Origin: Limisphaerales bacterium
GTDB lineage: Bacteria > Verrucomicrobiota > Verrucomicrobiia > Limisphaerales > AAA164-E04
Assembly (NCBI GenBank): GCA_024761205.1
Contig: JAMASS010000037.1
Coordinates: 1-43,358 of the forward strand
DNA length: 43,358 bases
Direction: 5' to 3'
This document shows positions 1 through 43,358 of this stretch, in pieces (position 1 is the first letter of the stretch; each line of letters begins with the position of its first letter). Under the pieces are notes generated by a model, which did no database searches, was not told the origin of the DNA, and saw only the letters and a program-made list of their open reading frames with translations. The translations under genes were made by a program, and so were the position numbers.

Positions 1-1205
1 TAGGGTTGGTCGAACTTGATTTCCTTGACAAGGTATTCCTCGTTGACTTTCGCCGTGGTGTACACAGTTTTTGGCCTGGTCGGCCACAGGCCGTGATGCG
101 CAGGCGGAAGAACCATCTCGTGAACGGAAGCAGGGAATCGGACGGTCTCAGCAAACCGCCCCATCACGTCGTGAAGGAACACGCTGCGCTGGACAGCCCC
201 TTTCTGCCTTATCCAGAGGACCTCGTGATTGTCAGGCAGATCAAACTTAATGCCGTGGATGACTTCCGCACGGGACTGATTGAAGGCGCAGGTGACTTTA
301 TCATGAATACGTGCCGGCAGCCCCACGTGGTTGATGATGCCTTTGCCGCCGTATGCCACGGGGGTGTAACGTCCTGTGATGGTGACGATGTAGTCTCCCG
401 GTTCCTGCACCACCTTGGGATGCGCCCGTGGGGATTTGGTGAGGAGGGTGTTAAAGTAGTAGTTCCCCACTGACCAGGATTCATCGACGCTTGTAAGGAG
501 CTGGCCCAAGCGGAATTCACCGCCAGGATAGTTTCGGCCGGCGATCTCGGCCTGGATGCGGCTGATATCGGGCCTCCCGGTGCCATACCATCCCCGAGAG
601 GCATAAACGCTCCAATCGCTCCAATAGGGGTTGCCATCCTCATCCTGTAGCTGATGGCGATATTGAAGATAATAGCCCCGGACCCAGCCGTTGAGATTCG
701 TCCCTTCCGAATTGATCAGTGAGGAGGCCTTATAGCCCCGCAGGGTTTCATTCTTGATGACTTCATTGTTCCGGATTTCGTAGTGGTATCCGACGGCGGT
801 GCTATCGTCATACTTCGCGCCCTGGTAGCTGTAAAGAATCTTGGCGTCCCCCCACGAGTGGCTCTCGCCTAGATTGTAGGTGCCGCTGTACCAATAGGGG
901 GCGAGGGCGGTGTTGTCGGCCCAGTCATCGGCGTAGGGGTCGCTTTTCTTTGCCCAGGCATCCTTGATGGACTGCTTGACTTCATCCCAAGTCTCGTTGC
1001 CCACCTCGTCCAGGGCCTTGTCCAGCAGCCAGATGGCCGCCTCTTCGAAACCGGTGAAGGGCAGCACGTCGATCAACTTCTTGGGTTTGTCCGCCGTGGC
1101 GCCGGGAATCGCCAGCAGGAGGCCGAGACCGATGGCCGAGACTGTCCCGAAGGTTGGAAGGGGCTTGATTGAATTAGAGAGCGTTGGTGCTCCTGAGATG
1201 CGCAT
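1..1205 (-). CDS. Secreted hypothetical protein, C-terminus beyond left edge
   Basis: An uninterrupted minus-strand frame of about 401 codons runs from an ATG at 1205 off the left edge. The start begins MRISGAPTLS; an in-frame TGA lies a short way upstream, so this is the first ATG available. The first 40 residues contain a hydrophobic stretch (TVSAIGLGLLLAIPGATA) ending in an AxA-like site, so a Sec signal peptide is likely. The mature part is rich in Tyr, Trp and Asp, with segments such as YWYSGTYNLGES, GYYLQYRHQLQDEDG and GDYIVTITGRYTPVAYGG, suggesting a beta-rich extracytoplasmic protein. I recognise no family. It points the same way as the hydrolase at 1348-3723 with about 140 bases between them, so co-transcription is possible. 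Confidence 0.75.
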   Translation of the reverse strand, partial: MRISGAPTLSNSIKPLPTFGTVSAIGLGLLLAIPGATADKPKKLIDVLPFTGFEEAAIWLLDKALDEVGNETWDEVKQSIKDAWAKKSDPYADDWADNTALAPYWYSGTYNLGESHSWGDAKILYSYQGAKYDDSTAVGYHYEIRNNEVIKNETLRGYKASSLINSEGTNLNGWVRGYYLQYRHQLQDEDGNPYWSDWSVYASRGWYGTGRPDISRIQAEIAGRNYPGGEFRLGQLLTSVDESWSVGNYYFNTLLTKSPRAHPKVVQEPGDYIVTITGRYTPVAYGGKGIINHVGLPARIHDKVTCAFNQSRAEVIHGIKFDLPDNHEVLWIRQKGAVQRSVFLHDVMGRFAETVRFPASVHEMVLPPAHHGLWPTRPKTVYTTAKVNEEYLVKEIKFDQP

Positions 1206-1347
1206 CCGGTGGACGAGCGCGCCAAGTAAAGAAAGTAGGGTTTCATAAAGGTATGCTCGTTGTACTATCTAAGAGAGAGGATGAGCAAATCTTTCTTTTC
1301 AACTTTTGTTGCCGTCGATGGTTCGCTCTTTCTGCGGAGGGGATGCC

Positions 1348-3723
1348 TTATTCGGCCACGGATTCGCTGAGGATGCGGGCGTAGATGCGGCGCGCTTGGT
1401 CGTAGGCTTCGGCGGCAGCTTCCTTTTCCGCTGCTCGGATGCGGCCTTGTTTGGCGTTCCAGCAGGTATCAACGGCTTTGATACACCATTGGGCACTTCG
1501 GCGGCTGGCGCGAATGGGTTTGCCGCCAACCTCGACAAAGATGGGATTCGTGTGGACCGTCGGCAGGATGCGAACGGCCACCCAGCTTGAGTGTTCGATA
1601 TTGATGTCAAATTCCATTGGGACTGTTGTGCCGTCGGCAAGTAGTTCCCGGTGGGCGACGGGATAGCCGTTGACGATGATCTCAACGGGGACTTTGCGGG
1701 TATCGTTGATGCGGCTTCGTTCGATGTGCCAGTAGGGTTTCTGGTCGAGTCGGCGCTTGCGGATCCGTTCGGTTGTGTCTGTTGGTTCTGGTGCGAGGAG
1801 GGCGGCTGCGTCGAAGGTGACTTTGACTTTCCCGGGCTCCAAGAGGTTGAGTTGGCTGAGCTCGCCGGTCGTGCCTGGTTCGCCCAGCACGGTGTTGTTA
1901 ACTTTGAAGTCAAAGATATGGCTCATGCCGTCACCGCAGTAGCTTCGTCCATCCTTGAGCCCCTGGACCCAGGTATCGAAATTCAGTTCTTCTCCTTGGT
2001 TGAGTTTTACGTAGATGCGGCCGAGGCCAACCTTATCTCCGTAGATGCATGGGAAGTCGGTCTCTCCGCTAATTTTTGTGCGGAAACCGCAGTTCAACGT
2101 ATGGTACCAAATGTTGAGTTCCCAGATGGAGGGGGTGTCGACTGTTGAGATGAAGTCGCAGACGTCGTGGGTGACTGTGACGATGTATTCATTCGCACCG
2201 ATGCCGTCGAATGGGGGCATGGCATAGTCGGGCAGGATATCGGCGGCTCGACTGGTCCTCCAGTCCAGTGGAGCAGCGCTACGACGGTTGTTCCGCCAAA
2301 CTCGTTCACCATTGGGCGTGTAGTCAGGGAGGGCCAACCCCCAACCGCTATGGCTGTACCCTACAACGCCACCTTGGCTCTTGCCCCATGCCAAGACCGG
2401 AAGCGTCCAGCTGGGCCATTCGTTGATCAGGGTGGTTCCGGGATAATCGTCCTCCGTCAGTCGGAGTAGGCAGAGGTGACCGGCGTGGGATGAAGGGAAT
2501 CCACTGACCTCGACGTCGTACCGCATGAGGTAATTGGGAATCGAGAGGGCGGAGGTTTTGCCTTCGAAAAAGTTCTTCTGTGAATACCAGCAGGGTCCCC
2601 AGGTGAGTACACATCCCACGTTGAGGTCTTCACCGAGGATGTGGCGCATCATGTCGGCTGGGGTGACGCCTTCGGTGGGATTTTCGTAGTGGGCACAGCC
2701 GGCGGCGTGAATGTGATGGTCACCGGAAATCCATTGCCTTTCTTTGGGGTGAATCCACCGTTCGAGTTTGTATGACGCAGTTTGGCTGACGACGCCTTTG
2801 TTTACGTGCAGCTTATGGTGCTGGATGTGATATTCGGGACCGCGAGAGATCTCGACTGTGAAATCGCCGGGCGGTAGATGAATCGATTCGCCATCGGCGC
2901 GGTAGATTTGGTTATGGAAAAAGAAATCTGGAGCTAGGCGTCGGGCGGGGTTGGGATAGACTCGGCCAAACTTGTCTCGAACGACGAATGCTGCCGAGGT
3001 TGGGGCGCCATCGTAGTCGATCACGCGAAGGACGACTTCGACAGCGGGCAAGCAAGTGAAAAGGATGGGCACGGCGTTGCGAAAGCCGATGTCTTGGGTG
3101 CCTTGGCCGACATTGAACGCGAGATTGGCCTCGCGTTTGCCGATGTCGCGACTGAAGAGTTGGATGATGCGATATTCCAATTCTAGGCCGGAGAGGTTGG
3201 GTTTCAGCGGCGGGTTATTGACCATCTCGATGTCCAAGAAACGTTGGGCAACGTCCGTTTGAGAAATTACGGACTTGGGCTCGGGGGAACCGCTGCTGCG
3301 TTGGTGCTGAGGGCCGGCGTTGGGGCTTTCAGCTGCGAGCTTGGGGGTAATGCCGGCTTCGTTGCGCACCTTGACGAGAAAGGTGCGCCAGCCCTGCTGG
3401 ACCAGGTTTTTGACGGCGGCGCCTTCGGAGACTTTGACGCGGCTCTCCGGGCTGATGTTGACGTTTGCGATGGTGTAACGATCAAGGATGGACTGGATTT
3501 GGCGAATGGCTTCTTGTGGGTCATGGTTTCGGGTGGCGGATCGGACCTGACGCTCGTCTGCCTCGGAGAGCGGAGCGCCGGCGAATACCAGGGCTTCCAG
3601 GAGGCGCTCAGTGGCGGCGATGAAGGGTTGGTATTCGACTTCGGTGACCGTGGGCGGTTGTGTTTGGGCGGTGACGTGAAGGTGAAACACGCCCGCAAGA
3701 AAGGGTGCGAGAAAGGTTTTCAT
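1348..3723 (-). CDS. Secreted CehA/McbA-family metallohydrolase
   Basis: The protein is about 791 residues. I chose the ATG at 3723 because it gives a clean signal peptide (MKTFLAPFLAGVFHLHVTAQ); the frame also opens 12 codons further upstream at 3759. The N-terminal third (VNISPESRVKVSEG...GWRTFLVKVRNEAG) resembles the beta-sandwich region of large PVC secreted hydrolases. A PHP-like metal site follows in SGDHHIHAAG (DHHIH at about residues 335-339 from the chosen start), with further conserved His and Asp in YSHSGWG and VTHDVCDF. This order matches CehA/McbA family metallohydrolases, which have a PHP-type fold and are common in Verrucomicrobiota and Planctomycetota. The substrate cannot be read from sequence. 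The frame is intact. Confidence 0.85.
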   Translation of the reverse strand: MKTFLAPFLAGVFHLHVTAQTQPPTVTEVEYQPFIAATERLLEALVFAGAPLSEADERQVRSATRNHDPQEAIRQIQSILDRYTIANVNISPESRVKVSEGAAVKNLVQQGWRTFLVKVRNEAGITPKLAAESPNAGPQHQRSSGSPEPKSVISQTDVAQRFLDIEMVNNPPLKPNLSGLELEYRIIQLFSRDIGKREANLAFNVGQGTQDIGFRNAVPILFTCLPAVEVVLRVIDYDGAPTSAAFVVRDKFGRVYPNPARRLAPDFFFHNQIYRADGESIHLPPGDFTVEISRGPEYHIQHHKLHVNKGVVSQTASYKLERWIHPKERQWISGDHHIHAAGCAHYENPTEGVTPADMMRHILGEDLNVGCVLTWGPCWYSQKNFFEGKTSALSIPNYLMRYDVEVSGFPSSHAGHLCLLRLTEDDYPGTTLINEWPSWTLPVLAWGKSQGGVVGYSHSGWGLALPDYTPNGERVWRNNRRSAAPLDWRTSRAADILPDYAMPPFDGIGANEYIVTVTHDVCDFISTVDTPSIWELNIWYHTLNCGFRTKISGETDFPCIYGDKVGLGRIYVKLNQGEELNFDTWVQGLKDGRSYCGDGMSHIFDFKVNNTVLGEPGTTGELSQLNLLEPGKVKVTFDAAALLAPEPTDTTERIRKRRLDQKPYWHIERSRINDTRKVPVEIIVNGYPVAHRELLADGTTVPMEFDINIEHSSWVAVRILPTVHTNPIFVEVGGKPIRASRRSAQWCIKAVDTCWNAKQGRIRAAEKEAAAEAYDQARRIYARILSESVAE

Positions 3724-4359
3724 GATGATCAAGCTTAGGGGAGTTGTTGGGGGTTGCACAATCCTTGATTCGTGGATTGGGTCTGGGGATTTTGGCGTAA
3801 TGGCGCCGGGATGAGGTTGTTGAGACTGCTCAGGGGGCTATGGGCTATCTTTGATGCGCGGTTTGGAATTGCTGAGTGAGTTTCAGCTTTCCCATCTAAG
3901 ATATCTCTGCGATGTCCCAAGGCGAGGAGGTGGATGGTCCGTTCGTTTAGGTCAAAGAGTTAGGATGGTCCTGTTCGGACCTGTTCTGAGGCGAAGACGG
4001 GGGCTAGCCCGGATTTCTCGCCTATAGAGATGGCCGCCGTGAGGAGGCTGGGATTTTGAGGACTTTTCGAGGATGGGGCGGAGGGCGGCTTGCCAGCGGA
4101 AGGCACGGTGGCGGAGGGGTTGGGGCGGCCATGAGGGTGATCTCCATGATTCGCTGATCTTCTTGCCGCTGGATGGCCTTTATCGGCGAGAAATACGGGC
4201 TAGCGGTTCTTGACGGGGTGTTTGTGTGGCGGTGCGTTATGAAAGGGAAGTGACGGATGGCGAATTGTGTGCCTATGGGTGAATGGGCGCCCTCGGTGAC
4301 GAGCCTTCCGTCAAATAGTCTTGCGTCGGCTCTTAGGTAAAGCACAAATCTATGGCGAT
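3724..4359. other. Intergenic region, about 630 bp, holding an inverted-repeat element
   Basis: No convincing gene was seen on either strand. The region separates divergently transcribed genes (hydrolase on minus, pgm on plus), so promoters for both must lie here, but I could not place boxes with confidence. It is dominated by the inverted repeat described separately at 4003-4204. Confidence 0.5.
4003..4204. repeat. Imperfect inverted-repeat element of about 200 bp
   Basis: The left arm at 4003-4035 begins GCTAGCCCGGATTTCTCGCC. The right arm at 4175-4204 contains GGCGAGAAATACGGGCTAGC. The reverse complement of the right arm matches the left over its first 20 bases with one mismatch, and both arms then share a GGCC-ending tail after a small indel. 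The interior (4036-4174) is G-rich and apparently non-coding. The structure suggests a small non-autonomous mobile element (MITE-like) or a large structured RNA hairpin upstream of pgm. Confidence 0.6.
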
Positions 4360-5994
4360 ATGAGTGGCAATCCCGGAGAACGTGTACCGCCTGATCAATT
4401 GGTGAATGTCCCACGGTTGTTGGCGGACTACTACACGCTAGAGCCTGATCTGACCATCCCGGAACAGGCGGTCACGTTCGGGACTTCCGGACACCGGGGC
4501 ACGTCGGCCGATGCTACGTTTACGGAGCGGCATATTCTTGCCATTTCCCAGGCCATTGCCGAATACCGTGTCGTCCAGGGATGCACGGGGCCGCTGATGT
4601 TGGGTATGGATACGCATGCATTGTCCGAAGCGGCACAAAGAAGCGCGATCGAGGTTTTTGCAGCGAATGACGTAACGGTCTGGGTGCAGGCTGGAGGCGG
4701 GTTCACGCCCACGCCAGTGGTTTCCCATGCGATCCTGCAGTACAACGGAAAGCGAGCGGATGGGTTCGCTGATGGGGTGGTGATTACCCCCTCGCACAAT
4801 CCGCCGCAAGACGGCGGTTTCAAATATAATCCTCCGTCCGGCGGCCCTGCGGATTCCGAGGCGACATCGCATATCCAAGATCGAGCGAACGAGATTTTGC
4901 GCGACGATCTCAAGGCGGTGAAGCGACTTCCTTATCGCCAGGCCAAGGCGACGAGATTGACGATGGAGAAGGATTTTGTGCCGTCTTATGTGGACGAACT
5001 TGAAAACGTGGTGGATATGGCGGAGATCAAATCCGCTGGCTTAAAGATCGGAGTCGATCCCATGGGGGGTGCCGGGGTGGCCTATTGGGAACCGATCATC
5101 GAGCGCTATGGGCTGGACATTGAGGTGGTTAATCCTCGGGTTGATCCGACGTTTTCGTTCATGACGTTGGACAGGGATGGAAAGGTTCGGATGGACTGTT
5201 CGTCGCGGTTTGCGATGGCAGGTTTGATCAAGCTGAAGGATCGGTTCGATGTCGCCTTTGGCAATGATCCAGACTACGACCGTCATGGGATCGTGACGAA
5301 AACCGGTGGTCTAATGAATCCGAATCACTATCTTGCAGTGGCCATTCAATACCTCTTTCAGCATCGCCCTGATTGGCGTAAAGACGCGGCGGCGGGCAAG
5401 ACTCTGGTTTCGAGTTCGATGATTGACCGAGTGGCGAAGTCGATAGGTCGGCAACTTGTTGAAGTGCCTGTTGGGTTTAAGTGGTTTGTTCCCGGGCTGA
5501 GTGATGGGAGCTATGGGTTCGGTGGTGAGGAGAGTGCGGGAGCGTCTTTTCTGCGACGGAATGGCAGGACGTGGACGACTGATAAGGATGGCTTTATTAT
5601 GGACTTGTTGGCGGCGGAAATCATGGCGGTGACTGGTAAGGCTCCCTCGGAACACTATCAAGCGTTGGAGGCACAGTTTGGTCGTTCTTACTATGAGCGC
5701 ATCGATGCATCCGCGAGTCTGGACCAGAGGAATCGTTTGAAAAAGTTGTCAGCGGATCAGGTAACGGCAGAGACTCTGGCTGGGGAGCCGATTCTTGAAA
5801 AGTTGACTCATGCCTTGGGCAATGGTGCGGCCATTGGCGGACTGAAAGTGGTGACTGAGAATAGTTGGTTTGCTGCCCGGCCTTCGGGAACGGAAAACAT
5901 TTACAAGATCTATGCGGAGAGTTTTAAGAGTGCAGACCACTTGAAGCAGGTGCAGCAGGAAGCACAGGGGATTGTGGACGGGGTTTTGGGGTAG
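4360..5994 (+). CDS. pgm: Phosphoglucomutase (alpha-D-glucose phosphate-specific)
   Basis: This enzyme interconverts glucose 1-phosphate and glucose 6-phosphate, linking glycolysis to glycogen and nucleotide-sugar synthesis. It is collinear with E. coli Pgm over its whole length (544 residues from ATG 4360; the E. coli protein is about 546). Landmarks from that start: N-terminal [10 protein letters not shown], catalytic phosphoserine in ITPSHNPP (Ser145), the metal-binding loop NDPDYDRHG (Asp303, 305, 307), the sugar-recognition loop [11 protein letters not shown], and the C-terminal phosphate site ARPSGTEN. The frame also opens at a TTG at 4321, but ATG 4360 aligns better with the family N-terminus ([13 protein letters not shown]). 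All key residues are present and the frame is intact. It ends in TAG, showing that TAG is a normal stop here. Confidence 0.96.
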
Positions 5995-6065
5995 AGGGAG
6001 TGATCTGATTGGCATTGGAGGCGATATTAGTATTTGTCTGTTTGATTACGCTCCCGTGGGTAGAT

Positions 6066-6308
6066 ATGAAATGGTTGCAGTCTAAGATAAAGGCCGTTAT
6101 TTGGCATGGTGAGCAATCAGGATATGTGGCGGAGTGTTTAGAAATTCCGGTTGTCACCTAGGGAAAATCCCTTGATGACGTCACGCGGAATCTACAGACG
6201 ACGCTGTCGGACTTCACTTCAAGATGGGAAGATGCGTTGGCTGTCCCGGCTGAAAACGAGGTCCTGTTGGATGAAGTCGGCACCTTGGACGTGAGCGAGT
6301 GTGTATAA
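6066..6308 (+). pseudogene. HicB-family antitoxin remnant with in-frame TAG
   Basis: Reading from ATG 6066 gives a typical HicB-fold start: KIKAVIWHGEQSGYVAECLE, then IPVVT, then TAG at 6159-6161, then GKSLDDVTRNLQ. In HicB antitoxins the motif VVTQGKTLDEA is common, so the TAG sits where Gln (CAG) is expected and a single C-to-T change explains it. After about 6220 the frame no longer resembles HicB and runs antisense to a GDPD fragment, so the C-terminus seems lost as well. No HicA toxin gene was seen next to it. Functional HicB neutralises the HicA mRNA interferase. Identification rests on motif recognition only. Confidence 0.65.
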
Positions 6309-6457
6309 GCAGAGCGGGTGTTTTCCGGGAGATAGCCGCTTGCGTCGCGATGCGCAATGACGATAGGTCGTGATTCCACGGGTCAGCCTGATCTCGAGTT
6401 TAGGAGATGGTGAGCATTGTGTGGTATTAGTGCGGCGGCCAACACAAGTGCGACCAT
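6235..6457 (-). pseudogene. Glycerophosphodiester phosphodiesterase (GDPD/GlpQ-like) N-terminal fragment
   Basis: From ATG 6457 the minus strand reads a signal-peptide-like MVALVLAAALIPHNA, then an in-frame TGA, then IVIAHRDASGYLPENTRSAY. This is the start of the GDPD catalytic barrel (usually AHRGASGYxPENT). A frameshift follows and the homology continues as VQGADFIQQDLVFSRDSQ before ending. Only about 60 of some 350 residues remain, with at least one nonsense codon and one frameshift. It is a relic abutting the decayed hicB. Intact enzymes of this family hydrolyse glycerophosphodiesters in the periplasm. Confidence 0.65.
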
Positions 6458-6589
6458 CCGCGAGTTGCCGAAATTCAGGGGTGTTAGGTGTATTTTTGAG
6501 GAATCCATGGTGAGTAAGATTCGTTAAGTCACGTCAAAGTCAGTGGGATGTTAACGGTGGCTGTTCCAAAATTCTTGAGGCCAAAGATT

Positions 6590-8570
6590 CGCTGGGTCGG
6601 AGCCGGTCTAGCTGGGTTAGCAACCGTTTGGCACTGCCGGGATTGATAGCTGGACTTGGACTCGTGGCTGGCCGAAACACTCTGCCGGAATTTCTCGACG
6701 GCAGAGTGCAGCTTACCTTCGGATTCGTCGATGCGGCCCCGAGTAGGTAGAGATCATGGGCGTGGAAATAGGCGCTCGTTTTTCCTGAAGAGCAGTGGAC
6801 TCAAGAACCGCTGTGAGCGGTTGAGTCGCTTTGGATTGGGTCTGAATGATTGATGTCAGGAGATGTCTGGGGCGGTGCGATGAGTGACGAGCTGCCGATC
6901 ACCCGTGTTTCGCGGGTCGTCGCCACTGTAGATATTAAGGGCGTCATGGCCGGCAACGCAGCTTTCGAGGATGTGTTCGATGGTGTCGAGGCGACCGACA
7001 TTTGGTAAGGACCGATAATTTTGAGCGCCACCCAGAGTGCTACTGGTGCCAATTTCGAGACCGAGGGCTTTTTAGGGTTATGATGAAGGAAGAGGGGGAG
7101 GAGTGTTTGGCGTCGTTCGGCAACGATTGCTCGCGTGCTGCTCATTTGGAAACGGTGGTTGGCTTGGAGCGTTCTGTGCTCGTCAGAATCCGCAGCGACG
7201 GAGACGGTGGTTGACGGGTTCTTAACGATCAAAGGCTTCTTCTTTCCGATCAGGCCGAGAGCCTGTGTTGATCTCGGAGAAGCTATTAGAAGAAGGATGA
7301 TGGCCGAGGCACCTAACCAGTGAGCCTTGAGCCTGGCTAGGGGGATCAAGGCGAGATAGCCGAGCGACGTCAGCATCAGAAATCGTTGAATGCCAAGGTG
7401 TGGCAGAACTCCGACGAACAGGATGGGGTAAGAGACGCGCCGAGGAGATTCCAGCTAAGCGGGATCGCGATACTGGTTCGCAGAGCTGCCCATGATTGGA
7501 GGACTTTGGACAGTAGATATCCCATTGCCATCGTCGATGGAAACAAGAAGGGCGCTGGAAACTAGTAGCTCTACTATCAAGAATCCTGTCCGACTCTGGT
7601 TCATGCCGTTCCACAACACTTGATGCCTGTTCGGAACCTGAGCCATGGCATGGAGGATTACGCGGGTCAGGATCGTGGTGATGATTGTCTCATTCCAAAG
7701 AAGATCGTTTTGCTTATCCGCCGACGCCATGCGCAGGTAACGCACCCGAAAGCGTGCCGATAAGATAGATCGTCAGGATGGATGCGTAGGTGTAGGCTGT
7801 ATTCTCCAGTGTCTGGGAGAGGCCCCGGATGCCGAGGACTTGGATATAGGTCATCCCAAGAAATCCCAGTCCGAATGCAGTGGCGAAGATGTGAGCCGAT
7901 TTTCCCTTCCCAGCAGCCGCGTTTGATCGGATATACGAGGCTTGAGAAAGGAAGCGGCCACCTCAGACTGAAGATTGCCAAGGAAATCAGAAGACTTGGC
8001 GAGCACAGGCATCCGAGCGTGGTCTGGGCCTGAGTCCGGGAATCAAGAAAAAGGTCGTGAGGAGAACGCCGATAGTGGCGCCAGCTGTGTTCAATCCGTA
8101 GATCCAGTCAGCACAACGTGTCTCGACCTGGTTTTCTCGCCAAGCCCGTGCAAGGATGGGAAACGTGGTTCCCATCGGAACGGCGGAGGGAAGGCGGCCA
8201 GAACTAGGAGGAGGCCGAGAGTTGACGTTAGCCCTCCGTTGGCGCCGCTGGCTCTGAGGGCAACGATGTCCCTGAGAAAGGGGAGGCCGGAAGAAGGAAA
8301 CCAATCCACAGCAGGCAATGAGTAGTTCGAGGGATGCGAACCAACGAAATGGGATTGAGAAGCCAAGGCATCGCGCGTATTCGATGGCGAGCACTTTGAA
8401 GGTGAGGTCCGTCCAGGTAAGCGATCAGGATCGTTAGAATTGTCGGTGTTTCAAGACCGAACAAGGCGCCTATCTGGCTTTGTCCAAACAATTTGGCAAC
8501 CCAGACTCGCGAAGCCGGAGCCGAAAATTCCGAGCCCTAGCAAAGGTTTGTTAATGTGACCTAGAGCCAT
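6590..8570 (-). pseudogene. Fused MFS / spermidine synthase (aminopropyltransferase-like) pseudogene
   Basis: No single frame is open, but family landmarks appear in order when frames are switched. From ATG 8570: GHINKPLLGLGIFGSGFASL, then IGALFGLETPTILTILIAYL, then LLIACCGLVSFF. Next come PMGTTFPILARAW and IYGLNTAGATIGVLLTTFFL near 8190-8000, and TYIQVLGIRGLSQTLENTAY plus ILTIYLIGTLSGALPA near 7850-7735. The synthase half follows as AIVAERRQTLLPLFLHHNPK near 7110, and a TPR-like tail (LLGRIDESEGKLHSAVEKF) near 6710. This matches the polytopic MFS-like plus spermidine-synthase fusions common in PVC bacteria. At least six frameshifts or stops are needed, so it is clearly dead. Boundaries are approximate. 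Confidence 0.75.
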
Positions 8571-8873
8571 CTTGAAGACGCAAGCGCTAGTGTGGCAAGA
8601 CGGGTGCAGTGCGGAAAGGACAAACGGGTAATCGGTCGGATGAGTGTGAATAAGAAGGATGAGGCGACTTCCAAAAAGGCGGTTCGAGGGGGCCCTCGCT
8701 TCACCTTTTTTACCGATGTTTTCTTGGGATTGTGTATTGTCACTTACAACCTAATCCCTCAGGCTGCGGGCTTTGCTCGGTTTTGGGATTCATGCTTGTT
8801 GCCGCAATTGCCTTCGTCGCAACCGGATGTGAAATTGGCAATGGGACTGATGCAACGGGGAGGTTAAGCACTT
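8571..8873. other. Spacer between MFS/spermidine synthase relic and rhomboid gene
   Basis: About 300 bases with no gene I can support. Short open frames exist on both strands but show no recognisable motif. The divergent arrangement of the relic and the rhomboid gene suggests promoters were once here. A purine-rich GGGGAGG at about 8856-8862 lies upstream of the rhomboid ATG and may be its ribosome binding site. Confidence 0.35.
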
Positions 8874-9434
8874 ATGGGACGCAATGCTAACTATGGATTC
8901 TTGGACGCTGTGGGACGCAGTGGCGGGATCGTTTTATTGCTGCTATTGATCGAGTTTGCGGATCAGCTACTGGGTCTGGAGCTTGAGCGTTTTGGAATTC
9001 TTCCGCGAAGGGCTATCGGGCTTGCCGGCGTGGCGTTTAGTCCGTTGCTACATGGAGGCTTTGCCCATCTAACGGCCAATGTCGGGCCCCTCTTTGTTTT
9101 GTTGATCATTCTCTTCTGGAACCACCGATATTATCCAGAGCGCAGTCTGTTCTTGATTTGGCTGTTAAGTGGGATTGGCACCTGGTTGATTGGGCGTGGT
9201 TTCACGATTCACATTGGCGCGAGTTCCATTGTATTTGGTTTGGTGTCCTATCTAATCATTGCGGCATTCTGGATGCAGTGCTGGCGGGCGTTGTTTTTTT
9301 CGGTTCTTGTCTTTTTGTTCTTTGGGGGAATCTTCTATGGCCTGTTTCAAATTGAGCGGGGTGTGTCGTGGGAAGGCCATCTGAGTGGGGCGATTGCTGG
9401 TTTCTGGGCGGCTTGGATCAACCACAGGCGGTGA
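8874..9434 (+). CDS. Rhomboid-family intramembrane serine protease
   Basis: The 186-residue protein has about six hydrophobic segments, matching the minimal six-TM rhomboid core. Landmarks in order: LLHGGFAHLTANV (His65 and Asn69, the TM2 HxxxN element that helps form the oxyanion hole), HIGASSIVFGLV (nucleophile Ser117 within a GxS motif) and WEGHLSGAIAGF (catalytic His169 in the last TM segment). The residue after the nucleophile is Ser where GxSG is usual, a mild deviation. Rhomboids cleave TM segments of client proteins in the inner membrane; the client here is unknown. The gene is intact while the gene behind it is decayed. Confidence 0.85.
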   Translation: MGRNANYGFLDAVGRSGGIVLLLLLIEFADQLLGLELERFGILPRRAIGLAGVAFSPLLHGGFAHLTANVGPLFVLLIILFWNHRYYPERSLFLIWLLSGIGTWLIGRGFTIHIGASSIVFGLVSYLIIAAFWMQCWRALFFSVLVFLFFGGIFYGLFQIERGVSWEGHLSGAIAGFWAAWINHRR

Positions 9435-9537
9435 GACTTTAAGGACCGCGAAGGGCCGGATCGAAAGGCTTAGGGGCCAAGTTCAAAACTTCGTATCCTT
9501 CATCGTCAAATCATTCCCGCGTTGTTGCGGACGCGTA

Positions 9538-10206
9538 CTATTTTCTCTGCCATCTTAGAGTTGCGTTGTCAATGATGCCGCGATTTTTTGAGAAATCCCA
9601 GTAGTGGCGATTGACGAAGTGGCTAGCGTGGCCGTCGAGGAAGAGGAAATTAGCTCCGTTGGAGTGAAGGTTGGTGTGCACGTTGTTCTCTTGGGCGACC
9701 GCGGCTCGTTTGCCGTTGTCGAAAAGCCAGACGAGTGTGTGCGGTGCTGAGATTGATGATAGCTTAACTTGATTGCCCGTGCCACTCCCATTGACGAGCC
9801 GGTTGAGGCAATAGTGGAAGAGGTTGATGCCGTTGCTCCGGCGTTTGTTTGCCGGGCATAGCCAGATGGTTTTGGGGATTTTAATGGCTGGATTGGTGCG
9901 CCAGGGAAGCTCGTGATAGGTGGGTATGCCGATCTCTTTTGGGAGGCTGACATACCAGCCGGCTTCAATGGTTATCCCGTTTGGTGAACCATCTTGGGGC
10001 AAGAAGTCGTCGTTATTGAGCGCGTAGAGCTGAGTTGCGATTCCCCATTGCTTCAAATGGTTGAGGCATTCCACCTTCTTGGCAACGCCGACGGCGGTGT
10101 TCAAGGCTGGAACTGTCAGGGCGAAGAGTAGTGCTAATAGGGCGACCACTACGAGTAACTCGATCAGGGTAATGGCCTGAGGACTTCCTGGTGCTGGGAT
10201 CTTCAC
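9538..10206 (-). CDS. Type II secretion-like pseudopilin (prepilin N-terminus, H-X9-DG C-terminal motif)
   Basis: A short leader is followed by the prepilin motif ITLIELLVVVALLALLFALT, a hydrophobic N-terminal helix with the conserved Glu, then a globular domain and the C-terminal signature HSNGANFLFLDGHASH. That is the H-x9-DG motif of the prepilin-type processing-associated proteins abundant in Verrucomicrobiota and Planctomycetota. Cysteines in VECLNH and WLCPANK fit the family. The start is uncertain: GTG at 10206 gives a normal short leader (VKIPAPGSPQA), while the frame opens to ATG 10347, which overlaps the SDR relic upstream. The cleavage position has Ala rather than Gly. Such proteins are thought to build envelope or secretion pseudopili; the exact role is unknown. 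Confidence 0.8.
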   Translation of the reverse strand: MKIPAPGSPQAITLIELLVVVALLALLFALTVPALNTAVGVAKKVECLNHLKQWGIATQLYALNNDDFLPQDGSPNGITIEAGWYVSLPKEIGIPTYHELPWRTNPAIKIPKTIWLCPANKRRSNGINLFHYCLNRLVNGSGTGNQVKLSSISAPHTLVWLFDNGKRAAVAQENNVHTNLHSNGANFLFLDGHASHFVNRHYWDFSKNRGIIDNATLRWQRK

Positions 10207-10284
10207 TAGCGGAGCTAAGTGGCTTTTCTCGTGAAATGTCAAGAAGTTGTCTGACTGATTTGGGAATGCGCCTAGCTGCGGTCT

Positions 10285-11018
10285 GCTAAAATCTCTTGTC
10301 CGGCCATAGCACTCGGCTGGCGTCACTGCTGAGAAACAAGGCGGCATCGGCGATTTCGGCGGGTTGGATGAGGACGGGAAGGCATTGCACGCATTTGACC
10401 ATTTCCTTTACGGCCGGTGTAACGAATTGTTTGAGTTGTCTGGTAGTCATGGATCCGGCCAGGGGAGATGGTATTCACTCGAATCCTGCGAGGGCCGAGT
10501 TCGTGCGCCTCAGCGAGCGGGTAAAGCCTTGAATGCCGGCCTTCGTGCTGACATAGGTGGTCATCTCGTTCGGCTGAGGTGGGAGGTGCTGATCGAGAAA
10601 TTGATGATTGCGGCGCCTTTTTTCATGGCCGAGGCGGGCGGTCTGTGCGGTAAGAAAATAGGCTCGGAGATTGCGACTGAATAGCTGATCCCATTGTTGG
10701 CTGGTTATTTCTTGGAGCGGGGTCAGCGGGTCGGCGACGGTATTGTTTGATGAGGCCGTGAATCTCGCCTTCGTCTTGGGCCACGCGGTTGGTCCAGCGT
10801 CGTAATTGGGTTTCTCTGGTCAAATTCGACTTTGTGGAAGGCAACGTTGTCCCCCGAGGGCTCCTCCGAGATGTTCCCCGGTTGTTTGATCGATATCGCA
10901 AGAGAACTCTTGAGCCGTTTGTTCGTGAATGCTTTCACCATGGCCTCGCCGATGCTGTTGGCGCCTCCGGTGATGAGGCTGGTCTTGCTCTTGTCTTGAT
11001 ATTCGTGTCATTCGTCAT
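10285..11018 (-). pseudogene. Short-chain dehydrogenase/reductase (SDR) pseudogene
   Basis: From ATG 11018 and across several frames the minus strand spells an SDR in order: SLITGGANSIGEAMVKAF (Rossmann TGxxxGxG-like start), LQEITSQQWDQLFSRNLRAY, KKGAAIINFSI, TTYVSTKAGIQGFTRSL (catalytic YxxxK) and RRIRVNTISPGRI. It ends with PAEIADAALFLSSDASRVL. Each block has strong SDR character, but at least five frameshifts separate them and the stop at about 10285 falls before the usual DGG end. The gene is inactive. Substrate specificity cannot be inferred. Confidence 0.8.
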
Positions 11019-11401
11019 GTTGTGTCTGTGCGTTTTCCGAAGTGTAGTGGATTGATGTGCCCGGTGGCTGTAAAGGGCAAGGTTCATGTTCCACGTTTCA
11101 AGCTGAGAGGTTTAGGAGGGTTTGCTATTTGGGATTCCTTCGTGCTTGGGTGTTTGGGTAATTCGTCGTTTTTGCGGGATTTTGGGTGCGGAATCTGCGA
11201 TCCTTTGTTGATGGATTTGGCTCGTTCTTTCGGAATCGTTGGAAATCGGATGTGGTAATTGTGGTAGGTGACTTTGGAGTGACGGGGATTCGGACAAAGG
11301 TATTTTCGACTGCTGCCGTTTTGGCGATGTGTTGATTGAACCGGCTGAACGCATTGTCTTAGCCAGGGAGCCAACGATTTTTATGAGCAGCTATCCGTCC
11401 G
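11019..11401. other. Apparently non-coding spacer
   Basis: About 380 bases with only short, featureless open frames on both strands. I see no motif, repeat or RNA structure here that I can support. Confidence 0.4.
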
Positions 11402-11752
11402 TTGAGATCGGGCGAATCGTTGGTGGTTACGAGGGATAACTGTCGAATCGCGGTGAGTTCGAGTCGGCTAACTGATCTGCAAGATCCGGCCGATTTTCTG
11501 AAACTGGAAGCGATTTTTTCAGCGACCACTGACGATCTTGTAGTCGTGTTTCGAGCGCGTCCCGGTGTTCGGTATGATTTGGAGCGGTTTGAGTCTGTGG
11601 AAGCTGATTGAGGGCGAGTGAGTGTACATCAAGTGCCGCCCGGTGTGGATGAGGTAGAGGTTTCGGTGCGGCTCAAGCTGGAAGAAGTCAAAGCCGGATT
11701 CTTTCGGCTTGTTGCCGGGGGTAGGTGTCATAGGGGAGGGTGTGGCGGCTGA
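11402..11752 (+). pseudogene. Possible 3' remnant of a secreted-protein gene
   Basis: Two plus-strand frames read DLVVVFRARPGVRYDLERFE (about 11540-11595) and, after a TGA and frame change, EVEVSVRLKLEEVKAGFFRL (about 11651-11710). This layout resembles the C-terminal beta domain of many secreted verrucomicrobial proteins, which describe a value and end in a K/AGFFR(L/V) motif. The match is weak and the family unknown. It may be the tail of a large decayed exoprotein. Confidence 0.3.
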
Positions 11753-11901
11753 GGAGACGCTTGGGTGGCTGATGCGGGGAGTGCGGGGAAGGATCCGCAT
11801 ACTCCGTATTCGCGCGAGGCGGGACGGAGGCATTATTGCGATGCCCTGCTCGTATAGCGAGGCTCTTGCGTATTGGTGCTGAAGCGTTATGTTGTTCGGC
11901 G

Positions 11902-12111
11902 GTGCCAATATTTGAATTTCATTGTAAGCATTGTAATCGGGACAGTGAAGTTTTGGTGCGTTCGGCGAATGAGAAACGGCCGCCATGTCCGCACTGCAGA
12001 TCCGAAAGGTTGGAGAAGAAACTTTCTGTGTTTGCTGCTAGGGCATTGACTTCCGAGCCCGTTCCCGCTTGCTCTGGCAATCCGTCGAGTTGCGGGCGTT
12101 GCAGCCCTTAG
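11902..12111 (+). CDS. FmdB-family zinc ribbon protein
   Basis: A 69-residue protein from GTG 11902, chosen because FmdB proteins begin MPxYEF and this one begins VPIFEFHCKHC. Two CxxC pairs (CKHC and CPHC) form a rubredoxin-like zinc ribbon, followed by the usual linker and SVFAA segment and a Cys-rich tail (CSGNPSSCGRC). The length is normal. FmdB-family proteins are small putative regulators whose function is poorly defined. It converges on the glycan operon, ending 8 bases before the GT9 stop codon. Confidence 0.8.
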   Translation: MPIFEFHCKHCNRDSEVLVRSANEKRPPCPHCRSERLEKKLSVFAARALTSEPVPACSGNPSSCGRCSP

Positions 12112-12119
12112 GTATCCCA

Positions 12120-13079
12120 TCACTCAAAGTTTTTTATCCAAGTCTGGAGTTTCTCGGTGACCTCACGGGTTGTGTTTTCCAGAAGGCAGTTGGGTGTCGG
12201 GAAACGGCAATAGTCAAAGCAGGGTTTGTAGGGGCAGGTCTTGCCCTCGATCCAGCCGGCTTCCAGATGGTTGGGTAGAAACCACTCGGGACGTTGAGAA
12301 CCGAAGATGGTGAATGTTGGGGTTCCGAGGGCGGCGGCAAGGTGGCCGGGGCCTGAATCATTGCCGATAAAGACGTCTGCTTTTTTGAGGTAAGAGAGGA
12401 GCTCTGTCAGGTTCGCCAGACACAGCGCCGGTTCCTTTACGGATTTCCAATCCTCTACCTGTCCAGGGTCACAGAGGATGGTGGTTTCCCAGCCTCGTTT
12501 TCGCAGTTCTGAAGCGACTGAGGCGTAGCGCGTGATTGGCCAGATGCGGACCGGTTGAGCGGCTCCTGAATGAATGATCGCGAGTCGACCGGACTCCTTT
12601 CTCGTCGGTGGTGTTGGTTGTTCAATGGTTAACTCGAGCGCCTTTCCCAACACGTTCCACTGAGCGGTGCGGGGGGAGTCTGGGGAAACGTGCGGCAAAC
12701 ATTCGCTCAGCAATAGCTGACTGCCTTTGCGGGGGAAGCCAATCCGCCGCTTCGCACCTGATAGGAACAAGACTGCATGGTCACGCGGATCCCATCGCGC
12801 GGAGACGGCAATGTCCGGCCTTTCTTGGCGAATTTGGCGCAACGTTTTTTGCAGGGTTGGCCACGGCCAATGGTGCAGGCGATATTTTCCTCTAAATCGA
12901 GTCCAAGGAGCGGCCACCGGAATCACCTTTACCTTGGGCCACAGTATTTGTCCTAGCTCCACGGCGTGAGGTTTGGCAAGCAGAGTGACTTGGTACTCAC
13001 GATTGGCGGCTTTCAAGAATGCGGAGCCAATGGCCAGATCGCCGACGCCCCAGAATTCGGTGACAAGGAGCTTCTTCAC
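12120..13079 (-). CDS. Glycosyltransferase family 9 (heptosyltransferase-like)
   Basis: 319 residues from GTG 13079, which overlaps the upstream methyltransferase stop in a GTGA, a classic coupled junction. The GT9 pattern is clear: N-terminal KKLLVTEFWGVGDLAIGSAF, IHSGAAQPVRIWP at mid-protein, and the signature VFIGNDSGPGHLAAALGTP (about 238-256). The Cys-rich C-terminal segment CPYKPCFDYCRF recurs in many GT9 proteins. The family transfers heptose or related sugars in LPS and surface-glycan synthesis on the cytoplasmic face. It is the last gene of a three-gene operon with a methyltransferase and a GT4 enzyme. The exact acceptor is unknown. Confidence 0.9.
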   Translation of the reverse strand: MKKLLVTEFWGVGDLAIGSAFLKAANREYQVTLLAKPHAVELGQILWPKVKVIPVAAPWTRFRGKYRLHHWPWPTLQKTLRQIRQERPDIAVSARWDPRDHAVLFLSGAKRRIGFPRKGSQLLLSECLPHVSPDSPRTAQWNVLGKALELTIEQPTPPTRKESGRLAIIHSGAAQPVRIWPITRYASVASELRKRGWETTILCDPGQVEDWKSVKEPALCLANLTELLSYLKKADVFIGNDSGPGHLAAALGTPTFTIFGSQRPEWFLPNHLEAGWIEGKTCPYKPCFDYCRFPTPNCLLENTTREVTEKLQTWIKNFE

Positions 13080-13732
13080 CGCGGTCGTTCGGCAATTAAG
13101 TAGGCGGACCAACCGATCCAATGGATCTTGGCGGTGAATTTCTTTCGGCTTGAGGGAAGAAAGAAATACAGAGGATATGCCGAGGCAAAAAGCCAGTTTC
13201 TGGAGGTGCCGGATTGGGTGACCTGCAATTGGTTCTGCCGCGCGAGTTGGGCCAAGGCGCCTGTGCTCACAATTTTGGTATGCGTCAGGTCGTCGAAGAA
13301 GTTTAGCGTGAATGTGCCGGCATCTGTGCCCGAGGCGCTGGGGATTGTCAGGGTTTTAGGATGGGGGGTTTCAAAGTAGATTCTTCCGCTGGGTTTCAGC
13401 AGGCGAGCTGCCTCTGAGAGAAGAAGGGTTAAATTATTGAGGTGTTCTACCAAATGCATGCAGGTGATGGCATCTAGTGACTGATCGGGCCATGGCAACG
13501 GGTCCGCGTTCAGATCTCCTTGGTGGTATTGGCAGCCGTCCGGATAGTGATCGGGGTTTCCGGCGATGTCGGTCGCATAGTAGTGGAGGTCTGGGCGCAT
13601 CTCAGAGAAGTGCCGGAGCGTCTCTCCATCCGAAGATCCGAAGTCCAAGATGCAGCCGCTTTCCGGGATCGACGCGAGGAAGCGGGATCGAGTGTCCAAA
13701 AAGGGAATCGCGCGCAGTAATTTCCAGTTCAT
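13076..13732 (-). CDS. Class I SAM-dependent methyltransferase
   Basis: 218 residues. Motif I is ILDFGSSDGETLRHF (SAM-binding DxGxxxG), followed by an acidic motif II in YYATDIAGNPD, and LDAITCMHLVEHL, typical of the methyltransferase 11/23-type fold. GRIYFETPHP is the usual post-IV element. It sits 8 bases downstream of the GT4 gene and overlaps the GT9 start by 4 bases, so it probably modifies a sugar or lipid intermediate of the same surface-glycan pathway. The frame is intact. Confidence 0.88.
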   Translation of the reverse strand: MNWKLLRAIPFLDTRSRFLASIPESGCILDFGSSDGETLRHFSEMRPDLHYYATDIAGNPDHYPDGCQYHQGDLNADPLPWPDQSLDAITCMHLVEHLNNLTLLLSEAARLLKPSGRIYFETPHPKTLTIPSASGTDAGTFTLNFFDDLTHTKIVSTGALAQLARQNQLQVTQSGTSRNWLFASAYPLYFFLPSSRKKFTAKIHWIGWSAYLIAERPR

Positions 13733-13740
13733 GCTTCGGT

Positions 13741-14889
13741 TTACTTATCCTGCTTCGCGGGTCTCAGTTGGACGAGTTCTTGGTAGAGTTTCTCATAGGC
13801 GCCAAAGACCTCGGTGGCGCAGCGTTGTTTGACTGTGTTTCGGATGTCGGCAGGAGGATTGAAAATGGTCGGTGAGGTGATGGTTTCCTCAAGGCAGCGT
13901 CGCAGCGAATCCGGATCATCCGGTTGAAAGTGGAGTCCGCAATCTGGTTTGACGATGTCGACGCAACCGCCGCTCTTGGAGACAATCACAGGAAGGCCAA
14001 GGGCGAGGGCCTCCATCAGTGCGATCGAACACGGCTCGTTGGTTGAAGGGAGCAAAAAGACGTCGCTCTTCAAGAGCTCGCCACTGACATTCGTGGTTGA
14101 ACCTCGGAGATGGATCTGAGAGCCCAGATCATATCGTTCGATCATCTGATTAAGTGAGACCGCAAAGGCTTGTGCTTCGGGCAGTTGTAGTGTCGGTCCC
14201 CAGATGCTGAAATCCACGCGGTGTCGGAGAGCATCCGGGAGGCGATAGATCGCTTCGACCACGAGGTCCCATTTTTTCCAGCCAATGACACTCCCGACGC
14301 CAACGAGGCGAATTGGTTGGTCCGGGTCGTCGAATCGACGCCGTTCTACTAGCGGATGTTGCAAGAATTCGTCGCCGTAGCAGGCGGAGATGGTGCGGAC
14401 TTTGCCGTTCTTCGAATTAAGCCCGTAGTGATTGGCCATGTTGGGAGTCAGGACCACCTTGTGCATGTGTTTTCGTTTTGCCGCCCAACGGTAGAGACCG
14501 GTCCGATTCGCATAATTGTGATTCGTAAAAAGTACCGGGTGCCGGGTAAGCCAGGCGAAGAGGAGCACAACGAGCAGGGTCCCGCGAGAATGGGCATGGA
14601 TGATGTCAAAATGTTCTTCCTGCCATAAGTCGATTAACTCGCGAGTTGCTGGTGCCGCTTGCCGCAGGAGGTCCAGATGACGGGTGGACTCCGCCTTTAC
14701 CGATCGACTATAGCGATATTCGAGCGCGGGTTGGCGGGTTTCCTTGTATTGCTGGTTGACCCAGACGATGTGCTGCCATCCGTCTGCCGCGCTGGCATTG
14801 TGCAGATTTCGGATCACCGACAGGACGCCTCCGGCGTCTTCACGATCACCTACGAGATGGAGGATCTTTAAAGGGCGTTTTGCTACCAT
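13741..14889 (-). CDS. Glycosyltransferase family 4 (GT-B fold)
   Basis: 382 residues. The N-terminal half shows LKILHLVGDREDAGGVLSVI and HFDIIHAHSRGTLLVVLL, typical of GT4 acceptor domains. The C-terminal donor domain has RLVGVGSVIGWKKWDLVVEA and the EX7E-like nucleotide-sugar motif EPCSIALMEALALGLPVIVS. It is the first gene of the GT4-methyltransferase-GT9 operon on the minus strand. It is likely to add a sugar to LPS core or a capsule/exopolysaccharide precursor at the inner membrane. Donor and acceptor are not predictable. Confidence 0.9.
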   Translation of the reverse strand: MVAKRPLKILHLVGDREDAGGVLSVIRNLHNASAADGWQHIVWVNQQYKETRQPALEYRYSRSVKAESTRHLDLLRQAAPATRELIDLWQEEHFDIIHAHSRGTLLVVLLFAWLTRHPVLFTNHNYANRTGLYRWAAKRKHMHKVVLTPNMANHYGLNSKNGKVRTISACYGDEFLQHPLVERRRFDDPDQPIRLVGVGSVIGWKKWDLVVEAIYRLPDALRHRVDFSIWGPTLQLPEAQAFAVSLNQMIERYDLGSQIHLRGSTTNVSGELLKSDVFLLPSTNEPCSIALMEALALGLPVIVSKSGGCVDIVKPDCGLHFQPDDPDSLRRCLEETITSPTIFNPPADIRNTVKQRCATEVFGAYEKLYQELVQLRPAKQDK

Positions 14890-14990
14890 GAGTCCGTGTC
14901 TCTTAAGATGCCGTTGTTCCCGACACCGTAGGCCGGGCGTCCGAGCTCTGGCAAGGAACTCTTGGGATTGATGCAGAAGTGCGAGGGCGG

Positions 14991-15131
14991 GGCGAGCCTC
15001 CGTCGAGCCGTTATCGTCTAGGATTTCTGGAGGCGTCGAATGGACTCATTCCGCCAAGCGATGACTCTTGGAATGGAATTCTGTCCTCCTTCGCTTCTCT
15101 TCGGAGGATGGCGGTTCGACGGAGTCTCGCC
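14991..15131. repeat. Inverted-repeat element with nested hairpins
   Basis: The outer arms are 14991-15010 (GGCGAGCCTCCGTCGAGCCG) and 15112-15131 (CGGTTCGACGGAGTCTCGCC). One is the reverse complement of the other at 18 of 20 positions. Between them lie two smaller hairpins: CATTCC...GGAATG (about 15048-15075) and CCTCC...GGAGG (about 15084-15107). The element is intergenic, upstream of both the GT4 operon (minus) and the FmdB-like gene (plus). It is a candidate dispersed repeat or MITE. Confidence 0.6.
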
Positions 15132-15233
15132 TGCTTTCAATTACCCTGAACCCCTTCGGCTGCGGTTTTTCGCTGGCGGAAGATCCTCCGGGTGATTAAG
15201 ATGGGGTGTATTCGCAATCAATCATTTTTGAAC

Positions 15234-15434
15234 ATGGCAACGTATACCTACGAAACAATTCCGCAAAAGAAGGGAGAGAGGCGGCGGCGATTTGAGGTGC
15301 AGCAAAGGATGACGGATCCGCCGCTCAAAAAAGATCCGAAAACCGGCGCTCCGGTCAAGCGGGTCATCACGGGGGGGAGCGGCTGGGTGACTCATGGACC
15401 AAGTATCATGTCCATGAACACCAAGAAGGCCTGA
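15234..15434 (+). CDS. FmdB-like small protein lacking zinc-binding cysteines
   Basis: 66 residues from ATG 15234; the frame opens earlier at 15192 but MATYTYE matches the FmdB N-terminus. The order is as in FmdB proteins: MATYTYETIP, RRFEVQQRMTDPPLKKDP, GAPVKRVITGG. The CxxC pairs are absent: the first is replaced by IPQKKGE and the second by DPKTG. The protein therefore keeps the family scaffold but cannot form the zinc ribbon. A Cys-containing relative lies in the same window at 11902. Function unknown. Confidence 0.65.
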   Translation: MATYTYETIPQKKGERRRRFEVQQRMTDPPLKKDPKTGAPVKRVITGGSGWVTHGPSIMSMNTKKA

Positions 15435-16197
15435 CATTGGCTTTTCGCTCCGAGCAAACGACTCGGCATAGGAGTGCCTTTGTGAGGGCAGGCGGGGGCT
15501 TTGTGGTCTCTGTTTCGGCGCGATGACATTGTTGGCGTGGCGAGACGAGGTTTTCGATCAGGAGCTTCTCTACCGGGACAGCCTCATATCGTATCGCCAC
15601 GGTTTGATGCTGCGTTGAGCCGTGGCATTATTCCTTGGTCAATTCAGGATAAACGTACGAGAGAGATCGACGGGTACGATCCCTGTTTGTTTGTCTCTTC
15701 TTCCGGGATGGGTTGGTGGCCGACATCTTCCGGTCTTGGCATGTATCCTCCGAGTGCCTGCTGGACGAACTGGAGAATGATCGCCGATTCTTATTCTCGG
15801 TCTTCGAGAATCTTTATGAGACCGGCGATGTTTTGGGAGGGTCACTGGGAAGATTTCGGGATCGATTCCTGTCGGGCTATATCGCCCGAGCGGCTTTTCT
15901 GTCGCCAAATCATTTGATCCGGTCCTTTCGGTCGGTATATCGCAAGACGCTGTGGCACTATTTACGTCAATCCGTTTGTGTCACGCTGCTTGGTAGTTGG
16001 CCCATTGTCTTAAGACGATCAGCTCAATTGGCTGCGACTGTGGCTTCGAGAGTTTGCCGTCTTTCATCCGGCTCTTTCGCACCTGCGTAGGTCAAGTCCG
16101 AGTCAGCATCGGAAAAAGGTGATACCGGATAGGATACAGGCTGCATTCCGTGATAACCTGGTTGCCGGAACATAGAACGTTAGACTAATTATTGATC
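15435..16197 (+). other. Unrecognised region with broken open frames, probable relic
   Basis: No intact gene. Segments in shifting plus-strand frames look protein-like: LLAWRDEVFDQELLYRDSLI near 15525-15585, and LLDELENDRRFLFSVFENLY followed by RFRDRFLSGYIARAAFLSPN in the frame open from 15713 to 16090. Their order and amphipathic character suggest a decayed plus-strand gene, but I cannot name a family. Confidence 0.3.
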
Positions 16198-16240
16198 ATG
16201 AAAGCAATGCTTTCTGACGCAACCCTGGGACACTTTAGGT

Positions 16241-16534
16241 ATGAAAGTGCTGTTCGAGGTGGAGAAGATGTCGTTCTTTGATTGCAGCGGGGTGTGGCTC
16301 ATGTTGAGCATGGCGGAGAAGCCAGAGTTTGATCATCCCAGCAGCGTCCTCTATTTCAAGGTGAAGGAGGTAACGGAGCACTACGAGCGGCTGGCCGAAG
16401 ACGGCGTGAAGTTTGAAGCAAAGCCCCACCTCGTCGCACCAATGCTGGACCACGATCTCTGGATGGCCTTTTTTCGGGACAGCGAGAACAATCTGCTAGC
16501 CTTGATGAGCGAGGAACCAAAGGCGACAAAGTAG
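16241..16534 (+). CDS. VOC-family (glyoxalase/bleomycin-resistance fold) protein, N-terminally damaged
   Basis: The 97-residue frame contains a good VOC C-terminal module: [60 protein letters not shown] and [11 protein letters not shown], with the terminal metal-ligand-like region F.D.E.N. Normal VOC proteins have about 30 further N-terminal residues ending in AFYRDTLGMKV. Here the codons upstream read AF, TGA, RNPGTLLGMKV, so the beginning is present but broken by a stop. The frame from ATG 16241 may still be translated, but it lacks the first beta strand and helix. Probably a pseudogene. Confidence 0.55.
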
Positions 16535-16544
16535 GCATTTGGAC

Positions 16545-17410
16545 TGTTCCATGCCTTGACAGGTGTAGATCGGGTTGCGCTCACCGAACACATTATCGAT
16601 CCTGCCCACTGACGGCCAAAACTTGAACTTTCGCAGGTAGTCTAGGGGAAAGGCGGCTTGCTCTCGTGAGTAGGGGTGGAATCAGGTGTTGGCGTAAATC
16701 ATTTCCGCGGTGTGCGGGGCATTTTTCAATAGGTTGTCGGAATTATCCACCTCCTCTTGCTCGATGGCTTGGATCTTTTGGTGAATGCTGATCACAGCCT
16801 CACAGAAGCGGCCGAGTTCGCGTTTTGAGTAAGGTGAGAGCTGATAGGGGACATAGTTGGCGTTGAGGATCGGGATCGCCGTGGTTACGCTCAGACCTTC
16901 GGGCTCCATGGCGGCGATATAGGCCCAGGGAGTCGTCAAAATACTGGCGCTGTCCCACGGTGCGGTGCAACCGGTCCAGTCTGGAGATTGGCGAGTTGCG
17001 AAACAGCATGGTGCCCGGTGTTTCTTGACGGCGATAGGACCAATGCCGGGACCTCCTCCGCCATGGGGAGTGCAGGAGGTTTTGTGCAGGTTCGAATGGC
17101 ACGCATCGGCGCCACAGTCGTTCGGTGAGCACAAGCCGGCCTGTGCGTATTGAGGTTCGCACCGTCCAGGCAGACTTAGCCGCCATGCTGGTGAATGGGC
17201 GCGGTGATCTCAATGATTCCTTCTTCAAACACGCCGCGTGTCGATAGGCAGATGAATCATGTGCGCGATCAGACGATCTTTGTGTTGCGCTGCCTTTTCC
17301 CGAAGATCGTCTAGGTCGATGTTGCCCTGTTCTTCGCAGTCCATAGAAATGACAGTGAATCCGGCCATCACCGCACTGGCGGGATTGGCGCCGTGTGAAG
17401 AGGTTGGCGA
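16545..17410 (-). pseudogene. gcvP: Glycine dehydrogenase (decarboxylating) C-terminal remnant, gcvP-like
   Basis: Blocks in GcvP order on the minus strand: HGANPASAVMAGFTVISMDC (about 17400-17340), DLDDLREKAAQHKDRLIAHM, GVFEEGIIEITAPIHQHGG, GADACHSNLHKTSCTPHGGG (holding the PLP lysine), GRFCEAVISIHQKIQAIEQE, then [20 protein letters not shown] and [13 protein letters not shown]. There are several frameshifts and a TGA where the family has Trp, Asp or similar (ANT[12 protein letters not shown]). Only the last third of the roughly 950-residue P-protein survives. Upstream of 17410 the homology stops abruptly against a plus-strand secreted-protein relic. The P-protein normally decarboxylates glycine in the glycine cleavage system. 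Confidence 0.8.
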
Positions 17411-19430
17411 TCCCGATGGCGATGGTGTGCCGACTCCTGGGACTCAGGTGACGCATCCCGGAGATGCAAACAGCAAACCAGAGCCCCCGTCTCTCGAAAT
17501 TCCTAGTGCCGAGGACGTCGGACTGAACCGCATCGTGCCAGACAAGATTGTGTTCGAAACGGACCTAGACAATCCGGATAACTGGAAGGCCGTATACATC
17601 CGTTGTGGGTACGCATACGTTTTTGATTGAAGCCAATACTTTTGCCGAACCCATCGATGATAGATTCCAACGATACGTGCTGACTCTTCAACCCGCTAGC
17701 GGAGGCGAGGCTAAGGAAGTCGATGGGTTTTACGGCAATGATGGCACGCCTTACTCGGGGCAGATCAATGCCTCTCGACAGAATGGAAATCCGGGGCGTG
17801 TTGCCGGTGATCGGCGTCCGGGCGCAGCCGGTTATGTCATGGGAGGGGAAGCGTCGACTCATGTTTTTGCTGCGTTTCAGTCCGATGACTGATGGAACCT
17901 AGAACTCGATCACTTGGCGGACGGATGCTATGGCACCGTTCAGATGTTTAATCTTGATCCGACCACGATTGAACCCACCCCGACCCCTTGCTGACCATTG
18001 ACGCTGGCAATGGATGCCTGACATCAGGAGCGCCGGGGAGCAATCAGATTGGGGCGATGTGGCGATTCTGGACAACGGCAACATAGTGGTCATCGTCAAT
18101 GACCGGTCGGGGCTGCGCGAGGCTTCCAATTCGACGGCGGCAGTGATCCTCGCTCCGGATGGTTCCGTAGTCAGAGAAAGCTGGGGGATTGATCCACGGG
18201 ATATTGGTCGAACGTTTCTTCTTACAAAGGCGGTTTTGCGTTCGTGTGCATGACACTCTTTATTTCCACGACAATGATGGTCAGTTGTTGGGCCAATTCC
18301 TGCAGGCCGATTTGCCAGAAACGCTGAAGTTTGACACCACTCGAGGTGACCGCACCCCGCATTGCTTCTCACAGCAATAGCTCACTAGTCTTCCTCGCTG
18401 ACGCAGCGGATGTCTTCGATGCGACGACCCTACAGATGGTTTCCCATCGAACATCGAACGGCCAGTGAGCTGTCCACTGAAAACGGAGGTACCGATGACT
18501 CCAATCTTTTTACCGACTACGAGCGGGTCAACTTGCGGTGGATGCCTTGAATCGCGTGGTCGTCGGATTTGAAGAAAAACTTCCCGATGCGGATAATTTC
18601 CAAACGCTTGTCCGGGTGCTTGCCTTTGATCAAGCCTCCAATGAATGGAGTCCCTAACGCCGAGTTTCTATGCGTTTCAGAATCATGATGATTTCCTAAC
18701 CCGCACCCTTCGATCCTCGGTGAGTATGACCACAAAGGAGATACTGGCAGCTGCTAATGCTGAGGGTGAGATCAACAGTAAGAATGATCCGGCACAGGGA
18801 ACAGACGTGCCCATTCAAACGACCTTCTACACAGTCTTTTCACATCCGGATCCGCAAGACGATCCAACAACGCCGTTCATGTCTGCAGCGGATCCGATCG
18901 TGATCGAAATTACATCGACTGTCGATGGCGTACTCACGCTAACTTGGTCCGGCGGGCACGAACCCTTCATGTTGCAGCGAAAGACCACAATGGACGATCT
19001 GACTTGCCACTTCTTCGGAGTGAAGCATCTCCACGCCCATCAGCGGTCCGGTCGGACTCTTTCGTGTGGTTGATCTCGAGGTCAGTGGCAGCATGGCATT
19101 TACCGCTTCCTTTGAGATTCCGGCTTCCGGTGGAAGCCATCGCAACGGGCTTCGGCACCTTCAACCTTGACCGGGAGGTCCTTTCATTCGCGATCAGCTA
19201 CGTGAACCTGAGTGGTGCTGCGGAACGGCCTGAACCGGTCACGGACGATGGCGGAGGTAAGGCGCGCACTCTTTTTGCAAGATTCCCGCCTGGCGATCAA
19301 CATCCGCTACGAAGTTCTCAATGGCCGGCTGTTGCTGCCCATCTCCACGCTCCTGGGGAAAAATCGAAAGCCGATCATGAGGGCTACCGCATTCTCTACC
19401 ACCACCTTGGCGGTTACTTGACACACGAGC
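17395..19430 (+). pseudogene. Large secreted protein pseudogene with C-terminal CHRD-like domain
   Basis: Plus-strand segments in changing frames read as one long exoprotein: GDPDGDGVPTPGTQVTH, RFQRYVLTLQPASGGEAKEV, GEASTHVFAAFQSDD, then a propeller-like part (AILDNGNIVVIVNDRSGLRE, VHDTLYFHDNDGQLLGQFL, VNLAVDALNRVVVGFEEKLP). Near the end come a verrucomicrobial-style passage DGVLTLTWSGGHEPFMLQRK and a CHRD-like stretch FGTFNLDREVLSFAISYVNL. At least eight stops or frameshifts interrupt it. The family of the body is not recognised. The 3' end is replaced by the AT-rich EcoRI-type cassette from about 19430. Confidence 0.55.
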
Positions 19431-19510
19431 GGAAACTGCAAATTTTTCGTGAAACCGGATCGATAGCAAGCAATTTGTTCTGGGAGCATTTTAACCGTAC
19501 ACTCTGTCAT

Positions 19511-21323
<1,813 letters not shown>

Positions 21324-21410
21324 TCAACGTCAGTCGGCTTCTTGTTTTCATAATTCTGCCGCTTGGAGGTAGGCGTTTGCTAGGAATACCATGTGATCAA
21401 TCAATGAGGT

Positions 21411-21623
21411 TCACATCTGAACACCGATTTTGGACGAATGCATGATCTTACCAGTCTTAATGGTAAATGATTTATAGCGATTTTTGTACCAATAAGTGAA
21501 CTTTTTGAATTTGTATTCGCCGATGTTCTCTATACCACCACAATGCAAGCATATAGGCGATTCGCTCCATGTCGTAGATTCCAGCCACTCAACCGCCTTG
21601 TCCTCTGTCGAAAACATATCCAA
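21411..21623 (-). mobile_element. IS1595-family transposase N-terminal fragment
   Basis: 70 residues. FSTEDKAVEWLESTTWSESP followed by ICLHCGG and KKFTYWYKNRYKSFTIKTGK matches the N-terminal zinc-ribbon region of IS1595-type transposases (W...CPHCG...Y.C..C...F..TGT), with one CxxC pair changed to YKNR. The frame stops right after IMHSSKIGVQM, where the family normally continues into the catalytic domain, and no DDE-type domain follows downstream. It lies directly upstream of the M.RsrI-like gene. Confidence 0.7.
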
Positions 21624-22111
21624 AAATAGCGACTATGCCGAATATATTTGCGATATTTGCTGATGATTTCATTGATTTCTCTATTTTGTAGACTTTTATA
21701 CTGAAAAATTTGAAAATGTCAACCTTTGTTTTTCAGATTTTGTATATATCCCATAAAAAAGCACTACGAACAGGATTAAGTTGAAATAAAGAGATGTTTT
21801 CAATGGATTAAGAGCCTGACGGACTTTTTTCATTGTAAACAGCCTGGCTTTCTTGAGGACGGGCTGAGTCTTTGGCATCCTGTGGGGCTCATGGGTGCTC
21901 GATTTCAAAAACTCGACCGCAACACGCCGATGTTGCTGCCTCCGGACCTCGGGATTGAGTCTCAGAGGATGACTTGGTTCATTTCGTCATTGAGTCCGTC
22001 GAACGTCTGCTCTTGAAGTGTTTCACGTCAATAGCATTCAAGAACTCCTTTTGGTTGGAGATGCAAAGGCGTCGAACGTTTTATAAACAGTCGTCTTCAG
22101 CAGAGTCCGGT
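21624..22111. other. AT-rich to normal-GC transition, no gene seen
   Basis: About 490 bases. Base composition changes from AT-rich (up to about 21800) to the window average, so the right edge of the imported EcoRI-type cassette is probably here. Short open frames on both strands show no family motif. Confidence 0.4.
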
Positions 22112-23015
22112 TCAGCGAACGCATTGCTGGCCGATCGCCTGGAGCTGATCACGAATGCGGTCGGCTTGAGTGGTTGAGAGAGGCCGAATTGGGCGCCGGA
22201 AGTGGGAGCTAGGAAATTTGCCGAGGAGCCAGCGGACCACCTTCATTCTTTGGTGCGCGCCGCACCCGGGTTCACCTAAATTGTGGATGATTCGGGCTAG
22301 AGGAGCGACCATCCTTTGGGCATCCCTGGCGGTGGGCAAGTCTCCGTCGAGAGCGGTGTGTATGAGTCTGACCATTAACTCGGGAACAAAGCCGGTAAAT
22401 CCGATCAGTGTGCCATTCGCCGATTCTTTCAATCGCTCGCAGTCATACAGCCAGCGTGCCATATCCCGTGCGCCTATCTTGATGGAGACCGCTTGCGGGG
22501 TTTGAACCAGGGCCAACATTTCCCCAACGCATATCCAGCCTTCGTTCAAGCGGGATACTGATGGACGATGATCGGATATCGGCGCCCCTGGGTGACATCT
22601 TCGAAGAAGTCCTTGCACCGTGACTGATTGACGGCCGGAGTGTAGCCAATGGTGCGGAGGTATGAGCAGAATGGCGTCTGCTCTTCTGCCTCCTTGGCAG
22701 GCTGCGCGCGACCGATCTCTTCCAGGCTTGTCTTCGTCGAAACGCCTGAAATCACCTTGACCGTTGGATTGGTTTCCTGGATTGTGGCTTTGATGATTCG
22801 GGTGACCGTGACTCACTCCGCAGGCGGAGCGGCATGATCTCGCCGATGTGTCCGTTGCAGGTAAGGTCTCGTACGCCCGGAACAGCGGCCAATTCCGACA
22901 TATATTGAGTGAGTCTCTCTTGATTGATGGATTTGTCTTCGTGAAACGGACAGAGAATTGCTGAAAAGATGCCGCACCAGGGGCCCGTTTTCCAGGCTGA
23001 TTTACTGGCTGTCAT
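22112..23015 (-). pseudogene. Dihydrodipicolinate synthase/DapA-superfamily pseudogene
   Basis: From ATG 23015 the minus strand reads GIFSAILCPFHEDKSINQER, LTQYMSELAAVPGVRDLTCN and GHIGEIMPLRLR, the N-terminal region of a DHDPS-type TIM-barrel aldolase (usually GxTGE at this point). A frame change leads to TRIIKATIQETNPTVKVISG and RRYPIIVHQYPA, and another to PQAVSIKIGARDMARWLYD, where the active-site Lys region occurs, then SANGTLIGFTGFVPELMVRL. At least two frameshifts separate the blocks. The domain order is complete, so decay looks fairly recent. The substrate is not known. Confidence 0.7.
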
Positions 23016-23171
23016 GACCTCGATGCTAGAGATGTTCAGTGGGAGAAGAAAGGACAGAACGGGAGCGACAGGGCTCCAAGATATTGCCAGCTTCTTGCTC
23101 GTTCGGTGAACAAATTGAGATCGCCGGAGTGTGCTGCTGGTGAAGTGTGACCGCGCCGCCGCAGAGCGAGT

Positions 23172-24446
23172 ATGTCCAAACTGCCTGTAGAGTTGATGTT
23201 TGCCCTTCGGTATCTGAAGCCGAAGCGGACATTTGTTTCGGTCATCACGATGATTTCTATCATAGGAGTGATGCTTGGGGTTGCCGTGCTCATCATCGTG
23301 ATCAGTGTGATGAGCGGCTTTGATCTCCAACTGCGGGAGAAGCTTTTTGGCTTTAACGCTCATCTTCGCGTCGAAGAAAAAGGCACAACGATGGCGGCTT
23401 ATCGGGATATTGTTCCAGCAATCGTCTCTGAGCCGGGAGTTCAAGGGGTTGCGCCGTATATTACCGGGCCCATTCTCATTGAGACGCAGACGGTGAGTCG
23501 GCAGATTGCCGCACCTGTTTTAAGGGGGATCGACCCTGACCATGAAGAGGATGTCAGCCTCCTGCCGGAGAGTATCATTGATGGCGAATTCGATGTTGAG
23601 GGTCAGGGGATCGTAGTTGGCTATCATCTCGCTCGGGCGCTGGGGCTTCGGGTTGGGGATCCGATCGCGATCTATTCGCACAGTGGTCTTCAGAAAGTGC
23701 ACCAGATGTTCAACGACGAGGGCGAACGGCAGCGCCTTCCTTTGCCGGATGACTATGTGGTTCGGGGAATTTTTGATGTCGGTTACTACGAATACGATGC
23801 GAACGTCATCGTGTGCTCGGTATTTGATGCTCAGGAGTTGTTCCTCAACGGTAGCGATGCCGTGCACGGGTTGTTCGTCATGCTTGATGATCCCTATGCC
23901 GGGCCAGAGGTACAGGCGGTTCTTCAAAACAAGCTGGGGCTTCGCTTCGATGTGTTTAGTTGGATCGATGATAATTCAAGCCTGCTGAACGCTTTGGTGG
24001 TGGAGAAGAATATGATTCGATTCTTACTCTTCTTCATCGTGTTGGTGGCTGCCTTTGGAATAACGAATTCTCAAATCACGTTCGTGGTGCAGAAGACAAA
24101 AGAGATCGGCATGTTAAAGGCTTTGGGGGCAACGAGCGGGCAGGTTCTCCTGATCTTCCTCGGACAAAGTTTTATCGTGGGCGTGATTGGTGTGGCTGCC
24201 GGTTTTGGCTTGGGACTCTTGGCGCTGCAGTATCGCAATGAGTTTCTCCTCTGGATGAATCAGCTGACGGGGTTTAATATGTTTCCACCGGAGATCTACG
24301 GGTTTAGCCTGCTGCCGGCAGTTGTGAAGTCCTCTGACTTATGGGTGATTTGTGGCGGGTCCTTAGTCATTTGCGCCGTGGCCGGAATTCTTCCGGCGAT
24401 CAATGCCAGTCGCCTGCGTCCCGTTGAATCCTTGCGCCATGAGTGA
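23172..24446 (+). CDS. lolC: Lipoprotein-releasing ABC transporter permease, LolC/LolE family
   Basis: 424 residues with the LolC/E layout: a first TM helix (VISVMSG after ITMISIIGVMLGVAVLIIV), a large periplasmic domain of roughly residues 50-270, and three C-terminal TM helices. Conserved segments are RYLKPKRTFVSVIT, TKEIGMLKALGATSGQVLLI (the cytoplasmic coupling helix) and the C-terminal AINASRLRPVESLRHE. With LolD, these proteins extract outer-membrane lipoproteins from the inner membrane and pass them to LolA. LolC and LolE are hard to separate; only one permease gene is seen, so it may act as a homodimer (LolF-like). It overlaps the ATPase gene by 8 bases. Confidence 0.9.
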   Translation: MSKLPVELMFALRYLKPKRTFVSVITMISIIGVMLGVAVLIIVISVMSGFDLQLREKLFGFNAHLRVEEKGTTMAAYRDIVPAIVSEPGVQGVAPYITGPILIETQTVSRQIAAPVLRGIDPDHEEDVSLLPESIIDGEFDVEGQGIVVGYHLARALGLRVGDPIAIYSHSGLQKVHQMFNDEGERQRLPLPDDYVVRGIFDVGYYEYDANVIVCSVFDAQELFLNGSDAVHGLFVMLDDPYAGPEVQAVLQNKLGLRFDVFSWIDDNSSLLNALVVEKNMIRFLLFFIVLVAAFGITNSQITFVVQKTKEIGMLKALGATSGQVLLIFLGQSFIVGVIGVAAGFGLGLLALQYRNEFLLWMNQLTGFNMFPPEIYGFSLLPAVVKSSDLWVICGGSLVICAVAGILPAINASRLRPVESLRHE

Positions 24447-25143
24447 ATCGGAAGCTGACAAGGCTGAGTCGTTGCTAGTCGCCCAGAATGTCTTGAAGAG
24501 CTACCGAATCGGCAAGAAGACTATAGAAGTATTACATGGGGTTGATCTGGAAATTGCCGTCTGCGATTTTCTGGCGATTCGCGGAGTCTCAGGTGCGGGC
24601 AAGAGTACGCTGCTCCATGTGTTGGGTGGGCTGGACGCCGCTGATTCCGGAGATGTTCGTTTCAAGGGGCAGAGTTTCCGATCGCTCAAGCGGAACGCTT
24701 TATCCCGGTTCCGTAATCAGGAAATCGGGTTTATTTTTCAAGCCTACCATTTGTTCCCTGAGTTCAGTGCGTTGGAGAATGTTTGTTTGCCAGGCAAGAT
24801 TTCGCGGCGGCATCATGGTGAACTTGTGCAGAAGGCCACGGAGCTTCTCGAGCGGGTTGGTTTGAAGGAGCGCCTGGATCACCGTCCTTACGAATTGTCC
24901 GGTGGGGAGCAGCAGCGGGTCGCCCTCGCGCGTTCACTCATCAACGAGCCGTCCCTTTTGCTGGCGGACGAGCCCACGGGCAATCTCGATTCGGTAACGG
25001 GCCAGGGGATCACTGAGTTGTTGGAGCAATTGCGAGACGAACTCCAAGTAGCGATGGTGTTGGCGACACATGATTTGACCATCGGCGATTGTGCAAATCG
25101 CGTCGTCCATCTCGTGGGCGGCAAGATTCAGACTGAGGTGTGA
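24439..25143 (+). CDS. lolD: Lipoprotein-releasing ABC transporter ATP-binding protein LolD
   Basis: 234 residues from ATG 24439, overlapping the permease stop by 8 bases; the frame opens at 24403 but that would lie deep in the permease gene. Walker A is GVSGAGKST, the Q-loop is IFQAYHLFPEF, the signature is LSGGEQQRVALARS, Walker B is LLLADEPTGNLD and the H-loop is LATHDL. The MacB/LolD subfamily is indicated by LFPEFSALENV and TGNLD. It powers lipoprotein release by the adjacent LolC/E permease. Both genes are intact although relics lie on each side. Confidence 0.92.
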   Translation: MSESEADKAESLLVAQNVLKSYRIGKKTIEVLHGVDLEIAVCDFLAIRGVSGAGKSTLLHVLGGLDAADSGDVRFKGQSFRSLKRNALSRFRNQEIGFIFQAYHLFPEFSALENVCLPGKISRRHHGELVQKATELLERVGLKERLDHRPYELSGGEQQRVALARSLINEPSLLLADEPTGNLDSVTGQGITELLEQLRDELQVAMVLATHDLTIGDCANRVVHLVGGKIQTEV

Positions 25144-25173
25144 CCCCTGGAGAACGTGTCCGAGGCCTCCGAT

Positions 25174-25988
25174 TCAGCTGGGCAGAGCTTTATTCATCTC
25201 CGAGCGGCTGATCGTCAGCGACAGCATCAGGGTGGGCGTATTTCCCAGCGTCAGTTTTGAGCTCTCGCAACAGTGCCGCATACATGATTTGTTCGGCGAT
25301 CTCATTGTCCGCCCCTCGATCGTTTTTCCGGAATGTGACTTCAACGCCCATTAACAAGCCGAGGCTCGGAATTGCTTTACGATCGGATGAGACTCTTGGA
25401 TTTGCTTGATTCGTGTCTCAACGAATTGGCTCATCTCGACCACGTTTTGCAGTGCTTGGTGTCGCTCCAGGTAATTGGTTGCGGCCAAGGCTGCGGCGCA
25501 AGCGACCGGGTTCTTCTCGTGAGTGTAGTATCCAAGTGCTCGCTCGCCAGCGACATGGAGTTCACTCTTGGCAATCAGTGCAGCGAAGGGAAAGTTGCCT
25601 CCGCCCAGGCCGTTGCCGATGACAAGCATATCCGGAGCAATGCCATAGTATTCACAAGAGAACACCTTCCCGTTTCGTCCAAGGCAATGAGGAATTTCGT
25701 CGAGGATCAATAGGTCTCTGCGGCGTTCGCACGCGGCTTTGACCAACAATTGGCGGGAGGGATAAAAGGAATGGAGCGAACTGTTTCGGCGATGACGTCC
25801 GCCATATCTCCCTCCTTCTCCAAGACGTAGTCAATATAGTCGGCACACATTAGGTAGGTTGCAGGGCTGGCCACAGTGAAATGGACAACGGGTGGGGCGT
25901 CATGCTCGCATCTCGGCAACAGCGGGACGGCGTTCTGCTGAAAAATCGCTTCTCCACTGAGCGAGATGGTGGTCCAAGGAAGTGTCAT
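25174..25988 (-). pseudogene. Class III PLP-dependent aminotransferase pseudogene
   Basis: Blocks in order across three frames: SGEAIFQQNAVPLLPRCEH, CADYIDYVLEKEGDMADVIA, VRSIPFIPPA, then LLILDEIPHCLGRNGKVFSC and EYYGIAPDMLVIGNGLGGGN, YYTHEKNPVACAAALAATNY, and GLLMGVEVTFRKNDRGADNE near 25340. The class III pattern (LILDEIxxGLGRTG then GKGLGGG) is clear. The PLP lysine of GKGLGGG is Asn here, and at least two frameshifts occur. The N-terminal third is missing. The gene is inactive on two independent grounds. Confidence 0.75.
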
Positions 25989-26431
25989 AGGAACTATCTC
26001 ACATTCAGTGAATTATATGAGAATTACATACAAGCTGGTCCTGAAATTAACTTGGAGCACAGAGGATGATTGGTGGCGTGCGGGAATGTTGGTCGATTGG
26101 ATTGTCGATAATGCTCTTTCGCACTTCATCACGGTGGCGGTAACCCTCAATGAGTGTGTGGCTGTACAGATTTTTGATGAGGCGGCGGCTAAAACCGATG
26201 TTGAAAGAGGCTGTCAAAAACTGCGGTTGGTGTGCGAACCAGACACGCTCAATCCTGAAAATGCCAGGCAACGCCTCCTTCATGAAGTCCGATGCGCGGG
26301 ATTTCGTTAATCCCTTAATCAAACGCTTGCGCAAGGCCGGGTTCGACCCGCCCCCGGAATGCAGCAGGGACGGATGCTCAATCATTCCAGAAGTGGTTCC
26401 GGTTTCTTGGTGAAGTGAGGAATGTCATCTG
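25989..26431. other. Unassigned spacer with featureless open frames
   Basis: About 440 bases between the aminotransferase relic and the IS1595 relic. Overlapping open frames exist on both strands (26047-26385 minus, 25966-26310 plus), but neither shows a motif I recognise. The plus frame's LKLTWSTEDDWWRAGMLVDW is the most protein-like stretch. Confidence 0.3.
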
Positions 26432-27260
26432 ATGAATCCAGCTGAGTACTCTGCGAAGTTCAAGACCGGCGAATCACCTCCGAGGGACGAGGTGGGCGCA
26501 AGGGCCATACTGTCCACACTGCGGGAGTGGGTGGAAAAGCTACCATTACTCCGATGGGTTGCGGCATCGTTGTGCAGACTGCAAGCGTGTGTTTCGTCTC
26601 ATCACGGGCACTATGTTCGGGAACAGTCCTTGCCCCAGCGGTTTCTTGCTACCTACCTGAAGACCGTCACCGCCAAAAGGGAGCTCCTCTACGCAATTGG
26701 CCCAACACATCCGGGGCACGCAACAGACCGCCTAGTTCATGCTCTCTCGGATTCGCAATGCCACGAGAGGATGCTCCCATGCTGGGCGGGGCGGTTGAGA
26801 TTGATTGAGACCTACATCGGCGGCAGAGGACGCAACAAGCACGGGAATAAACGGACTCGCCATAAATCAAGGTCGCAGCACCAAGACCAAGACTCCCGCC
26901 TTTGGCATCGTCGAGCGCGGTGGTGATGCCCGTGCCTCCAAAGTCAAGTCCGTCAACGGCAATGATGCTGCGCAACGTGGCACTCAGCTCAAATGTGAGT
27001 GCTGATGCGGACCGTGCTTATGGTGCGCTCGATGCCCTTTACAGCATCGCCCGTGTCAACCATAATGCAGGTGAATACGAACTCCGTGGAATCCCTCTGG
27101 GCAATGGTCAAGAGAGTCTACATGGGAACACATCACTGGTGGAGCCACAAGCACATGCAGTTATATCTGGATACCATATGTTTCAGACACAATCGTCCAA
27201 AGTTAAAAAGAACTCGACAAAGGAGCTACCGTGGCTAATTTCATCAAGCAAGCAATGGCA
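26432..27260 (+). mobile_element. IS1595-family transposase pseudogene
   Basis: Pieces of one transposase in several frames: ADCKRVFRLITGTMFGNSPL and PQRFLATYLKTVTAKGISST (zinc-ribbon end and linker), TQQTAWFMLSRI, ETYIGGRGRNKHGNKR (the DETYIGGK catalytic region, first Asp lost), PAFGIVERGGDARASKVKSV, ADADRAYGALDALY (second catalytic Asp region), and ARVNHNAGEY then NTNSVESLWAMVKRVYMGTH (final Glu). At least four frameshifts. It lies immediately upstream of the Dam gene fragment at 27296. Confidence 0.75.
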
Positions 27261-27295
27261 CCACACGCCCGCCTGGAATATCGAGAGCTGTTAGC

Positions 27296-27532
27296 ATGAA
27301 TGTATCAGCTATAGACCCGATGGTGGCACTCGACAAGGCTATCCATGACACGCCCATCGCGTATCTGGACCGCGCACGTGCTTACCCATTCGTCAAGTGG
27401 GCAGGAGGGAAACGCTCACTCATAGCGGAGATACACAAGTGCCTGCCGCATACCTTCGGTGATTATTGGGAGCCATTCGTGGGTGGCGGGGCAGTGTTCT
27501 TTGCACTTGATAATTGTATTTATCGCGTTTAG
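27296..27532 (+). pseudogene. dam: DNA adenine methylase (Dam), N-terminal part cut by inversion
   Basis: The first 76 codons (27296-27524) read as the start of a Dam-family enzyme: [20 protein letters not shown] (the conserved FxKWxGGK SAM-binding start) and [17 protein letters not shown] (motif I, FxGGGAVFF). The codons TGT ATT TAT then pass through a 12-bp repeat, and beyond it the frame ends at a TAG after two unrelated codons. The continuation lies on the minus strand at 28336-27699. Inverting the segment between the repeats fuses the halves in frame ([19 protein letters not shown]) to give 288 residues; E. coli Dam has 278. Dam enzymes methylate adenine, classically in GATC. In the orientation shown no methylase is made. 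Confidence 0.9.
27513..27524 (+). repeat. Left 12-bp inversion repeat
   Basis: ATTGTATTTATC, inside dam codons 73-77. The surrounding GATAATTGTATTTATC is itself an imperfect palindrome (GATAA and TTATC arms), as often seen at recombinase sites. The exact inverse copy lies at 28337-28348. Confidence 0.85.
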
Positions 27533-27695
27533 CTCCTGCCTTCAACCCTGCTTCGTAGCCTTTCTCATAGGCGCAGTATGGGCACTTGTGGCGGCCGGCT
27601 CCACTCTGATTATTGGGCAGATTGCGCATCACCTCCTCTAATCTGACTCGGTGTATGTCGTTCATTTGTCCGCTGTGCTTCCTACAATCGTTCAT
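27525..27695 (-). CDS. Small CPYC zinc-finger-like protein gene within the inverted segment
   Basis: From ATG 27695 the minus strand encodes [20 protein letters not shown], then [20 protein letters not shown] and [25 protein letters not shown] pair follows RHK, suggesting half of a zinc-binding site, with an alanine-rich helix after it. In the present orientation the frame runs on through the repeat into dam antisense (to 27420). In the flipped orientation it would end after about 62 residues, with its stop overlapping the nuclease start. It begins 3 bases after the dam stop, so it looks like the middle gene of a tight operon. Its function is unknown; a regulator or accessory subunit of the R-M system is plausible. 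Confidence 0.65.
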
Positions 27696-27698
27696 GGT

Positions 27699-28336
27699 CT
27701 AACCCGAGATCAGCAACTCTGCGACCTTACCTCGGCCATTGCCATTGCAGTTTATATTCCTCGGAGCGTGGACTTCATGCAGATTCCACTTACTATAGAG
27801 TCTGCGGATAAGAGGCGTGTCATTATTAGAAACGATGACATGCACTCCGGCCTGGCGCCATTTCTCACACGTGGCTTGCAGACGCTTTTGATCAGCCTCA
27901 CCGAAGCCGGCGCCGGTGTAGCCAGTGAAAGTGCCATCGTAGGGCGGGTCGCAGTAGACCAGATCGCCTTCAGCAGGGGTTATCTTGTCAAACTGACTCA
28001 TACGGAGTGTCGCCTTATCCAACACGCTGGAGACGGCCATTAGATTCTTCTCATCGCATATTGTCACCTTGTTGTGGCGGCCTATGGGCACGTTGAATTT
28101 ACCGGCCTTGTTCACTCGGTATAAACCATTGAAGCAGGTTTTATTCAGGTAGATGAACCGTGCAGCCAAGGCTGCGGGGTCCTGTTCGGTGTGATGCTTG
28201 TCTCTGACGCGTGAGTAATACTGTCTATTATGCTTGCGTTCGTGGACTTTCAGCAGGCGGATGACTGCTTCAGGCTTTTGGTGGAGCATCTTGTAGGTGA
28301 GCATCAGTTCGAGATTCACGTCTGAGAGATGTGCTT
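27699..28336 (-). pseudogene. dam: DNA adenine methylase (Dam), C-terminal part, inverted
   Basis: The remaining 211 codons of Dam on the minus strand: AHLSDVNLELMLTYKMLHQK, ALAARFIYLNKTCFNGLYRV (a Dam hallmark: FNGLYR), GKFNVPIGRHNK, and the catalytic GDLVYCDPPYDGTFTGYTGA (DPPY, motif IV) ending KVAELLISG. The coding sequence is undamaged. The frame is open upstream of the repeat only by chance, reading antisense through the nuclease start. Motif I is missing here because it lies on the other side of the inversion, so this half alone cannot bind SAM. Confidence 0.9.
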
Positions 28337-28348
28337 GATAAATACAAT
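28337..28348 (-). repeat. Right 12-bp inversion repeat
   Basis: GATAAATACAAT on the plus strand, the exact reverse complement of 27513-27524. It lies just upstream of the nuclease ATG at 28354, so after inversion the last codons of the small CPYC gene would run through it. Confidence 0.85.
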
Positions 28349-28353
28349 AACTG

Positions 28354-28818
28354 ATGACTACCCCGGCAGGCACAGGAGCGAATCGCTCCGGCGGACGGCT
28401 GGAAATGTTTGCCGCTGACATACTGGATGAGCATAATTACTTTGAAGTCATTCCAGTCAGGTTCTTCCCGGCAAGGGCAATGGAGCAGCCCCTCTTTGCC
28501 CGGCAATGTAAGGTTGGAAAGGACATCTATGGCAAGACCAAACGAGTGGACGTGATACTCTACCACCCTCGCCTGTGGAAAAATTGCCTGGTCATCCAAT
28601 CCAAATGGCAGTCATCACACGGGAGTGTAGAGGAAAAGTATCCCTTCGAGGTCTTGTCCATCGCCCAGAATGACTTTGACACAATCATCATCCTAGATGG
28701 CGGCGGCTATACGGACGGAGCTAAACAGTGGATAATAAACCAATCCGGCCAGAATCACTTAAAACATGTCTTTAACCAAGGCGAGTTCTCCCGCTTCGCC
28801 AGCCACGGCAGGATTTAG
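28354..28818 (+). CDS. PD-(D/E)XK-type nuclease, probable restriction partner of Dam
   Basis: 154 residues, intact. The N-terminus TGANRSGGRLEMFAADILDE is typical of small restriction-like nucleases. KRVDVILYHP gives a catalytic Asp (Asp66), followed by CLVIQSKWQSSHG, a beta strand with Gln82-Ser-Lys84 in the (D/E)xK position, and VEEKYPFEV. That is a PD-(D/E)XK variant with Gln in place of the acidic residue, a change known in several restriction enzymes. It has its own ATG, but its translation would be coupled to the small CPYC gene by a TGATG overlap in the flipped orientation. Here it is cut off from the operon promoter. Recognition of GATC is suggested only by the Dam partner. Confidence 0.65.
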   Translation: MTTPAGTGANRSGGRLEMFAADILDEHNYFEVIPVRFFPARAMEQPLFARQCKVGKDIYGKTKRVDVILYHPRLWKNCLVIQSKWQSSHGSVEEKYPFEVLSIAQNDFDTIIILDGGGYTDGAKQWIINQSGQNHLKHVFNQGEFSRFASHGRI

Positions 28819-29875
28819 GTCGTCAAGTGGGTAATTCCCCTTCTGAAAAGGTGCAGCAGGAACTTGTGCAGGAGGTCAGGGAAACGATTGTGCCAATCCA
28901 GAACAAGATGGAATTGGGTGATAAGAAGATCGATGTTTCGGCTATCGTGCGAAAGACTGCCGAGATGCGCATTTAGAAGTCCATCGACATTCCGAAGATC
29001 ACGGTTGTCCCTTCAGACGACCATGAAGGCTGTTACAGTCGTTCCGGTTGGATTTGACGGGAGTGAATTTCCAGCCCGTCTCGGAGAAGATTTTGCTTCA
29101 GCAATTAAGCAACCATAAACGCTGCACAATGAAGCAGGGAACTGTGATTTTTGAGAAAGCGCGACTTGAGGATTATATCGTTCATGGCCTGATCGACTTT
29201 AATGATATTTCCTACGATAACTATGCTGGACTGCTCTACGAGCTCGCTGAACAGGTCGTTGCCCACCTGCACGGTTATCTCAAGGACGAGGAGAAGCCCG
29301 CAAACGTGCTCCGGTATCATCAGCAAGACTTGGTGAATCGCGTGCATACACAGATGCAGTCGCACTACATTGAATCGGCAACATCCTATTCTGTTGACGT
29401 TACGAAGGGCTCCTACTCCCCGGGGGACATGAACTGCTCAATAGGCGGAGGTGAGAAGTGGCGCAATTTCCGAGAAGCCTTGTCGGAGGGCCAGAAAAAC
29501 AGGATCAAATCCATGATTTTCACCGGTTTTGAAAAATGCCTTTAGGAGGCGCAAAAATTCGACTCTGATTCAGAGTGCCGGTTCGCAGTGCTCCCGGAGA
29601 ATGACAAGAACATTGACAAGTGGTTCAAGCCAGCCAGAGGCGAAATCCGTATCTGCTACAGCCCCGACCGTGGATATATGCCGGATTTCGTGGTGGAGGC
29701 CGAAAACACTTGCTATCTCTGCGAACCCAAGCGCTCAAACCGAGATGCAGATGAGGAGGTTCAAGCGAAGTCCGCCACTGTTAAATGGTGCGAGTACTCG
29801 TCAAAACATGCAACGGAACATGGTGGGAAACCTTGGAAATACCCGCTGATTGCCCACGACTCCATTACCGAGTAA
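28819..29875 (+). pseudogene. Type III restriction enzyme Res subunit, C-terminal remnant
   Basis: Plus-strand frames carry the C-terminal region of a Res subunit: EKVQQELVQEVRETIVPIQN, KKIDVSAIVRKTAEMRI, TAG at 28974, KSIDIPKITVVPSDDHEG, a frameshift near 29040, then LTGVNFQPVSEKILLQQLSN and EDYIVHGLIDFNDISYDNYA. A second TAG at 29543 precedes KFDSDSECRFAVLPENDKNI. The nuclease domain is recognisable: YMPDFVVEAENTCYLCEPKR (Asp...ExK). The helicase motifs and the Mod partner are absent. Intact enzymes translocate on DNA and cut when two sites interact. Two nonsense codons and a frameshift show it is dead. Confidence 0.8.
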
Positions 29876-30075
29876 ATGACACTCGCCGGGCTGGAAGCGA
29901 GTTGTCTAGTCAGCAACTTGGGTCTTTCTAAATCATGAACCAGACGCACTTGAGAGGCAGTTCGGCGCGAATAGACTCGGGGAGTTTGGTTGGATTTGAC
30001 TTGAACTAGATGCATAGTTGAATTCAAGATTTCTAGGTGCAGCAGGCAGATCAACGCCTTTGTCCGAGAATTACA

Positions 30076-30813
30076 TTACGGACATTCTAATGAGATCGAT
30101 GAAATTTTCCCTGCGAGGTTGATCGCAAATCGCCTTGCGCTCGTTAACTCGCTTAAATCGCTCCACCGCGGTGACATCTGTTGAGGCGTCATTACGAGAG
30201 CGACGGCGTCGTATAGCTGCTCTTGAACAAGCCTTCTGCACAAAATCTCGTAACGGTTTGCATAGCCCGTGTTCCGGAATTCCGGAAAGATAGGGAAGTG
30301 CGGCGAACTAATCTTCCGGCGCTTTCTTGAGTCTGGGCAATCTTCAAGGACAAAGAAATAGCCTACAAAAGGCTTCATCGACTCAAGGAAAGCTTCTTCT
30401 CTGAACGCTTCTTTGATGTCAGATGCATTACCGAGAGCCTCTTCGACACGATTGTTGAAATTATTTCCGAATGAAGGGCCAACTTGAGATTTAAACTCGA
30501 TCGCAGCGATTAGTTGGTTTTTCCTGACTATTAAAAGGTCCCAATTTTTTGTAGGTCTGAAATATCCTGGAATGGTCAACATTTTTCTTCCATCTGTAAA
30601 TACGTCAAAATCGGAGAGGCCATTTGCGATAATTAGTTCTCTAACTAGATCACGGAACCCATCTAGATTTTTTCCAGCGGTCACGTTCGCTCGATTTCCC
30701 TGGTCAATGGTTCCTTTGGCTTTTTGGTTCTTCGCCGCCAATTCCCGAGCCGCCCAGAAGTGCTCAATGGCTTTTGGCATCAACCTTTCAAATGGCTCTA
30801 TTGACGCGCTCAT
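30076..30813 (-). CDS. PaeR7I/XhoI-family type II restriction endonuclease
   Basis: 245 residues, intact. The PaeR7I-family core is clear: YFRPTKNWDLLIVRKNQLIA then AIEFKSQVGPSFGNNFNNRV, giving catalytic Asp92, Glu106 and Lys108 (PD-(D/E)XK), followed by EEALGNASDI and FVGYFFVLEDCP. Members such as PaeR7I and XhoI recognise CTCGAG, so that is the expected target. Its ATG overlaps the methylase stop by 4 bases (30810-30813), so the two genes are translationally coupled with the methylase first, which favours protection before cutting. No separate controller gene was seen. Confidence 0.9.
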   Translation of the reverse strand: MSASIEPFERLMPKAIEHFWAARELAAKNQKAKGTIDQGNRANVTAGKNLDGFRDLVRELIIANGLSDFDVFTDGRKMLTIPGYFRPTKNWDLLIVRKNQLIAAIEFKSQVGPSFGNNFNNRVEEALGNASDIKEAFREEAFLESMKPFVGYFFVLEDCPDSRKRRKISSPHFPIFPEFRNTGYANRYEILCRRLVQEQLYDAVALVMTPQQMSPRWSDLSELTSARRFAINLAGKISSISLECP

Positions 30814-32537
30814 GGGATGGAACCCTCCAAAGCACTTCTTTCTGTGTTGCTGAGGCCAAGGAGTTTAGCGACAATAGCGCTAGAGGATTTGGAATCGAGT
30901 GCGATCGCGGCATCTCGTAGTCTACTGCGGCAAGGTTGGTCGAGTGAATTCCACCATGGTATTCGAATTCTACGAAGATGCTGAGCTTGGTAGCGCAGAT
31001 AGCCGCCTCGCATCTTTGTGGTGTAAGCACCGACGAACAACCGTGCCAGGCCAGACAATAGCACGGCTTGGAGGACTCGAAGGTCCCATGTCGTGGATGT
31101 AATGAAGTAGAAGTTGTGGTGAGGGTAGAGACCCAGGTCCTCATAGACAATTGTTGCTTCTCCTCGAATATCGGGAATCAAGAGCTTCGGAACTGTTGCT
31201 AACTGTGGATAGATACGATCAATGGTGCGATACCAATTCTTCGCGTTCCTTTTTGCAACGTTTCGTCCCTTGATTGCTAGTTCATGATCTCGAAAAAATT
31301 TGGCCATTCTCGGAAATTTATCAAAGGCGGCCAAGCTTCCGTTTTCAAGAAACGGATTTACGATCCCGGTTCCCGTCCATTGGATGCTTCCATTTTTTAT
31401 GTCTCGCGTGACGGCAAGCTTAAGTTTTCTACCCGGTTCAACAGCCAGGCTTGCGAACGGCTGGGTGTAAATTCTATCTGCGCCGGTCGCAACACCAATT
31501 CGGACTTCGGCACCTGCTTGTTCCACCAAGGGAAGCTCAGATTCAAGCCTTCGCACTAAGTTGGTCGTTGGATCTGTGTTCAATATCCATGGAGCTCCAT
31601 TTCGGTCAACGCCTTCGATTTCCTGAATATGAGCGGTATTCGCTAGTGATTTGGCCTTTATCTCCTTTACGAGATTGCGCAGCTCGCTCAGGTTTCTGTC
31701 AAGCTTTGCGATCCGTGTACGTGTGCCTTTTGCACGTTTGATAACCGCAACCGAGGGGTAAGCAGAAACCTCTTGGTGAAAAGCATCGGCGTCTGTCATC
31801 GAAATGTAGTGCTCAAGGTGATAATCCCGAGATATCAGCTCACGAAGTGGGCGTCCGTATTTGTTCTTTGTCCACCTGTCCGCGCAAATGAATCCGAGTA
31901 GTCCATTTTTACCGAGCAGCGAGAGGGACTTCTCTGTGAATGCAACGTATAGGTCCGCTCTGTCGCACATCGTGAGGAAGCGTTTGCGGTATTCTTTAAG
32001 GAGAACATTGGGGATAGCCTCTTGCCTGACATACGGAGGATTCCCTACCACGAAATCGAACGACGAGGAGTTCAAGTCACTAAACAGGAAATCACCACAC
32101 TGGAGCCAAGCATCCACTATTGAGCGAGCGTTATGATTCGAAAACCCTGCTTCTTCCAATCTGTTAAGAAGCTTGAGTTTGACGTGTTCAAATGAATCAC
32201 GGTGGAGTTCCACTGCCCGAATCGAGCTTTTCAGGAGGTCGAGGGTCTCAGATTTAATAGTTGGAGGATCGAAATCTTGCGTGAATTTCTTCAGGAGGCG
32301 GTTCACGATCTCGACTAGAAACTCTCCATGACCAAATGATGGTTCGAGGATCCGTTTGAGGTATAATTCTTTCTGTGATGTGTAGCCGACGAGACTCAGG
32401 ATGAAGCAAACAACTTCACGTTTCGTGAATATCGCTCCTCTGTCTTCTTGGCCAGAAGAAGACAAACGGTCTAGTGCATGGGCAATAGGTTCAAACTCTT
32501 CAGGTTTTAACAAGTCAGGGATATTCGTCATGGGCAT
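30810..32537 (-). CDS. N6-adenine DNA methyltransferase of the PaeR7I/XhoI type
   Basis: 575 residues from the ATG at 32537 (MPMTNIPDLLKPEEF); the frame opens to 32615, but the upstream residues look unlike the family. SAM motif I is ILEPSFGHGEFL and the catalytic motif IV is FDFVVGNPPYVRQEA (NPPY), the gamma-class order with the target-recognition domain C-terminal. Downstream elements WYRTIDRIYPQL and KLLIPDIRGEATIVYEDLGL match M.PaeR7I-type enzymes. It should methylate adenine in CTCGAG and protect the chromosome from the coupled nuclease. The frame is intact. Confidence 0.9.
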   Translation of the reverse strand: MPMTNIPDLLKPEEFEPIAHALDRLSSSGQEDRGAIFTKREVVCFILSLVGYTSQKELYLKRILEPSFGHGEFLVEIVNRLLKKFTQDFDPPTIKSETLDLLKSSIRAVELHRDSFEHVKLKLLNRLEEAGFSNHNARSIVDAWLQCGDFLFSDLNSSSFDFVVGNPPYVRQEAIPNVLLKEYRKRFLTMCDRADLYVAFTEKSLSLLGKNGLLGFICADRWTKNKYGRPLRELISRDYHLEHYISMTDADAFHQEVSAYPSVAVIKRAKGTRTRIAKLDRNLSELRNLVKEIKAKSLANTAHIQEIEGVDRNGAPWILNTDPTTNLVRRLESELPLVEQAGAEVRIGVATGADRIYTQPFASLAVEPGRKLKLAVTRDIKNGSIQWTGTGIVNPFLENGSLAAFDKFPRMAKFFRDHELAIKGRNVAKRNAKNWYRTIDRIYPQLATVPKLLIPDIRGEATIVYEDLGLYPHHNFYFITSTTWDLRVLQAVLLSGLARLFVGAYTTKMRGGYLRYQAQHLRRIRIPWWNSLDQPCRSRLRDAAIALDSKSSSAIVAKLLGLSNTERSALEGSIP

Positions 32538-32855
32538 GTCGTGCCGTGTGTCCGTGAATTGATTATTGGTTTGTTTTGTGGTGGCGAAGAACTCAAGGGA
32601 GTTTAGGTATCTCAATACTGAAATTCAAGGCTGAGCATGCATGGGCGATTGGTCAATCTGTTCAGTCGTTTCTGACATCGCCCCCAGGAGGGCGAAGCCC
32701 AAAGCACAATTACTGAGGAAAGAGATGTATCTTTTGGGTGTGAGCAACTCAAGCAGTGCAATGAACGACGATATATGGCAGATGATTTTGGATTGGCGAG
32801 AGCTTAGGTTTGCTGCTGTTCAATGTCCAGTATCAGTCGTATGGTTGCGGAACTC

Positions 32856-33782
32856 ATGAAGACGTATTCGTTTCGTTTGGCCGGTTTGCTTTCGGTCTTA
32901 TGTTTGTGCGGTCACACCTCGATATTTGCCCAAGGATTACGAGTCATTGAAGGCCAGGATAAGGTTGAGATCGTGGGTGACATCTCTTATGCGGAGAATG
33001 ACAACCCAAGACAGACGTTGGATTTGTTACTGCCCAAGGTGCGGCAAGATGAGCATCGATTGCCTGTCCTAGCCTATATTCATGGCGGAGGTTGGCGGGC
33101 CGGGAACAAACGGGGCGGGCGTTGGCATTTGATGAAGTATGTTGCCGGAGGGAAATTTGCCGGTGTCACGATCGGTTATCGATTGAGCGGTGAGGCGATT
33201 TGGCCGGCTCAGATTCATGATTGCAAGGCTGGTATCCGCTGGATTCGAGCGAATGCTGACCTGTATGGGCTCGATCCGGATCGAATCTTGGTCTGGGGAC
33301 ATTCTGCAGGCGGGCACTTGTCCAGCATGTTGGGAACAAGCGGGGATGTCGAGGAGTTGGAAGGAACAATTGGGCGCCATCTTGAAATGAGCAGTCGAGT
33401 GCAGGCCGTCGCCAATTTTTATGGGCCGTCCGATTTCCTTCAGATGGACGCGTACCGTCTGCCAGAAGGTTTGATCCATGAAGCTGCGGAGTCGCCGGAA
33501 TCCATGTTGATCGGTGGGCCGATTCAAGAACATCCGGAGAAAGTTGCCATGGCCAACCCAATCATTTTTGTGTCCAAAGATGATCCTGTCTTCCTTAGCA
33601 TCCACGGTACCCAAGATCGTTTGGTTCCTGCTCATCAGAGTGTGATACTGCACGAGGCGCTGCAAAAGGCGGGCGTATTGACGGAGATTTACCTCGTTAA
33701 GGGCGGCGGGCATGGACGATTTCAAGATCCTGAAGTGATCAAAAGACAAGACGCGTTCTTTGAACGATTTCGCAATCAGTAG
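32856..33782 (+). CDS. Secreted alpha/beta hydrolase, BD-FAE-like esterase
   Basis: 308 residues from the ATG at 32856, chosen because it gives a signal peptide (LAGLLSVLCLCGHTSIFAQG); the frame opens to 32823. The fold markers are present: oxyanion region YIHGGGWRAG (HGGGW at about 76-80), nucleophile elbow WGHSAGGHLSSM (Ser150), Asp254 in HGTQDRLVPA and His286 in KGGGHGRF. BD-FAE-type enzymes remove acyl or feruloyl groups from plant or algal polysaccharides, so a polysaccharide-related role outside the cytoplasm fits the sulfatase further on. The true substrate is unknown. Confidence 0.85.
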   Translation: MKTYSFRLAGLLSVLCLCGHTSIFAQGLRVIEGQDKVEIVGDISYAENDNPRQTLDLLLPKVRQDEHRLPVLAYIHGGGWRAGNKRGGRWHLMKYVAGGKFAGVTIGYRLSGEAIWPAQIHDCKAGIRWIRANADLYGLDPDRILVWGHSAGGHLSSMLGTSGDVEELEGTIGRHLEMSSRVQAVANFYGPSDFLQMDAYRLPEGLIHEAAESPESMLIGGPIQEHPEKVAMANPIIFVSKDDPVFLSIHGTQDRLVPAHQSVILHEALQKAGVLTEIYLVKGGGHGRFQDPEVIKRQDAFFERFRNQ

Positions 33783-33932
33783 TCGAAGTTATTGGGGGCG
33801 GTCGATTGGATGGGTGATTTCATGCCGCAAAGCGTCGAGCGAGAGTCTCTCGATCCGCTTTTGTCCATGGTGTAGCCTGTGTCGAGGGACGCTACCAAGA
33901 GTAACGTTGTGTGATTTCCTGAACTGTGCACG

Positions 33933-34649
33933 TCAGTGAATCAAATGAAACACGACTTTGACTCGCATCCGAATCGGGATTGTTCCCAATGAAAGAGAGT
34001 CACCACTCTCGTCCGCATCAGCCATGATGCGCCTTGAGCGGACGTTGTTTAGTGCGGAGCGAATATCCTCGTTTCGGGTCGCTTCTTCTTCAATCATGAG
34101 CGGCTCGCCTAGGTCGGAATCTAAAGTATTGGCCAGGGCTTCCGCCTTTCTTTTCGCGGCCTTTAGCGCCTGCATACGAGTCATTTCTTGGATTTCAATT
34201 CGCTTCGACGTATCAAACGAGATACCGTTGACGGAGATGGATTCCAGCTTGCTGAGTCCGATCCAAAGGGGGCGATAGGCCTCAAGCGTTCCCGATTCAA
34301 AGGCGATGGTGGTGACTGCGTAGTAACCCTTCTTGATTCGGTTGCCGAGGCGATAGTCCCAATCTTCGGCAAGTTGAACTTGGGACGTTTGAATTTTTTT
34401 CTCATCGATTTCCTGATCGTGAAGAAATCCGATCACTTTGGTGACGGCCTTGTCATGTTTAATGGCTGCTTCGTTGACAGTCTTCCCATTGGTCCGTACG
34501 GAGAGTTGCCAGCGCATCAGATCCGGCACCACCTCAGTGGTCGCGGTCCCATAGACTGAAACGTGGGGGATGTCAAAGTGGGCAGCCCGAAGAGCGGTAG
34601 GAAGGAAGAGAGTAATTAAAACCAAACCCAGGATTAGGCTTCTTTTCAT
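33933..34649 (-). CDS. SIMPL-domain (DUF541) protein
   Basis: 238 residues from ATG 34649, which begins with a signal peptide (KRSLILGLVLITLFLPTALR); an in-frame start at 34700 is less suitable. The SIMPL-domain markers are VYGTATTEVVPDLMRWQLSV at the start and QALKAAKRKAEALANTLDSD in the middle, followed by the linker IRMRVKVVFHL. The family is periplasmic or outer-membrane associated (YggE/BP26-like) and of uncertain function. The gene is intact. Confidence 0.85.
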   Translation of the reverse strand: MKRSLILGLVLITLFLPTALRAAHFDIPHVSVYGTATTEVVPDLMRWQLSVRTNGKTVNEAAIKHDKAVTKVIGFLHDQEIDEKKIQTSQVQLAEDWDYRLGNRIKKGYYAVTTIAFESGTLEAYRPLWIGLSKLESISVNGISFDTSKRIEIQEMTRMQALKAAKRKAEALANTLDSDLGEPLMIEEEATRNEDIRSALNNVRSRRIMADADESGDSLSLGTIPIRMRVKVVFHLIH

Positions 34650-34715
34650 GTCCGCAAGATACGCCATTGTCGATGAGAGTTCAAGGAGCCCGCCGTACAT
34701 GAGTGGTCGGTTGGG

Positions 34716-35290
34716 TTAGTCCTTCGGTTTGGAGGAGAAATACTCGGGTTCATTACCAATCTTCCACTTGACGTTACAACCAGGTTCCTAGTCGGCGTCA
34801 ATAGCCCGCCCTCAAGAAGGGCATATACATGGCATTTTTCAAATCTTGGCCGGTGTTGGAAGACGGGTTACCCGGGCGGGCATTATTAAATTGACCGTGG
34901 TAGACTAGGCGATGATCGGCATCAAAGAGGAAAAAGTCCGGCGTGCAAGCGGCGCGATAGGCTTTGCCGACGGCTTGCGTTTCACCATACAGGTAGGGAA
35001 AAGGGTAATTTACCAACTCGATTTCGGATTTCATTTTCTCGGGGCCATCGTCGGGATACTTTTCCGCATCATTGGTATTGATCGCCACGATCGCGATACC
35101 CTTGAGCAGAGAGTCTCGACCCATTTCCGCAAACGCCGCTCGGATATGGATGACATAAGGGCAGCGATTGCAGATGAACCGACGAGGAGACCCTTGGAGT
35201 CCCGGAAATCGGTGCTCGACACGATCTTGCCGTCAGTATCTGGAAGTGCGAAATCCGGCGCCGAGGTGCAGACCTCTCTGAACGGCTTAA
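34716..35290 (-). pseudogene. Thioredoxin-family/redoxin protein pseudogene
   Basis: Starting near 35265: TSAPDFALPDTDGKIVSSTD (the AhpC/TSA start), a frameshift, then FICNRCPYVIHIRAA (a CxxC-like active-site region of the CNHCPYV type), then an intact stretch MGRDSLLKGIAIVAINTNDA, FPYLYGETQAVGKAYRAACT, PDFFLFDADHRLVYHGQFNN and AMYMPFLRAGY, a stop, and a final shifted CNVKWKIGNEPEYF, the usual family C-terminus. At least two lesions. Intact members are ResA-like thiol-disulfide proteins of unknown partner. Confidence 0.7.
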
Positions 35291-35848
35291 ACCCTCGGAG
35301 GGAGGGTGCTTTCCGGGGGAAAAGACCGGTTTCCACGGGTTTGTCAACTTTTCCGCGCGGAAATGCGGCATGGATCGGGCTTCGACCTGAGCCGTTAAGC
35401 ATGGGTTGGCGAACGACTACCCGGAGGAGCCTCGGCGGACGCCTAATCGCCATTCTCCAAGCGAGTGAATCGTACTGTTAAAAACCACAGCTCCCCGCTG
35501 CGGCGGGTGCTATCCAACCGGTCCTTGGACGCCTTCACAGTGAAGAATATCCGGGCGCCAGCGAGGGTGCTCGCCGTCCGTCAACACCGCTGAGAAAAAC
35601 TGAAAAAATCACGGTTCCTCCTTACCGGGCTCCAGCCGCGAGGCCTTGCGGAAAAGGTCCCCGGTAAGCAGCATCGGGCGAGCCCAGAGGAATGGATGGA
35701 ATTCTAAAAGCTTATGCAATGATAAATTATAGGCCCGACCGGCAGTGGGTGATGCTTCACCTCGGGCGCGCGGATGAGGGCGCGCGGATGAATCTGTTGT
35801 CCATATTCCAACTCCGGTTATTGGCGCTGTAGAACGGGGCGGAAGGGG
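35291..35848. other. Non-coding spacer with a short tandem duplication
   Basis: About 560 bases without a supportable gene. A 14-base unit GGGCGCGCGGATGA is tandemly duplicated at about 35764-35791. Some segments resemble broken frames, but none could be assigned. Confidence 0.35.
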
Positions 35849-36146
35849 TTGTCGCCCCGCGTTGCCGAGTCCTTGTCCGGCAAGGGCATTCTCCGTTTCC
35901 GGCCAGGGGCTGTTGAAAAGCAGGGCACCCTTCCGATTACCGATGAATACCGCGCCTATCGCCCCGTTCCGGTTTTCGGCGCGCCGTCATCAATCACGCC
36001 CTCGCTTATGCGGAAGGGCTCATCAACACGATTGAAGGCCAAGCCCTGATAAAACGGGCTTGGGTCGCTCCGCCACTACAGCAAACGTTGTATGCTGCTT
36101 TTCATCGCTGAGGCGATCTGGAAATACAACAAGGGGATCGCCTTTG
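35849..36146 (+). mobile_element. IS1595-family transposase C-terminal fragment
   Basis: Frames read LPITDEYRAYRPVPVFG (second catalytic Asp region), AVINHALAYAEGLINTIEGQ and ALIKRAW (final Glu region, usually HTNTIEGFWSLLKR), then SLRHYSKRCMLLFIAEAIWK and YNK. That is the end of an ISXO2-like DDE transposase, with frameshifts and a small deletion. The N-terminal half is gone. It adjoins the methyltransferase pseudogene. Confidence 0.7.
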
Positions 36147-36147
36147 C

Positions 36148-37281
36148 TTGCTTGATGCGGCGGGCGCTCGCGTGAGCCGGATCAATCAGCTTTATTACGG
36201 CGATTGCCTGACTGTTATGCAGGATAAATTGGGGCCGGGCAGCACGGACCTGATTTACCTCGACCCGCCCTTCAACTCGAACAGGGCCTACAACGCCATC
36301 TATAAAAACGAGACCGGGCGTCCTTTGCCGGAACAGGTCGAGGTCTTTTGCGATCAATGGACGTTGGACGGTGAGCGGATTCACGCCATCGAGCAGTTGC
36401 CGGTGCTCATGCGGGAACCCGGCATTGATGATGACACCGCAGAGTTTTGGCGGCTTTGGATGAAGTCCCTGCGCCGGACGGACCCGAGGTTGTTGGCTTA
36501 TCTCTCTTATATGACGGAGCGGCTCCTGCCTATGCGCGGCATCCTCAAACCCACCGGGCATTTACCTGCATTGCGACCCGACTGCCAGCCATTATATCAA
36601 GGTGATGTTGCACGGCGTGTTCGGGCACAGGAATTTCAGGAATGAATCGTGTGGGCGTATCGCACCGGCGGAGCGAGCAAACGGCATTGGCCGCGCAAGC
36701 ACGATGTGCCACTGTTTTATACAAAGTCCGGTTTGTATAAGCATCACCTTATTCAAGAACAAATCTTTTACCATAAGCCATTCTTCAGCGAACAGGTTGA
36801 TGAACAAGGGCGCTATTTTGCAGATGTTTAAAATATATGGGACGATATAAAAGCCATTATCAATATATCTAAAGAACGCCTCGGCTATCCTACGCAGAAG
36901 CCCTTGGCGTTGTTGGAGCGCATCATCAAGGCGAGCTCGAATGAGGGTGATGTGGTGTTCGACCCGTTCTGTGGGTGCGCCACCACCTTGGAGGCGGCGC
37001 ATAGCTTGAAACGCCGCCGGATCGGAAGCGACATCGCCATCCACACCATCAAGCGCGAGATGGAGAAGGCCGGAACCCTGAAAGTCAGAGGCAAACGTCA
37101 CCCGCGTCTGCAACTCTTGAGCGTGCCGGACATATTGGCAGGGCGCCGCTTCAAATTGCCGGAGGCGCCCGCCGCACGTGGGTCCAAGCAAACGCAATTG
37201 ATGCTAAGTGAAGGGAAGGGACTTCATGACCAGAACTTGTCATTGCGTAAATCAAAAGCTCGAAATCCTAATCACCCTTGA
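36148..37281 (+). pseudogene. Site-specific DNA methyltransferase (beta-class-like) pseudogene
   Basis: The first frame reads QLYYGDCLTVMQDKLGPGST, DLIYLDPPFNSNRAYNAIYK (catalytic DPPF) and PRLLAYLSYMTERLLPMRGI, then loses frame near 36560. The second reads WAYRTGGASKRHWPRKHDVP and KPFFSEQVDEQGRYFADV, ending in TAA where the family continues YIRDVWDDI. The third contains ERLGYPTQKPLALLERIIKA and VVFDPFCGCATTLEAAHSLK (motif I). The order IV then I is that of beta-class N4/N6 methyltransferases. At least one frameshift and one nonsense codon. No cognate nuclease was recognised beside it. Confidence 0.75.
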
Positions 37282-37423
37282 GGTCGGTATTGATCTCCGG
37301 TTTTCGCCATTCCTTTGTGCTAGGTCTTTGGATCCTTCATCATTCGGCTGCGGTCCCAGTGCTAAATTGCGAAGAATAGCACGCCGTCCCCTGATTCGGG
37401 CACCGAAGACTCGGCCCGAACGT

Positions 37424-38281
37424 TTACACGTCGACGAATTGCGCGAAGCTGTCCGAACTATCGGGCTGGATCGCATATCGGAAGCGGAGTTCGTCTCTGT
37501 CGTCACCACGGCTGTCATCCTTGATTTCGAGCACGTGAACGGCGGCGTAGAAGCCCTCAGTGTTGCGCAGTACGACAATTTGCCCGACTGAGGGACACCG
37601 GGAGCGCGAAGTGTAGTCCAGCGAGGCAGCATTCAACACTTGCGAGATCAAGGCACATCCTTTAGCCAGCGCGACACCGTGGAGTGACGGGGGGTCATTG
37701 TACACATGAATGCAGGTGTTGCTCGCCTTCGTCCACTTTGTTTCGAATTCCAGCATTCCGGAACCAATGATATAGCGTCCGTTGTGGCTGCTGTAATCAA
37801 ATGTGATCTCTCCGGTCAGGGATGTCATACTTGGGGGAGGGACTTGGGACGCCTTGCCGTCGAAAGGCCGAATGCCCAACTTCTTAGCTATCATTGTCGC
37901 AAGCTCCTCGGGCGTGTAATCATTGGCCCATTCGTAGATAACGTCCTCGGGCAAACCGGGCACTGGTGTGTCATCGAAGCGCACGGGAATAATGTATTCG
38001 CCCTGTTCCTGACTCATGCGGCTAAGAGCCGACCGCTTTTCATGGCGCGGCCAAGCCTTTTCGACATAGGCTTTGGAAATGAACATCACCACATAGGTGC
38101 TTTGCTTCGCGAATACTTCATGGAAGTCCTCCGAGCCGCTCCGGCCCCAAAGTCGCACCTTCTCGAAGCCGTCATAGAACAGCGGGATTGATCGGCTCTG
38201 AAGATGCCGAGCCACCTTTTCCACGTAATCCCTCTGTTCCCCGGCAAAGGATAGCGCCACCTGGTACTTTGCGTTGTTCAT
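37424..38281 (-). CDS. TIR-domain protein, candidate defence effector
   Basis: 285 residues, intact. Residues 1-135 form a TIR domain: YQVALSFAGEQRDYVEKVAR (beta-A/box 1), SIPLFYDGFEKVRLWG (box 2-like), YVVMFISKAYVEKAW (beta-D) and PRHEKRSAL, where Glu81 is positioned like the catalytic Glu of NADase TIR domains. IIPVRFDDTPVPGLPE is the box-3-like segment. The C-terminal half (about 155-285) is a beta-rich domain with IHVYNDPPSLHGVALAKG and GQIVVLRNTEGFYAAVHVL, of unknown function, perhaps a sensor. Bacterial TIR proteins often deplete NAD after phage recognition. That role is inferred from family and from the defence-rich context. Confidence 0.8.
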   Translation of the reverse strand: MNNAKYQVALSFAGEQRDYVEKVARHLQSRSIPLFYDGFEKVRLWGRSGSEDFHEVFAKQSTYVVMFISKAYVEKAWPRHEKRSALSRMSQEQGEYIIPVRFDDTPVPGLPEDVIYEWANDYTPEELATMIAKKLGIRPFDGKASQVPPPSMTSLTGEITFDYSSHNGRYIIGSGMLEFETKWTKASNTCIHVYNDPPSLHGVALAKGCALISQVLNAASLDYTSRSRCPSVGQIVVLRNTEGFYAAVHVLEIKDDSRGDDRDELRFRYAIQPDSSDSFAQFVDV

Positions 38282-39432
38282 CCGATTCCGCTCCTAACTT
38301 TTATCTCTGATATATTCAATCTTTCCGTTTTTGAGAAACAGAGGATTCACCCTGTTTTTCAATTCAGCAAGGGCTTATTCAGACTTTCCTGAGACCAACG
38401 GCGATAGCCGGCACAGTAATCTGAGTGTTCACGCCTTGTTCCCAATCTCGAAAGATCGTAGGTGAGCTGCATGGACAGGCAAAAAACCCAGGAAACTCTG
38501 AACAACCGGTCCGTTGAGAGGGTCATTGAGCCGATCATTCTCCCGGAGCGCCAAGCCATAGGGCAGAAGACATGCTCGGACCTGTGAGTAAAGGAAGAGC
38601 TTTTGTGGGAACGGATGGACAAGCTCATTCCCCGGACTCGTTTTAAGACCCGCATCGCGCCAGCCATCCTGCGGTCGAATCAGGTTCGTTGGTGCCGGCC
38701 TGGCAACGTCAAGGAATTCCCTCCCGCCAACGGCCTGGGCGCCCCTTCCCGCGGCCTCGGGGGTGTCAAGATTGGTTTTCGCTGCCCTCGCCTCGGATGG
38801 GAAAAGCCCGAGGGGGGAATCAAGAGCCGTTGAGACAATTAAGGAACCTTTGATCTGGAATTCAATTTCCAGGATGGCCGGCGTTTTGTCGATTTTGTGC
38901 GCCATATTCTCAAGCCATCGGTAACGGGTCGAACACGCGTTTCACGACTCGAAACGGATGTTCGTTCGCTCTCATGCTGGCCTCAGACGCTCGATTTGCG
39001 CGCGTGGACTCTGCGGCTCTAGTGTATTTCCGAGAAAACCAGATAAATTAAAAGGAACTGTAATTGGCGAAACTGGCATAACCTTGCACGATTGAAATGT
39101 CATCGCAGGCGTTTACTATAAAAGGTCCAAAACGCTACCAAAGTAAAGTGATCTTATAAAGTTATAAATATACAGACTTTAGTGATGATGCAACTTCTGG
39201 CTGATGGATCGGCAAAATTTTTAAAGGCGTTCAAGCAAGGACATCTAATTTCATTCGGCCTCACTGCGATCATTTATACATCGCCACCAAATTCGAGGAA
39301 TCTTCCTGACGTCTGTCGTCAATCGAATGGTTTGTGCGCCAACGCTTAGCGCATGTTGTAAGGGGGCCTCTAAAAAGCCTACCTGCTCACCGGCTCTCCC
39401 TTCGTCAAAAACAACGCTTTTTTAAGGATGTC
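38282..39432. other. Long spacer, GC shift, no recognised gene
   Basis: About 1.15 kb. The left part (to about 38960) has average GC and an open minus frame (38429-38905, starting MAHKIDKTPAILEIEFQIK) that I cannot match to a family. The part from about 39020 to 39200 is clearly AT-rich, which may mark an insertion boundary. I see no tRNA or repeat. Confidence 0.35.
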
Positions 39433-40100
39433 GTTTTACCATTCCAGAGATCGAAAACAGCTTAGTCGACAGTTTAGAGGCCCTGGTTACCGACTACGTG
39501 GACATCCTACATCTATATAGCGTGGCTGCAAATAGTCGCTGAGCGACTATGGACGATTTCGCCAACAAGGTTGGGTCCGTTGCCTCGGGTGCGCGACCTC
39601 CGCTCGAGGCACCAATCAGATCCTCAAGCATTATCCTCAGTTTGATGTCGTTCAAATTAAGGATCAAGTTAGGGCAGGGTATTGAAAAACTTGACCTTGA
39701 GGACAAGCCTCCATGTGTGATCATGCACTCCACCCTGGGTTGTAGCGGTCCCCTTTGCGCCCATCTGATGAATCAGCTTCGGAAACATCCGGAACTCGAG
39801 GCGCAAATCACCGCTCTGCTCAATCTTGAAAGCACGTCGTTCATCCAAGCCGCAGAGTTGCTCGTTTGTTGCGCTTTCGGTCGCAATACTACCCGGGTCG
39901 TCCTTTGCGACATGAATCGCCCCCAACACATCAATGAGATCGCAAGCATTGGCCGGAAGCCTCCGCTACGAGTCGCAACGCTTGAAGAGGTCTGGGGAAA
40001 ACGTATAGAGAGCTCCTTGATCCAACCCACTGATTTATCATCCCGATGCAACGAAATTCCCCGATCGATAAAACTTTCGGTGGATCGGATCGCTTTTTGA
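39433..40100 (+). pseudogene. Aldo/keto reductase remnant
   Basis: The plus strand reads FTIPEIENSLVDSLEALVTD and YVDILHLYSVAA, matching the IExSLxxLxTDYVDLLxLH signature of aldo/keto reductases (AKRs). It ends in TGA at 39540-39542, then continues after frame changes as LKHYPQFDVVQIKDQV and TTRVVLCDMNRPQHINEIAS, the cofactor-binding C-terminal region (usually LVGMNRPEHL). The frame 39549-40100 is open but appears partly out of register. The N-terminus, including the catalytic Asp/Tyr region, is missing. Confidence 0.5.
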
Positions 40101-40134
40101 GGCTAGGCTCCTCCTGATTCAGCAGAATTGCCAG

Positions 40135-41550
40135 ATGAAAAATACCGTCAATCTACTTATCGCGTTCGTCGTCAGTTTTCTATACCAAGCACCCACTAGT
40201 GCTGCCGAAAAACCGAATTTCGTCGTGATCTTTTGCGACGATCTCGGTTACGGCGACCTGGGAGCGTTTGGGAATCCAACGATTCGCACACCAAACCTAG
40301 ATCGCATAGCGGCGGAAGGTCAACGCTGGACCAGCTTCTATGTGGGCGCCAGTGTGTGTACGCCGAGCCGAGCTGCCCTCCTCACAGGGCGTCTTCCGAT
40401 CCGCAACGGAATGATGTCCGCCAAACGTCGGGTGCTCTTTCCGGACTCTTCGGGAGGTCTTCCGGCCTCCGAGGTCACGATCGCCGAGGTGCTGAAATCC
40501 CAAGGCTACGCCACAGCCGCCGTCGGCAAGTGGCATTTGGGGCATCTCAAACAACATCTGCCGACAAATCATGGCTTCGATTCCTATTGGGGAATTCCCT
40601 ATTCCAACGACATGGACGCTCAAAAGGGATTCCCGAACTATCGCAAGAAGGCTATTGAAGACCCTCACTACTACGCGCCCATCAAGCAATATCAGGTACC
40701 GATCATCAGCAACACGACCGTCGTCGAGCGCCCGGCAAACCAGCACACCATCACTCAACGGTATACGGATAAAACAATCGAATTCATCAGGGCCAATCGA
40801 TCAAAGCCGTTTTTTGTCTATCTCGCCCATAGCCTGCCCCACATTCCCCTTTACGCTGGCAAGCAACATCTTGGGAAAAGCCGGCGCGGCATTTTCGGCG
40901 ATGTGATCGAAGAGATCGACTCCGGTGTGGGGCAAATCGTCGATACCCTCAAGGAACTCGGCATCGACAAGAATACCCTGGTAGTGTTCACCTCAGACAA
41001 CGGTCCCTGGCTTCCCTTTCAGACCCATGGGGGTTCGGCAGGGCTCTTACGAGAGGGGAAAGGCAGCACCTTTGAGGGCGGCATGCGTGAACCCGCCATC
41101 TTTTGGTGGCCCGGGAAGGTTGTTCCCGCCGTTCAAATGGAGATGGGTGCAGCCATGGACCTGCTGCCTACCTTTTGTTCTCTGGCAGGTGTTCAGCCAC
41201 CGGCCGACCGCACCCTCGACGGTTACGACCTCTCTCCTCTTTTGTTTGGTGCTACCGACAAGGGCCCCCGAGATACAGTCTTCTACTGGCGATCCGCCGA
41301 GCTATACGCCGTCCGTCAAGGTCCTTGGAAAATCCACTTCATCACCGAAGGCTGCTATGGCATCGGACCAAAGCGCGAAGTTCATGAAACGCCGGAACTT
41401 TACCACCTGGAACAAGACCCCTCCGAGAAATACAACGTTGCTGACTTGCACCCCGACGTCATTACTCGCCTAGTGGCGGCCGCAGAACGGCACCGCCAGG
41501 GCATTCAACCCATGAAAGATCAACTGGCCGATCGGATACCCACAAACTAA
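40135..41550 (+). CDS. Secreted formylglycine-dependent sulfatase
   Basis: 471 residues with a signal peptide (LIAFVVSFLYQAPTSAAE). NFVVIFCDDLGYGDLGAFGN supplies the first metal-ligand Asp pair (35, 36), and VCTPSRAALLTGR holds Cys75 in the CxPSR motif, the residue matured to formylglycine. KWHLGH and VVFTSDNGPW complete the active site, and the C-terminus has YHLEQDPSEKYNVAD as usual. The closest type is the arylsulfatase A-like group expanded in marine Verrucomicrobiota for desulfating algal or animal polysaccharides. It needs a formylglycine-generating enzyme, which is not in this window. It converges on the SLC13 gene, with 22 bases between them. Confidence 0.93.
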   Translation: MKNTVNLLIAFVVSFLYQAPTSAAEKPNFVVIFCDDLGYGDLGAFGNPTIRTPNLDRIAAEGQRWTSFYVGASVCTPSRAALLTGRLPIRNGMMSAKRRVLFPDSSGGLPASEVTIAEVLKSQGYATAAVGKWHLGHLKQHLPTNHGFDSYWGIPYSNDMDAQKGFPNYRKKAIEDPHYYAPIKQYQVPIISNTTVVERPANQHTITQRYTDKTIEFIRANRSKPFFVYLAHSLPHIPLYAGKQHLGKSRRGIFGDVIEEIDSGVGQIVDTLKELGIDKNTLVVFTSDNGPWLPFQTHGGSAGLLREGKGSTFEGGMREPAIFWWPGKVVPAVQMEMGAAMDLLPTFCSLAGVQPPADRTLDGYDLSPLLFGATDKGPRDTVFYWRSAELYAVRQGPWKIHFITEGCYGIGPKREVHETPELYHLEQDPSEKYNVADLHPDVITRLVAAAERHRQGIQPMKDQLADRIPTN

Positions 41551-41572
41551 AGATCGCTAGCAAAAATATTTT

Positions 41573-43120
41573 TTACTCAGCAGGCACCACCGGCACCCAG
41601 TCAGGCAACTCCGTGAGAGAAATATCGAAAACTGGTACCGCGAGAGAATAGGTAACAAAGGTTACCAGGAGGACGCCCAAAAAGTTGATCGCCAAACCCG
41701 CTCGCGCCATCTGCGGCACGGTGATGCGGCCGCCACCAAAAACGATGGCGTTCGGAGGTGTCGCCACTGGAAGCATAAAAGCGCAAGAGGCACTGATCGT
41801 TGCCGGAATCATTAGCAGTAGCGGATCAATCCCCAAGGCTGGCGCCAACGCCCCACCGAGGATTGGCACCATGATCGCGACGGTCGCGACGTTTGAAGTC
41901 AACTCGGTTACAAAGGTCAGTATCAGTGCAATCGTCGCAATGACCAGGATTGGCGGCACTCCCTCTAGCGCAGTCAGCTGACCGCCGAGCCACTGAACCA
42001 ATTTCGTTTGAGAAAACCCCTCAGCTAGTGCCAGACCGCCACCAAATAGAATCAAGATGCCCCAGGGAATTCGTTTGGCCCAATTCCAATCCAAGGCAAA
42101 CTCGCCCCGCTGACGATCGACTGGTATCACAAAGAGAATTAGCGAGCTGAAGATAGCAATCGTTCCGTTGTGAATATAGGTTGGTTCCGGAAACCAGCGC
42201 GACCAACCCGGGACCACAACGCCACCTAAATCAATGTCACTCCGAAAGATCCACGCCAGCGCCGTCGTCCCCCAAACCGTTAATATAATTTTTTCCCCGC
42301 GATTCATGGGACCTAGCGCCAACAGCCGATCGTCAATAACCTTGCCTACGTTGCGCATCGACAATCTCTCAAAACGGAACAAGCACTTGGTCAACAACAG
42401 CCAGGTCAGCGGAAGCAAGAGACCGGACAACGGCAAACCGACGAGCATCCACTGGAAAAAGCCGATCTCCCCGGCCTTTGGGTAGAGACCGGCAAACTGC
42501 GTCAAAAACACACCGTTGGGTGGGGTGCCAATCAGCGTGGAAACACCGCCAATACTCGCAGCGTAAGCAATTCCCAACAGCACACAGACCGCAAATCGAT
42601 CCGCCCCTTGGCCTTCGGCATTCTTGGAAACCGTTTCCACAACCGCCAAAGCGATGGGCAACATCATCAGTGCCGTCGCCGTGTTCGAAATCCACATCGA
42701 GAGAAAAGCCGTGGCCAACATAAATCCCCAAACCAAGGTCTGAGGTCGCGAACCGGTTCGCTGGACCACATTGAGCGCGATGCGTTCATGGAGATTCCAC
42801 TTCTGCATAGCCACAGCGATGAAAAAACCGCCTGCGAACAAGAAGATGTTCGGATTACCGTATGCCGCAGACACACTCTTGGCCGAGATCACCCCAAGGA
42901 CCGGAAATAAAGCCAAAGGGATGAGCGCCGTCGCCGAAAGGGGAATTGCCTCAAAAATCCACCACACCGCCATGAGAGCCGCTACCGCGCCAGCCCGTTG
43001 AGCTTCCGCACTCATGCCGTCCGGGGAGGGCGCGAAAAGAATGCTAAGAAAACAAATCGGGCCTAACCATAGGCCGACCCGTTGATGCCTCGCATACTTT
43101 TTTAACTTGGAATCGCTCAC
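41573..43120 (-). CDS. SLC13/DASS-family sodium-coupled anion transporter
   Basis: 515 residues with about 11-12 hydrophobic segments. Two SNT-type signatures are present: FLSMWISNTATALMMLP and FVTELTSNVATVAIMVP, with IGTPPNGVF and LPVATPPNAIVFGGGRIT as the conserved clamp-loop elements. The family imports dicarboxylates, sulfate or related divalent anions with sodium. Next to a sulfatase, sulfate or a carboxylate are both reasonable guesses but not shown. The GTG start at 43120 overlaps the stop of the lpd fragment by 4 bases (GTGA). The frame is intact. Confidence 0.9.
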   Translation of the reverse strand: MSDSKLKKYARHQRVGLWLGPICFLSILFAPSPDGMSAEAQRAGAVAALMAVWWIFEAIPLSATALIPLALFPVLGVISAKSVSAAYGNPNIFLFAGGFFIAVAMQKWNLHERIALNVVQRTGSRPQTLVWGFMLATAFLSMWISNTATALMMLPIALAVVETVSKNAEGQGADRFAVCVLLGIAYAASIGGVSTLIGTPPNGVFLTQFAGLYPKAGEIGFFQWMLVGLPLSGLLLPLTWLLLTKCLFRFERLSMRNVGKVIDDRLLALGPMNRGEKIILTVWGTTALAWIFRSDIDLGGVVVPGWSRWFPEPTYIHNGTIAIFSSLILFVIPVDRQRGEFALDWNWAKRIPWGILILFGGGLALAEGFSQTKLVQWLGGQLTALEGVPPILVIATIALILTFVTELTSNVATVAIMVPILGGALAPALGIDPLLLMIPATISASCAFMLPVATPPNAIVFGGGRITVPQMARAGLAINFLGVLLVTFVTYSLAVPVFDISLTELPDWVPVVPAE

Positions 43121-43358
43121 TTAGAGTGGGAACTACCCAAACGATAACGGCCGCAACACACAAGGTTCTTCGAGGCGGAACAAGGAAAGTCTTGGCAGTC
43201 GAGCATTCCCTTCAAACTTGGGCACACCCAACCGGCGTCGAGTTCGGCGGAGCCCTCCGAGCCATCAATGGCGACGGTACTGGGCGATATCAGTTTTGCC
43301 GTCCCGGTGAAAGCGGTGATCTTATTCTTTCGAAACAACGATTCCACGCCTTTGGTCA
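43117..43358 (-). pseudogene. lpd: Dihydrolipoamide dehydrogenase fragment, continues beyond right edge
   Basis: The minus strand enters from the right edge reading TKGVESLFRKNKITAFTGTA and KLISPSTVAIDGSEGSAELD. This matches the segment of dihydrolipoamide dehydrogenases just after the FAD-binding start, with GVxxLFKKNKV and TGxGKL. At about 43240 the homology stops where LxAKNIxIATGS is expected; the frame goes on as unrelated residues (AGWVCPSLKGMLDCQD) to a TGA at 43117. The gene is therefore truncated, with the NAD and dimer domains lost. The enzyme normally reoxidises lipoamide in 2-oxoacid dehydrogenase and glycine cleavage complexes. Confidence 0.6.

Follow-up and report, generated by a model that had tools for sequence, protein, structure and literature searches.

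Genes and features at the locus

The window, a stretch of 43,358 nucleotides from a Limisphaerales bacterium, contains an open nuclease gene preceded by the remains of a methylase and a transposase. In the order of their positions, the features are:

26472-27296, plus strand: remnants of an IS1595-family transposase, frameshifted, upstream of the Dam-type methylase and reading towards it (tblastn)
27296-27532, plus strand: N-terminal part of the Dam-type methylase, ending at the inversion point (TIGR00571 positions 2-47/48)
27513-27524, plus strand: 12-bp inverted repeat, left copy (ATTGTATTTATC), an inversion breakpoint (from the sequence)
27513-27695, minus strand: small ORF with a CPYC motif within the inverted segment (no Pfam match)
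27705-28361, minus strand: remainder of the methylase, inverted, with the motifs NKTCFNGLYRVN and DPPY (TIGR00571, PF02086)
28337-28348, minus strand: 12-bp inverted repeat, right copy, reading GATAAATACAAT on the plus strand (from the sequence)
28354-28818, plus strand: nuclease of the family PDDEXK_11 with D66...Q82xK84, ORF intact (ORF, Pfam, alignment, model)
28818-28839, minus strand: right terminal inverted repeat (GGGAATTACCCACTTGACGACC on the minus strand), sharing one base with the nuclease gene, the last of its stop codon (similar to the repeats of the relatives L046 and L045)

An earlier, sequence-only reading had described a broken Dam methylase. The profile TIGR00571 indeed places the N-terminal part of this gene on the plus strand and the rest on the minus strand. 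The inverted piece covers profile positions 39-266 with about 212 bits (211.7-212.6; cut-off 114.85) and matches Pfam PF02086 with an E-value of 3.7e-43; at the family level, the name is right. The 0.8-kb inverted segment is bounded by exact inverted copies of the 12-mer. Its small CPYC ORF was not detected in the relatives examined, and a search of viral contigs gave no relatives of it. The transposase remnants were matched in tblastn by the transposases of L046 and L045 (E-values 1.3e-34 and 5e-17); with Pfam PF12762 they score 19.6 bits, which is below the cut-off of 27.

Right behind the terminal repeat, at 28820-29875, a type III restriction subunit is left with its C-terminal portion only, itself broken; PADLOC reports REase_III on two ORFs at 29048-29875. 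Positions 30076-32615 (minus strand) hold an XhoI-type nuclease (PF04555, E-value 3e-77) and an Eco57I-type methylase, which are uninterrupted and have overlapping ORFs. Upstream of the element, a fragment of a class III aminotransferase is located at 25351-25749 on the minus strand (PF00202, positions 216-341 of 403).

The nuclease and its predicted fold

For the nuclease, the sequence-only reading had proposed a variant PD-(D/E)XK enzyme of 154 residues with an intact ORF and an active site D66...Q82-S-K84 in place of ExK, and each of these points agrees with our results. The frame at 28354-28818 is open over 154 amino acids and contains D66, Q82, and K84. Its product (P0001) belongs to Pfam family PF20472, PDDEXK_11, with 79.1 bits (cut-off 23.7) and an E-value of 3.7e-22; because this match is well over the cut-off, the frame is not a chance ORF. 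The acidic residue of the family's (D/E)xK motif is absent, its place being taken by glutamine. At E-values up to 1, PDDEXK_11 was the sole Pfam match, and no Mrr catalytic-domain profile appeared.

An AlphaFold2 model built from 24 family members (an earlier one from six sequences was poor, pLDDT 67.8) reached a mean pLDDT of 92.2 and a pTM of 0.86. It shows an alpha-beta3-alpha-beta core, in which D66 is located on strand 62-71 and Q82 and K84 on strand 75-85. According to this model, the window nuclease has a confidently predicted PD-(D/E)XK core with the three residues at catalytic positions. The top structural match (VIA-align 2) was BstEII (PDB code 9ibq) with a Z-score of 10.5 and an rmsd of 3.7 for 136 aligned residues; the fold is shared at 10% identity over the aligned part, which implies no common specificity. 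With Foldseek, nothing reached an E-value of 0.001, the best match to the model being a Cas4 chain at 4.9e-3, and a sequence search of the PDB gave nothing significant (best E-value 0.76). NCBIfam contained no match for the protein, PADLOC none for it or for four relatives, and PHROGs none for it, L046, or L081; L050 had one weak PHROGs match.

Gene order and boundaries in relatives

One scan of bacterial and archaeal species genomes resulted in seven loci, five of full length and two fragments. The five full-length nuclease relatives are 55-58% identical and stem from Chloroflexota (L043, L045), Rhodobacteraceae (L044, L046), and Poribacteria (L047). In all five, the nuclease gene is immediately preceded, on its own strand, by a gene for a Dam-type methylase, which overlaps it or stops within a few bases of it; the methylase gene of L044 is itself split over two frames. 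The pairing of nuclease and Dam, as put forward in the sequence-only reading, is therefore borne out by each full-length relative from the species genomes. An intact IS1595-family transposase gene precedes and overlaps the Dam gene in L045 and L046, a partial one precedes it in L047, and none was detected in L043 and L044. 

A scan of IMG/VR contigs added 18 loci. Seven of these (L080-L086, with L081 and L082 being one and the same element) have the order transposase, Dam, nuclease, and five (L089, L093, L094, L095, L097) have Dam and nuclease without a detected transposase; no Dam gene was detected in the remaining six, namely L087 and L088, which are both cut by the contig start, and L090, L091, L092, and L096. 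Adjacent genes for a methyltransferase and an endonuclease are thus present in 5/5 full-length species-genome relatives and at 12/18 IMG/VR loci. All five transposases scanned (L045, L046, L080, L083, L086) match both PF12762 and PF12760 above cut-off. A tblastn search of plasmids and phages with the nuclease gave no match.

Terminal inverted repeats of 23-27 bp were found just outside the genes in six distinct elements, and Dam and nuclease are enclosed by them in every case:

L045, 2186-4726
L046, 91-2414
L080, 2142-4469
L081/L082, 2148-4463
L083, 2077-4745
L084, 2032-4463

The repeat match exceeds the best of 60 shuffles in all six. An 8-bp target duplication is the rule in the IS1595 family; five of the elements are flanked by an exact one (ATAGTTTT, AAAAAAGA, TAAACAAT, CTTATTTT, and ATTGTTTA), and L081/L082 has the terminal repeats and no 8-bp duplication. 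Terminal repeats were also sought in L085, L086, L047, and L089, where none were found. The sequence-only reading had treated nuclease and Dam without a transposon; in the relatives, the pair is cargo between IS1595-family terminal repeats. 

Inspection of the left ends by eye, without a control, revealed a TTG-type -35-like box inside the left repeat and a -10-like box 16-17 bases on in L045, L046, L082, L083, and L084, and a similar pair just inward of the repeat in L080. Since such boxes occur in six left ends, a promoter is likely at this end of the elements.

Several side observations concern individual loci. Two Chloroflexota loci have a cysteine-rich ORF of 72-78 amino acids without Pfam match after the nuclease (L043, 4462-4698; L045, 4485-4703), which in L045 is also enclosed by the terminal repeats. 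The Rhodobacteraceae MAG of L046 contains C-terminal remnants of the nuclease at L048 (4106-4267) and L049 (4001-4096); because L049 retains the right terminal repeat (22/23), the element is present in this MAG in several copies. At L057 (407-2843, minus strand), three genes adjoin that encode a Dam, a PDDEXK_11 protein whose motif is ExK, and a nuclease of the DpnII type, which makes two nucleases and one GATC-type methylase.

In a sample of the phylum, 9 of 387 genomes contain PDDEXK_11; among the eleven genomes of the family, the nuclease was found in the window's own and in no other. A nuclease family that needs no methylase partner had been named in advance as the finding that would speak against the pairing. 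Among close relatives nothing of this kind was seen; in the wider Pfam family, L055 and L056 are members without a detected Dam. Both have a serine in place of Glu/Gln, and their N-termini look, by eye, like signal peptides (L055, 1381-1902; L056, 1264-1905).

Remains of the element and further copies in the same genome

The 22-mer right repeat of the window recurs identically on contig C37 and with one mismatch on C73. Allowing up to three mismatches, these are its only occurrences in the 95.1% complete genome, and all three lie at nuclease ends. A search for the left repeat near the transposase start gave 13/22 matches at best, compared with a shuffle mean of 12 and a maximum of 16. Because the left end is missing, a target duplication cannot be read in the window. 

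Contigs C37 and C73 have exactly 127 terminal bases in common; the same is true of C52 and C70, which hold the start of the nuclease. We read these overlaps as the trace of an assembler collapsing a repeat at k = 127, so that the genome contains at least two further copies of the nuclease. A second unit of transposase, Dam, and nuclease on C34 is more diverged and decayed, with stops; element fragments were detected on C4, C9, C25, C50, and C65, and elsewhere on C34.

The window element is dead: its left end is undetectable, its transposase is shattered, and its methylase is split, with the nuclease ORF intact. Taken together with the relatives, the window nuclease is very probably the restriction half of a decayed restriction-modification pair, which was the cargo of an IS1595-family transposon.

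Glutamine and glutamate in the catalytic motif

The sequence-only reading was correct in that the QxK variant is real, and it is conserved; it is not private to the window protein and is usual across the nearest clade. Among 24 aligned family members, seven (window, L043-L047, L080) have Gln and 17 have Glu; the latter comprise five transposon-borne proteins (L081, L083-L086) and 12 further ones. The alignment leaves out L082 (identical to L081), L087 (cut), L055-L057, L091, L096, and L097; the motif has Glu in L057 and L091, and in L097 an arginine replaces the lysine. A tree of 29 rows, which is weak (5/25 inner branches starred), groups the seven Gln rows in one clade with support 85/92, together with L087 and L081/L082 (Glu). 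Gln is thus found in 7/8 distinct full-length members of this clade, L087 being cut before the motif.

A glutamine at the (D/E)xK position has been described for the Mrr-like catalytic site and for the BisI family, whose Gln-x-Lys in the catalytic strand the window protein resembles. The nuclease could accordingly be a modification-dependent enzyme of the Mrr/BisI PD-QXK kind that cuts Dam-methylated DNA, with Dam travelling along for another reason. The retention of Gln in seven proteins would fit, as would L057, where a PDDEXK_11 protein beside both Dam and a DpnII-type nuclease need not be Dam's partner. We consider this very improbable: relatives with the identical transposon arrangement (L081, L083-L086) have Glu, the window protein lacks a match to the Mrr profile, and a nuclease that attacks Dam-methylated sites would, with a Dam gene at its side, be fatal to its host.

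The inverted segment and a shared breakpoint core

Seven junctions were inspected, and all carry the core AAATAC:

window, 27513-27524 and 28337-28348
C70 (L026), 126-142, 6511-6520, and 7334-7343
C38 (L027), near 967-974
C52 (L028), near 128-153

Five of the seven carry the full ATAAATAC, and the left and right arms are exchanged in constant orientation. Three pieces of the element occur apart or flipped in the genome, namely the transposase with the N-terminal part of Dam, the C-terminal part of Dam with the small ORF, and the nuclease. In addition, the gene block at 45-7420 of C70, which lies between two AAATAC sites, is turned relative to parB when compared with the congener G006 (L075). 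The block runs from a DUF309-like to an altronate-dehydratase-like gene and has element pieces at both ends; in the congener G008, the DUF309-like gene adjoins parB and a cstA-like gene is found elsewhere. These three gene names are readings of the translations and not results of a family search. In both congeners, ATAAATAC was not found between the DUF309-like gene and parB.

One candidate explanation of the site was rejected, and another found no support. As an abundant repeat, ATAAATAC would have to be frequent; it occurs eight times in 249 kb, compared with about five times for 8-mers of the same composition, and five of the eight occurrences are at junctions. A family of palindromic recombination sites is not apparent either, the 8-6-8 palindrome at the Dam breakpoint having 18 genomic matches and its reversed control 16. 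Shared descent of a first break, recombination at the site, or an assembly error would each fit the common junctions. That some kind of conservative recombination at ATAAATAC cuts and rejoins the elements is a rather unlikely proposal; were it correct, restriction-modification genes would be reshuffled at a fixed short site, by a recombinase or by some cut-and-rejoin activity.

The 0.8-kb segment might also be regarded as a phase-variation switch, in which inversion between the exact 12-bp repeats at its ends toggles the methylase; this segment, ends included, is found again on C70. The assembly, however, contains the window inversion in a single orientation only, the transposase is already broken, turning off the methylase while the nuclease is active should kill the cell, and the palindrome count given above hardly exceeds that of its control. 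A switch is therefore very improbable, and we keep to the remains of a transposon-borne restriction-modification pair.

Specificity and expression

DpnIIA and E. coli Dam are GATC enzymes. Compared with solved structures, the Dam protein of L046 is closest to DpnIIA (2dpm, E-value 6e-65), followed by E. coli Dam (about 1e-35). The motif NKTC[FY]NGLYRVN..G.FNVP, which we take to overlap the residues by which E. coli Dam contacts GATC, is conserved in the methylases of 12/12 loci (L043-L047, L080-L086) and in the inverted piece of the window. Given the closeness to DpnIIA, GATC is the best guess for the target of the pair, as judged from the methylase sequence.

The sampled sequence shows no clear depletion of GATC (0.90). 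The only other uninterrupted full-length Dam-family gene of the genome lies on C72, all remaining matches being fragments or containing a stop. It is part of an EcoRV-type restriction-modification pair (L074, 3948-5602) of a D12 methylase and a PF09233 endonuclease; because of the adjoining EcoRV-type endonuclease, this methylase is probably for GATATC. As no protection is evident any more, a cell could hardly tolerate a GATC nuclease that is both active and expressed. Most simply, the window nuclease is either not expressed or not active, and it is probably silent. A promoter scan over 27200-28900 found two candidates, where 1.6 were expected. The sequence-only reading had suggested that the gene is silent in this orientation, which is plausible; it is likelier that the nuclease is silenced by the loss of the left end, at which intact relatives have promoter-like boxes ahead of the transposase, rather than by the inversion itself.

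Discussion

An intact copy of the element consists of repeat, transposase, methylase, nuclease, and repeat, with coding genes that overlap or lie close together. The transposase would insert this unit of 2.3-2.7 kb and thereby produce the 8-bp duplication. The methylase would protect its own sites, GATC being the best guess, and the nuclease would cut unprotected ones, which may defend the cell and may also penalise loss of the transposon, a form of selfish maintenance. That the window contains an ordinary chromosomal type II pair beside an unrelated, decayed insertion sequence is hardly credible, although the same phylum has PDDEXK_11 nucleases with an adjacent Dam and no match to the transposase probe (L051-L054, L057): in the relatives, the pair is enclosed by terminal repeats and 8-bp duplications, and in the window the right repeat directly adjoins the stop codon of the nuclease gene. 

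Passenger genes, perhaps including methylases, occur in some members of the IS1595 family. In structure, the transposon-borne pair corresponds to the cargo of a tIS of the IS1595 type; judged by its genes, it is a restriction-modification pair of type II. The tIS elements with passenger genes that are described in PMC5704250 and PMC7986276 (tISCpe8, MTnSag1/tISSag10) likewise combine an IS1595-type transposase, terminal inverted repeats, and extra genes between the repeats; in contrast to tISCpe8, whose cargo is lincomycin resistance according to a reference title, the cargo here is a methylase-nuclease pair. For ISApl4, 8-base sequences are tabulated per copy in PMC12561309. Movement of restriction-modification genes with insertion sequences is also documented, as PMC3031569 reports for a PaeR7I experiment and for composite elements; in those systems the genes are outside, next to, or between insertion sequences, whereas here they are inside one unit element. 

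With GATC systems of the DpnII/MboI type, the element shares a methylase closest to DpnIIA. The nuclease differs, being PDDEXK_11 and not Pfam DpnII; a DpnII-type nuclease stands beside the pair only in L057. In the literature searched, within the parts available and with the founding IS1595 paper outside its scope, we found no IS1595 element with a methylase-nuclease pair. Passenger genes of insertion sequences and the linkage of restriction-modification genes to them are known; the pair inside one IS1595 unit appears to be new. This claim is a modest one, because key IS1595 papers lie outside that literature and prior notice is possible.

A complete methylase-nuclease pair in a unit transposon of 2.3-2.7 kb would be a very small, self-contained mobile unit of defence (or addiction), and it occurs in three named bacterial phyla besides the genome of the window. 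Among otherwise alike transposons, it offers a natural swap of Glu and Gln at a catalytic position. Such a small unit can be synthesised, which makes two questions accessible to tests: whether the restriction pair lends stability to the transposon that carries it, and how, after arrival of the pair in a new host, methylation gets ahead of cutting by the nuclease.
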